A stretch of 64,000 bases of DNA from NCBI RefSeq assembly GCF_015291645.1, contig NZ_CP030055.1:1612001-1676000 (forward strand). The letters are read 5' to 3'. The position numbers and the translations under genes were made by a program. The notes under the pieces are model-generated. The model was not told where the DNA came from. It worked only from the letters and a program-made list of their open reading frames with translations, and ran no database searches. Of the stretch, positions 1 through 64,000 are shown in pieces (position 1 is the first letter of the stretch; each line of letters begins with the position of its first letter). The stretch comes from Bradyrhizobium sp. CCBAU 53340 (GTDB lineage Bacteria > Pseudomonadota > Alphaproteobacteria > Rhizobiales > Xanthobacteraceae).

Positions 1-2022
1 GGCGAGCGCCTTCGGGTTGAAGCGCTCGCGGTCGAAGCGGACCCACTCGATCTGCATCGGCAGCACGTAGCGCGTCGTGACGTCGTCATGCGCCGTCTCG
101 AAGAACGCGATCCACGGCCTGTTGTCGCCGATGTCGCTGAACGGTACGGCCGAGGTCAGCGTCGCCTTGATGTGCTTGGGATTGTGCTCGGGATACCAGC
201 GCGTCCGTGACAAGAATCCCGGCAGCACGTCGCGCTCGAACACGCTGCGCTCGCGGGCGAGCGAGACCCAATTCGAGTTCACCGGCACCACCAGCGTCTC
301 GAATTCCGGCACCGCGCGCGGGATCACCGGCTCGGATTTGTCGCGCTCCTGGAGCTGGAACCAGTAGAAGCCGTAGGGCCCGAGCGTGATCATGTAGGGC
401 AGTTCGCCGATCGCCGGGAAGCGGGTGCGGCCGAGCATCTCCTGCGGGATGCGGTCCTTCCACGGCGACAGATCGAGCTCGGTCGCCTGCGCCGCGCGCG
501 AGAGGTTGGCGACGCAGAGGATCACCTCGTCGCGATATTGCCGGACATAGGCCAGCACCGCGCGGTTTGCCGGGCGGATGAAGGTCATGGTGCCGCGGCC
601 GAAAGCCAGCGTCGACTTGCGCACCGAGATCAGGCGCTTGGTGGCGCTGAGCAGCGAAGACAGGCTGCGCGACTGGGCCTCCACATTGACGGACTCATAG
701 CCGTAGACGGGATCCATGATCAGCGGCGCGTAGAGGCGGGCGGGATCGCAACGCGAGAAGCCGCCATTGCGATCCGGGCTCCACTGCATCGGCGTGCGCA
801 CGCCGTTGCGGTCGCCGAGATAGATGTTGTCGCCCATGCCGATCTCGTCGCCGTAATAGATGATCGGCGTGCCGGGGAATGACAGCAGCAGCGAGTTCAT
901 CAGCTCGATCTTGCGCCGGTCATTGTCCATCAACGGCGCGAGGCGCCGGCGGATGCCGACATTGATGCGGGCGCGGGGATCATTGGCGTAGGTGGTCCAG
1001 AGATAGTCGCGCTCGACGTCGGTGACCATCTCCAGCGTCAGCTCGTCATGGTTGCGCAGGAATAGCGCCCATTGGCAGCTCGCGGGGATATCGGGCGTCT
1101 GGCGCAGGATGTCGGTGATCGGGAAACGGTCTTCCTGCGCGATTGCCATGTAGATGCGCGGCATCAGCGGGAAGTGGTAGGCCATGTGGCATTCGTCGCC
1201 GCGGCCGAAATATTCCTGCACGTCTTCAGGCCATTGATTGGCCTCGGCGAGCAGGAGCTTTCCCTTGGAATAGGCATCCAGCTCCTGGCGCAGGCGCTTG
1301 ATGATCGCATGCGTCTCGGGGAGATTCTCGTTCGAGGTGCCTTCGCGCTCGCAGAGATAGGGAATGGCGTCGAGCCGGAAGCCGTCGACACCGGCGTCGA
1401 GCCAGCGCTTCATCACCTGGATGATGGCACTGACGACGCGCGGATTGTCGAAATTCAGGTCGGGCTGGTGCGAGAAGAAGCGGTGCCAGTAGAATGCGCC
1501 GGCCTCGGGATCCCAGGTCCAGTTCGACTTCTCGGTGTCGGTGAAAATGATCCGCGTGCCCTGGTATTTCTGGTCGGTGTCGCTCCAGACATACCAATTG
1601 CGGGCGCTGGAACCGGCCGGGCTGCGGCGCGCGCGCTTGAACCATTTGTGCTGGTCCGAGGTGTGGTTGACGACGAGCTCGGTGATGACGCGCAAGCCGC
1701 GCTTTTGCGCCTCCTGGATGAAGCGCTTGAAGTCCTTCATCGTCCCGAAATCGGGATTGACCGCGCCGTAATCGCCGATGTCGTAACCGTCGTCGCGGCC
1801 CGGCGATGGATAGAACGGCAGCAGCCACAGCGCGGTGACGCCGAGGTCCTGGAGATAAGGCAGCTTCTCGGTCAGTCCGGCGAAATCGCCGATGCCGTCA
1901 TTGTTGCTGTCGGCAAAGGCCTTGACGTGGAGCTGGTAGATGATGGCGTCCTTGTACCAGAACTCATCCACGATCTCGGCAGCCTCGGCCTTCTTGGTGT
2001 CGACGGAAGACAGTACATTCAT
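1..2022 (-). CDS. treS: Trehalose synthase (TreS), probable maltokinase fusion, 3' end outside window
   Basis: Interconverts maltose and trehalose in the cytoplasm; a C-terminal maltokinase-like part would make maltose 1-phosphate. The N-terminal ~550 residues are a GH13 barrel with all catalytic motifs: FRLDA (nucleophile Asp near residue 218), LLAEANQW (acid/base Glu near 260) and LRNHDE (Asp near 326). Roughly 674 residues lie in the window and the frame is still open at base 1, longer than a plain TreS, with a tail (LPGFLSRTRWYPE) of the type that opens the fused maltokinase domain. The ATG lies 10 bp after the stop of the GlgE-like gene, so the two form an operon; glgB often follows in such loci but would be outside. 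Identity is firm; the fusion is inferred from length and tail. Confidence 0.9.
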   Translation of the reverse strand, partial: MNVLSSVDTKKAEAAEIVDEFWYKDAIIYQLHVKAFADSNNDGIGDFAGLTEKLPYLQDLGVTALWLLPFYPSPGRDDGYDIGDYGAVNPDFGTMKDFKRFIQEAQKRGLRVITELVVNHTSDQHKWFKRARRSPAGSSARNWYVWSDTDQKYQGTRIIFTDTEKSNWTWDPEAGAFYWHRFFSHQPDLNFDNPRVVSAIIQVMKRWLDAGVDGFRLDAIPYLCEREGTSNENLPETHAIIKRLRQELDAYSKGKLLLAEANQWPEDVQEYFGRGDECHMAYHFPLMPRIYMAIAQEDRFPITDILRQTPDIPASCQWALFLRNHDELTLEMVTDVERDYLWTTYANDPRARINVGIRRRLAPLMDNDRRKIELMNSLLLSFPGTPIIYYGDEIGMGDNIYLGDRNGVRTPMQWSPDRNGGFSRCDPARLYAPLIMDPVYGYESVNVEAQSRSLSSLLSATKRLISVRKSTLAFGRGTMTFIRPANRAVLAYVRQYRDEVILCVANLSRAAQATELDLSPWKDRIPQEMLGRTRFPAIGELPYMITLGPYGFYWFQLQERDKSEPVIPRAVPEFETLVVPVNSNWVSLARERSVFERDVLPGFLSRTRWYPEHNPKHIKATLTSAVPFSDIGDNRPWIAFFETAHDDVTTRYVLPMQIEWVRFDRERFNPKALA

Positions 2023-2032
2023 GGCGTGATCC

Positions 2033-3982
2033 TTACGCCAGGCAGCGGAATAGCAGCGCCGGATCGCGGTCGGGATCGATACGCAACCTGATCCCGCCCC
2101 ATTCGATGCGGGACTGTTCGCCTGTCACGAGATTTTCGAGCGAGGTGACGTGGCGGCGTTCGCCGCCGACGTCGATGGTGAGGTCGCCGAGCGACAACCA
2201 GAATTCTCGCACGTGGCGCGAGAGGGCGATGGCCGCGACAATGATGTTGGCTGGTTCGGTTGTCTCCTTCACGAAAGCGATCGTCTCGCCGTCCTCGATG
2301 GCGAGAAAGCGACGCAAATTTGTCGTTTGCTGGAGTGCGGCGTTGTCGTTGCGGATGCGATTGAGCGCGGCAATGTAGGTCTTGATGTTGCCGGGCTTTT
2401 CCCAATCGCGCTGCCTGATCTGGTACTTCTCGGAATCCAGATATTCTTCGCGGCCGGGGATGGCCTCGTGCTCGAGCAGCTCAAAGCCGCTATAGAGGCC
2501 GTAATTCCCTGATAGCATCGCGGCCAGCGCGACGCGCGATTTGAACATCCAGGCTTCGCCGCCCTGGAGATGATAGGGTAGCAGATCAAGCGTGTTGACG
2601 AACAGGTTCGCCCGATAGAAGTCCCGCTCCGGATAGCGCGAGAGCTCGCCGAGATATTGCTCCAGCTCCCACTTCAAGGTGCGCCAGGGGAAATAGCTGA
2701 AGGATTGTGCGAAGCCGAGCTTGGCGAGGCCCTTCATCAGCTTCGGTCGTGCAAAGGTCTTGGAGAACAGGATCACCTCGGGATGCCGCTGCCTGATGTC
2801 GCGGATCAGCCACTCCCAGAACGGAAGCGGTGCGGTGTCGTGATTGTCGATCGCAAAGATGGTGACACCGTGGTCGATCCAGAACAGCATGGCATCTCGG
2901 AAGGCGTTCCACAGCCCGATCCGGTCGACCGAGGCGAAATCGGGGATGACGATATCCGAATAGGGGCCGTCCGCCGTCCGCACCGAACGATCCGGACGCC
3001 ATTTGAACCATTCAGGATGCTGCGCCAGCCAGGGATGATCCGGCGAGCATTGCACGGCGAAATCGAGCGCGATCTCGAGGTCGTATTCGAGGCAGGTCGC
3101 GACCAGCGCGCGGAAATCCTCGATGGTGCCGAGCTCGGGATGCAGCGCATCGTGGCCGCCCTCGGCCGAGCCGATCGCATAGGGCGAGCCGGGCTCGCCT
3201 TCGGTCGCGACCGCCGTGTTGTTGCGGCCCTTCCGGCGGGTGCGGCCGATCGGGTGGATCGGCGTGAAATACAGGACATCAAAGCCCATTGCGGCGATAT
3301 CGGGTACACGCGCGATGCAGTCGCGGAGCGTGCCGTGCTGGCCGGCAACCGCGCTCTGGCTGCGCGGCATCATTTGATACCAGGCACCGAAGCGCGCTTT
3401 GTCGCGGTCGATAACAAGCGGGAAGAGCGGCGAGCGGGTCAGGTCGGGGCGCGCCTGGCTCTCGGCCATGGCCTCGCTCAGCTCAGTCGCCAGCAGCGGC
3501 GTGACATCTCCGCTGCCGAGATAGTCCTCGCATTGCCTGACGATCACGGTCGCGGCGTCCTGTCGCGCGCCATGCGCCTTGGTCAACAGGCCGGCGCCCT
3601 CGATGGCATCGAGCGTGATGTCGCCGCCGTTGAGCTGCTTGCGCTCGACGCCGTGGCGCCAGGTGGCAAATTCGTCGGTCCAGGCTTCGATGGCATAAAC
3701 ATATTGACCTGCTTCGGTCGGCACGAACGTGCCCGACCAGCGGTCATCGCCATGGTGGGTCATGGTCTCGCGCCGCCACTCGCGCTCCTGCTCGCCGCGC
3801 CAGATCAGCGCGGCACTGATTGTGGCATCGCCGCCGCGATAGATGTCGGCCCACACGTCGACCGGCTCGCCCGCAATGCGCTTCACGGCGAAGCGGCCGC
3901 CATCGATCGAGGGATAGACGTCTTCGATCAGGAAAGCGCTGCCTGAAGCGGCACTCTCGACAGTTTGAATTGTCTTGTTCAC
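2033..3982 (-). CDS. GlgE-like GH13 protein (maltosyltransferase family) with lost catalytic residues
   Basis: Clear full-length GlgE relative (about 649 residues): N-terminal IEDVYPSIDGGRFAVKR, then FTPIHPIGRTRRKGRNN, HPELGTIEDFRALV, and the C-terminal SGFELLEHEAIPGREEYL. GlgE transfers maltosyl units from maltose 1-phosphate to alpha-glucan. Here the GH13 R-x-D motif reads FAIDN (A377, nucleophile D379 kept), the acid/base Glu of the usual FLAEAFTRP is Lys (LFSKTFARP, K408), and the NPPKKYQDIYP-type phosphate loop is shortened to DGPYSDIVIP; D466 of NTLDLL is kept. Function is therefore doubtful. GTG at 3982 is chosen because family homology begins there; the frame stays open to an ATG at 4174, but that extension looks non-coding. 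Operon with treS, divergent from malQ. Confidence 0.8.
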   Translation of the reverse strand: MNKTIQTVESAASGSAFLIEDVYPSIDGGRFAVKRIAGEPVDVWADIYRGGDATISAALIWRGEQEREWRRETMTHHGDDRWSGTFVPTEAGQYVYAIEAWTDEFATWRHGVERKQLNGGDITLDAIEGAGLLTKAHGARQDAATVIVRQCEDYLGSGDVTPLLATELSEAMAESQARPDLTRSPLFPLVIDRDKARFGAWYQMMPRSQSAVAGQHGTLRDCIARVPDIAAMGFDVLYFTPIHPIGRTRRKGRNNTAVATEGEPGSPYAIGSAEGGHDALHPELGTIEDFRALVATCLEYDLEIALDFAVQCSPDHPWLAQHPEWFKWRPDRSVRTADGPYSDIVIPDFASVDRIGLWNAFRDAMLFWIDHGVTIFAIDNHDTAPLPFWEWLIRDIRQRHPEVILFSKTFARPKLMKGLAKLGFAQSFSYFPWRTLKWELEQYLGELSRYPERDFYRANLFVNTLDLLPYHLQGGEAWMFKSRVALAAMLSGNYGLYSGFELLEHEAIPGREEYLDSEKYQIRQRDWEKPGNIKTYIAALNRIRNDNAALQQTTNLRRFLAIEDGETIAFVKETTEPANIIVAAIALSRHVREFWLSLGDLTIDVGGERRHVTSLENLVTGEQSRIEWGGIRLRIDPDRDPALLFRCLA

Positions 3983-4073
3983 GGTGATGCCATTGACAAG
4001 AAAGCAGGGGCCCGTTTCCCTTGTCGGGAACCTACGCTTGGTACCACTATAGAAAGCCGCTTGTGTGTCATTG

Positions 4074-4087
4074 GTTCCCTTGGGAAC
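4074..4087. promoter_or_regulatory. Palindrome GTTCCC-TT-GGGAAC between glgE-like gene and malQ
   Basis: Perfect 6-bp inverted arms around a 2-bp centre, inside the ~200-bp divergent spacer. It carries a GGAAC on each strand, so it may simply be two back-to-back EcfG -35 elements, or a regulator operator. The downstream partner on the minus strand is poor (GCTT 16 nt away, or CTTT at 17). A related but imperfect arrangement (TTCCC-TTGTC-GGGAA) lies about 60 bp closer to the glgE-like gene. Confidence 0.35.
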
Positions 4088-4108
4088 GGCAGGTGCGGTT
4101 TGTGAGTT
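4083..4108 (+). promoter_or_regulatory. Candidate EcfG-type promoter for malQ (one mismatch)
   Basis: GGAAC at 4083-4087, 17-nt spacer, AGTT at 4105-4108, against the alphaproteobacterial EcfG consensus GGAAC-N16/17-CGTT. It would start transcription about 70 nt before the malQ ATG. Trehalose and glycogen genes are common general-stress targets in this group, which fits, but the -10 mismatch keeps this a candidate. Confidence 0.35.
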
Positions 4109-4186
4109 AAGTGCGACTAACCTCTTCCGCGACCACGTTAAAATCGATGCCACCGGCCGACTGATGGCCTGCAAGCTGCGTGCCGA

Positions 4187-6166
4187 ATGGACCTTTTAGC
4201 TCAAGCCCGGATCAAGGGCGTTCAATCCGAATTCGTCGATGCCCTCGGAAAGCTGCGGGTCACCGCGCCCGAGGCGCTCAAATCCATCCTCGATGCCCTG
4301 CCGGAAAAGCGGGTCTATCGCTTCGTCAGCGGGCCGGTCGTGGTGCGCGCGCTCGGCAATCCCCGCACGGAGCTCGCTTCCATTGGCGCCGCACCGCTGC
4401 ACTGGAAGATCATCGGCAGGGGCCAATTCGGCGGCAAACCCGACGTGATTGCGCAAGGCAATACGCGCGAGCCTGTGATCGCCTGGCCCGCCGGCTTGCC
4501 GCTCGGCTACCACCGGCTGACATTGACCGATGCCGGAGGTGCAAGCGAAGAGGTGCCGATGATCGTGGCGCCCGAACGGGCCTTCGGCGGCGATTTCGAC
4601 CGCGGCTGGCTGCTGGCCGTGCAGCTCTACAGCGTCCGCTCGGACCGCAATTGGGGGATCGGGGATTTCACCGATCTGGCCGGTCTGGTCCGGCTCGCAA
4701 AACAGCTGGGCGCTGACGGTGTCGGGCTCAATCCGCTGCACGTCCTGTTCGATGACCAGCCGGGCGATTGCAGTCCTTATTCGCCCAACAGCCGGCTGTT
4801 TCTCAATCCGCTCTATATTGACGTCGAGGCCATCCCGGAATATTCGGCCGACCTCGTCCCGGACGCGGCCGCGACCGCCGCGCGGCTGCGCGAAGGGGAT
4901 CGTGTCCCGTATGTCGACATGGCGGCGCTGAAATGGCTCGGCCTGCGCGCCGCCTTTGACAGTTTCGTAAAAAGCGCGAGCGGCGTCCGCCGCAACCAGT
5001 TTGATGCATTTCGCGCAGAGCAGGGGCCATTATTGTCCCGCTTCGCCTGCTTCGAGGTGCTGCGCCATCGGTTCGCCGCGCCGTGGTGGGAATGGCCAGC
5101 GGCGTGGCGGCAACCGGACGATGCCAAATGTGCCCAATTGCACAACGGTCCCGACAAGCGCGAGATCGAGTTCGTCGAATTCGCGCAATGGACCGCTGAC
5201 GCGCAATTGCACGCGGCCAAGGAGCTGTCTGCCCAGCTCGGCATGCGCGTCGGCCTCTATCTCGACGTCGCCGTCGGCGTGCAGTCCAACGGCTTCGATG
5301 CCTGGAACGAGCAGACGGCGATCTCCCGCCACCTCGCGGTCGGCGCGCCGCCCGATGTCCTCAACACGGTCGGGCAGGATTGGGGCCTCGCCGGCTTCAA
5401 CGCGGGCGGCCTGGAAGCGCAATCCTTCGTGCCGTTCGCCGACATGCTGGCGGCCTCGATGCGCCATGCCGGCGCTATCAGGCTCGATCACGTGCTGGGC
5501 CTGAAGCGGCTTTATCTGGTGCCGCGCGGCTTCAAGCCCGACAACGGCGCCTATGTGCAGATGCCGCTCGAAGCACTGCTCGCTGCGGTCGTCCGCGAGA
5601 GCGTCACCCACAAATGCATCGTGATCGGCGAAGACCTCGGCACCGTACCGGAAGGTTTTCGCGAGACCATGCAGGATTTCGGCATCTGGTCCTACCTCGT
5701 CATGATGTTCGAGCGCGACGATGCCGGCCATTTCCGCAATGTCGATCATTACCGCCCGAACGCGCTGGTCACGCTGAATACGCACGACCTCTGCACCTAT
5801 GCGGGCTGGCGCTCGTTCAGCGATCTCAGGATGAAGCGTTCGCTCGGGCTCGATCCCGGCGAGGACGACCAGGCGCGCTGGAATGCGCTCGGCGGGCTCG
5901 ACGCGATCTTGCGCCAGAACGGCATTAACGCCAACGATCTCTATTCGGTGCTCAATTTCCTGTCGCGTACGCCGTCGCGGCTGCTCGCGGTGTCGATGGA
6001 GGACCTGCTTGGCGTGATCGACCAGCCCAACATTCCCGGCACGATCGACGAGCATCCGAACTGGCGCCAGCGCCTGCCTGTGGCGCTCGACAAGATCGCC
6101 GCAAAGGTCGATCTGGCGGCCCTGAAGGCCGCGACGCGGGAACGTTCGTTGCACGGCGGGAGTTGA
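4187..6166 (+). CDS. malQ: 4-alpha-glucanotransferase (amylomaltase)
   Basis: Disproportionates malto-oligosaccharides by transferring 4-alpha-glucan segments; cytoplasmic. The 659-residue length is usual for the proteobacterial enzyme with an N-terminal extension before the GH77 barrel. GH77 signatures: the substrate pocket LLAVQLYSVRSDRNWGIGDF and SPYSPNSRLFLNPLYID, nucleophile motif IRLDHVLGLKR, acid/base VIGEDLGTVP, and NTHDL for the third carboxylate. First gene of a plus-strand pair with the GH15 gene 30 bp downstream and divergent from the glgE-like/treS operon. The ATG is the only good start after the spacer. Identity is secure. Confidence 0.93.
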   Translation: MDLLAQARIKGVQSEFVDALGKLRVTAPEALKSILDALPEKRVYRFVSGPVVVRALGNPRTELASIGAAPLHWKIIGRGQFGGKPDVIAQGNTREPVIAWPAGLPLGYHRLTLTDAGGASEEVPMIVAPERAFGGDFDRGWLLAVQLYSVRSDRNWGIGDFTDLAGLVRLAKQLGADGVGLNPLHVLFDDQPGDCSPYSPNSRLFLNPLYIDVEAIPEYSADLVPDAAATAARLREGDRVPYVDMAALKWLGLRAAFDSFVKSASGVRRNQFDAFRAEQGPLLSRFACFEVLRHRFAAPWWEWPAAWRQPDDAKCAQLHNGPDKREIEFVEFAQWTADAQLHAAKELSAQLGMRVGLYLDVAVGVQSNGFDAWNEQTAISRHLAVGAPPDVLNTVGQDWGLAGFNAGGLEAQSFVPFADMLAASMRHAGAIRLDHVLGLKRLYLVPRGFKPDNGAYVQMPLEALLAAVVRESVTHKCIVIGEDLGTVPEGFRETMQDFGIWSYLVMMFERDDAGHFRNVDHYRPNALVTLNTHDLCTYAGWRSFSDLRMKRSLGLDPGEDDQARWNALGGLDAILRQNGINANDLYSVLNFLSRTPSRLLAVSMEDLLGVIDQPNIPGTIDEHPNWRQRLPVALDKIAAKVDLAALKAATRERSLHGGS

Positions 6167-6196
6167 TACACCGGGATTTTCAAGGCTCGGAAGGCA

Positions 6197-7999
6197 TTGT
6201 CGGAGAAAATCGAGGACTATGCGCTGATCGGCGACTGCGAGACGGTGGCGCTGGTCGGGCGCAACGGCTCGATCGACTGGCTGTGCTGGCCGGCCTTCGA
6301 TTCCGATGCCTGTTTTGCCGCCCTCCTCGGGACCAACAGGAACGGCCGCTGGCTGATCGCGCCGAGTGAGGACGCTACTGCGATCTCGCGCCGTTATCTC
6401 GGCGATACCCTGATCCTCGAAACGCGCTTCGAGACGGAAGGCGGCACTGTCGCGCTAGTCGATTTCATGCCGCCGCGCGGTAAGGCCTCCGACGTCGTGC
6501 GGCTGGTGCGTGGCCTCTCGGGCACCGTGAAGATGCGGATGGAGCTCGTGATCCGTTTCGGCTTCGGGGTCGACATTCCCTGGGTGCGGCGGATTGATCA
6601 TTCGCTGCTGGCGGTCGCCGGGCAAGACATGACGGTGCTGCGCACCCCGGTCGAGACGCGCGGCGAGGATCTAACGACGGTTTCCGACTTCGAGGTTCAC
6701 GCCGGCGAGACCGTGCCGTTCGTGCTGACCTATGGTCCTTCGCATCTCGATCCGCCCCAGGCGATCGACCCCGACCTCGCGCTTCAGGAGACCGAAAAAT
6801 TCTGGAAGGAATGGTCCAGCCGTTCCACGCATGACGGCGAATATCGCGATCTCATCATGCGCTCGCTGATCACGCTGAAGGCGCTGACGTTCGGTCCCAC
6901 CGGCGGCATCGTCGCCGCACCGACCACGTCGTTGCCGGAAAAGCTCGGCGGCGCCAGAAATTGGGATTACCGCTTCTGCTGGCTGCGCGATGCCACCTTC
7001 ACGCTGCTGGCGCTGATGAACTCGGGCTATACCGAAGAAGCTTCGGCCTGGCACAATTGGCTCTTGCGCGCCGCGGCCGGCTCGCCCGCCAACATGCAGA
7101 TCATGTACGGCATCTGGGGCCAGCGGCGGCTGCTGGAATGGGAAGCGGGCTGGCTCGACGGCTATGAGGGCGCCCGGCCGGTGCGCGTCGGCAACGCCGC
7201 GCATGCGCAGCTTCAGCTCGACGTCTACGGCGAATTGATCGACGCCTTCCACCAGTCGCGCATGGCCAAACTGAAGCTCGACGACGAGGCGACCTGGGCG
7301 CTGGAATGCGCAGTGCTCAAGCATCTCGCCGAGGTCTGGGACCAGCCCGATCACGGCATCTGGGAGCGGCGTGGCCAGCCCCGGCACTACGTCTTCTCCA
7401 AGGTCATGACCTGGGTCGCCTTCGACCGGGCGATCAAGAGTGCCGAGACCTTCGGCTTCAAGGCGCCGCTGTTGCACTGGCGCACGCTGCGCGAAGCGAT
7501 TCATCGCGACGTCTGCTACAGGGGCTTTGATGCCGAGGAGGGCGCCTTCGTCGAGTCCTACGGCTCGAAGCTGCTCGATGCCAGCGTGCTGCTGCTGCCG
7601 GGGGTCGGCTTTTTGCCCGCGGACGATCCGCGCGTCCGCGGCACAATTGCCGCCGTCGAGAAGCATATAATGCGCGACGGCTTCGTGCTGCGGCACGATC
7701 CGCGCGAGGTCTCCGGGGAGAGGCAGCCCATCGAGGGCGCGTTTCTGGCTTGCACCTTGTGGCTCGCCGACGCCTACGTGCTGTCGGGCAATCTCGACCA
7801 GGCGCAGGTCTTGTTCGACCGCGTGGTCGGCGTCGCTAACGATGTCGGGCTGCTGGCCGAGGAATATGATTCAGGCGCCCGGCGCCAGACCGGAAACTTC
7901 CCGCAGGCGCTGACCCACATCGCCCTGATCAACACCGCGCATAATCTTTCAGCGGCGAGGCAGAAGAGCGAGAAGCCGGCGATGCAGCGCTCGAAGTAA
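6197..7999 (+). CDS. Glycoside hydrolase family 15 protein (glucoamylase/trehalase-like)
   Basis: A (alpha/alpha)6-barrel hydrolase releasing glucose from alpha-glucosides; bacterial members of this length (600 residues) act on trehalose or malto-oligosaccharides. N-terminal IEDYALIGDCETVALVGRNGSIDWLC is the typical opening, GARNWDYRFCWLRDA is the hallmark catalytic segment and LLAEEYD near the C-terminus carries the second conserved acid. Start is a TTG after GGAAGGCA; no in-frame ATG fits the conserved N-terminus. It follows malQ by 30 bp, so both likely belong to one glucan/trehalose breakdown unit. Whether the substrate is trehalose or maltodextrin cannot be told from sequence. Confidence 0.88.
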   Translation: MSEKIEDYALIGDCETVALVGRNGSIDWLCWPAFDSDACFAALLGTNRNGRWLIAPSEDATAISRRYLGDTLILETRFETEGGTVALVDFMPPRGKASDVVRLVRGLSGTVKMRMELVIRFGFGVDIPWVRRIDHSLLAVAGQDMTVLRTPVETRGEDLTTVSDFEVHAGETVPFVLTYGPSHLDPPQAIDPDLALQETEKFWKEWSSRSTHDGEYRDLIMRSLITLKALTFGPTGGIVAAPTTSLPEKLGGARNWDYRFCWLRDATFTLLALMNSGYTEEASAWHNWLLRAAAGSPANMQIMYGIWGQRRLLEWEAGWLDGYEGARPVRVGNAAHAQLQLDVYGELIDAFHQSRMAKLKLDDEATWALECAVLKHLAEVWDQPDHGIWERRGQPRHYVFSKVMTWVAFDRAIKSAETFGFKAPLLHWRTLREAIHRDVCYRGFDAEEGAFVESYGSKLLDASVLLLPGVGFLPADDPRVRGTIAAVEKHIMRDGFVLRHDPREVSGERQPIEGAFLACTLWLADAYVLSGNLDQAQVLFDRVVGVANDVGLLAEEYDSGARRQTGNFPQALTHIALINTAHNLSAARQKSEKPAMQRSK

Positions 8000-8011
8000 C
8001 GATGCTGGTCG

Positions 8012-8728
8012 CTAGATCCCCAGCCATTCCAGGCCGCCGGGGAGTTCGCTGACTGCAAAATCCACCTGTAACACGCGGCGATGCATCGGGTTGGTGGCAG
8101 CGTTCGATGCATGGAGAATGGGCGTGGCATAGAGCCAGATGTCGCCGAGGGCGGCCAGGCACACGACCGTGCCGCAACGCCGGACGACGTCCCGCAGCCC
8201 GTCTTCCGGAATCCGCCCAAGCTTATGGGATCCGGGTGCGATTAATAGCGGTGCGTTGCCGGCAGGGACCGGATCGATATGAATCCGCAGGGTCACCATG
8301 CCCGACAGCAGGGCAAAGGGCGGCTCGACATGCTGCATGCCGTCCTTGACGCTCCAGGTCTCGAAGCCTTCAACGGCGACACGTTCTTTCACAGCGATGG
8401 TTCGATCCTGATGCCAGCCCAGCGCCCAGTTCGTTGCCGTCGTCTTGTCGAAGAGGATGGCCCGGACCGGTCGGCAACCGTCGCCGAGCACCGACGCGGC
8501 GCAGCTTCCGATACCTCCGCTCGCGGCAAGAAAGGGCGCGAGACCCTCGATGCCTCTCAGCCTCAGCCCCGCGTGATCGGGTGGCAGATGGGACAGGATC
8601 GAATTGAGGTGGTGCAATTGATCGGAGGTCAGCGCTTGCCGGAATAGCTGCGCGCCGTCGCTTAGGAAAGTCAGCTGTTCAAGTTCCAAGGTCGCGTACC
8701 CGATGGTCGATCGCTCAACCCGCCCCAT
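8012..8728 (-). CDS. Phytanoyl-CoA dioxygenase (PhyH) family protein
   Basis: A predicted Fe(II)/2-oxoglutarate-dependent oxygenase of 238 residues. The metal ligands are visible: WHQDRT (His and Asp) in the middle and the distal His in PILHASNAATNPMHRRVLQVDF, where the following Arg would hold 2-oxoglutarate. The LIAPGSHKLGRIPE segment is typical of PhyH proteins. The start overlaps the end of the HAD phosphatase gene by 14 bp, so it is the last gene of the pentose-phosphate operon, and it converges on the GH15 gene with a 12-bp gap. The substrate is unknown; family members hydroxylate a wide range of small molecules, so placement in a sugar-phosphate operon is the only hint. Confidence 0.8.
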   Translation of the reverse strand: MGRVERSTIGYATLELEQLTFLSDGAQLFRQALTSDQLHHLNSILSHLPPDHAGLRLRGIEGLAPFLAASGGIGSCAASVLGDGCRPVRAILFDKTTATNWALGWHQDRTIAVKERVAVEGFETWSVKDGMQHVEPPFALLSGMVTLRIHIDPVPAGNAPLLIAPGSHKLGRIPEDGLRDVVRRCGTVVCLAALGDIWLYATPILHASNAATNPMHRRVLQVDFAVSELPGGLEWLGI

Positions 8729-9527
8729 TCCGCGTCAGGATCATCTCCATCGCCTCGGCAAAACCGTCCTGCTCGTTGGTCGCGGTGACGTGGGTGGCCT
8801 GGTCCTTGACGTTGTCGGTGGCGTTGCCCATGGCGATCGAGGTGCCGCTCACGCGGAACATCGCGAGGTCGTTCTGCATGTCGCCGATGGTGGCGACCGC
8901 GTCCAGGGAAATGCCGAGGCGCCTGGCCATGGCCTGCACGAAGGTGCCCTTGTTGAAGCCGGGCGGGGTGATGTCGAGATAATAGGTCTGCGAGCGGACC
9001 GCGGTGGCCTCATTGCCGAGCGCCTGCTGCATCGCCTTCTCGCATCGCTCGAGCCCGGCAGCATCGGCGCTGGCACCGACGATCTTGCAGGCGCTGGCAA
9101 GGTAGGGCGAAAAATCCGTCACAAAGGTCGGGTCGGAACGGATCGTGTGCTGCTCATGCGCGACATATTTGCCGCTGGGGTTATCGATCAGCCATTTGTC
9201 GGTGGTGAAGAGCCAGATGTCGGCGTCGAATTCCCGGAGGATCTGCAGGCTTCGCTCCGCCGCACCTTTCGGGATCAGATGCTGCTCGACCGGATTCATC
9301 TCGGGATCGACGATCGAGGAGCCGTTGAACGGGCCGACCGGCAGCCAGAGCGCCAGCGGTTCGATCAGGAAACGCATGCCGATCGCGGGGCGGCTGGAGG
9401 TGATGGTGAAGCCGATGCCGCCCTGGTGCAGCCGCTGCACCGCGCGCCTCGCACGGTCCGTCAGCGTCTTGTCCTTGGTGAGCAACGTGCCGTCGACGTC
9501 GGAAACGACCAGTGAGATTTTCGTCAT
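8715..9527 (-). CDS. HAD-IIB (Cof-type) sugar-phosphatase-like hydrolase
   Basis: 270-residue haloacid-dehalogenase phosphatase. Motif I is VVSDVDGTLLTKD (nucleophile Asp and acid/base Asp), motif III lies around the PPGFNKG lysine, and motif IV is ATIGDMQNDLAMF. The large C2 cap between motifs is typical of Cof/SPP-type enzymes acting on sugar phosphates or phosphoglycolate. ATG at 9527 gives the expected N-terminus. It lies 29 bp after gntK and overlaps the dioxygenase gene, so it is part of the pentose-phosphate operon; a housekeeping role on sugar phosphates is inferred from that context. Confidence 0.85.
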   Translation of the reverse strand: MTKISLVVSDVDGTLLTKDKTLTDRARRAVQRLHQGGIGFTITSSRPAIGMRFLIEPLALWLPVGPFNGSSIVDPEMNPVEQHLIPKGAAERSLQILREFDADIWLFTTDKWLIDNPSGKYVAHEQHTIRSDPTFVTDFSPYLASACKIVGASADAAGLERCEKAMQQALGNEATAVRSQTYYLDITPPGFNKGTFVQAMARRLGISLDAVATIGDMQNDLAMFRVSGTSIAMGNATDNVKDQATHVTATNEQDGFAEAMEMILTRNGAG

Positions 9528-9556
9528 GGCAGGACCCTGATGGCAGTACCTTGGGG

Positions 9557-10096
9557 TTAAACGGCCTTGCTCTTGCCGCCGTCGATCTTCAGCTGCCGCA
9601 CGATGCCATCCACGATCGCCTCGACCGATTCGTCGATCGAGGCCGTGATGACGTGCTCGCTCGCCTCGGGCGGCTCCAGCGTGTTGAACTGGCTGGTCAG
9701 GAGGCCCGGCGGCATGAAATGGCCCTTGCGGTGCGCCAGCCGGTCGGCGATCAGCTCCTGCGTGCCCTTGAGGAAGATGAAACGGACGTCGTCGCGTCCG
9801 CGCAGCAGCACGTCGCGATAGGTGTGCTTGAGCGCCGAGCAGGCGATGATGATCTGCTCGCCCTTGTTGCAGACCCGCGAGATCTCGTCGGCGATGGCGT
9901 TGAGCCAGGGCCAGCGGTCCTCGTCGGTGAGCGGATGGCCGGCCCTCATCTTCTCGACATTGCTTGCGGGGTGAAAGCTGTCGCCATCCTCGAATCGCCA
10001 GCCAAGGCGTTCCCCAAGTGCTGCTGCAATCGTGCTCTTGCCCGAGCCCGAGACGCCCATCACGATCAACGCACAAGGTGCTTTAACGCGGCCCAC
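9557..10096 (-). CDS. gntK: Gluconokinase
   Basis: Phosphorylates gluconate to 6-phosphogluconate, feeding Gnd or the Entner-Doudoroff route. 179 residues, usual for the P-loop GntK family: Walker A MGVSGSGKST, then FEDGDSFHPASNVEKM and HFMPPGLLTSQFNTLE, which form the gluconate pocket. The start is a GTG at 10096 with GGAGG five to six bases upstream; it overlaps the end of pgl by 14 bp, pointing to translational coupling. An upstream ATG at 10183 would add a non-conserved tail inside pgl and is not favoured. Confidence 0.92.
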   Translation of the reverse strand: MGRVKAPCALIVMGVSGSGKSTIAAALGERLGWRFEDGDSFHPASNVEKMRAGHPLTDEDRWPWLNAIADEISRVCNKGEQIIIACSALKHTYRDVLLRGRDDVRFIFLKGTQELIADRLAHRKGHFMPPGLLTSQFNTLEPPEASEHVITASIDESVEAIVDGIVRQLKIDGGKSKAV

Positions 10097-10832
10097 GAAT
10101 TCCCTCCGGAAGCGCGGCCCTGTCGACCAGCCAGACGGTCTCACCATTCGAGCGCGCGCGTAACGCAGGCAGAGTCTCGCCATTGAACAGGCGCGTCAAG
10201 ATCGGCTGCTTGTCATGCCCTGATATCTCGAACAGCATCTCGCGGCACGAGGCCAGCGTGGGAAGCGTCAGCGAGACGCGCGGCACGAAGGGCGCCACAT
10301 TGGCCTTGGGCACGCCGACGACCCAGCGCGCGGTTTCCTCGATCTCGGGATAGCCGGGAAACAGCGAGGCGGTGTGGCCGTCCGGGCCGGCGCCCATCAG
10401 GACGAGATCGAACAGCGGCCGCGCGGGATCGAGGCTGTCAGACCCGTAGAAGGCCCGCAGCTCGCGCGCATAGGCCTCGGCGCCCTGGTCCGGCGTTTTG
10501 GCCGTGGTCGGGATCGGATGGATATGGCCTGGTGGCGCGTTGCGGTCGAGAAAGATCGCCCGTGCGACCGCCATGTTGTTGAGGGGATCGCTGTCGGGAA
10601 CGAAACGTTCGTCACCGATGAACCAGTGCACGCGATCCCAGGGAATCTTCCCGCGCCAGGCCTCGCTGCCGAGCAGCTGATAGAGCTTCTTCGGGCTCGA
10701 CCCGCCGGTGAGGCAGATCGCGATGCGGCCGGGATTGGCTGAAATGCGCGCCATCACCCGCTCGGCTGCGGCTTGCGCCAGCGCCTCGGCGTCTGCGACG
10801 ACGATCAGCTTCGGCTCTGCGGCCGCCGCCAT
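10083..10832 (-). CDS. pgl: 6-phosphogluconolactonase
   Basis: Hydrolyses 6-phosphogluconolactone made by Zwf. 249 residues of the NagB-like fold: AICLTGGSSPKKLYQLL near the N-terminus, HWFIGDERFVP, and FDLVLMGAGPDGHTASLFPG carrying the catalytic His of DevB-type enzymes. The ATG at 10832 overlaps the zwf stop as TGATG; a GTG immediately before it (10835) is an equally possible start. It sits between zwf and gntK. Confidence 0.93.
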   Translation of the reverse strand: MAAAAEPKLIVVADAEALAQAAAERVMARISANPGRIAICLTGGSSPKKLYQLLGSEAWRGKIPWDRVHWFIGDERFVPDSDPLNNMAVARAIFLDRNAPPGHIHPIPTTAKTPDQGAEAYARELRAFYGSDSLDPARPLFDLVLMGAGPDGHTASLFPGYPEIEETARWVVGVPKANVAPFVPRVSLTLPTLASCREMLFEISGHDKQPILTRLFNGETLPALRARSNGETVWLVDRAALPEGIRGPR

Positions 10833-12343
10833 CACGAAAACTTCCGCCAGCTGCGGCCGTCGCGCCGCAGCAGCTCATCGGCGCAGGCCGGGCCGTCGCT
10901 GCCGGCTCCATAGGTCTCGATGCCGTCGCTGCCTGCGGTCTTCCAGGCGTCGAGGAAGGGCTGCACCGCCGCCCAGCCGGCTTCGATGCCGTCGGCGCGC
11001 TGGAACAGGATGTTGTCGCCGATCATGCAGTCGTAGATCAGCGTTTCGTAGCCGGTGGAAGGATCGGCGCGGAAATAGTCGCCATACCTGAACTTCATCT
11101 CGACGCCGTCGATCGTGATGCTCGGTCCCGGGATCTTGGCGTTGAACTGAAGCTCGATGGTCTCGGTCGGCGCGATGCCGATGGTCAGGAAGTTTTGCGA
11201 CAGCCGATCGACCGTCGTGCCCGAGAACATCGACAGCGGCGCCTGCTTGAACTTGATCGCCACTTCCGTGCGCTTGTGGCCTAGCGCCTTGCCGGTGCGC
11301 AAATAGAACGGCACGCCGGCCCAGCGCCAATTGTCGATCATCAATTTCAGCGCGACGAAGGTCTCGGTGGTGCTGCCGGGCTTGACGTCCTCGGTCTTGC
11401 GGTAGTCGGGGATCTCGTCGTCGCCGACGCGGCCGGCGAGATATTGTGCGCGCACCGAGTTTCGCAGCGCTTCCTCGTGGTTCGGCTGCTGGATCGAGGT
11501 GAGTACCTCGGCCTTCTCGGAGCGCACCGAATGGGCGTCGAAGCGCGCCGGCGGCTCCATCGCAACCAGTGACATCAGCTGGAACAGATGGTTCGGCACC
11601 ATGTCGCGCAGCGCGCCGGTGGCGTCATAGAAGCCGCCGCGATGGCCGACGCCGAGCTTTTCCTCGACCGTGATCTGGATGTGGTCGATATGGTTGCGAT
11701 TCCAGATCGGCTCGAACATGCCATTGGCGAAGCGCAGCACCAGGATGTTCTGCACCGTCTCCTTGCCGAGATAATGATCGATCCGGTAGATCTGGTGCTC
11801 GTCCATGATCTTGAGCAGCTCGGCATTCAGCGCCTTGGCCGAGGCAAGGTCGGTGCCGAACGGCTTTTCGATCACCAGCCGCCGCCAGGCACCGTTCTCC
11901 CTCATCATGCCGGTGCGGCCGAGCTCGCGCGCGGTCGGTGCGAACGCGGCGGGCGGGGTTGCCAGATAGAACAGGCGGTTGCCGCCGGTGTCCTGCGCGC
12001 ATTCCAGCGAATCCAGATGCTCGCGCAAGCGGTCGAAGGAGGGCGGGTCCTTTGCGTCGGCTTCGACGAAGGTCACGCATTCCAGCAGCCGCGTCGCGAT
12101 GTCGTCGTCCACCGGCCGCGTCGCGAATTGCTTGAGGCCCTTCAACAGGCTGTCGCGCAGTTCGTCGTCCGACTGGCCCCTGCGGGCCACGCCGACGACG
12201 CAGAATTTTTCCGGCAGCAGATGCTCGGCGGCCAGATTGTACAGCGAGGGCATCACCAGGCGATGGGTGAGATCGCCGGTGACACCAAAAATGACGAAGG
12301 CGCAGTTTTCCGGCTTGCGTTTTTCTTGCGGGTCTTTTGTCAC
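10832..12343 (-). CDS. zwf: Glucose-6-phosphate 1-dehydrogenase
   Basis: Oxidises glucose 6-phosphate to the lactone with NAD(P)+. About 503 residues, normal length. N-terminal FVIFGVTGDLTHRLVMPSLYNL is the nucleotide-binding Rossmann motif, and RIDHYLGKETVQN is the substrate-binding signature with the reactive Lys. The start is a GTG at 12343 preceded by a weak GAAGG; translation further upstream would run through gnd in another frame. It follows gnd by 29 bp and abuts pgl. Confidence 0.95.
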   Translation of the reverse strand: MTKDPQEKRKPENCAFVIFGVTGDLTHRLVMPSLYNLAAEHLLPEKFCVVGVARRGQSDDELRDSLLKGLKQFATRPVDDDIATRLLECVTFVEADAKDPPSFDRLREHLDSLECAQDTGGNRLFYLATPPAAFAPTARELGRTGMMRENGAWRRLVIEKPFGTDLASAKALNAELLKIMDEHQIYRIDHYLGKETVQNILVLRFANGMFEPIWNRNHIDHIQITVEEKLGVGHRGGFYDATGALRDMVPNHLFQLMSLVAMEPPARFDAHSVRSEKAEVLTSIQQPNHEEALRNSVRAQYLAGRVGDDEIPDYRKTEDVKPGSTTETFVALKLMIDNWRWAGVPFYLRTGKALGHKRTEVAIKFKQAPLSMFSGTTVDRLSQNFLTIGIAPTETIELQFNAKIPGPSITIDGVEMKFRYGDYFRADPSTGYETLIYDCMIGDNILFQRADGIEAGWAAVQPFLDAWKTAGSDGIETYGAGSDGPACADELLRRDGRSWRKFS

Positions 12344-12372
12344 GAGCGATCGGCCTTCGCTTTGGGAAGTTC

Positions 12373-13371
12373 TTATTTGGGCTTCGAAGCGTCCGGCTGC
12401 TTCGGCTCCTTGTGGCCGCCGAACCCCGCGCGCATCGCGGAGAGAATTTTTTCGGCGAAGGTGTGTTTCTTGCGGGAACGGAATCGTGTGTAGAGCGCCG
12501 CGGTCAGGACTTCGGCCGGCACGGCCTCGTCGATGGCGGCATTCACGGTCCAGCGCCCCTCGCCGGAATCCTCCACGAAACCGGAATATTCCGAAAGCTG
12601 CGGGCTGTCGGCGAGCGCGGTCGAGGTGAGGTCGAGCAGCCAGGACGGGATCACGCTGCCGCGTCGCCAGACTTCGGCGATGTCGGCAAGATCGAAATCG
12701 TAGCGATGATCGGCGGGCAGGGCGTCGATGTTGGCGTTCTTGAGGATATCGAAGCCTTCGGCATAGGCCTGCATCAGGCCGTACTCGATGCCGTTGTGGA
12801 TCATCTTGACGAAATGCCCCGCGCCGACGGGACCGGCATGGATATAGCCCTGCTCGATCCGGGGATCGCGGCCCTCGCGTCCCTCGGTGCGCGGAATGTC
12901 GCCTGCGCCGGGCGCAAGGGCGGCGAAGATCGGATCGAGCCGGTCGACCACCTGCTTCTCGCCGCCGATCATCATGCAATAGCCGCGGTCGAGACCCCAG
13001 ACGCCGCCTGAGGTGCCGACATCGACATAGTGGATGCCGCGCGCCTTCAGCGCCTTCCCGCGGCGGACGTCGTCCTGCCAGAAGGTGTTGCCGCCGTCGA
13101 TGATGACGTCGCCGTCCTGCATCACGCCCGCGATCGTCTCGATCGTCGCTTCCGTGATGCGCCCCGCGGGCAGCATCACCCAGGCCGTGCGCGGCCGCTC
13201 CAGCTTCGAGATGAACTCTTCCAGCGTTGCCGAGCCGACTGCGCCGTCGGCGGCAAGGCCGGCGACGGCCTTGGCGTCCTTGTCATAGACCACGGTGGAA
13301 TGGCCGTGGCGCATCAGCCGGCGAACGATGTTGCCGCCCATCCGGCCGAGGCCGATCATGCCGAGTTGCAT
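12373..13371 (-). CDS. gnd: 6-phosphogluconate dehydrogenase, decarboxylating (short form)
   Basis: Converts 6-phosphogluconate to ribulose 5-phosphate, CO2 and NAD(P)H. 332 residues places it in the short GndA/YqeC class rather than the ~470-residue Gnd. [16 protein letters not shown] binds the nucleotide, [12 protein letters not shown] and [16 protein letters not shown] hold the substrate and the catalytic Lys. The N-terminal domain lies at about 1-165 and the helical domain after that. It is 12 bp downstream of tal-pgi. The acidic residue after the second Rossmann strand (VVYDKDAK) suggests NAD preference, which is an inference. Confidence 0.93.
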
Positions 13372-13383
13372 GTGCGAGATCCC

Positions 13384-16233
13384 TTAATTCAGTGCGTCGT
13401 TCAGCGCGGCATTGAGCGCCGCGAGACCTTTCTTGAGCGGGCCTTTCAGGTGCACCCGAAGCGCGCGCCGGCCGCGCTCGGTGAGCACGTCGAAATCGCC
13501 GCGCGCTTGCGCCGCCTTGATCACGCCGAAGCTGGCCTTCTGGCCCGGCACCGGAAGATCCTTGGCGTCGTCGGCGGTGATCTGAAGGAACACGCCGCTG
13601 TCGGGCCCGCCCTTGTAGGCCTGGCCGGTCGAGTGCAGGAAGCGCGGGCCGAACTCGGCGGCAGTCGCCAGATGCCGTTTCTCGAGGACGGCGGTCCGCA
13701 TCTGCTGCAGCGCTTCGATGTTGGCCTTGTCGCGCGCGATATAGCCGAGCAGGGCGAAATAGTCGCCGCGTCGCGAGCGCGTGATGTGTGCCTTCAGCCA
13801 GGAGGTGAGGTCGCCATTGGCGCCCATCGTGCGGAGCGCAGCGGCGTTGTGGTCGTCGGTGTAGAGATCGAACTCCTTGGTGCTCACGACCGGCTCTTCG
13901 GCCGGCAGCGCGCCGGTCTTCTCAAACGCCGACGTCAGCTCGCGGGTCTTGATCTTGGCTGCTTCCACGTCCGGCTGGTCGAACGGGTTGATGCCGAGGA
14001 TCGCGCCCGCAACCGCGGTTGCCATCTCGAAGCGGAAGAATTCCTGGCCGAGATGGTCGATCGACTTCATCACGATGCGCACCACCGGATGGCCAGCCGC
14101 TTCGATCCCGGCGAGCGCCGAGTCATGGGCGGCATCGGTTTCGCCCTCGGTGCGGATGTCGATGAAAAAGCGGTCATTGCCGTAAGCCGCGGACTCGCCG
14201 AGCGGCTCGCCGGCGATCGGGATCAGGCCCTTGCCCTCCTTGCCGGTCGATTCCGCGATCAACTGCTCGGCCCAGGCGCCGAAATCGGCGATCTTCTTCG
14301 ACGAAAGTATCGTCACCTTGTCACGGCCTTCGAGGCCGGCGAGGCCCATGGCGAGACCAAGCTGGACGCCCGGGTTCTCGGCTGGCGGCACGTCCGGTCC
14401 GCAGGAGCGGGCCATCGCCAGCGCATGGTTGAGGAAAGTCCTGACGTCGATGCCGGCCGTGGCCGCCGGCACGAGGCCGAACGGCGACAGCACGGAATAG
14501 CGGCCGCCGATCGAGGGCTCGCCATGGAAGATGCGGGCATAGTTCAGCTTCTTGGCCGCCTTCTCCAGCGAGGAGCCGGGATCGGTCACCGCGATGAAGC
14601 GGAAGCCGGTCCTGGCCTTGGGGCCGAGGGCCTGCGCGACGCGCTCGTGGAAATAGTCCTTCATCGCATTCGGCTCGGTGGTGCCGCCGGACTTGCTGGA
14701 GACGATGAACACGGTGTTGGCGATGTCGATCTTGGCTTCCATCGCCCGCACCTCTGCCGGGTCGGTAGAGTCGAGCACATGCAGCTTCGGAAAGCCCGGC
14801 TTCCGCGCAAAGGTCTCGGCCAGCACCTCTGGCCCGAGGCTCGATCCGCCCATGCCGAGCACGACGGCGTCGGAGAACTTCTGGCCCTTCACGCGGCTGG
14901 CGTAATCCTCGTAGTCGGCGACATCGGCCTTGGCGGCGCTGTCGAGCCAGCCGAGCCATTTGTCCTCATCCGTCCCGGTCCAGACCGACTTGTCGCGCTG
15001 CCAGAGCCTGCGGATCTTGGCCGATGCGCGCCACTCCTCGGTGCTCTTGGCCACGGCCTTGCCGAGCCCGTCGCCGAGCGAAAGCTGCTGGCGGTCGATC
15101 GCGGGCCCGAGCACGGTCGCGCGCTTGTGGGCGACGGCGCCATAGAGCTTGTCGGCGGCATCCGCGAACTGCTTGACGCCGTCCTTGACGAGCTCCTCGG
15201 TGATCGCATCGAGCGAGACGCCGGAGCGCTCCAGCTCCTCCAGCACGCGCCTGGCATCCTCGACATTCTCTTCCAGGCTATCGCGCAGCTTGCCATGGTC
15301 GCGGAACGCATCGAGCGTCGCCGGCGGCACGGTGTTGATGGTGTCGGGGCCGATCAGCTCCTCGACATAGAGCACGTCGCTGTAGTCCTTGTTCTTGGTG
15401 CCGGTCGAGGCCCACAGCATGCGCTGCGGCTTGGCGCCCTTGGCGGCGAGCTTCTCCCAGCGGGGACCCGAGAACAGCCGCTTGTAATCCTGGTAGGCGA
15501 CCTTGGCGTTGGCGATCGCGACCTTGCCCTTCAGCGCGGCGAGCCGCTCCTTCTCGCTGGGGTCGTTGGCTCGCGCGATCTTCTCGTCGAGCTGCTTGTC
15601 GACCATGGTGTCGATGCGGCTGACGAAGAAGCTGGCCACGCTCGCGACATGGGAGGGATCGCCGCCGCCGGCGACGTACTTTTCGAGGCCGGCGAGATAG
15701 GCCTCGGCGACCTCCAGATAGACTGCCCTCGAGAACAGCAGCGTGATGTTGATGCTGATGCCGTCGCCGATCAGTGTTTCGATGGCCGGCAGGCCCTCTG
15801 GCGTCGCCGGCACCTTGACCATCAGGTTCTTGCGGCCAACGTCCTTCCAGAGCCGCCGCGCCTCGGCGACCGTGCCTGACGTGTCCATCGCAAGATAGGG
15901 CGAGACTTCGAGGCTGACATAGCCGTCGCCGCCCTTGAGTCGGTCATAGATCGGGCGGAGCACGTCGGCCGCTGCCTGGATGTCGTCGACCGCGACCGCC
16001 TCGAACAGGTCGGCCACGGTCCGGTCGCCGCGCTTCAGCGCCTTGCCGATCGGAGCGTCGTATTCGTCCGAGCTGCCGATCGCCTTCTCGAAGATCGACG
16101 GATTGGAGGTGACGCCCTTGACGCCGTCGGTGTCGATCAGCCGCTTCAGGTCGCCCTTGGCGATGAAGCCGCGGGCCAGGAAGTCCAGCCAGACAGCTTG
16201 GCCGTGCTTTTCCAGTTCTTTGACGGGATTCAT
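13384..16233 (-). CDS. tal-pgi: Bifunctional transaldolase / glucose-6-phosphate isomerase
   Basis: 949-residue fusion joining the non-oxidative pentose phosphate pathway to upper glycolysis. Residues 1-~370 are transaldolase: GVTSNPSIFEKAI and the Schiff-base Lys in NLMVKVPATPEGLPAI. The rest is phosphoglucose isomerase: SSKSGGTTEPN phosphate loop, GGRYSVLSPFGLVPA, and the C-terminal region with DQPDVEAAK. Such fusions are known in rhizobia and cyanobacteria. It heads the operon that runs through gnd, zwf, pgl, gntK, the HAD gene and the PhyH gene, all within ~8.2 kb with gaps of 30 bp or less. Confidence 0.95.
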   Translation of the reverse strand: MNPVKELEKHGQAVWLDFLARGFIAKGDLKRLIDTDGVKGVTSNPSIFEKAIGSSDEYDAPIGKALKRGDRTVADLFEAVAVDDIQAAADVLRPIYDRLKGGDGYVSLEVSPYLAMDTSGTVAEARRLWKDVGRKNLMVKVPATPEGLPAIETLIGDGISINITLLFSRAVYLEVAEAYLAGLEKYVAGGGDPSHVASVASFFVSRIDTMVDKQLDEKIARANDPSEKERLAALKGKVAIANAKVAYQDYKRLFSGPRWEKLAAKGAKPQRMLWASTGTKNKDYSDVLYVEELIGPDTINTVPPATLDAFRDHGKLRDSLEENVEDARRVLEELERSGVSLDAITEELVKDGVKQFADAADKLYGAVAHKRATVLGPAIDRQQLSLGDGLGKAVAKSTEEWRASAKIRRLWQRDKSVWTGTDEDKWLGWLDSAAKADVADYEDYASRVKGQKFSDAVVLGMGGSSLGPEVLAETFARKPGFPKLHVLDSTDPAEVRAMEAKIDIANTVFIVSSKSGGTTEPNAMKDYFHERVAQALGPKARTGFRFIAVTDPGSSLEKAAKKLNYARIFHGEPSIGGRYSVLSPFGLVPAATAGIDVRTFLNHALAMARSCGPDVPPAENPGVQLGLAMGLAGLEGRDKVTILSSKKIADFGAWAEQLIAESTGKEGKGLIPIAGEPLGESAAYGNDRFFIDIRTEGETDAAHDSALAGIEAAGHPVVRIVMKSIDHLGQEFFRFEMATAVAGAILGINPFDQPDVEAAKIKTRELTSAFEKTGALPAEEPVVSTKEFDLYTDDHNAAALRTMGANGDLTSWLKAHITRSRRGDYFALLGYIARDKANIEALQQMRTAVLEKRHLATAAEFGPRFLHSTGQAYKGGPDSGVFLQITADDAKDLPVPGQKASFGVIKAAQARGDFDVLTERGRRALRVHLKGPLKKGLAALNAALNDALN

Positions 16234-16545
16234 GATGATTATTTATCTCCAAGCCTTCGGGCGAGGGGTTTCCGCCCCGGTCCTGACGCGCTATCCTGTA
16301 GCTAACATGCTCCCGGGAGGGAACCAATCCAGGACATAGGCGTCATACTCCTAGTGTAACTCCGTCGCGATCATGGCGATCCAGGCGGCAATTGTGGTTT
16401 TGCGTAATAAAAATTTTGGCTGACATTGTTCGGCTGGGGTCTTGTTGCGTGAGCTCGATCTGTCGCGTCACGGAGTGTCGTCAGCGGATATCGATCCGTC
16501 TGATTGTCATTGGCTCGGTCGCGAATGGCCATGCTGGGGGAAAGC
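16234..16545. other. Intergenic spacer upstream of the tal-pgi operon
   Basis: About 310 bp between the divergent tal-pgi operon and the small membrane protein gene. No gene is supported. It must hold the operon promoter. An inverted GGTTTCCGCCCC/GGGGCGGAAACC-like match is only partial, and CTCCCGGGAG (16310-16319) is a short perfect palindrome. A GGAAC-N16-CGTC at 16320-16344 on the plus strand is one base off the EcfG consensus but lies 200 nt from the next start. Confidence 0.5.
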
Positions 16546-17202
16546 ATGCACGCACGTCCTGATGGCGTTACCATCGCTGCCAACCGGCAATCGATTGCGC
16601 CGGGCGTCTGTATCGACGCATCCCATGACCTCGAAATCGGTCAATGCGTCATGCGCCTGCGGCTGCTGGTCGCGGCCGGCTTTGTGATGACGCTGCTGAG
16701 CGCGAGCCTTGTTTTCAAATCAAGTCTTGCCTTCGACTGGTGGGGCGACATCGGCAGCTACGATACGACGATGGGCTATCTCGGTGTTGCGCTGTTTGGC
16801 CCCGTCACCTCCTGGCTGATCTGGATCCTGCCGGCCGAACGCGGGCCGGTCGTGATCGTCACCCCCTACGGCATCCGCGACTTGCGGATGGGCAATGAAT
16901 TTCTGCCGTGGGACTCCATTGCGGATGTCTCGGCTGAGGATGTCAGGGGGCACAAGGCGGTTGTGCTGACGCCGACGCCCGCCTTGCAGCGGCAGCTCTC
17001 CTACATCCATGGCTCGGCACATGGCACGTCGAATGAACGGATTGTTATCCGTTCGGAGGGATTGGCGACCGATTTTGACACGCTGCTGAGCGCTTGCCGC
17101 GACTGTCATGCCGCAAGCCACCGGGCCGCTGTCAGCCAGGCCACCGCATTGCAGCAGGAAGATGAATACACGGCGCAATCCGTCGTCCTGCAAGCGCCAT
17201 AA
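16546..17202 (+). CDS. STM3941-like membrane protein, unknown function
   Basis: About 218 residues with two hydrophobic segments (LLVAAGFVMTLLSASLVF near residue 40 and GYLGVALFGPVTSWLIWIL near 80) followed by a soluble PH-like part containing VTPYGIRDLRMGNEFLPWDSIADV. The order (two TM helices, then a GIRD...W..I segment) and wording match a second gene at 25353, so the two are paralogues. The start is the ATG at 16546 preceded by GGGGGA; earlier TTG/ATG codons at 16504-16531 have no ribosome site. Single gene, divergent from tal-pgi. No function can be given. Confidence 0.65.
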   Translation: MHARPDGVTIAANRQSIAPGVCIDASHDLEIGQCVMRLRLLVAAGFVMTLLSASLVFKSSLAFDWWGDIGSYDTTMGYLGVALFGPVTSWLIWILPAERGPVVIVTPYGIRDLRMGNEFLPWDSIADVSAEDVRGHKAVVLTPTPALQRQLSYIHGSAHGTSNERIVIRSEGLATDFDTLLSACRDCHAASHRAAVSQATALQQEDEYTAQSVVLQAP

Positions 17203-17325
17203 GTTTGCCGCCGCAGATCGTCATGTTGCAGTGCCGGAGGGAGGTGTCTCCGGTATCGCCCGGATGTGGCGAGCGAGTGACAATTTCTGGAAATGAGCGA
17301 AGATAGACCGAGATTCGCTCAAATT

Positions 17326-17341
17326 ACAGGCAAGTGCCTGT
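17326..17341. promoter_or_regulatory. Palindrome ACAGGCA-AG-TGCCTGT upstream of prkA
   Basis: Perfect 7-bp arms with a 2-bp centre, 100 bp upstream of the EcfG promoter of prkA. It could be an operator or the end of the preceding transcript; there is no T-run. The rest of 17203-17440 shows no gene. Confidence 0.3.
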
Positions 17342-17440
17342 TCGTAATTCACGGAGTGCCTACCTTGTGCGTTGCGTCGCGTCAGCACCAGGGTGTCCAA
17401 TGATCGTCATGTGCTCACGCTGATTCGAGAAGCGGCCTGA

Positions 17441-17466
17441 GGAACGGTCTAGTAACTGCTTTCGTT
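17441..17466 (+). promoter_or_regulatory. EcfG (general stress sigma factor) promoter of prkA-yeaH-spoVR
   Basis: GGAAC at 17441-17445, exactly 17 nt, then CGTT at 17463-17466: a full match to the alphaproteobacterial EcfG consensus GGAAC-N16/17-CGTT. Predicted start of transcription is near 17473, giving a ~28-nt leader before the prkA ATG at 17501 with GGAGAGGGATC as the ribosome site. Position, orientation and operon content all agree. Confidence 0.75.
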
Positions 17467-17500
17467 TCAGCTTGTAGCGGAACTCACGCGGAGAGGGATC

Positions 17501-19444
17501 ATGTACAACGATTCTCTATTCAACGCTTTCGCTCGGTCGTTCGAGGCGAGAAGCCAGCACGACATGTCGATGGCGGAATATCTGGAATCGTGTCGAAGCG
17601 ATCCCATGAAATACGCGAACGCGGCCGAACGACTGCTAGCTGCCATCGGTGACCCCCAGACGATTGACACGGCCAAGGATACCCGCCTTGGCCGTATTTT
17701 TTTGAACCGCACCATCCGTATCTATCCGGCCTTTGCCGGCTTCTACGGCATGGAAGAGACTATCGAGCGCATCGTCGGCTTCTTCCGTCACGCGGCGCAG
17801 GGTCTCGAAGAGCGCAAGCAGATTCTCTATCTGCTCGGCCCGGTCGGCGGCGGCAAATCCTCGCTTGCCGAGCGGCTCAAGTCGCTGATGGAAGTGCAGC
17901 CGATCTACGTGCTCAAGGCCGGCGATGAACTCTCGCCGGTGTTCGAGAGCCCGCTCAGCCTGTTCGATCCTGATCATCTCGGGCCGATGCTGGAGGAGAA
18001 GTACGGCATTCCGCGCCGGCGGCTCACCGGCCTGATGAGCCCGTGGTGCTATAAGCGGCTGGAAGCCTTCGGCGGCGACATTTCTCAGTTCAGGGTCGCG
18101 AAAATCCAGCCGTCGCGGCTGCGCCAGATTGCAATCTCCAAGACGGAGCCCGGCGACGAGAACAACCAGGACATCTCCTCGCTGGTCGGCAAGGTAGATA
18201 TCCGCAAGCTCGAGACCTATGCGCAGAACGATCCTGATGCCTACAGCTATTCCGGCGGTCTCAATCGCGCCAACCAGGGCATCTTGGAATTCGTCGAGAT
18301 GTTCAAGGCGCCGATCAAGATGCTGCACCCGCTGCTGACTGCAACGCAGGAGGGTAATTACATCGGCACCGAGAATATCGGCGCGATCCCCTTCACCGGC
18401 GTCATTCTCGCGCACTCCAACGAAGCGGAGTGGGCGAGCTTCAAGGCCAACAAGAACAACGAAGCCTTCATCGACCGCATCTGCGTCATCAAGGTGCCCT
18501 ACTGCCTGCGGGTCACCGAGGAGCAGAAGATCTACGAGAAGCTGATCCAGGGCTCCGAGCTCGCCTCCGCGCCTTGCGCGCCGTCGACGCTGGAGACGCT
18601 GGCGCGCTTCTCGGTGATGTCGCGCCTGCGCAAGCACGAGAACTCCACCCTGTTCGCCAAGATGCGGGTCTATGACGGCGAGAGCCTGAAGGAATCCGAT
18701 CCGAAGGCGCGCAGCGTCCAGGAATATCGCGATGCCGCCGGGGTCGACGAGGGCATGGACGGCGTGTCCACCCGCTTCGCCTTCAAGATCCTGGCTGCGA
18801 CCTTCAACCACGATCCGCAGGAAGTCGCCGCCGATGCCGTGCATCTGATGTACGCGCTGGAGCAGTCGATCCGCAGGGAGCAGCTGCCCGAGGAAGTCGA
18901 GAAGCGCTATCTCGAATTCATCAAGGCCGAGCTGGCGCCGCGCTATGCCGAGTTCATCGGCAACGAGATCCAGAAGGCGTATCTCGAATCCTACTCGGAT
19001 TACGGCCAGAACCTGTTCGACCGCTACGTCGACTACGCCGATGCCTGGATCGAGGACCAGGACTTCAAGGATCCCGACACCGGCCAGCTGCTCGATCGCG
19101 AGCTTTTGAACCAGGAGCTGACGAAAATCGAGAAGCCGGCGGGCATCGCCAACCCCAAGGACTTCCGCAACGAAGTCGTCAAATTCTCGTTACGCTCCCG
19201 GGCCCAGAACGGCGGCAAGAATCCGACCTGGACCTCCTACGAGAAGATTCGCGATGTGATCGAAAAGCGGATATTCTCTCAGGTCGAGGACCTGCTTCCG
19301 GTCATCTCGTTCGGTTCGAAGAAGGACGGCGAGACGGAGAAGAAGCACGGCGAGTTCGTGGCACGCATGGTGGAGCGCGGCTACACCGAGCGTCAGGTTC
19401 GCCGACTGGTCGAATGGTACATGCGCGTGAAGCAAGCCGGTTGA
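17501..19444 (+). CDS. prkA: PrkA-family serine protein kinase (YeaG type)
   Basis: Cytoplasmic AAA+/kinase protein; E. coli YeaG and Bacillus PrkA are stress or starvation proteins reported to phosphorylate proteins or act as an AAA+ protease. 647 residues is full length: the AAA part has the Walker A LLGPVGGGKSSLAERL near residue 120, with the kinase-like PrkA C-domain from about 400 (FAKMRVYDGESLKESDPKARSVQEYRD). First gene of the conserved trio prkA-yeaH-spoVR, 13 bp before yeaH. Controlled by the EcfG promoter just upstream. Family is certain; biochemical role here is inferred from relatives. Confidence 0.93.
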   Translation: MYNDSLFNAFARSFEARSQHDMSMAEYLESCRSDPMKYANAAERLLAAIGDPQTIDTAKDTRLGRIFLNRTIRIYPAFAGFYGMEETIERIVGFFRHAAQGLEERKQILYLLGPVGGGKSSLAERLKSLMEVQPIYVLKAGDELSPVFESPLSLFDPDHLGPMLEEKYGIPRRRLTGLMSPWCYKRLEAFGGDISQFRVAKIQPSRLRQIAISKTEPGDENNQDISSLVGKVDIRKLETYAQNDPDAYSYSGGLNRANQGILEFVEMFKAPIKMLHPLLTATQEGNYIGTENIGAIPFTGVILAHSNEAEWASFKANKNNEAFIDRICVIKVPYCLRVTEEQKIYEKLIQGSELASAPCAPSTLETLARFSVMSRLRKHENSTLFAKMRVYDGESLKESDPKARSVQEYRDAAGVDEGMDGVSTRFAFKILAATFNHDPQEVAADAVHLMYALEQSIRREQLPEEVEKRYLEFIKAELAPRYAEFIGNEIQKAYLESYSDYGQNLFDRYVDYADAWIEDQDFKDPDTGQLLDRELLNQELTKIEKPAGIANPKDFRNEVVKFSLRSRAQNGGKNPTWTSYEKIRDVIEKRIFSQVEDLLPVISFGSKKDGETEKKHGEFVARMVERGYTERQVRRLVEWYMRVKQAG

Positions 19445-19457
19445 GGCGGATGAGAAA

Positions 19458-20741
19458 GTGGCCATTCACATTATTGACAGGCGCCTGAATCCAGGCGGCA
19501 AGAGTCTTGAGAACCGCCAGCGGTTCTTGCGTCGGGCCAAATCCCTGGTGCAGGGCGCCGTCAAGAAGACCTCGCAGGAACGCGATATCAAGGACGTCCT
19601 GGAGGGTGGTGAGGTCACGATCCCGCTCGACGGCATGCACGAGCCGCGGTTCCGCCGTGAAGGCGGAACGCGCGACATGGTGCTGCCCGGCAACAAGAAG
19701 TTCATCGAGGGCGACTATCTCCAGCGCCAGGGCCAGGGCAGCGCCAAGGATTCTGGTCCCGGCGAAGGCGACAGCGAGGACGCCTTCCGCTTCGTGCTCT
19801 CCCGCGACGAGTTCGTCGATCTCTTCCTCGACGATCTCGAATTGCCTGACCTCGCCAAGCGCAAGATCGCGCAGACCGAGAGCGAAGGCATCCAGCGCGC
19901 GGGCTACACCACGTCGGGTTCGCCCGCCAATATCTCGGTCAGCCGCACCGTGAAGCTGGCGCTCGCCCGCCGCATCGCGCTCAAGCGTCCCAGCAAGGAC
20001 GAGATCGACGAGCTGGAAGCCGAGATTGCTGCCTGCACCGACGAGGACGAACGCGTCGAGCTCATCGCCCGGCTCGAGAAGCTGAAGGCGAAGACCAAGC
20101 GCATTCCCTTCATCGATCCGCTCGACATCCGCTACCGCCGCTACGAGAAAGTGCCGCGGCCGGTCGCACAGGCCGTGATGTTCTGCCTGATGGACGTCTC
20201 GGGCTCGATGTCCGAGCACATGAAGGATCTGGCCAAACGCTTCTACATGCTGCTCTACGTGTTCCTGAAGCGGCGCTACAAGCATGTCGAGATCGTCTTC
20301 ATCCGCCACACCGACCGTGCCGAGGAGGTCGACGAGCAGACCTTCTTCTATGGACCGGCCTCCGGCGGCACGCTGGTCTCCAGCGCGCTGCAGGCGATGC
20401 ACGAGATCGTGCGCGCGCGCTTCAATCCGTCGGATTGGAATATCTACGCCGCGCAAGCCTCCGACGGCGACAATTCCTATTCCGACGGCGAGCTCACCGG
20501 CCTGCTGCTGACCGAAAAGATCCTGCCGGTCTGTCAGTTCTTCGCCTATCTCGAGGTCGGCGAGTCCGGTGGCAGTGCCTTCGATCTCTCCGATTCCTCG
20601 CTCTGGACTCTCTACGAGCGCCTGCGCAACTCTGGCGCACCGCTCTCGATGCGCAAGGTCAGCGAGCGCAGCGAGATCTTTCCGGTGTTCCACGATCTGT
20701 TCCAGCGCCGCGAAACTGCCCAGGAGAAAGCCGCTCCATGA
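19458..20741 (+). CDS. yeaH: YeaH/YhbH family protein (DUF444, von Willebrand A domain)
   Basis: 427-residue partner of PrkA. The N-terminal half is charged and probably flexible; the C-terminal half is a vWA domain whose metal-binding MIDAS motif is visible as MDVSGSMSEHMKDLAKRF. The segment RRYKHVEIVFIRHTDRAEEVDE continues the fold. The start is a GTG-type codon (displayed context GAGAAAGTGGCC) 13 bp after prkA, and the stop overlaps spoVR as ATGA. The exact role of YeaH is unknown; genes of this trio are induced together in stationary phase or stress in enterobacteria. Confidence 0.92.
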   Translation: MAIHIIDRRLNPGGKSLENRQRFLRRAKSLVQGAVKKTSQERDIKDVLEGGEVTIPLDGMHEPRFRREGGTRDMVLPGNKKFIEGDYLQRQGQGSAKDSGPGEGDSEDAFRFVLSRDEFVDLFLDDLELPDLAKRKIAQTESEGIQRAGYTTSGSPANISVSRTVKLALARRIALKRPSKDEIDELEAEIAACTDEDERVELIARLEKLKAKTKRIPFIDPLDIRYRRYEKVPRPVAQAVMFCLMDVSGSMSEHMKDLAKRFYMLLYVFLKRRYKHVEIVFIRHTDRAEEVDEQTFFYGPASGGTLVSSALQAMHEIVRARFNPSDWNIYAAQASDGDNSYSDGELTGLLLTEKILPVCQFFAYLEVGESGGSAFDLSDSSLWTLYERLRNSGAPLSMRKVSERSEIFPVFHDLFQRRETAQEKAAP

Positions 20742-22276
20742 CGGAACGCTTGTTCGAAGGCGCCGATTGGGATTTCCACACCTTGCAGCGCATCACCGAT
20801 GCCTGCGAGGAGGTGGCGCTGAAGGATCTCGGGCTCGACGTCTACCCGAACCAGATCGAAGTCATCACCGCCGAGCAGATGCTGGATGCTTATTCGTCGG
20901 TCGGCATGCCGCTGTTCTACAAGCACTGGTCGTTCGGCAAGCATTTCGCCTTCCACGAGGCGTCCTACCGCAAGGGCCTGATGGGCCTTGCCTATGAGAT
21001 CGTGATCAACTCCTCGCCTTGCATCTCCTATCTCATGGAGGAGAACACGGCGACGATGCAGACGCTGGTGATCGCGCACGCCGCCTTCGGCCACAACCAC
21101 TTCTTCAAGAACAATTATCTGTTCAAGCAGTGGACCGACGCGGAAGGGATTCTCGACTATCTGGATTTCGCCAAGAACTACGTCATGCAGTGCGAGGAGC
21201 GCTACGGCCGTATCGAGGTCGAGCGCACGCTGGACGCGGCGCATGCGCTGATGTCGCACGGCATCGACCGCTATCCCGGCAAGAAGCAGCTCGATCTGCG
21301 CGAGGAGGAGAAGCGGGCCGGGCGCCGCCGTCAGCATGAGGAGGAAGTCTTCAACGACCTCTGGCGCACCGTGCCCAAGGGCGCCTCGAAAGCTCGGACC
21401 GCGATCTCCCTCGAACGGCGCCGCAAGCTGCTCGGCCTGCCGCAGGAAAACCTGCTTTACTTCCTGGAAAAGAGCGCCCCGCGGCTGGCGCCCTGGCAGC
21501 GCGAGCTGCTGCGCATCGTCCGCCACATCGCGCAATATTTCTATCCGCAGAGCCAGACCAAGGTGATGAACGAGGGGACGGCGACCTACGTCCACTATCG
21601 CATCATGAGCAAGCTGCATCAGCAGGGCCGCATCACCGACGGCAATTTCCTCGAATTCCTGGGATCGCACACCAACGTGGTGTTCCAGCCCGAATTCGAC
21701 GATCCGCGCTACTCCGGCTTCAATCCCTATGCGCTGGGCTTTGCCGTGATGCAGGACATCGAGCGCATCGTCACCAATCCGGAAGATGAAGACCGCGAGT
21801 GGTTCCCCGACATCGCCGGCAAGGGCGACGTGATGGGCGTGCTGCGCGACGTCTGGGCCAATTACCGCGACGAGAGCTTCATCGGCCAGTTCTTGAGTCC
21901 GAAGCTGATGCGCCACTTCCGCATGTTCCATCTCCACGACGATCCCGAGGAGCGTGCCGGCATCCGGGTCGACGCCATCCACGACGAGCGCGGCTTCCGC
22001 CGCGTCCGCCGCGAGCTCGCGCGGCAACATGATGTCGGCTTCATCGACGCAAATATCGAGGTGGTCGACGTCGATCTCTCCGGCGATCGCCGGCTGATCC
22101 TGCATCACCGCGTCATCAAGGGTTCGCAGCTCAACGAGACCGACGCCAAGCGGGTGCTGCAGCATCTGGCCGATCTCTGGACCTACGACGTCGCGCTGAT
22201 CGAGGTCGATGCCAACGACAAGGTGCTGCGCGAATACGTCGTCAGCCCGCGTCCGATCCCGGCGGCGGTGGCCTGA
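20738..22276 (+). CDS. spoVR: SpoVR family protein (YcgB type)
   Basis: 512-residue member of the SpoVR/YcgB family, third gene of the stress trio. Recognised from LFEGADWDFHTLQRITDACEE at the start, HWSFGKHFAFHEASYRKGLMGLAYEIVINS, and the conserved MNEGTATYVHYRIMSKLHQ. The ATG overlaps the yeaH stop (ATGA). Despite the Bacillus name, homologues occur in many non-sporulating proteobacteria; no enzymatic activity is established. Transcription probably ends at the strong hairpin 55 bp downstream. Confidence 0.92.
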   Translation: MTERLFEGADWDFHTLQRITDACEEVALKDLGLDVYPNQIEVITAEQMLDAYSSVGMPLFYKHWSFGKHFAFHEASYRKGLMGLAYEIVINSSPCISYLMEENTATMQTLVIAHAAFGHNHFFKNNYLFKQWTDAEGILDYLDFAKNYVMQCEERYGRIEVERTLDAAHALMSHGIDRYPGKKQLDLREEEKRAGRRRQHEEEVFNDLWRTVPKGASKARTAISLERRRKLLGLPQENLLYFLEKSAPRLAPWQRELLRIVRHIAQYFYPQSQTKVMNEGTATYVHYRIMSKLHQQGRITDGNFLEFLGSHTNVVFQPEFDDPRYSGFNPYALGFAVMQDIERIVTNPEDEDREWFPDIAGKGDVMGVLRDVWANYRDESFIGQFLSPKLMRHFRMFHLHDDPEERAGIRVDAIHDERGFRRVRRELARQHDVGFIDANIEVVDVDLSGDRRLILHHRVIKGSQLNETDAKRVLQHLADLWTYDVALIEVDANDKVLREYVVSPRPIPAAVA

Positions 22277-22330
22277 GGCGGGCGTCTTCCGCTTAAAGAT
22301 GGGCCCTCACTAGTGCGCCGAAAAAGGTGC

Positions 22331-22359
22331 GTTCCCTCCCCCACTACGGGGGAGGGAAC
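22331..22359. terminator. Hairpin between converging spoVR and DUF1801 operons
   Basis: Perfect 12-bp inverted arms (GTTCCCTCCCCC / GGGGGAGGGAAC) with a 5-base loop ACTAC. No T-run follows, so it may be a bidirectional terminator or a small palindromic repeat of the kind common in bradyrhizobial spacers. Confidence 0.55.
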
Positions 22360-22400
22360 AGAGAGGGCACCGCCGCCGGCTGAACGCGATCTTCAGCTCA

Positions 22401-22832
22401 TCACGCCTTCTTCTTCACCGGCTTCTTCTTCGCCTTGGACGCATTCAGCTCCACCGCTGCGCGGATCAGCGCCTTCAACGCCTTCTCGTTGATCTTTTCG
22501 GCCTCGCTGATATCGATCGCGCGCCGCACATTGCCGTCGAGGCTGGAGTTGAACAGGCCGGCCGGGTCATCCAGCGCCGCGCCCTTGGCAAAGGTCAGTT
22601 TCACCACTTCCTTGTAAGTCTCGCCGGTGCAGATGATGCCGTCGTGCTCCCACACGGGAACGCCGCGCCATTTCCATTCCTCGACGACCTCGGGATCGGT
22701 CTCCTTGATCAGCGCGCGGACGCGCTTGAGCGTCTCGCCGCGCCAGTCGCCGAGCTCCTTGATCCGGCCGTCGATCAGCTTCGAGGGCGACGGACCGTCC
22801 GTTTCCTTCTTTGCGGTCACGGCCTTCTTCAT
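22401..22832 (-). CDS. DUF1801 domain protein
   Basis: 143-residue cytoplasmic protein of the YdhG/DUF1801 group: LGDWRGETLKRVRALIKE, then EWKWRGVPVWEHDGIICTGE and YKEVVKLTFAKGAALDDP, with a very basic lysine/alanine tail (SKAKKKPVKKKA) that could bind nucleic acid. Its ATG overlaps the stop of the upstream small membrane protein (ATGA). Last gene of the arsR-led operon. DUF1801 proteins frequently travel with SRPBCC and ArsR genes; the function is unknown, an iron-chaperone-like fold has been proposed for relatives. Confidence 0.8.
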   Translation of the reverse strand: MKKAVTAKKETDGPSPSKLIDGRIKELGDWRGETLKRVRALIKETDPEVVEEWKWRGVPVWEHDGIICTGETYKEVVKLTFAKGAALDDPAGLFNSSLDGNVRRAIDISEAEKINEKALKALIRAAVELNASKAKKKPVKKKA

Positions 22833-23041
22833 AAGCGCGCCTCGCTGCTGCGGCCAAGATACGGCAGCGCGAACAGATAGAGCCCGGTCGCGAGCAGGGG
22901 GATCAGCGGCACGAAGGCCAGGAGGCCAATCCATGTCGCTTGGATCTGCATGGTCAGCGCAACGATGTTGGCGATGACGGCAAGCGTGAAAGCAATCGAC
23001 AGCCAGCGATGGATCTGCCTGATCCACATGTTCGAGCTCAT
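22829..23041 (-). CDS. Small two-helix membrane protein
   Basis: 70 residues with two membrane helices: about 10-32 (IHRWLSIAFTLAVIANIVAL) and 37-58 (WIGLLAFVPLIPLLATGLYL). It overlaps DUF1801 by 4 bp and lies 45 bp after the SRPBCC gene, so it belongs to the same operon. No function is recognised. Confidence 0.7.
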   Translation of the reverse strand: MSSNMWIRQIHRWLSIAFTLAVIANIVALTMQIQATWIGLLAFVPLIPLLATGLYLFALPYLGRSSEARL

Positions 23042-23086
23042 TCAGGTCTCCTGTGAAAATGTCGGGATTGAACGCCGGTGGCCGGG

Positions 23087-23518
23087 CTATTCCGCCCGCG
23101 CCAGCAGCTCGTCCAGCTTGGTGAAGAACTGCTTCCAGCCGGCATGCGCGCCGCCATAAGCCTGCTTCTGGCTGGGACGGAAGCCCGCCTGCTCGACGCG
23201 CAGATGCGTGCCTGATCCTTGCGGGGTCAGCGTGAAGGTCACCACGCTCTTGAGGTCGTAGGCCGGGTCTTCATGCGTGAAATTCCAGGTGTAGGCGAGG
23301 GTGCGCTGCGGCTCGATGGCGAGTACCTCGCAATCCAGCACGCCGCCCCATTCGCCGCGGAGATTGAAGCGGTGGCCGACATCAGGCTTGAAGTCGTTCT
23401 TCATCAGCCATTCCTCGATCAGATGCGGCTGCGTCAGCGCGCGCCACAGCCTGTCAGGCGGATAGGCAAATTCGCGCTCGATGATCACGGAGCGTGTTTC
23501 GGTCGCAGCCTCAGTCAT
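23087..23518 (-). CDS. SRPBCC / AHSA1-like domain protein
   Basis: 143 residues with the START/Bet v1-like fold: EREFAYPPDRLWRALTQPHLIEEWL is the standard opening, followed by GGVLDCEVLAIEPQRTLAYTW and the C-terminal amphipathic helix (GGAHAGWKQFFTKLDELL). These proteins bind hydrophobic ligands in a deep cavity; relatives beside ArsR regulators are probably ligand-binding or stress proteins. The start codon overlaps the arsR stop (ATGA), so translation is coupled. Confidence 0.85.
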   Translation of the reverse strand: MTEAATETRSVIIEREFAYPPDRLWRALTQPHLIEEWLMKNDFKPDVGHRFNLRGEWGGVLDCEVLAIEPQRTLAYTWNFTHEDPAYDLKSVVTFTLTPQGSGTHLRVEQAGFRPSQKQAYGGAHAGWKQFFTKLDELLARAE

Positions 23519-23838
23519 TGGTCCATCCTCTTCAGGAGATCATCGAGCGCATCGAGCCGGTTCTGCCAGAAGCCGGCCATCTGGCTGGTCCAGTCGATCA
23601 GCGGATTGAGCGCACCGGGCTGCGCGCTGTAATGGGTCTGGCGTCCTTCATGGCGGTCGCGCACCAGGCCCGCCTGCTTCAGCGCGCCGAGATGCTTCGA
23701 GACCGCCGGCTGGGAAACGCCCGATAGCGCCGTCAGTGCCCCGACCGTCTGCTCGCCCCCGCGGCACAGCCGCTCGAAGATCGCCCGCCGCGTCGGGTCG
23801 GCGAGCGTCCTGAACAGGAGGTCGTGGGCGGCGGACAT
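23515..23838 (-). CDS. ArsR-family winged-helix repressor
   Basis: 107-residue regulator: LLFRTLADPTRRAIFERL and the recognition helix VSQPAVSKHLGALKQAGLV are typical of the ArsR subgroup that pairs with SRPBCC proteins. The metal-binding ELCVCDL motif of true ArsR/SmtB sensors is absent, so it probably does not sense arsenic. It heads the operon running to DUF1801 and likely represses itself through the palindromes immediately upstream. Confidence 0.88.
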   Translation of the reverse strand: MSAAHDLLFRTLADPTRRAIFERLCRGGEQTVGALTALSGVSQPAVSKHLGALKQAGLVRDRHEGRQTHYSAQPGALNPLIDWTSQMAGFWQNRLDALDDLLKRMDQ

Positions 23839-23845
23839 GGAAGAT

Positions 23846-23889
23846 CCATAACTCGGAGGTTATGGATTAATTCATAACCGCAGGGTTAT
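23846..23889. promoter_or_regulatory. Paired palindromes, probable ArsR operator
   Basis: Two related inverted repeats: CCATAAC-N6-GTTATGG (23846-23865) and ATAACC-N4-GGTTAT (23874-23889), centres 26 bp apart. Both contain ATAAC/GTTAT arms, lie directly before the arsR ATG (8 bp away) and would cover the promoter and ribosome site. Confidence 0.55.
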
Positions 23890-23943
23890 AGGTCTGTCAA
23901 GAGCGGCAGGGGGAAATGACGGTGGCTCGCGCAGCCCTCTTTC

Positions 23944-24026
23944 CCGTCATTGCGAGCGAAGCGAAGCAATCCAGAGCGTCGCAGCGGAGGGATTCTGGAT
24001 TGCTTCGCTGCGCTCGCAATGACAGG
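23944..24026. repeat. Long inverted repeat, CGTCATTGCGAGC family (copy 1)
   Basis: Left arm begins CCCGTCATTGCGAGCGAAGC, right arm ends GCTGCGCTCGCAATGACAGG; the two pair almost completely around a ~25-base centre. A second copy lies at 36779-36863. It is a typical dispersed palindromic (REP/BIME-like) element of bradyrhizobial spacers. Confidence 0.8.
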
Positions 24027-24039
24027 GAGCGCGGCGCTC

Positions 24040-24489
24040 CTACGGCCGCAAATACAGATACCCCTGCGACTGCAGCTCGGCGAGGCGGACCACGCCGCCC
24101 TTCTCGGCGCTCACGAAGCCCGGCAGCAATTCCCGCAGCGTGATGTTTTGCGCCTTCATCGTGTTGCCGCAGGCGGCGAGCTCGACGCCGTCCTTGGAGA
24201 AGTCACCGACGCGCTTGCCGACGTCGGGGCTTGCCTGCGCCGAATGAAACGCCTTCAGCGCCGGCCCGTGGATCACCAGCGCGAGCGTGACATGGTCGGG
24301 GCCGCCGACGCCGTCGATGTGGTTCTGGATGTTGCCGAGCACGAAATTGACCTTGTCGGCGTCGCTGAGGTGATAGACGACCTTCAGCTTGCTCGATGGC
24401 GTGGTTTCGGTCGCAGCCTTGGCGCGCGAGGCGGCAAAGGCTGTGCCCAGGGCCGAGACGGTGCTCCACAAGATGTTCCGGCGGTTCAT
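24040..24489 (-). CDS. DsrE-family protein with Tat-like signal peptide
   Basis: 149 residues. The N-terminus MNRRNILWSTVSALGTAFAASRAKA has twin arginines followed by a hydrophobic stretch and an AxA cleavage site, pointing to periplasmic export. The mature part is a DsrE/YchN-like fold: LKVVYHLSDADKVNFVLGNIQNHI, LVIHGPALKAF, and VELAACGNTMKA, where the Cys matches the conserved Cys of this family. The ATG at 24489 has AAGGAG at the right distance. It lies 42 bp after a secreted protein gene. Function unknown; DsrE folds handle sulfur or small thiols. Confidence 0.75.
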   Translation of the reverse strand: MNRRNILWSTVSALGTAFAASRAKAATETTPSSKLKVVYHLSDADKVNFVLGNIQNHIDGVGGPDHVTLALVIHGPALKAFHSAQASPDVGKRVGDFSKDGVELAACGNTMKAQNITLRELLPGFVSAEKGGVVRLAELQSQGYLYLRP

Positions 24490-24531
24490 GGCGATCTCCT
24501 TGCGACCAAGCCCCATCTCGCAGGAGACATA

Positions 24532-25143
24532 TCACTTGTGGCGCAGCGCGGCGAGTTCCTTGCGGTCGGTCACGAGCGCGGCGCACTCGCTGTTGTCGGC
24601 CCTGTCGAGCCTGAAAATCCCGTCGTCGCTGCCGGCGACCAGCGATCGCTCGGCCTCGTCATCGGGCTTGTTGTGCAGCCAGACCCTGACGCTATCGAGC
24701 CGCACGATGGTGGATTTGTCGTCTTTCGACAGCGCGATGCCGATGCCGCCGCCCTCGCAATCGACGCCGCAGCCAAGCCGCACTTCGTTGCCGTCCTTGG
24801 TGAACACCGTGTGGTGACAGGACCCGCTGGAGTCGAAATCGCCGCTGCGGTGGCGATAGCGGAAGCCGAGCCGGAAGGAGCTGTGCAGCTGCTTGTCCTC
24901 GCCGTCGGTCTCGGCCGAGACCAGCAGCTCCATCGAGGCGACCTTCTGCTTCGGATGCCGCGCCAGATGCTCGGCATCGTAGCGGCGGACGAAGCAGGCA
25001 TAGGCCGTCTTGCCCGCATACATCCGCGCGTTGAATGTCTCGACTTCGGTCTTGCTGGCCTCGCGGGGGTCGTCGGCGTCCTCAGCGCGTGCAGCGCCCA
25101 CGAAGGCCAGCAGGGCAAGCGGAAGGACAAGAGCAAGCTTCAT
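24532..25143 (-). CDS. Secreted protein, unknown function
   Basis: 203 residues starting with a clean Sec signal peptide (MKLALVLPLALLAFVGAARA). The mature part has four Cys (YACFVRRYD, SGSCHHT, RLGCGVDCEGGG region, NSECAAL), suggesting disulfides in the periplasm, and a charged C-terminus. ATG at 25143 is chosen because the signal peptide begins there; an upstream ATG would spoil it. Probably cotranscribed with the DsrE gene. I do not recognise the family. Confidence 0.6.
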   Translation of the reverse strand: MKLALVLPLALLAFVGAARAEDADDPREASKTEVETFNARMYAGKTAYACFVRRYDAEHLARHPKQKVASMELLVSAETDGEDKQLHSSFRLGFRYRHRSGDFDSSGSCHHTVFTKDGNEVRLGCGVDCEGGGIGIALSKDDKSTIVRLDSVRVWLHNKPDDEAERSLVAGSDDGIFRLDRADNSECAALVTDRKELAALRHK

Positions 25144-25352
25144 GATCACACCGGACACGTCTGCCATTGACGGCCCGCATCAGGACGGTCGGGCCGACTG
25201 GCGATTAGTCGCAGGCCGCGCGCCGTGCGTTCAAGTGCGAATGCCTCGCACTCCCGTGGGCAGCTTCGCGCAAGGTTCCAGGCTTACCCCCTTGGAGGGA
25301 GGGGGTGTGGATGGACCCCGGGTTGCTGCAAATGGCTGGAGGCGATTGAAAA

Positions 25353-25937
25353 ATGTCCGAAAGTCAGACCTTGCCCAATCTTGCGATCGGCTATTCCCGC
25401 GCCCGGCTGCTGATGTTGTTCGGCGGTAGCTTGTTGCTGACGCTGCTCTGCGCCGGACTCGTATTCAGCTGGCAGGAAGGCACCAGCGTCACCTCCTTCC
25501 TGGTCGCCGCCTGCTATATCGGCGCGGTGTTTTTCGGTCTCACCACCTGCAGGATGCTCTGGCGGCTGGTCACCGCCAAGCAGCCGCTGCTCTTCATCAG
25601 CCGTGTCGGTATTCGCGACACCAGGCTCGCCGGCGAGACCATCGCCTGGAGCGCCGTGCGAAAGATCTTCCCATGGGAGCAGCGCGGGCAGAAGTTCGTG
25701 GTGCTCAAGGTCGATCCCCTCATCGCCCAGCGATTCTCCAGGGGTTTTGCGACGCAGGCCCTGACGCTGCTGAACAAGGCGCTTGGCACCGACAGCGTGA
25801 TCGTCAATGCCGGCGGCCTGACCATGGCCACCGAAACATTGCTCGAGACCTGCCAGCAATATTGGGGGGCCGGACGGCCCGCCCCTGTCGACGAAGCCGT
25901 GCCGGCGTCTGAAGCTCAGCCCGAGCCGGTCAGCTGA
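25353..25937 (+). CDS. STM3941-like membrane protein, unknown function
   Basis: 194 residues with two membrane helices (LLMLFGGSLLLTLLCAGLVF near 20-40 and FLVAACYIGAVFFGLTTCRML near 50-70), then a soluble PH-like domain with ISRVGIRDTRLAGETIAWSAV. This matches the family I know as STM3941 (a Salmonella locus name, no function). Paralogue of the gene at 16546. Stands alone between a divergent secreted-protein gene and a repeat element. Confidence 0.75.
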   Translation: MSESQTLPNLAIGYSRARLLMLFGGSLLLTLLCAGLVFSWQEGTSVTSFLVAACYIGAVFFGLTTCRMLWRLVTAKQPLLFISRVGIRDTRLAGETIAWSAVRKIFPWEQRGQKFVVLKVDPLIAQRFSRGFATQALTLLNKALGTDSVIVNAGGLTMATETLLETCQQYWGAGRPAPVDEAVPASEAQPEPVS

Positions 25938-25972
25938 GATTTGGGTTCAGTGTTAGCCCTGTCCTCGATGCC

Positions 25973-26069
25973 GTAGGGTGGGCAAAGGCGCAACGCGCCG
26001 TGCCCACGATCTCTCACGCGATTGATGGAGGGGGTGGGCACGGCGCAAGCGCGCCTTTGCCCACCCTAC
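25973..26069. repeat. Long inverted repeat, GTAGGGTGGGCAAAGGCG family
   Basis: Left arm GTAGGGTGGGCAAAGGCGC continuing to CGTGCCCAC, right arm GTGGGCACGGCGC continuing to GCGCCTTTGCCCACCCTAC, separated by ~25 bases. Arms pair over about 35 bp. Sits between converging genes, so it may also act as a terminator. Confidence 0.8.
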
Positions 26070-26090
26070 AGATGCGTCACGTCGGACGTG

Positions 26091-27146
26091 TCACCGCAAA
26101 CTGGCGTTGATCTTGTCCAGCACCGCCGAGCCCGGGCACAGCGTATCCGCTTCAAGCGTGTTGAGCGGTGTCTCGACCGTGTTGAGATGGGCGTGCAGAT
26201 CGTCCGCATCGGGATCGACATAGAGCAGCCCGGTGACGATCTGGCCCTTGGCGGCGTGCTTGGCGAGGAAGGTCTGGGCGCCGAGCCGGTCGTGCGGATC
26301 GTAGTCGGCGTCGATCTTGCGCAGCGCTATCTTGCTGCCGTCGTGCTGCTCGACCACCTGCACGGTACCGGGCGCGTAATCGACCGCGATCGGATCGCGG
26401 CCGACCAGCACGTCGAGCCGGTTCACCGCGTCATTGTGCTCGCGGACATAGTCGAAGCTCTTGGTCGATCCGGCGTGGTTGTTGAAGGCGATGCAGGGGC
26501 TGATGACGTCGATGAAGGACGCGCCCTTGTGGCCGATCGCGGCCGCGATCAGCGGCACCAGCTGATTCTTGTCGCCGGAGAACGAGCGCGCCACGAAGGT
26601 GGCGCCGAGTTGCAACGCGATCGCGACGAGGTCGATGGCGTTGTCGGTGTTGGTGACGCCCTTCTTGCTCTTCGAGCCGCGGTCGGCGGTTGCCGAGAAT
26701 TGGCCCTTGGTCAGGCCGTAGACGCCGTTGTTCTCCACGATATAGGTCATGTTGACGCCGCGCCGGATCGAATGCGCGAACTGGCCAAAACCGATCGAGG
26801 CGGAATCGCCGTCGCCCGAGACGCCGAGATAGATCAGGTCGCGGTTGGCGAGGTTCGCGCCGGTCAGCACGGATGGCATGCGGCCGTGCACGGAGTTGAA
26901 GCCGTGCGAATTGCCGAGGAAGTAGTCCGGCGTCTTCGACGAGCAGCCGATGCCGGAGATCTTTGCGACACGGTGCGGCTCGATCGAGAGCTCGTAGCAG
27001 GCCTCGATGATCGAGGCCGTGATCGAGTCATGGCCGCAGCCGGCGCATAGCGTCGAGATCTTGCCCTCGTAGTCGCGATGCGTGTAGCCGAGCTCGTTCT
27101 TCTTGAGCCCCGGATGATGAAACTTCGGCTTGGCAATATAGGTCAT
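26091..27146 (-). CDS. korB: 2-oxoacid:acceptor oxidoreductase, beta subunit
   Basis: 351-residue thiamine-diphosphate subunit of a 2-oxoacid (probably 2-oxoglutarate) oxidoreductase. Cys motifs LCAGCGHD and ISGIGCSSKTPDYF are those of KorB-type subunits; GDGDSASIGFGQFAHSIRRG followed by IVENNGVYGLTKGQ is the TPP/Mg motif. The ATG overlaps the korA stop by 4 bp. Would decarboxylate the oxoacid to an acyl-CoA while passing electrons to the Fe-S/FAD subunit encoded upstream. Confidence 0.9.
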   Translation of the reverse strand: MTYIAKPKFHHPGLKKNELGYTHRDYEGKISTLCAGCGHDSITASIIEACYELSIEPHRVAKISGIGCSSKTPDYFLGNSHGFNSVHGRMPSVLTGANLANRDLIYLGVSGDGDSASIGFGQFAHSIRRGVNMTYIVENNGVYGLTKGQFSATADRGSKSKKGVTNTDNAIDLVAIALQLGATFVARSFSGDKNQLVPLIAAAIGHKGASFIDVISPCIAFNNHAGSTKSFDYVREHNDAVNRLDVLVGRDPIAVDYAPGTVQVVEQHDGSKIALRKIDADYDPHDRLGAQTFLAKHAAKGQIVTGLLYVDPDADDLHAHLNTVETPLNTLEADTLCPGSAVLDKINASLR

Positions 27147-28990
27147 GACACGGCCTTGCGGAGCGGGGTCACCTTGAGGTGATCCTGGTGGTCGCCAATG
27201 GCTTTTGCAATGAAGCGGGCGGTGATCGGGGTGCCGTCATAATGCACGATCGGCACGAGGCGGACCGGATCGATGCCGTTCTCGTTGACGATGAGCTGAC
27301 GGAGCTGGCTGTCGCGGTTCTGCTCGACCACATAGACGAAGTCGTGCTCGGCGAGGAAGCTGGCGACGCTGGAGTGGAACGGGAAGGCGCGAATGCGCAG
27401 GCGATCGAGCTGGTGCCCGCGTGCTTCCAATAGTCCGATCGCCTCGTCCATCGCCGGCGAGGTCGAGCCGAAATAGATCACGCCATATTTGGTCGGCCGT
27501 TCCGCATTGGCCTGCAGCGGCCGCGGCACGAGGTCCTGCGCGGTCTCGAACTTGCGCACGAGCCGCTGCATGTTGTCAGCATAGACAGTGCCTTCCTCGG
27601 AATAACGCGCATAGCGGTCGCGCGAGGTGCCGCGCGTGAAGTAGGAGCCCTTGGTCGGATGCGTGCCGGGATAGGTGCGGTAGGGGATGCCGTCGCCGTC
27701 GACATCGAGATAGCGGCCGAAGTCGCGGCCTTCCTCCAGCATCTCCGCAGTCATCACCTTGCCGCGGTCATATTGCTTGGCGTCGTCCCACTTCAGGGGC
27801 CGGCAGAGCCGGTGGTTCATGCCGATGTCGAGATCGAGCATCAGGAAGATCGTGGTCTGCAGACGCTCGGCGAGGTCGAACGCGGCGGCCGCGAACTCGA
27901 ACGCCTCGGCCGGATCTTCGGGGAACAGCAGCACATGCTTGGTGTCGCCATGCGAGGCATAGGCGCAGGCGATGATGTCGCATTGCTGGGTGCGGGTCGG
28001 CATGCCCGTCGAGGGGCCGGCACGCTGGATGTTCATGATCACGGCCGGGATCTCGGCAAAGTAAGAAAGGCCGATGAACTCGGTCATCAGCGAGATGCCG
28101 GGCCCCGAGGTCGCTGTGAAGGCGCGCGCGCCGTTCCAGGAGGCGCCGATGACGATGCCGATCGAAGCCAGTTCGTCCTCGCCCTGTACGATCGCGTACT
28201 TGGCTTTGCCGGTTTCCGGATCGTGCCGGTACTTCTTGCAATGGGCGGTGAAAGCTTCGGCCACCGACGAGGACGGCGTGATCGGATACCAGGCACACAC
28301 CGTGGCGCCGCCATAGACGGCGCCAAGCGCGGCAGCGCTGTTGCCCTCGATGAAGATGCGGTCGCCGACCTTGTCAGATTTCTTCACCCTGAGACCGATC
28401 GGGCATTTCAAATTCTGCAGTGCCCAGTCGCGGCCGAGATGCAGCGCGTGGACGTTGGAGGAGAGCAGCTTCTCCTTGCCCTTGTACTGCTCGCTGATCA
28501 GCTGCTCGATCAGCTTCGGGTCCATCTCGAGCAGCGCACTGAGCGCGCCGAGATAGATGATGTTCTTGAACAGCTGGCGCTGGCGCGGATCGGTGTAGGT
28601 CGAGTTGGTGATCGCGGTCAGCGGCACGCCGATCACGGTGATGTCGTCGCGGAATTTGGTCGACGGCATCGGCTTGGTGGAATCGTAGAACAGATAGCCG
28701 CCGGGCTCGATGCCGGCGACGTCCTTGTCCCAGGTCTGCGGGTTCATCGCCACCATCATGTCGACGCCGCCGCGGGCGCCGAGATGGCCGTCTTCCGTCA
28801 CCCGCACCTCATACCAGGTCGGCAGGCCCTGGATGTTGGAGGGGAAGATGTTGCGCGGGGAGACCGGCACGCCATGGCGCAGGATCGCGCGTGCGAACAT
28901 CTCGTTCGCGCTGGCCGAGCCCGAGCCATTGACGTTGGCGAAGCGGACGACGAAGTCGTTTACGCTGCTGATCGGCTTTTTGTCGGACAT
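27143..28990 (-). CDS. korA: 2-oxoacid:acceptor oxidoreductase, fused gamma-alpha subunit
   Basis: 615 residues: gamma domain first (FANVNGSGSASANEMFARAI, about 1-190), then alpha (IEGNSAAALGAVYGGATVCAWYPITPSSSVAEAF, from about 215). The PITPSS motif and GPGISLMTEFIGLSYFAEIPAV are characteristic of the alpha subunit. ATG at 28990 is preceded by the end of the FAD subunit gene (31-bp overlap), and its stop overlaps korB, so all three are translated as a unit. Confidence 0.9.
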   Translation of the reverse strand: MSDKKPISSVNDFVVRFANVNGSGSASANEMFARAILRHGVPVSPRNIFPSNIQGLPTWYEVRVTEDGHLGARGGVDMMVAMNPQTWDKDVAGIEPGGYLFYDSTKPMPSTKFRDDITVIGVPLTAITNSTYTDPRQRQLFKNIIYLGALSALLEMDPKLIEQLISEQYKGKEKLLSSNVHALHLGRDWALQNLKCPIGLRVKKSDKVGDRIFIEGNSAAALGAVYGGATVCAWYPITPSSSVAEAFTAHCKKYRHDPETGKAKYAIVQGEDELASIGIVIGASWNGARAFTATSGPGISLMTEFIGLSYFAEIPAVIMNIQRAGPSTGMPTRTQQCDIIACAYASHGDTKHVLLFPEDPAEAFEFAAAAFDLAERLQTTIFLMLDLDIGMNHRLCRPLKWDDAKQYDRGKVMTAEMLEEGRDFGRYLDVDGDGIPYRTYPGTHPTKGSYFTRGTSRDRYARYSEEGTVYADNMQRLVRKFETAQDLVPRPLQANAERPTKYGVIYFGSTSPAMDEAIGLLEARGHQLDRLRIRAFPFHSSVASFLAEHDFVYVVEQNRDSQLRQLIVNENGIDPVRLVPIVHYDGTPITARFIAKAIGDHQDHLKVTPLRKAVS

Positions 28991-30759
28991 GTCGAACCTG
29001 CGTGAGTCATCTCGATGAAATATTTCTGCATGTCCCAGGCCCCGGTGGGACAACGCTCGGCGCACAGCCCGCAATGCAGGCAGACGTCCTCGTCCTTGAC
29101 CATGACGCGTCCGGTCTTGAGATCGGACGAGACGTAGAGATCCTGATCCGGGTGCGGCGAGGGCGCCTTAAGGCGCGTGCGCAGGTCGCTTTCCTCACCA
29201 TTGCCGGTGAAGGTGATGCAATCCATCGGGCAGATGTCGGCGCAGGCATCGCATTCGATGCAGAGCGAGGTCGAGAACACGGTCTGGACGTCGCAGTTCA
29301 GGCAGCGATGGGCCTCGCCGAGCGCGAGCTTGACGTCATAGCCGAGCTCGACCTCGGTCTTGATGTCCTTCAGCGCGACCACCTTGTCGCGATGCGGCAC
29401 CTTGAAGCGCTTGTCGATGGAGATGTCGTTGTCATAGCTCCATTCGTGGATGCCCATCTTTTGCGAGGAGACCTGCACCTCAGGCAGTGGCCGCTCGGTG
29501 ATGTCCTCGCCGGAGAGCAGCTTGTGGATCGACAACGCGGCATCGTGGCCGTGCGCGACCGCCCAGATGATGTTCTTCGGGCCGAATGCGGCATCGCCGC
29601 CGAAGAACACTTTCGGGTTGGTCGAGACAAAGGTCTTCGGGTCGACCTTGGGCATGTGCCATTTGTCGAACTCGATGCCGCAATCCTGCTCGATCCAGGG
29701 GAAGGCATTCTCCTGGCCGACCGCGACCAGCACGTCGTCGCACGGAATGGTCTGATCGGGATCGCCCGAGGGCACCAGATTGCGGCGGCCTTTTGCGTCG
29801 TATTCGGCTTTGACGTGCTGGAAGGTGACGCCGATCAGCTTGCCGGCGACGTGCTTGAAGGCCACCGGAACCATGTAGTTGAGGATCGGGATATCCTCGT
29901 GGATGGCGTCTTCCTTCTCCCAGGGCGAGGCCTTCATCTCCTCGAAGCCGGAGCGCACCACCACCGTGACTTTCTCGCCGCCGAGGCGGCGCGCGGTGCG
30001 GCAGCAATCCATCGCGGTGTTGCCGCCGCCGAGCACGATCACGCGCTTGCCGATCTTGTCGGTGTGCCCGAACGAAACCGAGGAGAGCCAGTCAATTCCG
30101 ATATGGATGTTGGCAGCGGCTTCCTTGCGGCCGGGAATGTCGAGCTCGCGGCCGCGCGGCGCGCCGGAGCCGACGAAGATCGCGTCGTATTTCTCGGCGA
30201 GCAGCGCCTTCATGCTCTCGATGCGATGGCCGCCCTTGAATTCGACGCCGAGACCCAGGATGTAGCCGGTCTCCTCGTCGATCACCGAATTGGGCAGGCG
30301 GAATTTGGGGATCTGCGTCCGCATCATGCCGCCGGCTTCGGGATCGCCGTCGAACACGGTGCAGTGATAGCCGAGCGGCGCAAGATCACGCGCCACCGTC
30401 AGCGAGGCCGGACCGCCGCCGACGAATGCGACGCGCTTGCCGTTCTTCGCGGTCGGCTTCGGCAGCCGTTGCTTAATGTCGTCCTTGAAGTCGGCCGCGA
30501 CGCGCTTCAAGCGGCAGATCGCTACCGGCGTCTCCTCGACGCGGCCGCGGCGGCACGCCGGCTCGCAAGGACGATCGCAGGTGCGTCCCAGGATTCCGGG
30601 AAACACGTTCGATTTCCAATTGATCATGTAGGCGTCGCTGTAGCGGCCTTGTGCGATCAGTCGGATGTATTCGGGAACCGGGGTGTGCGCAGGACAGGCC
30701 CACTGGCAATCGACCACTTTGTGAAAGTAGTCGGGGGCCGCGATATCGGTCGGTTTCAT
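28960..30759 (-). CDS. korC: FAD/Fe-S NAD(P) oxidoreductase subunit (KorC-like, GltD-like)
   Basis: 599 residues. An N-terminal GltD-type cluster region (CQWACPAHTPVPEYI, GRTCDRPCEPACRRG), FAD-binding VAFVGGGPASLTVARDLAPLG, NAD(P)-binding VIVLGGGNTAMDCCRTARRLGG, FAD motif FFGGDAAFGPKNIIWAVAHG, and two C-terminal 4Fe-4S motifs (CIECDACADICP and CLHCGLCAERCP). First gene of a three-gene operon with korA and korB. This architecture matches the KorC subunit described for the NADP-linked 2-oxoglutarate oxidoreductase of Azoarcus evansii, which I take as the model; substrate remains inferred. Confidence 0.85.
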   Translation of the reverse strand: MKPTDIAAPDYFHKVVDCQWACPAHTPVPEYIRLIAQGRYSDAYMINWKSNVFPGILGRTCDRPCEPACRRGRVEETPVAICRLKRVAADFKDDIKQRLPKPTAKNGKRVAFVGGGPASLTVARDLAPLGYHCTVFDGDPEAGGMMRTQIPKFRLPNSVIDEETGYILGLGVEFKGGHRIESMKALLAEKYDAIFVGSGAPRGRELDIPGRKEAAANIHIGIDWLSSVSFGHTDKIGKRVIVLGGGNTAMDCCRTARRLGGEKVTVVVRSGFEEMKASPWEKEDAIHEDIPILNYMVPVAFKHVAGKLIGVTFQHVKAEYDAKGRRNLVPSGDPDQTIPCDDVLVAVGQENAFPWIEQDCGIEFDKWHMPKVDPKTFVSTNPKVFFGGDAAFGPKNIIWAVAHGHDAALSIHKLLSGEDITERPLPEVQVSSQKMGIHEWSYDNDISIDKRFKVPHRDKVVALKDIKTEVELGYDVKLALGEAHRCLNCDVQTVFSTSLCIECDACADICPMDCITFTGNGEESDLRTRLKAPSPHPDQDLYVSSDLKTGRVMVKDEDVCLHCGLCAERCPTGAWDMQKYFIEMTHAGSTCPTKSRSAA

Positions 30760-31148
30760 TCCTACCCTCGTCCGCGCAGGCTCAAAGACCTGGCGGCCTC
30801 TTCTTGAGCTTGTCCACGCTTAACGCGCGGCGATCTGGTTTCTGAATGACGTCATTGGGTTAGCTTATTAGAACCGTCCCGGAGTACAACGGCAAATTTT
30901 CGTGCGTCCCCGCTTTCATGGGAGCCAAGCGCGCACAGCATTAACAGCCGCACGCACTCATGCGGCAGTGCAGCATGAGCTCTCCGCGCGTCGAAGATCT
31001 CGTGCCCCGGACGCAGCGCAGCGCCTCTTCGGTGGTGCTCTGCAGAGCCGGGGCCCATGCATCAGCAAGTGCGTGGCCTGCTGGGCCCCGGCACTGCGCA
31101 GCAACGCTTGCGCGTTGCGGCGCGTCGGGGACACGAGAGCAACGCGCT
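30760..31148. other. 389-bp spacer with repeat at its 3' end
   Basis: Upstream region of the kor operon. 30760-31000 shows no gene; short frames on either strand lack ribosome sites and homology. The right part is the palindromic repeat listed separately. Confidence 0.6.
31001..31135. repeat. Palindromic repeat, GTGCCCCGG / CCGGGGCCCA family
   Basis: GTGCCCCGGACGCAGCGCAG is followed by GAGCCGGGGCCCATGC, CTGGGCCCCGGCACTGCGCAG and a closing GTCGGGGACACGAG; the segments pair in nested hairpins. Typical bradyrhizobial intergenic repeat. Sits at the 3' end of the pqq operon and may terminate it. Confidence 0.65.
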
Positions 31149-31826
31149 TCAGCTGCTCGCGATATCGCTCTTCGCCAGATCCCACATCAGGCTGTAGGTG
31201 CCGACGGAAACGGGAGGCGGAAATGGCGCCGCGGCGGGGCCGGTAAAGCGTTCGGCGATGACGGCCGAGACCGCACCGACGCGGATGCCGTCGATCAGCA
31301 CGAACCAGTCGCGTGCGCCTTCGTTGCGCACGGCCGGAATTTCAGGCGTTGCGCCGGACAATTCCGATTCGCTCTCGAGCAGATGCATCGAGATGATGCC
31401 TTCGCATGTCTCCGGCGCCAGCTTTTCTTGCAGTGCATCACGCCATGCGCTCGCATTGTCTGGATGAGGCCGTAACCGCACGAGCCCGAGCGCGGCCCCG
31501 CGGCCGCTCCCCTTGCTGATGGTGATGCGCGCGACCACGCGCAGCATGTCCTTGAAGCGCGCCATGGTCCGCCGCGACCAATCGGTCGGATTGGCAAGCC
31601 GCGCCCGGTAGGCGGGACTGTCGAGCACGGCGAGCGTCGCGGTCGAATAGAGGCAGAGATATTTGGGATTGGCGGCGTGCGCGACATAGCGTCGTGCTTC
31701 GAGAAAGCCTTCGATCGCGACGCGTTCTTCGAGATGTTCGCGATCGTACCAGTGGTTGAAATCGGCCTCATCTGAAGCGTCGATGTTCATCGACGTCAGC
31801 AGCATGCCCTTCCCGGCAAGCGGCAT
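31149..31826 (-). CDS. DUF4286-type protein, ferredoxin-like fold (predicted)
   Basis: 225 residues, last gene of the pqq operon (20 bp after the iminopeptidase). The N-terminus LLTSMNIDASDEADFNHWYDREHLEERV is the pattern of DUF4286/EthD-like dimeric alpha-beta barrels, repeated weakly in the second half (LVRLRPHPDNASAWRDALQEKL), so it may be a duplicated domain. No catalytic residues can be named. Cotranscription with PQQ synthesis is the only hint to a role. Confidence 0.65.
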   Translation of the reverse strand: MPLAGKGMLLTSMNIDASDEADFNHWYDREHLEERVAIEGFLEARRYVAHAANPKYLCLYSTATLAVLDSPAYRARLANPTDWSRRTMARFKDMLRVVARITISKGSGRGAALGLVRLRPHPDNASAWRDALQEKLAPETCEGIISMHLLESESELSGATPEIPAVRNEGARDWFVLIDGIRVGAVSAVIAERFTGPAAAPFPPPVSVGTYSLMWDLAKSDIASS

Positions 31827-31846
31827 TTTCTTGTCCTTGTTTCGCG

Positions 31847-32833
31847 CTAGCGCGCGGCCTTTGACGCAAGATCCGCGATCGACCTCATCACCGCGTCCCG
31901 CACGCCGGCATCATAGAGCGAATGGCCGGCCTCTTCCACGATCCTGACCTCGGAACCCGGCCACACTTTCGCGAGCCGTGCGGATGTCTCAGGCGGGCAC
32001 AACAGGTCGTAGCGGCCTTGCACGATAATGCCGGGGATGTCTTTCAGCCTGGCAGCATTTCGCAACAACTGCTCTTCGCCCATGAAGGAGTTGTTGGCGA
32101 AATAATGCGCCTCCATGAACGGCGTCGCCGGCAGCGTGCGCCAGACGTTGAGCGAGGCAAGATCAAGTCGCGTCTTGGCCGCCTTGTGCTCCGACAGCGC
32201 GCGCTCGGTGTCATGCCAGGCACGCGAGGCCGGACCATGTATAGCGGGATCGGCATCGAGAATACGGCGATAATAGGCTTGCACCGGTCGCGCGCGCTCC
32301 TCCGGCGGCAGCACGCTGAGAAAATCCTCGTGCAAGGCCGGGTAGAATTGCGCCAGTCGCGCGGTAAAGGCGGTCTCGACTTCTCCCTGCGTGCCCAGAA
32401 ACGTCGCGCGCAGCGCAATGCCGGAGACGCGCTCGGGATGGGCCTCTGCATAGGCCAGCGCCAGCGTCGCGCCCCAGGAGCCGCCCACTACGATCCAGCG
32501 TGTGATGCCGAACTTTTCGCGGATCTTCTCCATGTCGGCGATCAGATGCGCCGTGGTGTTGTGCTCGCGCGAGCCCTTCGGCCGGCTGCGGCCGCAGCCA
32601 CGCTGGTCGAACAGCACCGCGTGCATGCGCTCGGGATCAAACAGCCGGCGATGATCAGGCTGGCAGCCGCTGCCGGGGCCGCCGTGCAGATAGATCGCGG
32701 GAATGCCGCCTTCGCGGCCGACGCTTTCGACATGGAGCTCGTGGCCGTCGCCGACATCAAGCATATCGGAGGTCAGCGGCGCGAAGGGATCGGCGCGCCT
32801 GGCGGCGGTACCTGCGTCGGCGTCAGGCCCCAT
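31847..32833 (-). CDS. pip: Proline iminopeptidase
   Basis: 328-residue alpha/beta hydrolase removing N-terminal proline from peptides. IYLHGGPGSGCQPDHRRLFDP is the oxyanion region, VLFDQRGCGRS is the family hallmark, VVGGSWGATLALAYAEAHP holds the nucleophile Ser, and EEAGHSLYD the catalytic His. The ATG at 32833 overlaps the pqqE stop by 11 bp, so it is translationally coupled to PQQ genes. Inference: it could take part in trimming PqqA-derived peptides, since no pqqF or pqqG protease gene is in the window. Confidence 0.9.
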   Translation of the reverse strand: MGPDADAGTAARRADPFAPLTSDMLDVGDGHELHVESVGREGGIPAIYLHGGPGSGCQPDHRRLFDPERMHAVLFDQRGCGRSRPKGSREHNTTAHLIADMEKIREKFGITRWIVVGGSWGATLALAYAEAHPERVSGIALRATFLGTQGEVETAFTARLAQFYPALHEDFLSVLPPEERARPVQAYYRRILDADPAIHGPASRAWHDTERALSEHKAAKTRLDLASLNVWRTLPATPFMEAHYFANNSFMGEEQLLRNAARLKDIPGIIVQGRYDLLCPPETSARLAKVWPGSEVRIVEEAGHSLYDAGVRDAVMRSIADLASKAAR

Positions 32834-34016
32834 TCTCGGATTCCAGGGTGCCACCGGCGAAGTTGCGGTAGAGGAAGCGGTTGGTCTCGCCTTCGGCCTC
32901 GGTTTCCGCCTGCTTGAAGATGGTCTCGTGCAGCGGCGACAGCGCGCAGGCCGGATCGGTGTTGGCGGCATCGCCTGTCAGCGCAAAGGCCTGGCAGCGG
33001 CAGCCGCCGAAATCGATCTCGCGGAACTCGCAGGTCTTGCACGGCTCTTTCATCCAGCCGGTGCCGCGATAACGGTTGAAGGCCTCGGAGTTCTGCCAGA
33101 TCCAGGCGATCGAATGGTTGGAACGCACCGACAAGAAGTCGAGTCCGGTGATGCTCTCGGCGGCGTGGCAGGGCAGCACCTTGCCGGCGGGGGAGATGTT
33201 GAAGAACTGCCGGCCCCAGCCGCCCATGCACTTCTTCGGCCGCTGCGCGTAATAATCAGGCACGACGTAGTCGATCGCGAGCGTGCCCTTCAGCCGCTCG
33301 CGCGCTTCTTCGACGAGGCGGGTGCACTCATCGAGTTGCGCCACCGTCGGCATCAGCGCGGCGCGGTTCTTCAGCGCCCAGCCGTAATACTGCACATTGG
33401 CGACCTCGAGCCGGTCGGCGTCGAGATCGATGGACATCTGGATGATGTCGGGGAGCTGATGCAAATTCTGCCGGTGCATCACCGCATTCACGGTGAGCGG
33501 CAAGTCGAGCTCGCGCGTCCATTTGGCGACCTCGAGCTTCTTGCGATGGCCGCCCTTGTAGCCGGCGACGCGATCGGCAAGGCCTTCCTCGATGCCCTGG
33601 AAGGAGATCTGCACATGGCAGAGCCCGGCATCGGCAAGCTCGCCGAGCTTCTCGCGCGTCAGCAGCACGGCCGAAGTGATGAGGTTGGTGTAGAGCCCGA
33701 CGTCGCTGGCATGCTTGACCAGCTCGACCAGGTCTTTCCGCGCGGTCGGCTCGCCGCCGGAGAAATGCACCTGCAGCACGCCGATCTCGGCGAGCTCGCT
33801 CAGAACCTTCTTCCATTCGTCGGTGGTCAGCTCCTTGCCCGAGCGATCGAGCTCGACGGGATTGGAGCAATAGGGGCATTGCAGCGGGCAGCGATGCGTG
33901 ATTTCCAGCAGCACCGCAAGCGGAATGCCGAAGGTCTCAGCCGTCGAGCGCTGCTTCTCCAGCACCGCAAGGCTATCGCTGGCGTCGGGCGGGATGGTCG
34001 GGAGCACATCGCTCAT
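32823..34016 (-). CDS. pqqE: PQQ biosynthesis radical SAM enzyme PqqE
   Basis: Forms the Glu-Tyr carbon-carbon crosslink in PqqA. 397 residues: the radical SAM CX3CX2C motif in THRCPLQCPYCSNP near residue 32, VHFSGGEPTARKDL, and the C-terminal SPASM cluster Cys (KVLPCHAAESI, CKTCEFREIDFGGCRCQAF, DPACALS). The ATG overlaps the pqqD stop by 4 bp. Confidence 0.96.
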   Translation of the reverse strand: MSDVLPTIPPDASDSLAVLEKQRSTAETFGIPLAVLLEITHRCPLQCPYCSNPVELDRSGKELTTDEWKKVLSELAEIGVLQVHFSGGEPTARKDLVELVKHASDVGLYTNLITSAVLLTREKLGELADAGLCHVQISFQGIEEGLADRVAGYKGGHRKKLEVAKWTRELDLPLTVNAVMHRQNLHQLPDIIQMSIDLDADRLEVANVQYYGWALKNRAALMPTVAQLDECTRLVEEARERLKGTLAIDYVVPDYYAQRPKKCMGGWGRQFFNISPAGKVLPCHAAESITGLDFLSVRSNHSIAWIWQNSEAFNRYRGTGWMKEPCKTCEFREIDFGGCRCQAFALTGDAANTDPACALSPLHETIFKQAETEAEGETNRFLYRNFAGGTLESENGA

Positions 34017-34324
34017 GGCGTCTTCTCCCTGATCTCGGTCAAAAAACCCTTGTCAGCGAGATCCTGCAGCATGGCGATGACATCGGTCAGGATTGCCTCG
34101 CGCGGCGCGGCGTATTTCGCCGCCAATTGATCGGCGACCTCGCCGACATTGCGCTTGCCGTCGCAGAGCTGCAAGACCTCGACCGCGATCTCGTCCGGCG
34201 CCAGCACCCGTTCCGGCGCCAGGATCACCCAGACCTTGCGCGTCTCGTCATATTTCAGCTTGGCATGCCGCGGCAGCACGGGGCGGCTTGCCTCGCTGAC
34301 GCTGATGTTCCGCGGCCCGGCCAT
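34013..34324 (-). CDS. pqqD: PQQ biosynthesis chaperone PqqD
   Basis: 103-residue RRE-type peptide chaperone that presents PqqA to PqqE. LPRHAKLKYDETRKVWVILAPERVL and DEIAVEVLQLCDGKRNVGEVADQLAAKY are the standard PqqD segments. It lies 12 bp after pqqC and overlaps pqqE. Length is normal with a short N-terminal extension. Confidence 0.95.
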   Translation of the reverse strand: MAGPRNISVSEASRPVLPRHAKLKYDETRKVWVILAPERVLAPDEIAVEVLQLCDGKRNVGEVADQLAAKYAAPREAILTDVIAMLQDLADKGFLTEIREKTP

Positions 34325-34336
34325 GGCTTGGTCCTC

Positions 34337-35116
34337 TTAACCCGCCTTGGGCACGAACGCGCCCGGCGGAATGTTGCCTTCGACATAGGCATGATAGAGC
34401 GCGTCGAGCTGCACCCACAACACGTTGGTCTTGAAGATCAGCGCATTGCAGACGGAAGCGCGCTCCTCCGGCGTCCGGGCATGCGTCCTGACATAGTCGA
34501 GCGCGAAATTGGCATCGCGCGGCGCCTGTGTCAGGCGGCGCTTGAAGTAGCTCATGATGTCGGGATTGACGAAGTCGTAGTGCTGCAACATGCCGGCGAT
34601 GCGCTCTTCGTGGATGCTCGGCGCGAACAGCTCCGTGAGCGAGGAGGCGATCGCCTCCAGCGGGCTCTTCTCGCGGCAATAGTGCACATAGGCTTCGACC
34701 GCAAAACGCGTTGCCGGCAGGATTCCCTCGGTCGATTCCACATAGGCCGTGTCGAGCCCCAGGCCTTCGGTCAATTTGATCCAGCGCTCGATGCCGCCCT
34801 CTGAGCCGACGTCGCCGTCATGATCCTCGATGCGGTGGCGCCATTCCAGGCGCGTGGCGCGGTCGCGGAAGCGCGAGATCACGACCGCGTCCTTGATCGG
34901 GATGGTGCTCTGGTAATAATAGCGGTTCAGCGCCCAGGCCTGCACCTGGCCCTTGTTCAGCTTGCCGCCGTGCAGCAGCTTATGGAACGGATGCAGGCTG
35001 TGATAGCGCGTCGCGCCGATATGGCGCAGCGTGGCCTCCAGCTCCTCGGCCGAGTTGAGCCTGATATCCTTGCCGATCGAGAGCGCAGTCATTCCCGTCA
35101 TGGATACAGCAGTCAC
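34337..35116 (-). CDS. pqqC: Pyrroloquinoline-quinone synthase PqqC
   Basis: Cofactor-free oxidase closing the rings in the last step of PQQ synthesis. 259 residues: YHSLHPFHKLLHGGKLNKGQ, WALNRYYYQSTIPIKDA, and RIEDHDGDVGSEGGIERWI hold the substrate and catalytic His. The GTG at 35116 overlaps the pqqB stop (GTGA) with GGAG eight bases upstream; ATG codons 15 and 24 bases later are alternatives. Confidence 0.95.
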   Translation of the reverse strand: MTAVSMTGMTALSIGKDIRLNSAEELEATLRHIGATRYHSLHPFHKLLHGGKLNKGQVQAWALNRYYYQSTIPIKDAVVISRFRDRATRLEWRHRIEDHDGDVGSEGGIERWIKLTEGLGLDTAYVESTEGILPATRFAVEAYVHYCREKSPLEAIASSLTELFAPSIHEERIAGMLQHYDFVNPDIMSYFKRRLTQAPRDANFALDYVRTHARTPEERASVCNALIFKTNVLWVQLDALYHAYVEGNIPPGAFVPKAG

Positions 35117-36042
35117 AGCACGATCTCCGTTCCGTCGGCGGGAATCTGCCACCCCGCTTGTTCAGCAGTCTTGCGTTCAGCCGAGGCAGGCAGCAGCGCC
35201 GGGTTCGAGTTGTTGATATGAAGAAATATCTTTCTTCCGATCGAGAGATCGGCGAGCCGCGCAATCGCGCCGTCGTCGCCGGACATCGCGACATGGCCCA
35301 TGCTCTTGCCGGTTTTGTGGCCGAGCCCGGCCTTGATCATCTCGTCGTCCCGCCACACCGTGCCGTCGAAGAACACCAGTGCGGCGCCGTCGATCTCGGC
35401 CTTGAGCGCGTCGGTCACCTCGGCGCAGGCGGCGATGAAATAGAAATACTTGCCGGTCGCCTTGTCGGTGATCTTCAGGCCCAGCGTATCACCCTCGCCA
35501 TTCTCGCCGCCGGGATGCGCCTTGCCTTCCAGGTACCAGGCCGATTTTCCCGGCACCGCGAAGGCCAGCACCTCGAGGCCTGAGCGTGCACCGTCGGCCA
35601 GCCGCGGCTCGAACGGCTCACTGATTGCGATCGGCTGCCGCTTGACGTTCTTCTCGTTCAGCACGTTGAAGATGCTGTTGCTGGCCAGGATCGCCAGCAC
35701 CTTCTCATGCGCATAAACCGTGAAGGGCGAGCCCTCGCGCATCGACAGCAGGCCAGCGACCGCATCCACTTCGCTGTTGGTCAGGATCACGCCTGCAACA
35801 GGCGTATGACGCAGCGCCCCGGCCTTGGGATGCAACTGCGGCGTGGCATTCAATTGCTGGCGCAGATCCGGGGAGGCATTGATCAGGAACCAGTGCTCGC
35901 CGTCGCCGCTAAAGGCGACTGAGGCCTGGGTTCGATACAACTCATGGCCGTGGCTACGTGCGGCCCGGCAGCCCTCGCAACCGCAGTTCCATTGCGGGAC
36001 TCCGCCGCCGGCCCCGGCGCCCAGGACGACGACGCGAAGCAT
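35113..36042 (-). CDS. pqqB: PQQ biosynthesis protein PqqB
   Basis: 309-residue metallo-beta-lactamase-fold protein, a hydroxylase acting on the crosslinked Glu-Tyr intermediate in current models. VVLGAGAGGGVPQWNCGCEGC at the N-terminus, where the Cys pair binds a structural zinc, and GVILTNSEVDAVAGLLSMREG are family hallmarks. It follows pqqA by 133 bp and overlaps pqqC. Confidence 0.95.
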   Translation of the reverse strand: MLRVVVLGAGAGGGVPQWNCGCEGCRAARSHGHELYRTQASVAFSGDGEHWFLINASPDLRQQLNATPQLHPKAGALRHTPVAGVILTNSEVDAVAGLLSMREGSPFTVYAHEKVLAILASNSIFNVLNEKNVKRQPIAISEPFEPRLADGARSGLEVLAFAVPGKSAWYLEGKAHPGGENGEGDTLGLKITDKATGKYFYFIAACAEVTDALKAEIDGAALVFFDGTVWRDDEMIKAGLGHKTGKSMGHVAMSGDDGAIARLADLSIGRKIFLHINNSNPALLPASAERKTAEQAGWQIPADGTEIVL

Positions 36043-36175
36043 GATCCGTCTCCTGGAAGCAACGTCGCGAGGTGGATCTCAAGTCCACAAGGTTCGGTCC
36101 GACACAATCTCCATCATTCGGAAACCGATCGTGACCGAAAGATCCACCTGCGCAGAACGCTTAACTGCCGACCGC

Positions 36176-36256
36176 TTACTTGCGGGTGGCGCTCACATAC
36201 ATGTTGATTTCCATGCCGCAGGGCACTTCGACGATCTTGGGGGCTTTCCAGGCCAT
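36176..36256 (-). CDS. pqqA: PQQ precursor peptide PqqA
   Basis: A 26-residue ribosomal precursor: starts MAWKAPKIVEVPCGM, and the invariant Glu-x3-Tyr is E16 and Y20 (EINMY), the two residues that become PQQ. GGAG lies 8 bases before the ATG. Heads pqqABCDE. High expression relative to the downstream genes is usual and the 133-bp pqqA-pqqB gap leaves room for attenuation, though no clear hairpin was picked out. Confidence 0.95.
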   Translation of the reverse strand: MAWKAPKIVEVPCGMEINMYVSATRK

Positions 36257-36501
36257 TTTGGCTCTCCATTTCGCGACTTCGGACGTTTCCGCCCGGGGTT
36301 AAATTACTGCCGGCGTTAAAGTTCGCCAGTGAAATTTTCCCGAGCACGAGCATACTGCGCCGCGAAACATGGGCGGGGAACAGTACTTTCTGGTGATACG
36401 GCTCTGCGCGTGGCGCATTCGGTCGCGAACCCTGTCCTGATAAAGCAGTTGTGAGTGCACTGCAGCTTTCAATCCGGTACAGGCGCCTCTAGCTGGATCT
36501 C

Positions 36502-36762
36502 ATGATGCCCAAATATTTCTTCAACACGCGTATCGGCGATGAATTGATCGTGGACCCCGAAGGCGAGGATCTGCGCAATCCCGATCGTGCCTGGGAGGTT
36601 GCCCGCCAGATGATCCTGGAGGTGGTGAAGTCCGAAGGCGCCCAGCCGGCCCTGCTCGAGGCCGTCATCGAGGTGACCGACGTCGAGGGCGAGATCGTGC
36701 TGGAGTTTCCCTTCACCGAGGCGCTGCTGGACATGCCGGACCAGTCGGCGACGCGGCATTAG
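36502..36762 (+). CDS. DUF6894-type small protein
   Basis: 86 residues beginning PKYFFNTRIGDELIVDPEG, the opening of a small soluble family frequent in rhizobia and seen in several copies per genome. ATG at 36502 and a second at 36505 are both possible. Stands alone, divergent from pqqA, and ends just before a palindromic repeat. Function unknown. Confidence 0.75.
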   Translation: MMPKYFFNTRIGDELIVDPEGEDLRNPDRAWEVARQMILEVVKSEGAQPALLEAVIEVTDVEGEIVLEFPFTEALLDMPDQSATRH

Positions 36763-36778
36763 GGGCCCGAACTCTCTC

Positions 36779-36863
36779 CCCGTCATTGCGAGCGCAGCGA
36801 AGCAATGTAGAATCCCCTCCGCGGCGGCAGTCTGGATTGCTTCGCTGCGCTCGCAATGACGGG
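36779..36863. repeat. Long inverted repeat, CGTCATTGCGAGC family (copy 2)
   Basis: Left arm CCCGTCATTGCGAGCGCAGC, right arm GCTGCGCTCGCAATGACGGG with a ~25-base centre; same family as 23944-24026 and near-identical in the arms, while the centres differ. Confidence 0.8.
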
Positions 36864-36939
36864 AAGGTTTCCCCTGCGAAATCCGCATGGCTTTGCCGCG
36901 TTCCCGGCGCTAAAAGACGCCGGTCACACGGAGCACGTC

Positions 36940-38340
36940 ATGCAAGATCTCTGGCGCCTGTCGGCCGCCGACCTCGCCACTCTCGTCAAATCCAGGAAGG
37001 TGTCGGTCAAAGAGGCGGCCAAGGCCGGCCTCGAGCGCCTGGATGCTGTCAATCCCAGGCTCAACGCCGTGATCGACCACCGGCCGGAGGACGTGCTCAA
37101 GCAGGCTGACGCGGTCGATGCCGCCATTGCCAGGGGCGAGGACCCCGGCGTGCTCGCCGGCGTCCCCGTCACCATCAAGGCCAATGTCGACCAGGCGGGC
37201 TTTGCCACCACCAACGGCCTCAAGCTCCAGCGCGATCTGATCGCACGCGAGGACAATCCTGTCGTCGCCAATTTCCGCAAAGCGGGCGCCATTCTGCTCG
37301 GGCGCACCAATTGCCCGGCCTTCTCCTATCGCTGGTTCACCACCAACCTCGTCCATGGCGACACCAAGAACCCGCGCGATGCTTCGCTGACCCCGGGCGG
37401 CTCGTCCGGCGGCGCCGGCTCGGCAGTCGCGGCCGGGATCGGCGCCATCGCCCACGGCACCGATATCGCCGGCTCGATCCGCTATCCCGCCTATGCTTGC
37501 GGCGTGCACGGCCTGCGCCCGACGCTCGGCCGCATCCCGGCTTTCAATCCGGCGCTCCCGGAGCGCCCGATCGGCCCGCAGATCATGGCCGTCTCGGGCC
37601 CCTTGGCCCGCACCGTCAACGACTTGCGCATCTCGCTCGCGGCGATGTCGGCGCGCGACGTGCGTGATCCCTGGTATGTGCCGGTGCCGCTGGAAGGCCC
37701 CGCGCGCGAGAAGCGCGCCGCGATCTGCCTCAATCCGGATGGCCTTGCCACCACAGCTGAGGTGAAGGCCGCCGTGACCGACGCCGGCAAGCGCCTCGAG
37801 CGCGCGGGCTGGACCGTCGACATGATCGAGAACACCCCGCCGATGCGCGAAGCCGTCGAATGGCAGCGCAAGCTCTGGCTCGGCGATGGCTTCGAGGCGC
37901 AGCTCGCAATGGCCGAGCGCGAGGGCGATCCCGGCGCGCTGGCCTGCCTCAACGGCAACCGCTCCAAGGTCACGCCGATGGACCAGGCGAATTACGCGCA
38001 GGCGCTGACCCGTCGCGCCACGCTGACGCGCGAATGGATGCTGTTCTTCGAAAAATACGCCGTGGTGCTGACGCCGGTTTCCGGCGAGCTGCCGTTCCCC
38101 GATCATCTCGACCGCAAGGATTCGGCCTCCTTCGAGCGCGTCTGGGAAGCGCAGATGCCGCAGATCGCGACACCCTTCATGGGCCTGCCGGGCCTCGTGG
38201 TCTCCACCGGTCTCGTCGGCAAGAGTCCGGTCGGCGTGCAGATCGTCTCCGGCCGCTATCGCGAGGATCTCTGCCTGCTCGCCGGCGAAGCGATCGAGGC
38301 GGGCGGCGTGCCGCCATCGCCGATCGATCCCGTGGGTTAG
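36940..38340 (+). CDS. Amidase-signature hydrolase
   Basis: 466-residue Ser-cisSer-Lys amidase. Catalytic Lys in VPVTIKANVDQAG near residue 80, cis-Ser region TPGGSSGGAGSAVAAGIG and nucleophile region HGTDIAGSIRYPA. Substrate unclear; such enzymes hydrolyse carboxamides of many kinds. The ATG at 36940 gives QDLWRLSAADLATLVKS, the normal N-terminus; the frame is open further upstream into the repeat, which is not coding. It is 2 bp before the glutathione peroxidase gene, so the two are cotranscribed. Confidence 0.9.
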   Translation: MQDLWRLSAADLATLVKSRKVSVKEAAKAGLERLDAVNPRLNAVIDHRPEDVLKQADAVDAAIARGEDPGVLAGVPVTIKANVDQAGFATTNGLKLQRDLIAREDNPVVANFRKAGAILLGRTNCPAFSYRWFTTNLVHGDTKNPRDASLTPGGSSGGAGSAVAAGIGAIAHGTDIAGSIRYPAYACGVHGLRPTLGRIPAFNPALPERPIGPQIMAVSGPLARTVNDLRISLAAMSARDVRDPWYVPVPLEGPAREKRAAICLNPDGLATTAEVKAAVTDAGKRLERAGWTVDMIENTPPMREAVEWQRKLWLGDGFEAQLAMAEREGDPGALACLNGNRSKVTPMDQANYAQALTRRATLTREWMLFFEKYAVVLTPVSGELPFPDHLDRKDSASFERVWEAQMPQIATPFMGLPGLVVSTGLVGKSPVGVQIVSGRYREDLCLLAGEAIEAGGVPPSPIDPVG

Positions 38341-38342
38341 CG

Positions 38343-38819
38343 ATGTCTGAGATTTACGATTTCAAGGCCAATTCGCTTGCAGGCGAAGAGGTCGCCCTGC
38401 GCCGCTTCGAAGGGCAGGTGCTCTTGATCGTCAACACCGCGAGCAAATGCGGCTTCACGCCGCAATATCGCGGCCTTGAGGATCTGCACCGCGACCTGTC
38501 GCCGCGCGGCTTCTCCGTGCTCGGCTTTCCTTGCAATCAGTTCGGCGCGCAGGAGCCGGGGCAGGCAGCTGAGATCCAGGCGTTCTGCTCCACCAATTAC
38601 GACGTCACCTTCCCGCTGTTTGAGAAGATCGACGTCAATGGGCCGAAGGCCCATCCGCTGTACGAGTACCTGAAACGCCAGCAATCCGGCCTGCTTGGTT
38701 CCTCCATCAAATGGAATTTCACCAAATTCCTGGTGGACCGTGCCGGCAAGGTAATCGCGCGCTACGCGCCGACCGCACGGCCCGAAGGGCTGCGCAATCA
38801 AATTGAGACCCTGTTATGA
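38343..38819 (+). CDS. Glutathione peroxidase (thioredoxin-type)
   Basis: 158 residues reducing peroxides. NTASKCGFTPQYRGLEDL holds the peroxidatic Cys, LGFPCNQFGAQEPG the Gln, and IKWNFTKFLVDRAGKV the Trp-Asn of the catalytic tetrad. The Cys in FPCNQF allows a thioredoxin-linked cycle, as in many bacterial and plant GPx. Lies between the amidase and DUF3297 genes with 2-bp spacing and a 4-bp overlap. Confidence 0.92.
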   Translation: MSEIYDFKANSLAGEEVALRRFEGQVLLIVNTASKCGFTPQYRGLEDLHRDLSPRGFSVLGFPCNQFGAQEPGQAAEIQAFCSTNYDVTFPLFEKIDVNGPKAHPLYEYLKRQQSGLLGSSIKWNFTKFLVDRAGKVIARYAPTARPEGLRNQIETLL

Positions 38820-39073
38820 GCGAGACATCAATGAGCGACGAATTTCCTGATCGACTGTCGGTCGACCCCAACAGCCCCTATTACAACGCGGACATCCTGT
38901 CGCGCGACGTCGGCATCCGCTTCAAGGGCATCGAGAAGACCAATGTCGAAGAGTACTGCATCAGCGAAGGCTGGGTCCGCGTCACCGCCGGCAACGCCAA
39001 GGATCGCTACGGCAATCCGCTGACCATCAAGGTGCATGGGCCAGTGGAGCCGTATTTTAGGGACAAGAAGTAA
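38816..39073 (+). CDS. DUF3297 family protein
   Basis: 85-residue soluble protein matching DUF3297: FPDRLSVDPNSPYYNADIL, VGIRFKGIEKTNVEEYCISEGWV, and the C-terminal GNPLTIKVHGPVEPYF. The first ATG overlaps the glutathione peroxidase stop (ATGA); a second ATG 15 bp on begins SDEFPDRL, the more conserved start. Function unknown; widespread in proteobacteria. Confidence 0.85.
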   Translation: MSETSMSDEFPDRLSVDPNSPYYNADILSRDVGIRFKGIEKTNVEEYCISEGWVRVTAGNAKDRYGNPLTIKVHGPVEPYFRDKK

Positions 39074-39094
39074 GCGCGTCGCACCTAAATGTTT

Positions 39095-39147
39095 CCCCGT
39101 CACCCTGAGGTGCTCGCCTCTTCGGCGAGCCTCGAAGGATGACGGGG
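39095..39147. repeat. Inverted repeat, CCTGAG...CTCGAAGGATG family (copy 1)
   Basis: CCCCGTCACCCTGAGGTGCTCGCC pairs with GGCGAGCCTCGAAGGATGACGGGG around TCTT. A relative lies at 55811-55860. Dispersed element between the DUF3297 gene and tarD; may end the amidase operon. Confidence 0.7.
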
Positions 39148-39188
39148 AGGCAGGCGAAGTTGCTCCCGATTACCGAAGGCTGAACACC

Positions 39189-40358
39189 ATGTCCGTCCGC
39201 ATCGTCGACGTCCGCGAGATCACCAAGCCGATCTCATCGCCGATCCGCAACGCCTATATCGACTTCACCAAGATGACGACGAGCCTCGTTGCCGTCGTCA
39301 CCGATGTGGTTCGCGATGGCAAGCGCGTCGTCGGCTACGGCTTCAACTCCAACGGCCGCTACGGGCAGAGCGGCCTGATCCGCGAACGCTTCGCCTCGCG
39401 CATTCTCGAAGCCGATCCGAAGAAGCTTCTGAACGAGGCCGGCGACAATCTCGACCCTGACAAGGTCTGGGGTGCGATGATGACCAACGAGAAGCCCGGT
39501 GGCCACGGTGAGCGCTCGGTCGCGGTCGGCACCATCGACATGGCGGTGTGGGACGCGGTCGCCAAGATCGCAGGCAAGCCGCTGTTTCGCCTGCTCGCCG
39601 AACGCCATGGCCGGCCGGCCAATCCGCGCGTCTTCGTCTATGCCGCCGGTGGCTATTATTATCCGGGCAAGGGGCTCTCGATGCTGCGCGGCGAGATGCG
39701 CGGTTATCTCGATCGCGGCTACAACGTCGTGAAGATGAAGATCGGCGGTGCTGATATCGACGAGGATCGCATCCGCATCGAGGCGGTGCTGGAAGAGATT
39801 GGCCAGGACGCGCAGCTCGCGGTCGACGCCAACGGCCGCTTCAATTTGGAGACCGGCATCGCCTACGCCAAGATGCTGCGGGACTATCCGCTGTTCTGGT
39901 ACGAAGAGGTCGGCGATCCTCTTGACTACGCGCTGCAGGCCGCGCTCGCCGAATTCTATCCGGGCCCGATGGCGACAGGCGAGAACCTGTTCAGCCACCA
40001 GGACGCCCGCAATCTGATCCGCTACGGCGGCATGCGCCCCGACCGCGACTGGCTGCAATTCGACTGCGCGCTGTCCTATGGCCTCTGCGAATACCAGCGC
40101 ACGCTCGAAGTGCTGAAGACCTACGGTTGGTCCCCCAGCCGCTGCATCCCGCACGGCGGCCACCAGATGTCACTGAACATCGCGGCGGGCCTGGGTCTCG
40201 GCGGCAACGAAAGCTACCCCGACCTGTTCCAGCCCTATGGCGGCTTCCCCGACGGCGTCCGCGTCGAGAACGGCCACATCACCATGCCCGATCTCCCCGG
40301 CATCGGCTTCGAAGGCAAGTCCGATCTCTACAAGGAGATGAAGGCGCTGGCGGAGTAG
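39189..40358 (+). CDS. tarD: D-tartrate dehydratase (enolase superfamily)
   Basis: Dehydrates D-tartrate to oxaloacetate. 389 residues, the length I recall for the characterised B. japonicum TarD, and the known key residues fall at the same numbers: base K184 (in VKMKIGG), metal ligands D213, E239 and E265, then D292 and H322 of the His-Asp dyad. ATG at 39189 gives this numbering; the frame is open farther upstream without support. Single gene between two repeat elements. Assignment is strong because the whole active site agrees. Confidence 0.92.
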   Translation: MSVRIVDVREITKPISSPIRNAYIDFTKMTTSLVAVVTDVVRDGKRVVGYGFNSNGRYGQSGLIRERFASRILEADPKKLLNEAGDNLDPDKVWGAMMTNEKPGGHGERSVAVGTIDMAVWDAVAKIAGKPLFRLLAERHGRPANPRVFVYAAGGYYYPGKGLSMLRGEMRGYLDRGYNVVKMKIGGADIDEDRIRIEAVLEEIGQDAQLAVDANGRFNLETGIAYAKMLRDYPLFWYEEVGDPLDYALQAALAEFYPGPMATGENLFSHQDARNLIRYGGMRPDRDWLQFDCALSYGLCEYQRTLEVLKTYGWSPSRCIPHGGHQMSLNIAAGLGLGGNESYPDLFQPYGGFPDGVRVENGHITMPDLPGIGFEGKSDLYKEMKALAE

Positions 40359-40386
40359 GGAGGCGACGGCGTCTCCAACAACTCGG

Positions 40387-40520
40387 TGTCATCCCCGCGC
40401 ATGCGGGGATCCATAACCCCAGGGAGGAGTTACGGCGCGAGCTGGTCACTCCGAGTCTTCGCCAAATCCAATCCTGCGGCTATGGGTCCCGGATCTGCGC
40501 TTCGCTTGTCCGGGACGACA
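40387..40520. repeat. Palindromic repeat, GTCATCCCCGC / GTCCGGGACGAC family
   Basis: GTCATCCCCGCGCATGCGGGGA is an immediate hairpin; CCATAACCCC pairs loosely with GGCTATGGGTCCCGGATCTG, and CGCTTGTCCGGGACGAC closes the unit. Its right 40 bp overlap the 3' end of the DUF418 gene and supply that protein's last residues. Confidence 0.75.
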
Positions 40521-41667
40521 GTTGAGTTCGCACGGCCACCTCTGCCACCGCCATTGGCTGCCGCACCCCATACATCAACGACCGCCACAGCCATTCGAGC
40601 GGGCCGTAGCGGTAGCGGCGCAGCCACCAGGCGCTGAACAGCACCTGTGCGATGTAGACGACGATGCCGATGGCGAGGGCCGCGGTGATGCCGAGCCGCC
40701 CGAACAAGCCAAGGCCGTAGCCGTAAAAGATCCAGCCGAAGATGACGGATTGCGCGACGTAATTGGTGAAGGCCATTCGTCCCAACGGCGCGGCCCAGCC
40801 GAGCAGCTTCTTGCCGCGCTCGAAGCTGGCGATGCCGAGGATGGCGGCGCCGTAGCCCAGCGCCAGCAGGATGGTGCCGAGTGGCTCGCTGCCGCCGTAA
40901 AGCAGGCCTGCGCCGAGAGCGACCGCAGGGAGCGCGATGACGAACAGGCCGCGTATATTTTGCACAATGCCGCTGCGCCAGGCCAGCGCGCCCAGGAGAA
41001 ACAGCCCGATCGTGCGCAGGAAGACGAATGCGTGCAGGGAGGCGATGAGGGGAATTTCGCGCAAGCGAAACGCCAGCACGTCGAGGAAGCCGCCGGTCGC
41101 ATAGATGCGATTGGCATCCAGCACATCCCGCCAGATTACGCTCCTCGAGGGAAACAATCCCTCCGGCGGAAAGTCCTGTATGGCCAGATACAGCGTCAGG
41201 GATGCCAGCGCGGCGAGAGCGATCAGCCAGCGCGAACCAAACAGCAATGGCAGCACGATGAATCCAGCCAGCGCATATTCGGTGAGGATGTCGCCGTTCC
41301 AGATCAGGCACAGGTGAATGATGCCGAACAGCAGCAGCGCGGCGAGCCGGCGCACGAGCAGAACGGCGCGGCGCCCGCTCTTGGCAAGGCGGTCGAACTG
41401 AATGGCAAGGCCCGCGCCGAACAGTAGCGAAAACAGCGCGAACGCCTTGAGCTCGATCGCCTGCGTCAGGATCGTCTCAACAGTGTGATCGATTGGCGAG
41501 GTGAGCGTCTTCGGCCCCAGAAACTGCTCGAAGATCGAAACGCGAAATTCCATCACGACGTTGATGGCCATGACGCCGAACAGGGCTATGCCCCTGAGCA
41601 CGTCGATGGTCTCAATGCGATCCGAGGGATTTGTCGGCCGGGGAGATGCTGCGCTATCGGAAGTCAT
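40480..41667 (-). CDS. DUF418 family multi-pass membrane protein (YeiB-like)
   Basis: 395 residues with about ten hydrophobic helices. It opens RIETIDVLRGIALFGVMAINV, the DUF405/418 signature, and has the C-terminal GWAAPLGRMAFTNYVAQSVIF and WLRRYRYGPLEWLWRSLMYG motifs. Function of these inner-membrane proteins is unknown; acyltransferase-like or transport roles have been guessed. The final ~13 residues (SSRTSEAQIRDP) are encoded by a dispersed repeat that also provides the stop codon. Monocistronic, 46 bp before the malonyl-CoA decarboxylase stop on the same strand, so possibly in one transcript with it. Confidence 0.85.
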   Translation of the reverse strand: MTSDSAASPRPTNPSDRIETIDVLRGIALFGVMAINVVMEFRVSIFEQFLGPKTLTSPIDHTVETILTQAIELKAFALFSLLFGAGLAIQFDRLAKSGRRAVLLVRRLAALLLFGIIHLCLIWNGDILTEYALAGFIVLPLLFGSRWLIALAALASLTLYLAIQDFPPEGLFPSRSVIWRDVLDANRIYATGGFLDVLAFRLREIPLIASLHAFVFLRTIGLFLLGALAWRSGIVQNIRGLFVIALPAVALGAGLLYGGSEPLGTILLALGYGAAILGIASFERGKKLLGWAAPLGRMAFTNYVAQSVIFGWIFYGYGLGLFGRLGITAALAIGIVVYIAQVLFSAWWLRRYRYGPLEWLWRSLMYGVRQPMAVAEVAVRTQLSSRTSEAQIRDP

Positions 41668-41713
41668 TGTGATCTGAATTCCAATAGCGCCCTGGCGACT
41701 TCTCGTCCGCCTG

Positions 41714-43066
41714 CTACGACAGCCTCATATCCAGCAGCCGTCGCCCTTCGCCCTTCAGCAGCTTCTTCACCGCGCTCGAGGCCACCACTTCGCCGTCATT
41801 GGCATAGGCTTCGTGGTTCTTCTCGATGTCGTCGAGGCGGTAGAGGTAGTTCACCATAACGCCGGCGGATTCGCGCAGGCCCTTGGGCGAGAGGTCGCCG
41901 AGCCAGTTGATGCGCTCCAGCCGTGCGCCGTTGCCGAGATGGAAGCGGGCGACGGAGTCGATCAGGCGGCCCTTCGACGTGCGCGCCTTCAGGAAGTAGT
42001 GCGCGGCGAGCGGCTCGATCACGGCGCGCAGCTGCGTCGTCGTCTCCGGGTTCTCATACCATTTGGGATCGTCGAGGCGCTTGAGGATCTCGCGGTCCTC
42101 GTCCGACAGCGGCAAATCCTTGTCCTGCTTGATCCATGGCATGAAGCCCGGCACCGGCGACAGCGTCACGAAGGTGTCGAGCTTCGGCGTCTCGCGACGT
42201 AGCTCCTCGACCACCTGCTTGATCAGGAAGCTGCCGAAGGAGATGCCGCCGAGGCCACGTTGGGTATTCGAGATCGAATAAAAGACGGCGGTGCGCGCCT
42301 TCTCGATCGGAAGATGCTGGCGATCGACCGCGAGCAGCGGCGCGATCGCGCCGGGAATGGTCTCGGTCAGCGCCACCTCGACGAAGATCAGGGGTTCGTC
42401 CACCATCGCCGGATGGAAGAACGCGTAACAGCGGCGGTCGACCGGATCGATGCGGCGGCGCAGATCGTCCCAGTCGCTGATCTCGTGCACAGCCTCATAG
42501 CGGATGATCTTTTCGAGGATGTTGGCCGGGGTCGACCAGTCAATCCGGCGCAGCACGAGAAACCCCCTGTTGAACCACGAAGAAAGAAGATGCGAGACGT
42601 CGCGGTCGAGCGCGGCGAGGTCGGTGTGTCCGTTCATCATGCCGAGCAGATCGGCACGCATGGCGACGAGATCGCCGGTGCCGCCGGGCGCGCGGTTGAG
42701 GCGGCGGATCAGCTCCTGCCGCCGCGGTTCCGAGGCGAAATGCAGTGCGCTCGCATCCTCGTCGCTCGGCTGGGTGCGCCACTTTTCGATCGCCTTGGTC
42801 AGGCGCTCACGATCCGGGCCGAAATCGCGCACCAGCCCTTCGAAGAAGGCGCGGCGCCCTGCCGCATCCAACTCCTGGTAGATGTCGAGCACCTCACGCG
42901 CCATGGCGGTGCCCGAGGCTTCGCCGCGGCCCGACAGCAGCGCGCCGCAGAGCGCGATCAGCCCGTCGGCATCCTGCTTGGCATCGGTGGAATCCCCCCG
43001 GCGCAGCAGCGTGCGGCCGCGTTCGGAAATTGTGGCGAGCAGGTCGGAGAAGAAGGCATTGGCCAT
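41714..43066 (-). CDS. mcd: Malonyl-CoA decarboxylase
   Basis: Decarboxylates malonyl-CoA to acetyl-CoA. 450 residues, usual size: helical N-domain and GNAT-like C-domain with VALTETIPGAIAPLL, TAVFYSISNTQRGLGGISFGSFLIKQV and the catalytic Ser-His region FVTLSPVPGFMPWI. The C-terminus VARFHLGNGARLERINWLGDLSPKG is conserved. ATG at 43066 is the first that fits the family; upstream codons run into spacer. In rhizobia this enzyme usually sits with matB/matC for malonate use, which are not here. Confidence 0.93.
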   Translation of the reverse strand: MANAFFSDLLATISERGRTLLRRGDSTDAKQDADGLIALCGALLSGRGEASGTAMAREVLDIYQELDAAGRRAFFEGLVRDFGPDRERLTKAIEKWRTQPSDEDASALHFASEPRRQELIRRLNRAPGGTGDLVAMRADLLGMMNGHTDLAALDRDVSHLLSSWFNRGFLVLRRIDWSTPANILEKIIRYEAVHEISDWDDLRRRIDPVDRRCYAFFHPAMVDEPLIFVEVALTETIPGAIAPLLAVDRQHLPIEKARTAVFYSISNTQRGLGGISFGSFLIKQVVEELRRETPKLDTFVTLSPVPGFMPWIKQDKDLPLSDEDREILKRLDDPKWYENPETTTQLRAVIEPLAAHYFLKARTSKGRLIDSVARFHLGNGARLERINWLGDLSPKGLRESAGVMVNYLYRLDDIEKNHEAYANDGEVVASSAVKKLLKGEGRRLLDMRLS

Positions 43067-43190
43067 CTGGGCTTTTCGAATCCGGGTTTGTGCGGTGCGG
43101 AAGCTTACACGGGATTTAGGCGGAAGCCGATCACAATCAAGCAGGGGAATTTTGTATCTTTCGTGGTGTGCCATGCATCCCCGAAGGCGC

Positions 43191-43292
43191 TGTCATGCCC
43201 CGCGAAGGCGGGGCATCCAGCACGCCGCGGCTGCTCGGTTCTAGCCGTGCCGTCTCGCAGTACTGGATCGCCCGGTCGAGCCGGGCGATGAC
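43191..43292. repeat. Palindromic repeat, GTCATGCCCCGCG / CGGGCGATGACA family
   Basis: Outer arms TGTCATGCCCCGCGAAGGCG and GGTCGAGCCGGGCGATGACA, inner GGGGCATCCAGCACGCCG and CAGTACTGGATCGCCC. Overlaps the 3' end of the AraC gene and encodes its last 17 residues and stop. Confidence 0.75.
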
Positions 43293-44092
43293 ACCGCGTG
43301 TGTGGCAAACTCCGTCGGCGTCCGCCCGGTCACCTGGCGGAACGCGGCCGAGAATGCCGGCACGCTGGCGTAGCCGAGTTGCGTCGCGAGCTGCTTCACC
43401 GAGACGTTCGCATCCGTGGACAGTTTCTGGATCGCAGCGGCGATCCGCGCGCGCTGGCACCAGCTCTTGAAGCTCAGCTGCGTCTCCGTCGAGAACAGCC
43501 GCGACAGCGTGCGCGCGGAGGTGCCGACCTCGCGTGCCAGCGTGTCGATGTCGTGCAGGCCGGTGGGATCGTCGAGCACGATCATCGCGGCGCGCCGGCA
43601 GCGCGGCTCGTGCGGCAGCGGCACGAAGGTCGCGGAATCCTCGGCCTGGTGCAATTCCAGCATCACCAGGCGCACCAGCAGTTCGGTGCGCTCCTCGGTA
43701 TTGCGCGCGTCGAACAAAGCCAGGATCGCCTGGTTGAGCAGCGGCGACACCCGCACCACGAACTCCCGGGTCAGTCCCTCGTAACGCTTTTCGCGCTTCA
43801 GCCAGGCGAGGTCGAAATAGAGCGTGCGCATCTCGATGTCGGCGAGCAGGTCGATGGCGTGTTCCAGCCCGGCCGGCACCCAGACCGCGCGGTCCGGCGG
43901 CACCAGCCAGCGCCCGCCTGGCGTCGTCACCTGCATCGTGCCCTTCGCCGCATAAATCAGCTGCGACTCGCGGTGCATGTGCAGATCGATCCGCATGCCC
44001 TTGGGATAGTCGCGCGCGACCAGGTGCACGCCCGCGGTGGAGCGATGATTACCCTGGACCTCCCGGAGGATTGGCGTTTCGACGACAGTCAT
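43241..44092 (-). CDS. AraC-family transcriptional regulator
   Basis: About 283 residues: an N-terminal cupin (LHMHRESQLIYAAKGTMQVTTPGGRWLVPPDRAVWVPAG) and C-terminal double HTH (TLAREVGTSARTLSRLFSTET and VKQLATQLGYASVPAFSAAFRQVTGRTPTEFA). Divergent from the MFS gene 60 bp away, which it probably regulates. ATG at 44092 is preferred; one at 44101 is possible. After the HTH the protein runs into a palindromic repeat that writes its tail (SSPGSTGRSSTARRHG) and stop. Confidence 0.88.
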   Translation of the reverse strand: MTVVETPILREVQGNHRSTAGVHLVARDYPKGMRIDLHMHRESQLIYAAKGTMQVTTPGGRWLVPPDRAVWVPAGLEHAIDLLADIEMRTLYFDLAWLKREKRYEGLTREFVVRVSPLLNQAILALFDARNTEERTELLVRLVMLELHQAEDSATFVPLPHEPRCRRAAMIVLDDPTGLHDIDTLAREVGTSARTLSRLFSTETQLSFKSWCQRARIAAAIQKLSTDANVSVKQLATQLGYASVPAFSAAFRQVTGRTPTEFATHAVSSPGSTGRSSTARRHG

Positions 44093-44152
44093 TGGCAGCA
44101 TTCCGTCATGCCCATGACATATAACTCATTCCGGAGCAGGAGAGGATTCCGA

Positions 44153-45325
44153 ATGAATAGCCCCGTCAGGGTCATCAGTTTCGTCAACGCAGGCCATTTC
44201 ATCGACCATTATTCGATGCTGATCTTCGCCGCCGCCGTGATCATCATGGGGCCGGCGCTCGGCATGGCCTATTCGGAACTGCTTCCCTATGCGACCCCCG
44301 GCTTCATCGCCTTCGGCGCCGGCTCGCTGCTGACCGGCTGGTTAGGGGACCGCTGGAGCCGCCGCCACATGATGCTGATCTTCTTCATCGGCATCGGCGC
44401 CTCCATGATCTCGGTCGGCTTCGTGCAGACGCCGCTCCAACTCGGCGGCGCGCTGCTTGCGATCGGCGTGTTCGCCTCGATCTACCACCCTGTCGGGACC
44501 GCGATGATCGTGTCCTATGCCGAGAGGCTCGGCCGCGAGATGGGCATCAACGGTGTCTGGGGCAATCTCGGGGTTGCCTCCTCGGCGCTGGTCACTGGCG
44601 TGATCGGCCAATATCTCGGCTGGCGCTTTGCCTTCATCATCCCCGGCATCGTCACCATCCTGATCGGCCTCGCCTTCGCGATGTCGGTCGTGCACGAGGA
44701 CCGCAAGGGCTCCAAGCAGGCGGCGGCGCAGGCGCGCGTCGCCAAGCAAGACATGTGGCGCGTGGTGCTGTCGCTGCTGATCGTCGTGATTGCGATCTCG
44801 ACGACCTTCAACGCCGTCACCGTTGCGCTGCCAAAGCTGTTCGCGGAGCGGCTCGCGGATCTCACCAAGAGTCCCGCGCTGCTCGGGGTCATCGCCGCCT
44901 GCGTCTATGTGTTCGGCGCGATGACGCAGTACACAATCGGCCGGCTGCTCGACCGTTACTCGCTGAAGACGGTGGCGCTGCCGCTGTCCTTCATGCTGGC
45001 GCCGTTCCTGTATCTCGCCGCGAGCCTGTCGAATCTGCCGCTGATCCTGGTCTCGATCGGCATCGTCATGGGCGCGTTCGGACAGGTCACGGTGAACGAC
45101 GCCATGGTCGGCAAATACACCAGCGAGGAATGGCGCTCGCGCGCCTACGCGGTCCGCTATTTCATCGGCTTCACCGCGGCGGGCGCCTCGGTCGGCCTCG
45201 TCGCCTGGCTCTACGAGCAGGGCGGCTTCGTCACCATGCTGCACGCCTTCGCCGGCTTGTGCCTGCTCGCGATCGCCGCGGCGATCATCCTGCCGCGCGA
45301 GATCCGCACGCCGGTGGCGGCGTGA
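44153..45325 (+). CDS. MFS transporter, Fsr-like
   Basis: 390-residue 12-helix major facilitator. FVNAGHFIDHYSMLIFAAAV at the start and GWLGDRWSRRHMMLIFFIGIGASM (loop 2-3 motif) recall the fosmidomycin-resistance (Fsr) branch, as does ASIYHPVGTAMIVSYAERLGREMG. ATG at 44153 has AGGAGAGG upstream. Divergent from the AraC gene, a usual efflux/regulator arrangement. Substrate unknown. Confidence 0.88.
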   Translation: MNSPVRVISFVNAGHFIDHYSMLIFAAAVIIMGPALGMAYSELLPYATPGFIAFGAGSLLTGWLGDRWSRRHMMLIFFIGIGASMISVGFVQTPLQLGGALLAIGVFASIYHPVGTAMIVSYAERLGREMGINGVWGNLGVASSALVTGVIGQYLGWRFAFIIPGIVTILIGLAFAMSVVHEDRKGSKQAAAQARVAKQDMWRVVLSLLIVVIAISTTFNAVTVALPKLFAERLADLTKSPALLGVIAACVYVFGAMTQYTIGRLLDRYSLKTVALPLSFMLAPFLYLAASLSNLPLILVSIGIVMGAFGQVTVNDAMVGKYTSEEWRSRAYAVRYFIGFTAAGASVGLVAWLYEQGGFVTMLHAFAGLCLLAIAAAIILPREIRTPVAA

Positions 45326-45335
45326 GGCCGCGCTT

Positions 45336-46688
45336 CTATGGAAGCTGGTCGATCCGGTTCAGGATGCGCGATTGCCAGGACTGAAGGTTCGGGTCGTTCA
45401 AACGGGCTTTCGCTTGCTCGCGGACTTCGGCGGTCGGAGACTTCCGCGGCGGAGCAAACTGCCGCTCGAGTTGCTTTTCGAGAAGCGAGGTTACTTCGGC
45501 GTTCATCGGAACGAACATCAGCTCGATCATGACTTCGTCCGCGAAGTCTCGTTCATCGAGGTTGATGTCCGTGATTGCCTTCAAACCCAATTCGATCCGC
45601 ATGGGGTCGCGGGTCGCAAACAGCCGAAGGATATGGTCCTTCAGTAGCTGAGTTTGCGGCCGGGCTGCATTTACAGCGATCTGTAACCAGCTCCACCGCG
45701 CGGAGTGGAACGTATCCGCATCGAGAGTGTCCTTGAGATCGAAATACTTCTCGATTCCGGTCAGCACCTCGTCGTACGGAAATGGGTTGACGGGCGCCCT
45801 GAGCGGACCGACGTCCGTTCCCACGGCGTTCGTTAGGAAGGACATCCGATCGATTGGAGTTCCAACGGCGATTGAAGGCAACTGCTTCCAAAACGGGAAG
45901 CGGTATACCTTGCTTTCAAGGCTGCCTTCGATGCGCCGCGCCAGGAGACGGTCCTGGCCGTCGATCCGTTCAAAAGTCTCGTACATTGTGCCCGTAAATC
46001 CTTGCGGCATACCTGGCGTGATCTGCCCATTGGGATTTCTCGACCACACGATTCGCAGGAGAAGGCCGTCTCCGAGATTGACGATCGTCTTTTGCGTCGC
46101 GCATTTGCCGGGAAAACCGCGCAGCAGGAATTGGAGGGCGAGTTTGGCATTGTCTTTGGCCAGGCATGTGGGCCCCTCGGCCTGCTCATAGACCGCCCAT
46201 GTGCTATCCCTGCGATCGGTGCTCTTGAGCGCAAGTGTATAGGCTGAAGTGGCCAACACGTTGATGCAGGCCTGGTCGCACAACCGTCCATTGTTGAAGT
46301 CATCGACGGCGAGAAGCGTATGATCCGCATGCAGCGGCTCGGCCTTCTCGGGGACCAGCTTGGCGATGATGGCTCTCTTCTGCGCGACGAACTCGTCCTC
46401 TTGCGCTACCGACCGGGCGTGGAAGCCATACGTCATCGCGATAGACAGGATAGGGCCGAGCGCCAGGCCAAAGCGCGCCGTTGCGAAGCCATAAAACATG
46501 ACGGCGACGAAGGGCGCGGCAAAAATCAGAAAACTAACAAGCAGCGCGGGCGGCAAGATGATGAGCCAGCCGAAGAAATCGCCATGTGCGGCGACATATC
46601 CCCACTCAGCCCGGAGCACGATGGCGAGAACGGCAGCGGAGATGGCGGCCTCGCCCGCAAACTTGATCACCGATAACCATCGACGCAT
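45336..46688 (-). CDS. Membrane protein, unknown function
   Basis: 450 residues. Three N-terminal hydrophobic segments (about 8-28, 38-62 and 70-88; FGWLIILPPALLVSFLIFAAPF is the clearest), then a ~350-residue soluble part with few recognisable features: several Cys (LCDQACINV, GPTCLA, GKCATQK) and a late region of alternating charged helices (DEVMIELMFVPMNAEVTSLLEKQLERQF) that looks like alpha-helical repeats. Base composition is less GC-rich than the neighbours. Isolated between the MFS gene, with which it converges, and the racemase. Not recognised. Confidence 0.6.
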   Translation of the reverse strand: MRRWLSVIKFAGEAAISAAVLAIVLRAEWGYVAAHGDFFGWLIILPPALLVSFLIFAAPFVAVMFYGFATARFGLALGPILSIAMTYGFHARSVAQEDEFVAQKRAIIAKLVPEKAEPLHADHTLLAVDDFNNGRLCDQACINVLATSAYTLALKSTDRRDSTWAVYEQAEGPTCLAKDNAKLALQFLLRGFPGKCATQKTIVNLGDGLLLRIVWSRNPNGQITPGMPQGFTGTMYETFERIDGQDRLLARRIEGSLESKVYRFPFWKQLPSIAVGTPIDRMSFLTNAVGTDVGPLRAPVNPFPYDEVLTGIEKYFDLKDTLDADTFHSARWSWLQIAVNAARPQTQLLKDHILRLFATRDPMRIELGLKAITDINLDERDFADEVMIELMFVPMNAEVTSLLEKQLERQFAPPRKSPTAEVREQAKARLNDPNLQSWQSRILNRIDQLP

Positions 46689-46858
46689 TCAGGGAGCACT
46701 CTCGACCGGATCCTGCCGCTAGTCTGGAGGACACTTGGCTAAGTCGAGCTTAATGCTCGTCTGAAGATTGCTTCGGATGATTAATGCAGCCTGGCGGGGA
46801 ATTGCCGAATTTCGTGGCGGATTTGCTTGAATCGGTGCGCGCCTGCTTTCATTCCGCT

Positions 46859-47572
46859 CTAGGCGACTTCCCGCACCGCCTCCTGCGGCACCGTCAGGCA
46901 CGATCTGACGCAGGCCTGTGCGAGAAGGTCGGTCGGATCCAGCAAGGCCGCGCCGATATCGCTGTCGAGCGCGGCGAGGGCGAGGGGGATTTCCGTGCAG
47001 GCCATGGCGATGTGCGAGCAGCCCCTGGCCGCGAGCGCCTCTGCTTCCCGGCCGAGGATGCCGGCCGCTTCATCCGTGTGTCCCGCCTTCACCAGTCGGA
47101 TCGCGCGCATGACCTCGGCTTGCGCCTTCGCGTCAGGCACCACGCAGGTATAGCCGCGTTCGGTGAGGCGCTGCTGGTAGATGCCGGCGCGGACCGTGCC
47201 ATCGGTGGCAAGCAGGCCGATGGTCGGGCTTGTCTGCTGCCGGGGAAGCGCGTCGGCAACGGCGTCGACGATGTGGATGATCGGCACCGGCGTCTCGCCC
47301 TGCAGCGCGCCGTGCCAATGGTGGGCTGTGTTGCAGGGGATGGCGATCCGGGTCGCGCCCGACAGCTCGAGCCGGCGCAGGGCATTCAGCATGGCGGGGA
47401 GGGGATCCGGGCCCTGGCCGAGAATGGCGGCGGTGCGGTCGGGCACATCAGTCGCCGAGCACACCACCATCTGGATGTGGTCCTGGTCGCAGGATGCGGG
47501 GGTGTTCCTGACGATCTTGCCCATGAAATCCACGGTCGCCATCGGGCCCATGCCGCCCAGAATGCCAAGCAT
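46859..47572 (-). CDS. Aspartate/glutamate racemase family protein
   Basis: 237 residues: LGILGGMGPMATVDFMGKIV, the first catalytic Cys in IAIPCNTAHHW, and the second in HIAMACTEIPLAL. Cofactor-independent two-Cys racemases of this type interconvert L- and D-aspartate (RacD/YgeA group). Followed upstream on the same strand by a LysR gene, with aspA and dctA divergent beyond, so a role in D-/L-aspartate use is likely. ATG at 47572 with GGAG upstream. Confidence 0.87.
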   Translation of the reverse strand: MLGILGGMGPMATVDFMGKIVRNTPASCDQDHIQMVVCSATDVPDRTAAILGQGPDPLPAMLNALRRLELSGATRIAIPCNTAHHWHGALQGETPVPIIHIVDAVADALPRQQTSPTIGLLATDGTVRAGIYQQRLTERGYTCVVPDAKAQAEVMRAIRLVKAGHTDEAAGILGREAEALAARGCSHIAMACTEIPLALAALDSDIGAALLDPTDLLAQACVRSCLTVPQEAVREVA

Positions 47573-47651
47573 CTTTGTCTCCTTGTTGGAGCCACGATGC
47601 ATGGTTGCATCAGGCAAATCCAATGCCCGTTCAGAACGGCATATGCGGCTT

Positions 47652-48536
47652 CTACATAGTTTTGGGCGCGGCCGATTGTGCGGCGTTCCAGACCTTTTCC
47701 ACGATCGGGCGGGTTCGCCGCGCGCTGCGATAGAGCCGGACTTCCAGGGGAATCTCCGGTCCGACGATGGCGAGGGTGCCCTCGTCCAGCTCCCGGGCCA
47801 CGAGGCTGCGCGGCAGCCACGCCAGCCCATAGCCTTCCAGCGCCATGAACTTCAGCCCCTCGGCCATGGCGTTCTCGTTGGTGTGGGTCACGTGCGCCGG
47901 CGGCGAGCCGGCCTGGGCCTGCGCGAACGTGGCGACCCGCCCGAGAAATGAATTCGAGGCGTAGCTCAGCAGGGGCAACGAAGCCGTGTCGTCTCCTGCC
48001 AACGTCGCGCTGCGGACGGCGACGAAACTGTCCATGCCGACGACGATGTGGGGATAGAGCTCCGGCTCGAGCAGGATCGGCACGTTGGCATGGTGGAAGG
48101 TGAGCAGGAAATCATAGCTGCCTTCGACCAGCGCCTGCAGGCAACTGTGGAAATCGTCGGGCAGCAACCGGCTGCCGATTGGCCCGACATCCTTTTCGAT
48201 GGCCCGGAACCAGCGCGGAAAGAAATGAAGTGACAGCGTGTGCAGCGCAGCGATCGAGACGACCTGCGTGCTCGGCCGCTTGCTCGCCTGCAGCGCGAGA
48301 CGACTCGCATGGAGCATGCGAACCGTCTCTTCCGCAGTCTCCAGGAATTCGCGTCCCTCGGCGGTCAGCGTCGTCGGGTAGCTGCTGCGGTCAACGAGGG
48401 ACACACCGAGCCAGAGTTCCAGCGCCTGGATCCTGCGGCTGAACGCGGATTGCGTCACGTGCCGCTCGTCCGCCGCGCGCGAGAAGCTGCGGGTTCGCGC
48501 CAGGCTGAGAAAATCCTCCAGCCATTTCAATTCCAT
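47652..48536 (-). CDS. LysR-family regulator (HypT-like)
   Basis: 294 residues: N-terminal HTH (WLEDFLSLARTRSFSRAADERHVTQSAFSRRIQALE) and a C-terminal ligand domain. The opening MELKWLEDFLSLARTRSFSRAA is that of the HypT/YjiE group. It lies between the racemase (same strand, 79 bp) and aspA (divergent, 217 bp), so it probably controls the aspartate genes. The spacer holds A+T-rich motifs such as CTATGCATAATCGG but no operator could be fixed. Confidence 0.87.
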   Translation of the reverse strand: MELKWLEDFLSLARTRSFSRAADERHVTQSAFSRRIQALELWLGVSLVDRSSYPTTLTAEGREFLETAEETVRMLHASRLALQASKRPSTQVVSIAALHTLSLHFFPRWFRAIEKDVGPIGSRLLPDDFHSCLQALVEGSYDFLLTFHHANVPILLEPELYPHIVVGMDSFVAVRSATLAGDDTASLPLLSYASNSFLGRVATFAQAQAGSPPAHVTHTNENAMAEGLKFMALEGYGLAWLPRSLVARELDEGTLAIVGPEIPLEVRLYRSARRTRPIVEKVWNAAQSAAPKTM

Positions 48537-48753
48537 CGTGTCTGCTCCGGGAGAGACTCGGTCAGGAAGATGCCCTGATCTTTCGCGGAAATCTATGCAT
48601 AATCGGAATAAAGCTTGCCAGCATAACATTGGACGCCGCTCCATCGTCAGGCGCATGCATCCCGCCGCAATGCCAAGCCTTAGCGCGACAATCCTCAGCG
48701 CGAGGCTCACGGCCACTGTCTCCGGACAACGGAGCTGACCAGCGGGAGATGAG

Positions 48754-50187
48754 ATGCGGACGGAACATGATCTGCTTGGCGAGCGCGACGTGCCCCGTGA
48801 TGCCTATTACGGCATCCACACGCTGCGCGCCGTCGAGAACTTTCCGATCTCTGGGATCGCGATCTCGGCCTATCCCGAGCTGATCGGCGCACTCGCCGCC
48901 ATCAAGCAGGCGGCGGCGCTGTCCAACATGGAGCTCGGCCTGCTCGACCAGCGTCGCGGGCGGGCCATCGTCGCGGCCTGCGAGGAATTGCGCGCCGGCC
49001 GGCTTCACGACCAGTTCGTCGTCGACGTCATCCAGGGCGGCGCCGGCACCTCCACCAACATGAACGCCAACGAGGTGATCGCGAACCGGGCCTTGGAGAT
49101 TCTCGGCCATGCCCGGGGCGAATACGCCGCGCTGCATCCGAACGAGCACGTCAATATGAGCCAGAGCACCAACGACGTGTACCCCACGGCGTTGAAGATC
49201 GCGACCTCTCATGGCTTGCAGAATCTGGTGAAGGCGATGGAGGTCCTGCGCCTCGCTTTCGCCGGCAAGGCCGAGGCGTTCAAGGATGTCCTGAAGATGG
49301 GCCGGACCCAGTTGCAGGACGCGGTGCCGATGACGCTGGGGCAGGAGTTCAACACCTATGCCGTCATGATCGGCGAGGATCAGGAGCGCCTGCGCGAAGC
49401 AGGCCTGCTGATCCACGAGATCAACATGGGCGCAACCGCCATCGGCACCGGCATCAACGCGCATCCGGATTATGCGCGCCTCGTCTGCCGCTATCTGAAT
49501 GCGATCACGGGATTGCCGCTGGTGACCGCGCCCGATCTGGTCGAGGCGACGCAGGATTGCGGCGCCTTCGTTCAGATCTCCGGCGTGCTGAAGCGCGTCG
49601 CGGTCAAGATCTCCAAGATCTGCAACGACCTGCGGCTGCTCTCGAGCGGGCCGCGGGCCGGGTTCGGCGAGATCAATTTGCCGGCGGTCCAGGCCGGCTC
49701 CTCGATCATGCCCGGCAAGGTCAATCCGGTCATCCCCGAGGTCGTCAACCAGGTCGCCTTCGAAGTGATCGGCAACGACGTCACCGTGACGATGGCCGCC
49801 GAAGCCGGCCAGTTGCAGCTCAATGCGTTCGAGCCGATCATCGCGCACAGCCTGTTCAAGAGCGTCAGCCATCTCAGCCAGGCCTGCCTGACGCTGGAGC
49901 GGAGCTGCGTCGCGGGCATCACTGCCAACCGCGATCGCCTGCGCGCCGATGTCGAGAACTCGATCGGCCTCGTCACCGCACTCAATCCGTATATCGGTTA
50001 CGCGGCCGCGACGGCGGTCGCCGTGGAGGCTCATGCGTCCGGCCGCGGCGTTGCCGAGCTCGTGCGCGAGCGTGGGCTGCTCACCGAGGCGACGCTCGCG
50101 GCGATCCTGAAGCCGGAGATGCTGACGCGGCCGCAAAGTCTTGCTGCTGCGGACCAGGACGGCCGCCAGCCACAGCCAGTCAGCTGA
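48754..50187 (+). CDS. aspA: Aspartate ammonia-lyase
   Basis: Converts L-aspartate to fumarate and ammonia. 477 residues: TEHDLLGERDVPRDAYYGIHTLRA, GGAGTSTNMNANEVIANRAL, HVNMSQSTNDVYPTALKIA, and the SS-loop signature GSSIMPGKVNPVIPEVVNQ with the catalytic Ser. Followed 42 bp on by dctA, so imported or produced C4 acids are handled by one transcript. The start is the ATG at 48754 after a GGGAGATGAG ribosome site. Confidence 0.95.
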   Translation: MRTEHDLLGERDVPRDAYYGIHTLRAVENFPISGIAISAYPELIGALAAIKQAAALSNMELGLLDQRRGRAIVAACEELRAGRLHDQFVVDVIQGGAGTSTNMNANEVIANRALEILGHARGEYAALHPNEHVNMSQSTNDVYPTALKIATSHGLQNLVKAMEVLRLAFAGKAEAFKDVLKMGRTQLQDAVPMTLGQEFNTYAVMIGEDQERLREAGLLIHEINMGATAIGTGINAHPDYARLVCRYLNAITGLPLVTAPDLVEATQDCGAFVQISGVLKRVAVKISKICNDLRLLSSGPRAGFGEINLPAVQAGSSIMPGKVNPVIPEVVNQVAFEVIGNDVTVTMAAEAGQLQLNAFEPIIAHSLFKSVSHLSQACLTLERSCVAGITANRDRLRADVENSIGLVTALNPYIGYAAATAVAVEAHASGRGVAELVRERGLLTEATLAAILKPEMLTRPQSLAAADQDGRQPQPVS

Positions 50188-50229
50188 AACGATCAGAACA
50201 AAATGGGTGCCTAAGGGAGGTAATGGATA

Positions 50230-51555
50230 ATGACGATCAATGCCGACAATTCGCCTGTGCGATCCAATCGCCTGACCAATGCTCTGGTGGTCAGCCTGCT
50301 GCTGGGGATCCTGGCGGGCTATGCCTGTCATGAGCTGGCACCGACGCCGGAGACGGCGAAGACCATCGCCGGCTATTTCTCGATTCTGACCGACGTGTTC
50401 CTGCGCATGATCAAGATGATCATTGCACCGCTCGTCTTCGCCACCATCGTCTCAGGGATTACCAGCCTCGGCTCCGAAGGCGGCGCGGTCGGCCGCATTG
50501 CCGCCAGATCCATGGGCTGGTTCATCTCGGCCTCGCTGGTCTCTCTCGGCCTCGGCATGGTCTTTGCGAACCTGTTCGCGCCGGGGCACGGCCTGCAGCT
50601 GCCGCTGCCCAGTGCCGATGCCACCAACACCCTGCAGACCACCGGCTTCAATCTGAAGGACTTCATCACCCACGTGTTTCCGACCAGCATCGCCCAGGCG
50701 ATGTCGACGAACGAGATCCTGCAGATCCTGGTCTTCGCGGTGTTCTTCGGGCTGGCGCTCAGCAGGCTGAAGACGAGCCATGCCAGGACCATCGCGGCGT
50801 CGATCGACGAGCTGGTCCACATCATGCTGCAGATCACGAACTTCGTGATGAAGTTCGCGCCGCTCGGCGTGTTCGCGGCCATTGCGGCCGTGATCACCAC
50901 GCAGGGGCTTGGCGTTCTCGTGACCTACGGCAAGTTCATCGCGACCTTCTATTTCAGCCTCGCGGTGCTCTGGAGCGTCCTCGTTCTCGTCGGCTTGCTG
51001 GCCCTTGGCCGGCCCGTCCTCGATCTCCTCGGCCTGTTGCGCCAGCCGATGCTGCTGGCCTTCTCGACCGCGAGCAGCGAGGCGGCATACCCCAAGATGA
51101 TCGAGCAACTGACGAAGTTCGGCGTCAGCGAGCGCATCTCGGGCTTCGTGCTGCCGCTGGGCTATTCGTTCAACCTGGACGGCTCGATGATGTACCAGGC
51201 TTTCGCGGCCCTGTTCATCGCCCAGGCCTACGGCATTGAGCTGAGCTTCACGCAGCAGCTCGTCATGCTGCTGGTGATGATGGTCACCAGCAAGGGCATC
51301 GCCGGCGTGCCGCGCGCCGGGCTCGTGGTCGTGGCCGCGACCCTGCCGATGTTCAACCTGCCGGTGGGCGGCATGCTTCTCGTCATGGGCATCGACCAGT
51401 TCCTGGACATGGGCCGCACCATGACCAACGTCATCGGCAACGGCATTGCCACCGCCGCTGTGGCCAGGTGGGAAGACCAGCGTGGCTTGATCGAAGAGGC
51501 CTCTTCCGAGGCAGCCGCGCCGGCCGTTGCCGTCGTGGGTGTGGCGGGCGGATAG
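50230..51555 (+). CDS. dctA: C4-dicarboxylate/cation symporter (DctA family)
   Basis: 441-residue inner-membrane carrier for fumarate, malate, succinate or aspartate. Helical hairpin motifs: FSTASSEAAYPKMIEQL (HP1), SFNLDGSMMYQAFAALFIAQA (TM7), and the TM8 GIDQFLDMGRTMTNVIGNGIA. GGGAGG lies before the ATG. Cotranscribed with aspA. Its last ~180 bp, and the ~100 bp after it, recur in decayed form at 54279-54580. Confidence 0.93.
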   Translation: MTINADNSPVRSNRLTNALVVSLLLGILAGYACHELAPTPETAKTIAGYFSILTDVFLRMIKMIIAPLVFATIVSGITSLGSEGGAVGRIAARSMGWFISASLVSLGLGMVFANLFAPGHGLQLPLPSADATNTLQTTGFNLKDFITHVFPTSIAQAMSTNEILQILVFAVFFGLALSRLKTSHARTIAASIDELVHIMLQITNFVMKFAPLGVFAAIAAVITTQGLGVLVTYGKFIATFYFSLAVLWSVLVLVGLLALGRPVLDLLGLLRQPMLLAFSTASSEAAYPKMIEQLTKFGVSERISGFVLPLGYSFNLDGSMMYQAFAALFIAQAYGIELSFTQQLVMLLVMMVTSKGIAGVPRAGLVVVAATLPMFNLPVGGMLLVMGIDQFLDMGRTMTNVIGNGIATAAVARWEDQRGLIEEASSEAAAPAVAVVGVAGG

Positions 51556-51659
51556 CCTGCCAGGGCGTGTACGCATAGATCCGCGATGTCCGCTTATTGC
51601 CCAGCAGTGGCGCAAGAGCGGACATCGTACGAGGTCCGGGAAGGGACCAACAGGCGACG
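51556..51659. repeat. dctA 3' flank, first copy of a direct repeat
   Basis: Together with 51376-51555 of dctA this stretch recurs as 54279-54580. Inside it, GATGTCCGCT (51585-51594) pairs with AGCGGACATC (51617-51626) in a hairpin of a type dispersed through bradyrhizobial genomes; it may terminate aspA-dctA. 51660-51739 holds nothing recognisable. Confidence 0.7.
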
Positions 51660-51739
51660 TTCGGAACGAAAGGGCGTCAACCGAGGCGGCATTATTGAAT
51701 CACGAAGAGCAGCGAGACCGCGGTCGTTTAGGGTGGCGC

Positions 51740-51991
51740 TCATTGTTTTAGCGCAGCACGCGCGGTCTTGATGTAGTCCATGCATTCGGGCCAATCTTCC
51801 TCTGTCACTTCGTTTTCGGCACCGCTAAGCGCCTTGCGCAAGGTTGCTTTCACGGGAGCGGGATGTTTCTTCCCGAGCTCCGCCTTGATCATCTCAAGAC
51901 CCTTCTGACAATCGGATTTGCTGTCCGCCAGGGCCGCGGTCGCGGTAAACATCACGGCTGCCGATGCGACTAACAAGATTGAACGCAGCAT
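51740..51991 (-). CDS. Small secreted protein, unknown function
   Basis: 83 residues: Sec signal peptide (MLRSILLVASAAVMFTATAALA) followed by a ~61-residue helical, charged mature part with two Cys (SDCQKGL and PECMDYI) that could form one disulfide. GGAGAAGAC precedes the ATG. It lies in the segment bracketed by the two dctA tails. A GGAAC-N16-CGTA on the minus strand at 52058-52082, one base off the EcfG consensus, could serve it. Not recognised. Confidence 0.65.
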   Translation of the reverse strand: MLRSILLVASAAVMFTATAALADSKSDCQKGLEMIKAELGKKHPAPVKATLRKALSGAENEVTEEDWPECMDYIKTARAALKQ

Positions 51992-52125
51992 GTCTTCTCC
52001 TCCATTGCCTTTTGCTTGTTCGGCGGGCCAGGCTCGAAAAAGTCGGCCCCGTCAGGCTACGATCCTTACCGAGTTCTGTTCCGTCGGGCCGCGTGCTTCC
52101 TCCGCTCGGCAGATGTTTCGACCAA

Positions 52126-53526
52126 TTAAAGCTCTCTCCTCGGAACCAACTGCATCGGCAGCCCCTTTTCGGGGCGTAACGTAACGCGCTGAACGGGCCA
52201 GACCTCGGCGTGCGGCAGCAGCCGCATTTCGAAGCGGCGGGTCAAGACAGCAAGAACGATTGCAGCTTCCTGCAGAGCAAAGGACGAACCGATACAAGTC
52301 CGAGGCCCGATCCCGAAGGGCAGATAGGCAAAACGTGAAATTCCGCCGCGATTCTCCGGTAAGAAACGTGAGGGGTCGAATGCATCGGGGTGGCTCCACA
52401 GCGCGCGGTGTCGATGAAGAACATACGGCGCTATCACGATCAGGGAGCCTGGCTTGACCGGCATATCACCCAGCACGTCAGCCTCCACCGCAGCCCGGCT
52501 GAGTGCGGCGATCGGTGGGTAGAGGCGGAGCGCTTCTTCTATGACTGCCTTTGTCACGACCAGCCGGTCGACGAGGTCGTCCCCCGGCTTCGATAATTCC
52601 CGCTCGGCCTCCTCCAGGACTCGCGAGCGCCAATCGGGCACCTGCGAAAGCAAGAATATCGACCAAGCAAGCGTGTTGGCCGTGGTCTCATGCCCCGCCG
52701 AAAGAAAGGTGAGGATGTTCGAGCGAACCTCCATCCGTGAGAGCTGCCGTCCGGTCGAAGGATCCAGCGAACGCAACAGCAAGGTCAAAAGATCGTCCGG
52801 CTCATCGTTTGCGGCGGCGGCCGCAAGCCTTTGGACTCTCCGATGGATGATCGTATCGATCACCCCTTCGAAATAAATCATCGTGCGGCGCAAGCGGCGA
52901 TGACCAGGGCGTGGCACGAATTTGGGTACACCGAGCAGGTCCAGCGCCCCGATGCGGCCGATCGTGCTGAAATACGCATTCATCGCCAGGCGAAATTCCT
53001 CGAAGTCGCCGCCGATGCCGTCGGAGAAGATGGTAAGTGCGAGCACGTTCAAGGTGACCAAGGCCATCTCGGCGGCGACGTCTACGACGGCGCCGTCTCC
53101 TAGTCCTGTCCATCGCGCGGCGAGTTCATTCGCAGCCGCTATCATCGCCGTCGCGAAAGAGCTGACGGTTCGGCGAGCGAATACAGGGGCCAGTATTCGT
53201 CGTTGAAGCTCCCAACGCTCTCCTTCGACGCTCAGCAAACCATCGGACAGTCCGGATGCGAGAATGCGGCGTTGGATCGTATCTTTCCGATAGTTCTTCG
53301 CATTGTCCATCAGCACGCGCTTGATGGCCTGCGGATGGTGAACCAGAAATGCATCGACGAACGGCAGGCGAATTTTGGCTATTGGCTCTTGAAAAAAATC
53401 CGCACTCCAGCATTCAAGCGGGCTTCGCCTCAGTTTGATCAATAGCTCGAGAAATCCCAACCGGCTTGGCGGAGGGCGCGGGGCAGGTGGGCAATAATAC
53501 AATTCGTCGCGGCGCAACATCAGCAT
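52126..53526 (-). CDS. Cytochrome P450
   Basis: 466-residue soluble P450 monooxygenase. I-helix oxygen motif LTFLSAGHETTANTLAW, K-helix EEALRLYPP (E-x-x-R), and heme loop FAYLPFGIGPRTCIGSSFAL with the Cys ligand. No membrane anchor. No ferredoxin or reductase gene is nearby, so electrons must come from elsewhere. ATG at 53526 lies ~30 nt after the expected start site of an exact EcfG promoter. Substrate unknown; the E-x-x-R and heme regions resemble fatty-acid/CYP102-like bacterial P450s only in general. Confidence 0.93.
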   Translation of the reverse strand: MLMLRRDELYYCPPAPRPPPSRLGFLELLIKLRRSPLECWSADFFQEPIAKIRLPFVDAFLVHHPQAIKRVLMDNAKNYRKDTIQRRILASGLSDGLLSVEGERWELQRRILAPVFARRTVSSFATAMIAAANELAARWTGLGDGAVVDVAAEMALVTLNVLALTIFSDGIGGDFEEFRLAMNAYFSTIGRIGALDLLGVPKFVPRPGHRRLRRTMIYFEGVIDTIIHRRVQRLAAAAANDEPDDLLTLLLRSLDPSTGRQLSRMEVRSNILTFLSAGHETTANTLAWSIFLLSQVPDWRSRVLEEAERELSKPGDDLVDRLVVTKAVIEEALRLYPPIAALSRAAVEADVLGDMPVKPGSLIVIAPYVLHRHRALWSHPDAFDPSRFLPENRGGISRFAYLPFGIGPRTCIGSSFALQEAAIVLAVLTRRFEMRLLPHAEVWPVQRVTLRPEKGLPMQLVPRREL

Positions 53527-53564
53527 GGGCCCGGAAAAAACGACCCAAAATTGAACCTTACCGG

Positions 53565-53590
53565 AACGGGAATAAGTGGCAATTGGTTCC
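53565..53590 (-). promoter_or_regulatory. EcfG promoter of the P450 gene
   Basis: On the minus strand GGAAC (53590-53586), exactly 17 nt, CGTT (53568-53565): a full consensus match. Expected transcription start near 53558, ~32 nt before the P450 ATG. Places the P450 in the general stress regulon. Confidence 0.72.
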
Positions 53591-54278
53591 CTTCCCCATC
53601 GATCAGGCGCTCATCTCCGTTCCGCCCTTTGCGACGGATCGCAATCTCAATTCGGTCTCATGCAGCAATGTTCTGATTTTCGCTCTGGTAACAAGCGGCG
53701 GTCGAGGTAAGCACGCCCCCGAGTCCGGTTCGCCGCCGATAGCCGACGCCCTGGTGGCCTCAGGCTTGCCAAGCCACAACTCGACTGTCCCATGATGTTC
53801 AGTACTCCCGGCGCTCTAATCCGCAATTGGATCGGCAGCCGGGAGCATTGGTGGGGCTGGTAAGACAAGCGATGTCATGTTCGCTCTTGAGTGACAACCC
53901 CCAAAACTTCAAACTCCGGTAGTTGTACGGAATCCATTTTCGGAACGGGGTGTTCTACAAAAAGAACACCGGAGAGATTTGAAAACCGATTATTACTTTA
54001 TCCGGGATTGCCGCAGTCGGGGCTGGAACCACGCTGCGGCTTTTCCTGTTAGGCAAGTTCACTACAGCTACAGACACGTTCCTCAGCCGCAGCTTCAGCT
54101 GTGTCCGCTGCGGACCTCGACACGGACATGGACCGCGCTCTGCCCGGTCGCCCATGCGCTCGGGCGTCACTAGACTTAGAGCCAATTGGCGTAGGCGCGA
54201 ACGTCGATCATCGGCACAGTTGTCATCGTCTGTCGCCTTGCGATCAGTTCGAACAGAAACGCGGCGGCCGCTGGTCGC
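53591..54278. other. Gene-free spacer of decayed sequence
   Basis: About 690 bp without a supported gene; short open frames on both strands lack ribosome sites and family features. 54081-54150 is a copy of a degenerate repeat also found at 60860-60929. Base composition is lower in GC than neighbours, consistent with decayed or acquired DNA. Confidence 0.55.
54081..54150. repeat. Degenerate dispersed repeat (copy 1 of 2)
   Basis: CCTCAGCCGCAGCTTCAGCT through GGACATGGACCGCGCTCTG matches 60860-60929 with scattered substitutions and a few indels. Neither copy lies in a gene I can support. Confidence 0.5.
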
Positions 54279-54448
54279 CTTCTCGTCATGGGCATCGACC
54301 AGCTCCTGGACATGGGGCGAACCATCACCAACGTCATCGGCAACGGCATTGCCAGCCGCCGTGGCCAGGTGGGAAGACAAGCGTGGACTGATTGAAGAGA
54401 GATCGTCAGAGGAGGCGGTGTCGGCAGTGGCCGTCGCCGCTGCCTAAA
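54279..54448 (+). pseudogene. dctA': Remnant of a dctA 3' end
   Basis: About 170 bp closely similar to 51376-51555 of the intact dctA: CTTCTCGTCATGGGCATCGA, CACCAACGTCATCGGCAACG and GTGGCCAGGTGGGAAGACAA are shared. An indel at GCCAGCCGCCG (intact gene: GCCACCGCCGC) breaks the frame; the C-terminal ARWEDKRGLIEE is readable in one frame, the preceding part in another. No start or transporter body is present. The similarity continues past the stop to 54580. Not functional. Confidence 0.8.
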
Positions 54449-54483
54449 GCGCGATGACGATTCATCCTGATCTCATCGCGCTT
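54447..54483. terminator. Hairpin AAGCGCGATGA / TCATCGCGCTT after dctA remnant
   Basis: Perfect 11-bp arms around a 15-base loop directly after the remnant's stop. A palindrome of this wording is common in bradyrhizobial spacers. It has no counterpart after the intact dctA, so it was inserted after the duplication or lost from the other copy. Confidence 0.5.
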
Positions 54484-54507
54484 GAGGGCGCGTACTCATA
54501 AATCTAC

Positions 54508-54549
54508 GATGTCCGCTCATACCCCAACAGCGGCGCAAAAGCGGACATT
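54508..54549. repeat. ATGTCCGCT...AGCGGACAT hairpin (copy 2)
   Basis: GATGTCCGCT pairs with AGCGGACATT; counterpart of 51585-51626 in the flank of intact dctA. Similarity to that flank goes on to about 54580. 54581-54818 holds no gene apart from the lectin promoter region. Confidence 0.6.
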
Positions 54550-54818
54550 GTCCGAGATCCGAGAGGGGCCAGAAGCGACAAAGCTGTTCAAACATCTCAT
54601 CGGCCCGTACGAGTACAGAACACGACATCTGTAGAGCGGAGACAGACATTCCACTTGTGGTTTATGACCAGCTGGATATCCTCGATGCGGCCAAAAAGGG
54701 GTTCTTTGCGTAACCCGCATTTTGCTTAAGTCTTTCCTTTTGTGTTGCTCACGAGCTCCGCGCCCGCGCAAAGCTGCCCCTTCGGATAGCGATAGCCAAT
54801 CCCAGGAGTGAACGCACG

Positions 54819-55586
54819 ATGCAAAACAAATACCTATGTTTGGTCCTCGCGATGCTTGGCCCCACGCTCGCGTGGCTTTCGCCCAATGCTGCTTCGGCGT
54901 TCGAAGATGTCAATATGGGGACAACAATCACGGTCGAGGGCGGACATATTGTGGCGCATTGGGCCACAACGGGCTTCGATCACTACAATATCCGCTGGTC
55001 GGCGAATGGCGGGCGCGAAACGCAAGTCGAGCGCGATGGTGACAAGACCTTTGTTTACCTGACCCCTTACCAGTCTGGCGTCGTCTATTCGATTTCCGTT
55101 CAAGGCTGCGAGAAGAACTTTGCGAGCAGCTCGAAATGCACGAGCTGGGAGGCAGCATCATGCGGCAACCCGCGCAGTCCATGCGCTGGCCCGATTCCGC
55201 TGCCGATCAAAAGCCGCGGCGGGCTCTGCCTCGACGTCGATGCGCCGAACCAGCATGTGAATGGAGCGCGCGTGCAGGTGTGGACCTGCAACGGCTCGGA
55301 CCAGCAACTCTGGACGATCAATGGCGGGCGCATCGTCAGCCTTGCCGGAAAGTGCCTCGATGCAAATCTGGCGGAGATCCACAACAACGGCGGCAAAATA
55401 CAGGTTTGGGATTGCAATAATAGCGCGCAGCAGAACTGGCGGCAGGAAGGGCTGGAACTGCGCAATGGTGGCGGCAAGTGTCTCGACGTCAATGCACCGA
55501 TGCTGCATCAGGATGGCGGCATCGTGCAGCTTTGGGACTGCAACCACACGATCCAGCAAAGCTGGAGCCAACCGGGGTTGTTGTAG
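54819..55586 (+). CDS. Secreted ricin-type beta-trefoil lectin
   Basis: 255 residues: Sec signal peptide to about residue 27 (cleavage after NAASA), a fibronectin-III-like domain at ~30-105 (GHIVAHWATTGFDHYNIRWSANGG), and a ricin B-lectin domain at ~125-255 with three QxW repeats (VQVWTCNGSDQQLW, IQVWDCNNSAQQNW, VQLWDCNHTIQQSW), each preceded by a GKCLD-type motif. Probably exported to bind glycans; no catalytic domain is attached. Eight or more Cys allow disulfides. Single gene, with a hairpin downstream. Confidence 0.85.
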   Translation: MQNKYLCLVLAMLGPTLAWLSPNAASAFEDVNMGTTITVEGGHIVAHWATTGFDHYNIRWSANGGRETQVERDGDKTFVYLTPYQSGVVYSISVQGCEKNFASSSKCTSWEAASCGNPRSPCAGPIPLPIKSRGGLCLDVDAPNQHVNGARVQVWTCNGSDQQLWTINGGRIVSLAGKCLDANLAEIHNNGGKIQVWDCNNSAQQNWRQEGLELRNGGGKCLDVNAPMLHQDGGIVQLWDCNHTIQQSWSQPGLL

Positions 55587-55619
55587 AACCGTATCTGCGG
55601 CCGGGCGACCAGAGCAAGG

Positions 55620-55639
55620 CCCCGGGATATGTCCCGGGG
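55620..55639. terminator. Hairpin after lectin gene
   Basis: CCCCGGGA-TATG-TCCCGGGG, perfect 8-bp stem and 4-base loop, 34 bp after the lectin stop. No T-run, so a weak terminator call. Confidence 0.5.
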
Positions 55640-55975
55640 GTCAGGTAGGCGATCGCATATGGCAATTTGCGCGAGCTGAGTGCACGCCTCGTCCTACGAG
55701 ACGACCGCGGAGCCTGTCATCGGGCCGCGCTTTGCGCGGACCCGGTGGCGGTCTTCTCAGGATGAGGCTAAGCAGCATCGGTGCTCGTCAAAAAATGGGG
55801 CCGCACACTCCGTCCTCATCCTGAGACGCCCGCCGACGGCGGGCGTCTCGAAGGATGGCCGCAGGGGAGTCTCTCCTAGATGCGATTGCCCCAGGGGGCC
55901 CCGGGGCTCAGCGCCAGCCGCGCCGGCGGGCGATGACGTCCTGGAGTGATCATGACGCGATCGCCCGCTCTACGC
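55640..55975. other. Spacer between lectin and SDR genes
   Basis: No gene seen. It contains the repeat at 55811-55860 and looser matches to the same family (CTTCTCAGGATGAGG near 55754). Confidence 0.55.
55811..55860. repeat. Inverted repeat, CCTGAG...CTCGAAGGATG family (copy 2)
   Basis: CATCCTGAGACGCCCGCC pairs with GGCGGGCGTCTCGAAGGATG around GAC. Same family as 39095-39147. Confidence 0.7.
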
Positions 55976-56830
55976 TCAACGTTTCGGGGTGCGGCCGCGG
56001 ATGTGGTCAAAGCCTTGCTTGATTGCGGCGAAGCGTGCTTCGACGAACGGCTCGAATTCGGTGTCGGTTAAGATATACGGCCAGTCGTTCTCGACGCCTT
56101 CGCGGACGAGTTCACCGACATAAAGGGGATCGATGCCCTGAGAGACGCGTTCCCGGATCATGTTGATCTGCTCGGCACGCGGGCCCGACGTCGGCGGGGC
56201 AGGGATCGCCCCCTCGAAGCGCTTGGGGAGGTTGCGTCCTGAGTTCATGATCTGAGTGCGGATGAACCCGGGACACAGCACGGATACGCCGATGCCGCGC
56301 GGGGCGAGTTCAAGCCGCAGGCCCTCAGACAGCGCAACCACACCATATTTTGAAACGTTGTATGCATTGCTCGCCCCTGAAATCAGGCCGGCGATCGAGG
56401 CTGTGGAGACGATATGTCCACCCTCGCCATGCTGCTCGATCAACGGCCCGAAGATCTCGATCCCCCAAATGGTCGCCATCAGGTTGACGCCCAGGGTCCA
56501 ATTCCACGACGCCTCGGTCCAGGCGCCATAGGGCCCGCCGCCGCCGACGCCCGCATTGTTGACCAGGATATGCACCTTGCCATAGCGGGCGGTCGTGGCT
56601 TCAGCGGCCGCCACGAGTTCGGCTTTGATTGAGACGTCGGCTTTCACGCCCTCGACATCGACGTTGGTGAGCCTCAGTTGCTTGAGCGCCGCGGACAGGG
56701 CCTCTTCTTCAATATCGCAAAGCATGACTTTCGCCCCCGCCTGGGCGAAAGCGGTCGCGATCCCCAGGCCAATGCCTGACGCTGCACCGGTTACGAACGC
56801 CGTCTTTCCAGCGAGTTCTTTCACGCGCAT
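55976..56830 (-). CDS. Short-chain dehydrogenase/reductase
   Basis: 284-residue classical SDR: TGAASGIGLGIATAF binds the cofactor, the Asp in MLCDIEEEAL suggests NAD preference, ILVNNAGVGGGG, STASIAG (Ser) and AYNVSKYGVVALSEGL (Tyr-x3-Lys). The C-terminus (DWPYILTDTEFEPFVEARFAAI) is that of an oxidoreductase group often annotated with aromatic or alcohol metabolism. Substrate unknown. First of several minus-strand redox genes up to the AraC gene at 60316. Confidence 0.88.
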   Translation of the reverse strand: MRVKELAGKTAFVTGAASGIGLGIATAFAQAGAKVMLCDIEEEALSAALKQLRLTNVDVEGVKADVSIKAELVAAAEATTARYGKVHILVNNAGVGGGGPYGAWTEASWNWTLGVNLMATIWGIEIFGPLIEQHGEGGHIVSTASIAGLISGASNAYNVSKYGVVALSEGLRLELAPRGIGVSVLCPGFIRTQIMNSGRNLPKRFEGAIPAPPTSGPRAEQINMIRERVSQGIDPLYVGELVREGVENDWPYILTDTEFEPFVEARFAAIKQGFDHIRGRTPKR

Positions 56831-57112
56831 TCTCCTTCGGCCAGCCGAGACTCTTGCACCAAAACGTCAGGTTGTACCCGGCCGGCATATGATCGTACTT
56901 TCAAGCGATTTGGAAGCCTGCCGGATGTCCGCGTCTGGCCCTCGCGTCAATTTGCTGGGCCGACAAGGGTGGCCACTATCGGAAGCGCGGCGGACGTGGT
57001 CAATTCATGAGCACACGTCCCATTTCCTATTTGTCGCTCTACGGTGACAGCGCACTCAATTGACCCACTTGGCAAACGCGGGCCCAAGCTGTTCGCCGAG
57101 TAGGACGATTGA

Positions 57113-57766
57113 CTATGCGAGTTCCAGCACATCGGCCACCGGACGGCGCGGCTTCTGCGGCCAGTTTCCCGCACGCACCGGCCCCATGGACAACAGCATG
57201 ACCGGCACTTCGTCCTCGGCCAGTCCGAACTCGCGGTGCACTGCTTCGGCATCGAAACCGATCATCGGCGTCGAACCCAGGCCCAGCGAGTGGGCCGCGT
57301 AGATCATCGCCGCCGCGCCGAAGGTGCCGGAGCGTACTGCTTCGTCGCGTTGGCGCTGTGGGTGCTCCATATACAGATCGCGTGCGGGAATTTCCCAATC
57401 CGGCACCATCTTCGCCGGCATAATGCCCGCTTCCACCAACGGTGCCAGGCGCTCTGGTATTACGCTGGTATCGGCCAACTGGCCGCAGACGATAAAGGTA
57501 ACGGCTGCTTCGGTGATCGCGGGCTGATCCCAGGCAAGCGGACGCAACCGAGCCTTGGCTTCAGGCGTGCGTACCGCGATGAAGCGCCAGTTCTGCAGGT
57601 GGAAGGACGTCGGCGCGGTGGTGCCGATTCGCACCAACTCGCGGATTTGGTCGTCGCTCAAGGTGGCAGCGGGATCGTAGTACTTGGCGGCGCTGCGGCT
57701 CAGGATGGATTCGACGACTGCATTGGTCATGGTGATTCCGTCGCTCGTGGGGATTCCGTCGGCCAT
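57113..57766 (-). CDS. Nitroreductase-family oxidoreductase
   Basis: 217-residue FMN enzyme: SILSRSAAKYYDPAATLSDDQI opening, TAPTSFHLQNWRFIAV flavin-binding segment, and HSLGLGSTPMIGFDAEAVH. Reduces nitroaromatics, quinones or unsaturated ketones in relatives. Two ATG starts are possible, 57766 and 57730 (TNAVVES); the stretch between them is an internal GGAATC-containing duplication of the translation start region. Lies in the same orientation as the neighbouring oxidoreductases. Confidence 0.88.
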   Translation of the reverse strand: MADGIPTSDGITMTNAVVESILSRSAAKYYDPAATLSDDQIRELVRIGTTAPTSFHLQNWRFIAVRTPEAKARLRPLAWDQPAITEAAVTFIVCGQLADTSVIPERLAPLVEAGIMPAKMVPDWEIPARDLYMEHPQRQRDEAVRSGTFGAAAMIYAAHSLGLGSTPMIGFDAEAVHREFGLAEDEVPVMLLSMGPVRAGNWPQKPRRPVADVLELA

Positions 57767-57866
57767 GGTGATTCCTGTGGGTGAAGGGATAGGTCGAAGT
57801 ACGGGCGTGTTTTCATTGCATGGGTGCGAGCCAGCCGGCTGCGTGGATCAAAGGGGCGTGCCTCGC

Positions 57867-58790
57867 TCAGGGACGAACGCGGATGATCGTCTTCCCACTG
57901 ATCCGCTTGGTCGGATTGAGAGCGGCGACGGCATCGTCGAGGATCGCCACGGTGCCGATATTCGTCCGCAGTCGTCCGTCACGCACCCGCTGGACGATCT
58001 CACTCAGCTGGGCGCGATCAGACTCGACGACGAAGTCGACTGCCAGGCCGTCGGCGGGCCGCGCCTCGCATGGCCCAACGACGCACACCAGCGCTCCTCC
58101 GGCTCGAACCAGCCGCGCGGATCGCTTCCCGATGTCGCCGCCGATAAGATCGAACACCAAATCGACGCCGCCGACGTCTTCCAAAGCGTCGTTCTCGAGG
58201 TCGACGAATTCCTGCGCGCCGAAGTCGAGCGCCTTCTGACGGTCGGCGGCGCGTCCGGTGCCGATGAGGTAGGCGCCGGACTCGCGTGCGAGCTGGATCA
58301 CCATCGAACCGACTGCGCCAGCCGCGCCGTGCACCAGGACGCTCTGCCCCGCCCGAAGGCGGCCGTGCTGGAACAGTCCCTGCCATGCGGTGAGGCCCGA
58401 GATTGGCAGACTCGCGCCCACCGTGAAGTCGACGTCGCCCGGGAGCGGCGCGAGGTTGCGTGCCTCTATGGCCACATACTCCGCCAGGGTGCCGTCGCGA
58501 TACCAGTCGGCGAGGCCGAACACTCGCTGTCCCACCGACAGCCCCGTCGTTCCGTAGCCGAGAGCGGTGACAACTCCGGCGAGCTCGTGCCCAGGGATCG
58601 ACGGCGTTCGATCCCGGTCGAGGCGATCGGTCCAGGTCGAGGGCCACTCCAGCTCAGTCCCGACGAATCCCGACGCATGAACCTGAACGACGACGTCGTT
58701 GATCGCTGCCTGCGGCTTGGGCCGCTCCGCCAGCTTCATCCCGGCCTTTCCCGCAGCCTGGTTCGTTACCACAATTGCCTTCATGGTCAT
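57867..58790 (-). CDS. NADP-dependent zinc-less alcohol/quinone oxidoreductase (MDR)
   Basis: 307 residues of the medium-chain dehydrogenase superfamily, quinone-oxidoreductase branch: KAIVVTNQAAGKAGMKLAERP, PGHELAGVVTALG, VLVHGAAGAVGSMVIQLARESGAYLIGTG (NADP site). The catalytic-zinc ligands of true alcohol dehydrogenases are missing. Reduces quinones or activated alkenes in relatives. Same strand as its nitroreductase and AraC neighbours. Confidence 0.88.
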   Translation of the reverse strand: MTMKAIVVTNQAAGKAGMKLAERPKPQAAINDVVVQVHASGFVGTELEWPSTWTDRLDRDRTPSIPGHELAGVVTALGYGTTGLSVGQRVFGLADWYRDGTLAEYVAIEARNLAPLPGDVDFTVGASLPISGLTAWQGLFQHGRLRAGQSVLVHGAAGAVGSMVIQLARESGAYLIGTGRAADRQKALDFGAQEFVDLENDALEDVGGVDLVFDLIGGDIGKRSARLVRAGGALVCVVGPCEARPADGLAVDFVVESDRAQLSEIVQRVRDGRLRTNIGTVAILDDAVAALNPTKRISGKTIIRVRP

Positions 58791-58831
58791 TCTCCTCGGT
58801 CAATTGTCGCTTTGGCGGAAGCAAGCGGCCT

Positions 58832-59248
58832 TCAGGCGCTTACGGTCTGCATCTGTATCGCATCAGGCTTCTGCAGGCAGAGCACCACCAACAGCGCCCC
58901 GCCGTTTGCCCAGTAATACCAGGCATCGAGACCGGCAAAGCCGAGGACAAACGGCACCGTCACGAAGATGATGCCGACGAGAGCATCAACCGCGACATGA
59001 AATGAGAACGGGATAATCCGGACGACGCCCGTCCTGTGATTGGTAAAGAACGTCAGAATGACCGCTGCCACGCCGGTGGCGACCGCGATCCATTTTGCCG
59101 AAGGATTTGAACCGCCGAGTCCGAGCACGAAGGGCAAGGCGATCAAGCTCGCGGCAACAGGATAGTCCAGGTAAGCGTGCATCGTCCTGGTGACGAACCT
59201 GGGATCGAAGCGGGTCGAGGGATGGGTGGCTTGCTGAGTAACTTGCAC
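58832..59248 (-). CDS. Small four-helix membrane protein (SPW-repeat-like)
   Basis: 138 residues with four hydrophobic segments: YPVAASLIALPFVLGLGG, WIAVATGVAAVILTFF, FHVAVDALVGIIFVTVPFVLGFAGL and YWANGGALLVVLCL. The repeated PFVLG[FL]xG pattern recalls SPW-repeat proteins. The GTG at 59248 with AAGGAG six bases upstream decides the start over a farther ATG. Lies 41 bp after the AraC-controlled oxidoreductase gene on the same strand. Function unknown. Confidence 0.65.
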   Translation of the reverse strand: MQVTQQATHPSTRFDPRFVTRTMHAYLDYPVAASLIALPFVLGLGGSNPSAKWIAVATGVAAVILTFFTNHRTGVVRIIPFSFHVAVDALVGIIFVTVPFVLGFAGLDAWYYWANGGALLVVLCLQKPDAIQMQTVSA

Positions 59249-59374
59249 GATCGACTCCTTGGTTTGAGTGGCGCTGTTCGCAACGCAACTCACCTAGGAT
59301 CGCGCAGGAGGCTGGAGCAAGACACGCGAAGAAAGTACGGACTGTCTGCAAGACAGTTGGGACGATGTGCAAAT

Positions 59375-60316
59375 CTATGACGATTCAAGATCACGACTAT
59401 CGGTCGGAGGAATTCCAAAACGTTGGGAAAATGCACGCGCAAAGGCGGCCGCCGACTGGTATCCGGCCTGAGCTGCAACTTCCTTCACGCTTGCTTTGGA
59501 GCTGCTGAGCCTGGCCAAAGCCTTCTGCAATCTCCATTCCGTGACATAAGCCATGGGCGCAACACCGACGAGTTCCGTAAACCGCTCCGCGAAGCGGCTT
59601 CTCGACATGCCGCTTGCTTTTGCGAGAGTTTCGACCGTCCATTGATCGCCAGGCGTTTTGTGCACCAGTTCAAGAGAGCGACCGATATGACGATCCGTCA
59701 TCGCGGTCATGACGTTGGCCAGGGGCGGATGACGTTCGACGCTTGCCCGCACAGCCTCGATAAAGAAAACTTCCGACAGACGCGCGATCGAAGCGGCGGC
59801 ACCGACCTCGTCACTCAGTGCTCGCCGCGCAACCAGGCGCAGTGACTCGTCAAGCAGCGGGTAGCGATCGCGGTCGGCCTGGGTTATCACGATAACCTCG
59901 GGCAATGCGCCAAGCAGCGGATGATCGGCGCCTTGCGAAAAGCCCAGATGACCACAGACCATTTGCGTCGTGGCTTGAGGGTCACTCTTGCCAATCACAA
60001 ACGCGCCCCTGCCGTCGTAACCCGATTCCTGGATCACGCGTTCCAGCGGTGCCGGCGCCCGGCCGAAACGATCGGCAAGGACGTGGCCCCGACCACGGGG
60101 AATCAATACGACATCGCCCGCTTCAAGAACGATATTGCTGCCGGACGGGAGGCTCACATGGCAGCGCCCCTGGATCACAAAATGGAACCGGGCGGCCTGC
60201 TCATATTCTGGAACGGTAATGGCCCAGGGCGGCGAATAGTCAGTCCGGAAGTAAAGCGTTCCTTTGAGCCTGATGGTCTCGAAGACATCACTCAAAATGT
60301 CGAACATACGGGCCAT
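59375..60316 (-). CDS. AraC-family regulator (AraC_binding_2/cupin_6 type)
   Basis: 313 residues: cupin N-domain (FHFVIQGRCHVSLPSGSNIVLEAGDVVLIPRGRGHVL) and a C-terminal HTH pair (ETLAKASGMSRSRFAERFTELVGVAPMAYVTEWRLQKAL, then KEVAAQAGYQSAAAFARAFSQRFG). First gene of the minus-strand redox cluster; likely regulates it. Not obviously autoregulated from the sequence seen. Confidence 0.9.
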   Translation of the reverse strand: MARMFDILSDVFETIRLKGTLYFRTDYSPPWAITVPEYEQAARFHFVIQGRCHVSLPSGSNIVLEAGDVVLIPRGRGHVLADRFGRAPAPLERVIQESGYDGRGAFVIGKSDPQATTQMVCGHLGFSQGADHPLLGALPEVIVITQADRDRYPLLDESLRLVARRALSDEVGAAASIARLSEVFFIEAVRASVERHPPLANVMTAMTDRHIGRSLELVHKTPGDQWTVETLAKASGMSRSRFAERFTELVGVAPMAYVTEWRLQKALARLSSSKASVKEVAAQAGYQSAAAFARAFSQRFGIPPTDSRDLESS

Positions 60317-60556
60317 CTCGTCCAGCTACAGACCCCGCGCCCGCGTTGCATGATAGCAGACTTCGCCTCGCATGTCGCCGACGGGTCAAAGGCTGCCTTC
60401 GGCGGCTCCGGCGTGGCTTTCCGCTCGGGCCCTCGGAAGCGGACCGTGGAAGGCCAGGTGGTGAGGTCAGCCCCGGACCATGAGCCGCTATGAGCAATCG
60501 CAACGACCAAACACCACTCGCGTGGACCCGGACCGCACTCGGTGCGCTTGATACTC

Positions 60557-60727
60557 TTACGGCAAACTCTGCAAAACCTGTTGAAACGTTCGGAGTGCTT
60601 CGCTTTGACGCGGCGTTCCTTCGTCCTTTCTGCACACTCCCTCGAGTGCTCCCTTGATGCCGCCGCTCACGCAGTCGAGTTCGTGCTCGCCCAGAACCTC
60701 GCTCTTCGCGTTGATTGCATCAGTCAC
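60557..60727 (-). CDS. Double-glycine-leader small peptide (bacteriocin-like), unknown function
   Basis: 56 residues starting MTDAINAKSEVLGEHELDCVSGG, a classic GG leader (ELDxVSGG) that C39-peptidase ABC exporters cleave after the Gly pair, leaving a ~33-residue mature peptide (IKGALEGVCRKDEG...) with one Cys and a mixed-charge tail. The GTG at 60727 has AAAGGAG seven bases upstream, an excellent ribosome site; a second GTG at 60730 is four bases from it. A perfect TGTGA-N6-TCACA palindrome lies 75-90 bp before it. No exporter or immunity gene is in the window. The leader and ribosome site make the gene credible despite its size; the function is unknown. Confidence 0.72.
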   Translation of the reverse strand: MTDAINAKSEVLGEHELDCVSGGIKGALEGVCRKDEGTPRQSEALRTFQQVLQSLP

Positions 60728-60801
60728 CACGTGTCTCCTTTGGTTGGCGCGATCATCCGACGCTGATGCGACGACATTTGTCATCACCGCTCTCGCCGGT
60801 A

Positions 60802-60817
60802 TGTGACAGCCATCACA
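60802..60817. promoter_or_regulatory. CRP-type palindrome TGTGA-N6-TCACA
   Basis: TGTGA (60802-60806), six bases, TCACA (60813-60817): an exact match to the E. coli CRP core. Located 75-90 bp upstream of the GG-peptide start and far from the chemoreceptor, so it most likely acts on the peptide gene. Which CRP/FNR-family protein reads it in this organism is unknown. Confidence 0.6.
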
Positions 60818-60859
60818 GAATGTCTTATTTAAACGCGGTGCTCGCCCATAAGCAGCAGA

Positions 60860-60929
60860 CCTCAGCCGCAGCTTTAGCTGTGTCGCTACGGACCTCGCTC
60901 GGACATGGACCGCGCGTGCCGCCCGGTCA
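60860..60929. repeat. Degenerate dispersed repeat (copy 2 of 2)
   Basis: CCTCAGCCGCAGCTTTAGCT through GGACATGGACCGCGCGTGCC; related to 54081-54150. Confidence 0.5.
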
Positions 60930-61282
60930 GGTCGGCTATCGGTCAAAATCAGCAATACTCTGATTGATCCGAAAATCTCTCTTAGGCCGCAAAAGCCGAC
61001 GTCTGCGTCTTTATGAGTATGCGCCCGAGCCGGCTCATTCCCAAAGGCGCTATGCGCCTCGCTTGAAAGCCTCGGCAGATGGCCATGGCCCGATTTTGGC
61101 TCGGGTCGCGCGAAGCACAGCCGTAGCATTTCACCCCGGTCTTTGATGCAAGACGCGACTAGCCGATGCAAATTTCGCATAACATTTCGCCTGTGGCGTT
61201 GCGCTCGGCGTCCTCAGTGAAAGTCCTCGTCAAGCTTTCGATTGCAAGCTTCAGCATTCATTGCAGCGACAAGGGATTTCGC

Positions 61283-62977
61283 ATGAAGAAGATCAAGATC
61301 GCGTGGCGGCTCGGCATGCTCACGCTCGGCAGCGTGCTCGCGATGATGGTTCTCGTTGGCGTGTCCCTGGTCCAGCTGCGCGATCAGATGGAGGCCGAAA
61401 GGACGCGGGCGCTGCGCGGCGCCGTGGACGCGGTCGCATCGCAGATCGCGGCCTATCAGCAGGATGTGCAGTCAGGCCACATGAGCCGCGACGACATGAT
61501 TGCGAAGATCAGGGAGATCGTCGCGAAGTCGCGCTATGACGGCGGCAATTACTTCTTTGTCTACGATTGGGACGGGCTCAATCTCGCCGATGGCGGCACG
61601 CCTGAAAATGTCGGGAAGAACCTGATCGACAAGGGCGATGTCAACGGACACCTGTTCCGGCGCGAGATCGTCGAGCTTGCACATAGCGTCGGTACCGGAA
61701 CCGTCACCTACTACTTTCCCCGCAGCGGCCAGCCGGAGCCGCTGCGCAAAAGGGCCTTCGTCAGGGCGCTTCCGGACCTGAAATTGATGGTCATCAGCGG
61801 CATGTATGTCGACGATCTCGACGCCTCGTTCAGGGGCGCGGCGCTGCGGCTCGGCGGTCTCGCCCTGCTGGTCGTGCTCATGAGCGTGGCGTTTGCGGTT
61901 CTGATCGCGGGAACGATCTCCCGGCCGCTGCGTCGCCTCGAGGGCCGTCTGCGCGAGATCGTAGCGGGTGAGATCGAGGGAGACATTCCAGGGTTGGACC
62001 GCCGGGACGAGATTGGCGCAATGGCCGCGGCGGTCGCCGTCTTGCGTGATCATTCGGCCGATCGATTGTCGCTCCAGGCCTCGCAGGCGAAGCTCAAGAT
62101 GCAGGCGGAAAACGAGCTGAAAGACGTTCTTGCGCGGGCGACCTCGTCCTTCGAGGAAACGGTCGTCGGCTCGGTGGACGAGGTCGTTGCGGTGGCCGGT
62201 CATATTGCCGACGCGATCCAGGAGCTGGAGCGGTTCAACGCCGACAATTTGTTGTGCAGCCGTACGGCGTCGACGTCCGCAGGCGACATCGCCGGCAGCG
62301 TGCAGACCATGGCCGCCGGGGTCGAGCAACTCGATGCCTCCACCCGCAACATCAATGGTCGCGCCCAGGAAGCGAGCCAGGTGGCCGATATCGCCAGCAA
62401 CCGCGCGACACAGGCCGGATTGATGGTCGAGAGCATGGTGCAAGCCGCGACAAGAATAGGAAGCGTCGTGGAATTGATCAGCGATATCGCCGGCCAGACC
62501 AACCTGCTGGCGCTCAATGCGACCATCGAGGCCGCCAGGGCAGGTGAAGCGGGGCGGGGATTCGCGGTGGTGGCCGCGGAGGTCAAGACGCTTGCGACGC
62601 AGACCGCGCGGGCGACGGAGGACATTTCCTCCCAGGTGCTCGGCATCCAGTCGGCGACGCAGGCGGCGGCCGGCGAGATCGCCGCGATCGTTGATGTCAT
62701 CAGGGATATCAGGGAGCAGAGCGCGACCATTGCCAAAGAGGTTCAGGAACAGAGCGGCGCCACCAGCGACATCAATCGCGCGGCGAGGTGTGCCGCGGAA
62801 GGGGCCGAGCATCTGCAGAAATCGGTCGAGGACGTTTGTTCGAAGGCCGTCGTGGGTCAGTCGATTGCGCAAGGCGCGGGCACCCGCGCAGAGGCGCTGC
62901 GAAGCAGATTCGGCGATTTGAACGACGCGGCGCTGGGATTCGTGCGGCGGCTCCAGGCTCTCCAGTCGGCGGCGTAG
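61283..62977 (+). CDS. Methyl-accepting chemotaxis protein with a single Cache domain
   Basis: 564-residue chemoreceptor: TM1 near 9-30, a periplasmic sCache-like domain (about 30-190, with [21 protein letters not shown]), TM2 near 200, HAMP, then the cytoplasmic methyl-accepting coiled coil with the conserved hairpin tip [36 protein letters not shown]. The ATG at 61283 with AAGGGA gives the normal TM1; the frame is open upstream. The ligand is unknown; sCache receptors often bind small carboxylates. No che operon is in the window. Confidence 0.92.
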
Positions 62978-63220
62978 AATTTCGCCAACCGCGCACCGGC
63001 CGATGATGTCATTCTACCGGTGTCTTGCCCGACGGAGCAAGCTGATTCGGTAAAAGCGAATAACGCGAGCTTTTTCAGCTCCCTCCTCTACTGTGCATGG
63101 GGTTGTTTTCAAGTTTCACCTTGAACCGGCCGTGAGAGACGGGAACCCGCTCCACCTCCCGCAAGTTCTATCCCTGTGGTCCGGCAACTTGCCGGATCGC
63201 CAACGGGGGAAGACACCTGC

Positions 63221-64000
63221 ATGCAGTGGAGCCTGCTCCGACCGGTCGGCCTCGTCCCTGCGGCGCTCGTCCTCACCACTATGGCCGCCAGCGCCGAAGG
63301 CGGCAAATCGGCCGGCCCTTCCGAATTCCTGCTGGTGGCGCAGATCGTGCTGCTGATCGCGGTGGGGCGCGGCCTCGGCGAGCTCATGCAGCGGATCGGC
63401 CAGCCCTCGGTGATCGGCGAACTGCTTGCCGGCATCCTGCTCGGGCCGTCGCTGTTCGGCTGGCTCTGGCCCGAGGCGCAAGCCGCGATCTTCCCGAAAA
63501 CACCCGAGCAGAAGGCGATGCTCGACGGCATCGCGCAGTTCGGCATCCTGCTGCTGCTGTTGCTCACCGGCATGGAGACCGACCTCAAGCTGGTCAGGAG
63601 GATCGGCAAGGCCGCGATCGCGATCTCGATCGCCGGCATCCTGGTGCCCTTCGCCTGCGGCTTTGTGCTCGGCGAATTCCTGCCCGATGCGCTGTTGCCC
63701 AAGCAGGAGCAGCGGCTGGTGGCGTCGTTGTTCATGGGCACGGCGCTGTCGATCTCCTCGGTGAAGATCGTCGCCGTGGTCGTGCGCGAGATGAACTTCA
63801 TGCGCCGCAATGTCGGCCAGATCATCGTCGCGACGGCCGTGATCGACGACACCATCGGCTGGATCATCATCGCCGTCATCTTCAGCCTCGCCTCGCAGGG
63901 CGCGCTGGATCTCGCCTCGGTGGCGCAGGCGCTGGTGGGCACGTTAGCCTTCCTTGCGGTCAGCTTCACCATCGGCCGCCGCCTGGTGTTCCAGCTCATT
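63221..64000 (+). CDS. CPA2 (Kef-type) cation:proton antiporter, 3' end outside window
   Basis: The 260 residues in the window are multi-pass: after a possible signal-like stretch (LVPAALVLTTMAASA) come about seven helices of the Na+/H+ or K+/H+ exchanger fold, with GQPSVIGELLAGILLGPSLFG (the TM2 family signature), LLLTGMETDLKLVRR, and the ion-site region ATAVIDDTIGWII carrying the paired Asp. ATG at 63221 has GGGGGAAG upstream. Frame is open to the end of the window; regulatory domains may follow. Confidence 0.88.
   Translation, partial: MQWSLLRPVGLVPAALVLTTMAASAEGGKSAGPSEFLLVAQIVLLIAVGRGLGELMQRIGQPSVIGELLAGILLGPSLFGWLWPEAQAAIFPKTPEQKAMLDGIAQFGILLLLLLTGMETDLKLVRRIGKAAIAISIAGILVPFACGFVLGEFLPDALLPKQEQRLVASLFMGTALSISSVKIVAVVVREMNFMRRNVGQIIVATAVIDDTIGWIIIAVIFSLASQGALDLASVAQALVGTLAFLAVSFTIGRRLVFQLI

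Follow-up and report, generated by a model that had tools for sequence, protein, structure and literature searches.

Does a glgE gene that has lost the catalytic acid/base and an active-site arginine of its family still belong to a working glycogen pathway? The question is raised by one gene in the window, the whole 64,000-nucleotide stretch of Bradyrhizobium sp. CCBAU 53340 that was analysed. Clusters of glgE, treS-mak and glgB are usually taken as a working GlgE pathway, and the gene lies in such a setting:

2033..3982, minus strand: glgE of class A, 649 aa, GTG start at 3982, stop at 2035-2033
1..2022, minus strand: treS-mak fusion, first 674 of 1097 residues, running past the left window edge (whole gene L002:8729-12022)
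4187..6166, plus strand: malQ (GH77 4-alpha-glucanotransferase), divergent neighbour, PF02446 and TIGR00217 above cut-off
6197..7999, plus strand: GH15 protein with a trehalase-like N domain (PF00723, PF19291), diverging from glgE

The glgE product is homologous to GlgE across nearly its full length by phmmer and Pfam. S. coelicolor GlgE (3zss/4u2y) matched it with a phmmer E of about 1e-136, and GlgE_dom_N_S (PF11896) scored 171 bits against a cut-off of 25. The top Foldseek match of its AF2 model was 4cn1, S. coelicolor GlgE (E 4.7e-66), and identity to the solved GlgEs in the structure alignments was 35-38%. N/S domain and overall homology thus place the protein in GlgE (GH13_3). The model, made from 32 sequences, had a mean pLDDT of 79.4 and a pTM of 0.81, with 51 residues below pLDDT 50, including the stretches 464-475 and 502-519, which lie close to the active site. 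No other gene of the genome matches GlgE_dom_N_S, so a comparison with a second GlgE, proposed in the first-pass annotation, does not apply.

The treS-mak fusion scored 910 bits for TIGR02456 and 613 bits for TIGR02457, both above cut-off, and its kinase motifs HGDFRLGQ and DFDGHP lie beyond the window, inside G000:C1:1611119-1611193. Downstream of glgE on the same strand are treS-mak, glgB, glgX, treZ and then treY (G000:C1:1602028-1604742), and their spacing suggests that the six genes form one operon. The top NCBIfam matches of the GH15 protein are archaeal trehalases, below cut-off; it could use up trehalose or maltose in this module. The genome also holds a second TreS-like GH13 gene (G000:C1:7681193-7682803; 582 bits, below the TreS cut-off), next to which lies a further GH13 gene.

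Donor-site residues of S. coelicolor GlgE were taken from PMC4526890 and mapped onto the window's protein through the phmmer alignment, in which A377, D379 and K408 face R392, D394 and E423. The protein carries FAIDNHDTAP (A377, D379), LFSKTFARP (K408) and RTADGPYSDIVIP. In S. coelicolor numbering the changes are R392A, H397D and E423K; the phosphate loop is also shorter, having lost N352 and K355. Residues were counted over 187 distinct GlgE proteins, comprising 76 of class A, 93 canonical (class B), 16 of class C and 2 others. The codons concerned are:

2852..2854, minus strand: A377 (R392; -1 subsite Arg lost), A in 76/76 class A versus R in 93/93 canonical
2846..2848, minus strand: D379 (catalytic nucleophile D394, kept), D in 76/76 class A
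2831..2842, minus strand: H381-D382-T383-A384, a new class-A motif (P396, H397, T398, K399)
2759..2761, minus strand: K408 (acid/base E423 to Lys), K in 76/76 class A, E in 93/93 canonical
2948..2974, minus strand: shortened phosphate loop ADGPYSDIV, residues 337-345; N352 and K355 lost, Y357 and D359 kept
2585..2587, minus strand: D466 (D480, kept), D in 76/76 class A
3230..3232, minus strand: K251 (K264, -2 subsite, kept), K in 76/76 class A
2423..2428, minus strand: K519-Y520 (K534 and Y535, -2 subsite, kept), 76/76 each in class A

These residues divide the active site into lost and kept parts. First, the triad of Asp nucleophile, Glu acid/base and Asp stabiliser is incomplete, with D379 and D466 kept and the Glu replaced by K408. 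Secondly, among the phosphate ligands of maltose 1-phosphate (M1P), N352 and K355 are lost, and Y357 is kept in 75/76 and N395 in 76/76 class-A proteins. The first-pass annotation had stated that the loop binds the substrate phosphate; this is right, N352, K355 and Y357 being the contacts given for S. coelicolor GlgE in PMC4526890. The loop is 12 residues long in 93/93 canonical proteins and 8 or 9 in 73 of the 76 class-A proteins, and no class-A loop contains Asn (0/76). The shortening noted at first pass is therefore a cut of 3 or 4 residues in 73 and a lesser one in three, where the loop has 10 residues and reads GPSG[KQ]Y. Third, the -2 maltose subsite is intact: K264, D359, K534 and Y535 are present in 76/76 each and N268 in 69/76. 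D394, N395, D480 and W448 are likewise kept in all 76. The new motif is nearly as constant (H381 and D382 76/76, T383 73/76, A384 75/76). In addition, of 154 positions at least 97% invariant in canonical GlgE, class A keeps 118 at that level; a further 14 agree in their majority residue, 10 are fixed differently and 12 are otherwise variable.

The motifs FAIDN and LFSKTFARP, the shortened loop and the full-length GlgE body, all read at first pass, were confirmed by phmmer, Pfam and motif reading. Local sequencing error, against which orthologues were to be checked for the canonical Glu and Arg, is ruled out: A377 and K408, with D379, H381 and D382, occur in 76/76 class-A proteins. The residues also support the view that this is probably not an ordinary M1P maltosyltransferase. 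An M1P maltosyltransferase that is slow, or that tolerates its substitutions, would agree with the kept nucleophile, D480 and -2 site and with a gene neighbourhood of the GlgE pathway type. We consider it very improbable, since N352, K355, R392, E423 and H397 are all lost, these genomes also carry changes in the kinase's predicted maltose pocket, and mutagenesis at two of the GlgE positions was costly in S. coelicolor. According to PMC5076824, the E423A enzyme is catalytically compromised, yet binds malto-octaose across subsites -2 to +6, and kcat drops 43-fold in H397R. Class-A GlgE would no longer bind the M1P phosphate in the known way, nor carry out normal acid/base chemistry, and very probably has lost M1P transfer.

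A second question is whether the gene is simply decaying. Omega was estimated with the codon model GY+F3X4 from 12 class-A, 12 canonical and 10 class-C sequences. In that order, the values were 0.101, 0.077 and 0.122 for GlgE; 0.128, 0.096 and 0.061 for the kinase domain; 0.021, 0.036 and 0.018 for TreS; and 0.041, 0.070 and 0.042 for GlgB. Thus class-A GlgE and its kinase are slightly less constrained than their canonical counterparts, but are far from neutral. The A377, H381, D382 and K408 codons show synonymous variants and no amino-acid change. Since 165 of the 649 positions are invariant in class A, this fixation is notable, not extraordinary. A pseudogene on its way out would fit the absence of glgE from some lineages, where malQ lay directly beside treS-mak in the 6/6 loci read, and the splitting over two frames of one class-A gene (L074, genome G078) and one canonical gene (L072, G110), each possibly a case of local decay or assembly error. 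This reading is very improbable: class-A omega is close to that of canonical relatives, no class-A row has an internal stop (0/76) and only L074 is short, and the canonical-invariant positions are largely kept, as counted above. The dN/dS check thus bears out the earlier argument that conservation of the protein body speaks against decay. As a homologue under purifying selection whose catalytic residues are lost, class-A GlgE is a candidate pseudoenzyme.

All 76 distinct class-A proteins are from Bradyrhizobium; their records include the labels B. diversitatis, glycinis, agreste, canariense, vignae, nanningense, manausense and guangdongense. Outside the genus 67/67 rows were canonical (7 of the 67 without a genus label). 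The canonical R and E were present in 93/93 class-B rows, 26 of these from Bradyrhizobium. A GlgE match was found in 119 Bradyrhizobium genomes, three being weak matches only, and the 90 GlgE genes read in the genus comprised 53 class A, 22 canonical, 14 class C and 1 class D. A class-wide search for FA-x-DNHD found the motif in 4 of 385 genomes, two of them Bradyrhizobium; the other two matches (L270, L273) are not GlgE. That sample has just two genomes marked as Bradyrhizobium and so says little about the spread of the motif.

Other altered forms were also observed. Class C GlgE (L055-L068, for example L056:6066-8012, and L214 of B. embrapense) keeps R392, D394, E423 and D480 and has an altered phosphate loop, N352H and Y357W, in 16/16; its substrate may be glucan and not M1P. 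In L128 (class E; G365:C1:1342903-1344849), nested among canonical relatives, the nucleophile Asp of GlgE is Lys (FRVKDP) and the Mg ligand Asp322 of the kinase is Gly. L073 (class D; G083), on a long branch, has an altered GlgE with FRADNPQAKP and the loop NPSETCDD, and a kinase with Q310E and E326N.

The maltokinase domain fused to TreS is altered in step with GlgE. Canonical GlgE stands with canonical kinase, and altered with altered, in 150/150 loci. In the maltokinase described in PMC4306142, D305 is the putative base, Q310 and D322 are Mg ligands, and H307 lies in the predicted maltose pocket, where E326 forms a salt bridge with R342. Kinases beside canonical GlgE read HGD-x-HLGQ and D-[FL]-EGE in 78/78 loci. 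Class-A kinases read HGD-x-RLGQ and DFDG-[DNH] in 54/54, so that H307R, E324D and a replaced E326 each occur in 54/54 loci. Class-C kinases have HLGQ with DFDGG in 16/16, and those of L073 and L128 are each altered in their own way. The kinase counts over 71 canonical-invariant positions and the P-loop substitutions exclude rows below 480 aa. Of these positions class A keeps 55, with 3 fixed replacements and 13 variable, and class C keeps 64, with 4 fixed replacements and 3 variable. The ATP/Mg core of class A is present (K149, HGD and Q310 40/40; D322 54/54), as is the P-loop EQSN, with Asn in at least 39/40 and Ser in only 34/40. The residues missing from class A are His307 and Glu326, both in the predicted maltose pocket, and Glu324 in the DFE motif. 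Because the ATP and Mg residues are retained, this kinase is not clearly dead. The class-C P-loop is DQPH in 15/16 and DQPN in 1/16, that is, S136P in 16/16 and N137H in 15/16; in Mtb Mak a change at the equivalent Asn abolished activity and one at the Ser drastically cut it (PMC4306142). TreS has its triad motifs in 74/74 class-A rows.

Fixed new residues and a kept kinase core leave room for a re-tuned enzyme, a tentative alternative to which we give a real but minor share of the probability. The general base would be D382, at H397, and the lost phosphate ligands would be replaced by K408, at E423; the substrate would be another phospho-sugar from the altered kinase, or an unphosphorylated glucan. 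The replacement residues are invariant in 76/76 despite synonymous codon turnover, the nucleophile and D480 are kept, and the class-A kinase combines its ATP/Mg core with H307R and E324D in 54/54 loci. Precedents exist as well: an active GH13 group has an aberrant triad, with His for the stabiliser Asp (PMC5347038), and GlgE is reported to have a side glucanotransferase activity without M1P (PMC7935935). However, joint loss of the acid/base Glu and the -1 subsite Arg is severe, mutation of E423 costs activity in S. coelicolor (PMC5076824), and the substrate is putative. A rewired relay seems to us rather unlikely; in it the R307/D324 kinase would make a different phospho-sugar, and GlgE would use this with the kept nucleophile D379, a base at D382 and a phosphate ligand at K408. 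If true, the relay would be a glucan-building route absent from the literature cited here.

Genomes without glgE bear on the fate of the kinase. In 31 Bradyrhizobium genomes there was no GlgE match or only weak ones; 7 of the 31 were assigned by their absence from the match list, and a few absences may be gaps, since some of the assemblies are below 90% complete. A TreS-fused kinase domain was found in 30 of the 31, in 29 above cut-off. The P-loop EQSN is lost in 29/29 full reads, and the HGD and DFE motifs are altered in 27/29, L242 and L245 being unaltered. One fragment, L269, also with an altered P-loop, was left out of the kinase trees. Of the 71 canonical-invariant positions these kinases keep 46, with no fixed replacements and 25 variable. 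With an omega of 0.095 (12 rows) or 0.120 (8 rows), the domain is still under selection, presumably as a part of TreS. In L240-L268 it is likely a structural pseudokinase domain.

Phylogeny was used to count the changes. GlgE trees were built with the trait columns removed; the first, of 97 rows, was made without the second fragment of L074, L072, 13 further rows and most class-A rows. On the GlgE tree classes A and C form one clade each; in a quick version these two and D group together (SH-aLRT 97). With canonical L194 added, L194 was sister of A (97/98), and an AU test of A+C on that tree gave p 0.062. The TreS+GlgB tree places A, C, D (L073) and E (L128) separately, with 4 changes of GlgE state, and it rejects an A+C clade (p 5e-9); A and C were therefore not treated as one event. 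In the kinase tree, likewise, canonical rows are the neighbours of C, and L194 is that of A. It is L194, a metagenome-assembled genome, that sets A apart from D, and regain there would lower the count of origins. On a TreS tree that includes the GlgE-less genomes (L247 having a short TreS), kinase and GlgE states agree in 61/61 rows, with 7 changes each. A paired test found 4/4 pairs concordant on well-supported branches (p 0.125), and 7 pairs over all branches. The association is thus perfect in the sample, but with few independent pairs the formal test of independent events is small.

A second high-scoring GlgA was also observed (G000:C1:1976539-1977954 in the window's genome), in 20/20 genomes of classes A, C and D and in 2/15 others. 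At 526 bits or more it was present in 12/12 A, 7/7 C, 1/1 D, 0/1 E, 1/8 canonical and 1/6 GlgE-less genomes; at least one GlgA was found in all 35 genomes tested. The second copy may reflect compensation or shared ancestry. Compensation is not claimed, as phylogeny alone could explain the pattern and the GlgE-less genomes mostly lack the copy.

The explanation we favour, at somewhat better than even confidence, is that the M1P relay has been dismantled on both sides and that class-A GlgE is kept as a non-catalytic alpha-glucan- or maltose-binding partner of the TreS/GlgB glycogen-trehalose module. The maltokinase makes M1P and GlgE uses it, and in the class-A lineage the relay would have been lost at both ends. 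Deletion of glgE in other bacteria leads to M1P accumulation (PMC8084333; PMC5042117); M1P use and M1P making should therefore be lost together, which is the pattern seen. Because the -2 maltose pocket and W448, on the acceptor surface, are kept, GlgE most likely persists as a binding partner and would bind glucan in vivo. TreS would still turn trehalose into maltose, which would then pass to the products of the neighbouring malQ and GH15 genes. A B. diazoefficiens treS mutant, cited in PMC8092242 as having more trehalose and less maltose, fits degradation of trehalose to maltose by TreS without need of phosphorylation. Three observations count against the binding-partner explanation: the class-A kinase core is largely kept; H381, D382 and K408 are fixed in 76/76 rather than drifting, which fits new chemistry equally; and the paired test had only 4 pairs on well-supported branches. 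Of the first-pass interpretation, the parts that held were that this is probably not an ordinary enzyme and is not simply decaying, while its suggestions of glucan binding, control of TreS or a new activity are still conjecture; it had overlooked the kinase change, the recurrence in other Bradyrhizobium lineages and the retention of the -2 site.

The textbook GlgE route to glycogen thus probably no longer runs in many Bradyrhizobium, though both proteins are under selection. Given the altered class-A residues, gene presence in this genus is no evidence for a GlgE pathway. For example, PMC8084333 suggests that a desiccation phenotype of B. japonicum may be due to alpha-glucan, its genome having 'a complete glgE operon'. 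Judged from the residues read here, that completeness is in doubt and needs re-examination; the only record labelled B. japonicum among our rows, L165 (strain SZCCT0153), is class A, and USDA 110 is outside the sample. The open-access titles and abstracts searched held no report of a degenerate GlgE in Bradyrhizobium, and a search of the open-access literature for GlgE together with pseudoenzyme found nothing. The repeated two-sided loss of the relay is a natural experiment on M1P toxicity, and also on what GlgE and the Mak domain may do apart from catalysis.

Three known systems can be compared with this locus. S. coelicolor GlgE1 (EC 2.4.99.16, GH13_3) shares the domain layout, the -2 subsite, D394, D480 and W448 with class A, which differs by R392A, H397D, E423K and the shortened phosphate loop. 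The BmaN1 group of GH13 alpha-amylases with an aberrant triad (PMC5347038) is alike in being GH13 with a changed catalytic residue. However, in that group the transition-state stabiliser is changed and activity has been shown, whereas in class-A GlgE the acid/base and the Arg are changed and any activity is putative. Lastly, TreS-Mak (TreS-Pep2) of Estrella lausannensis and P. aeruginosa resembles the class-A protein in its fusion and in its adjacent glgE and glgB (PMC7935935, PMC8084333), and the class-A kinase differs from it in carrying H307R and E324D and in lacking E326 (54/54).
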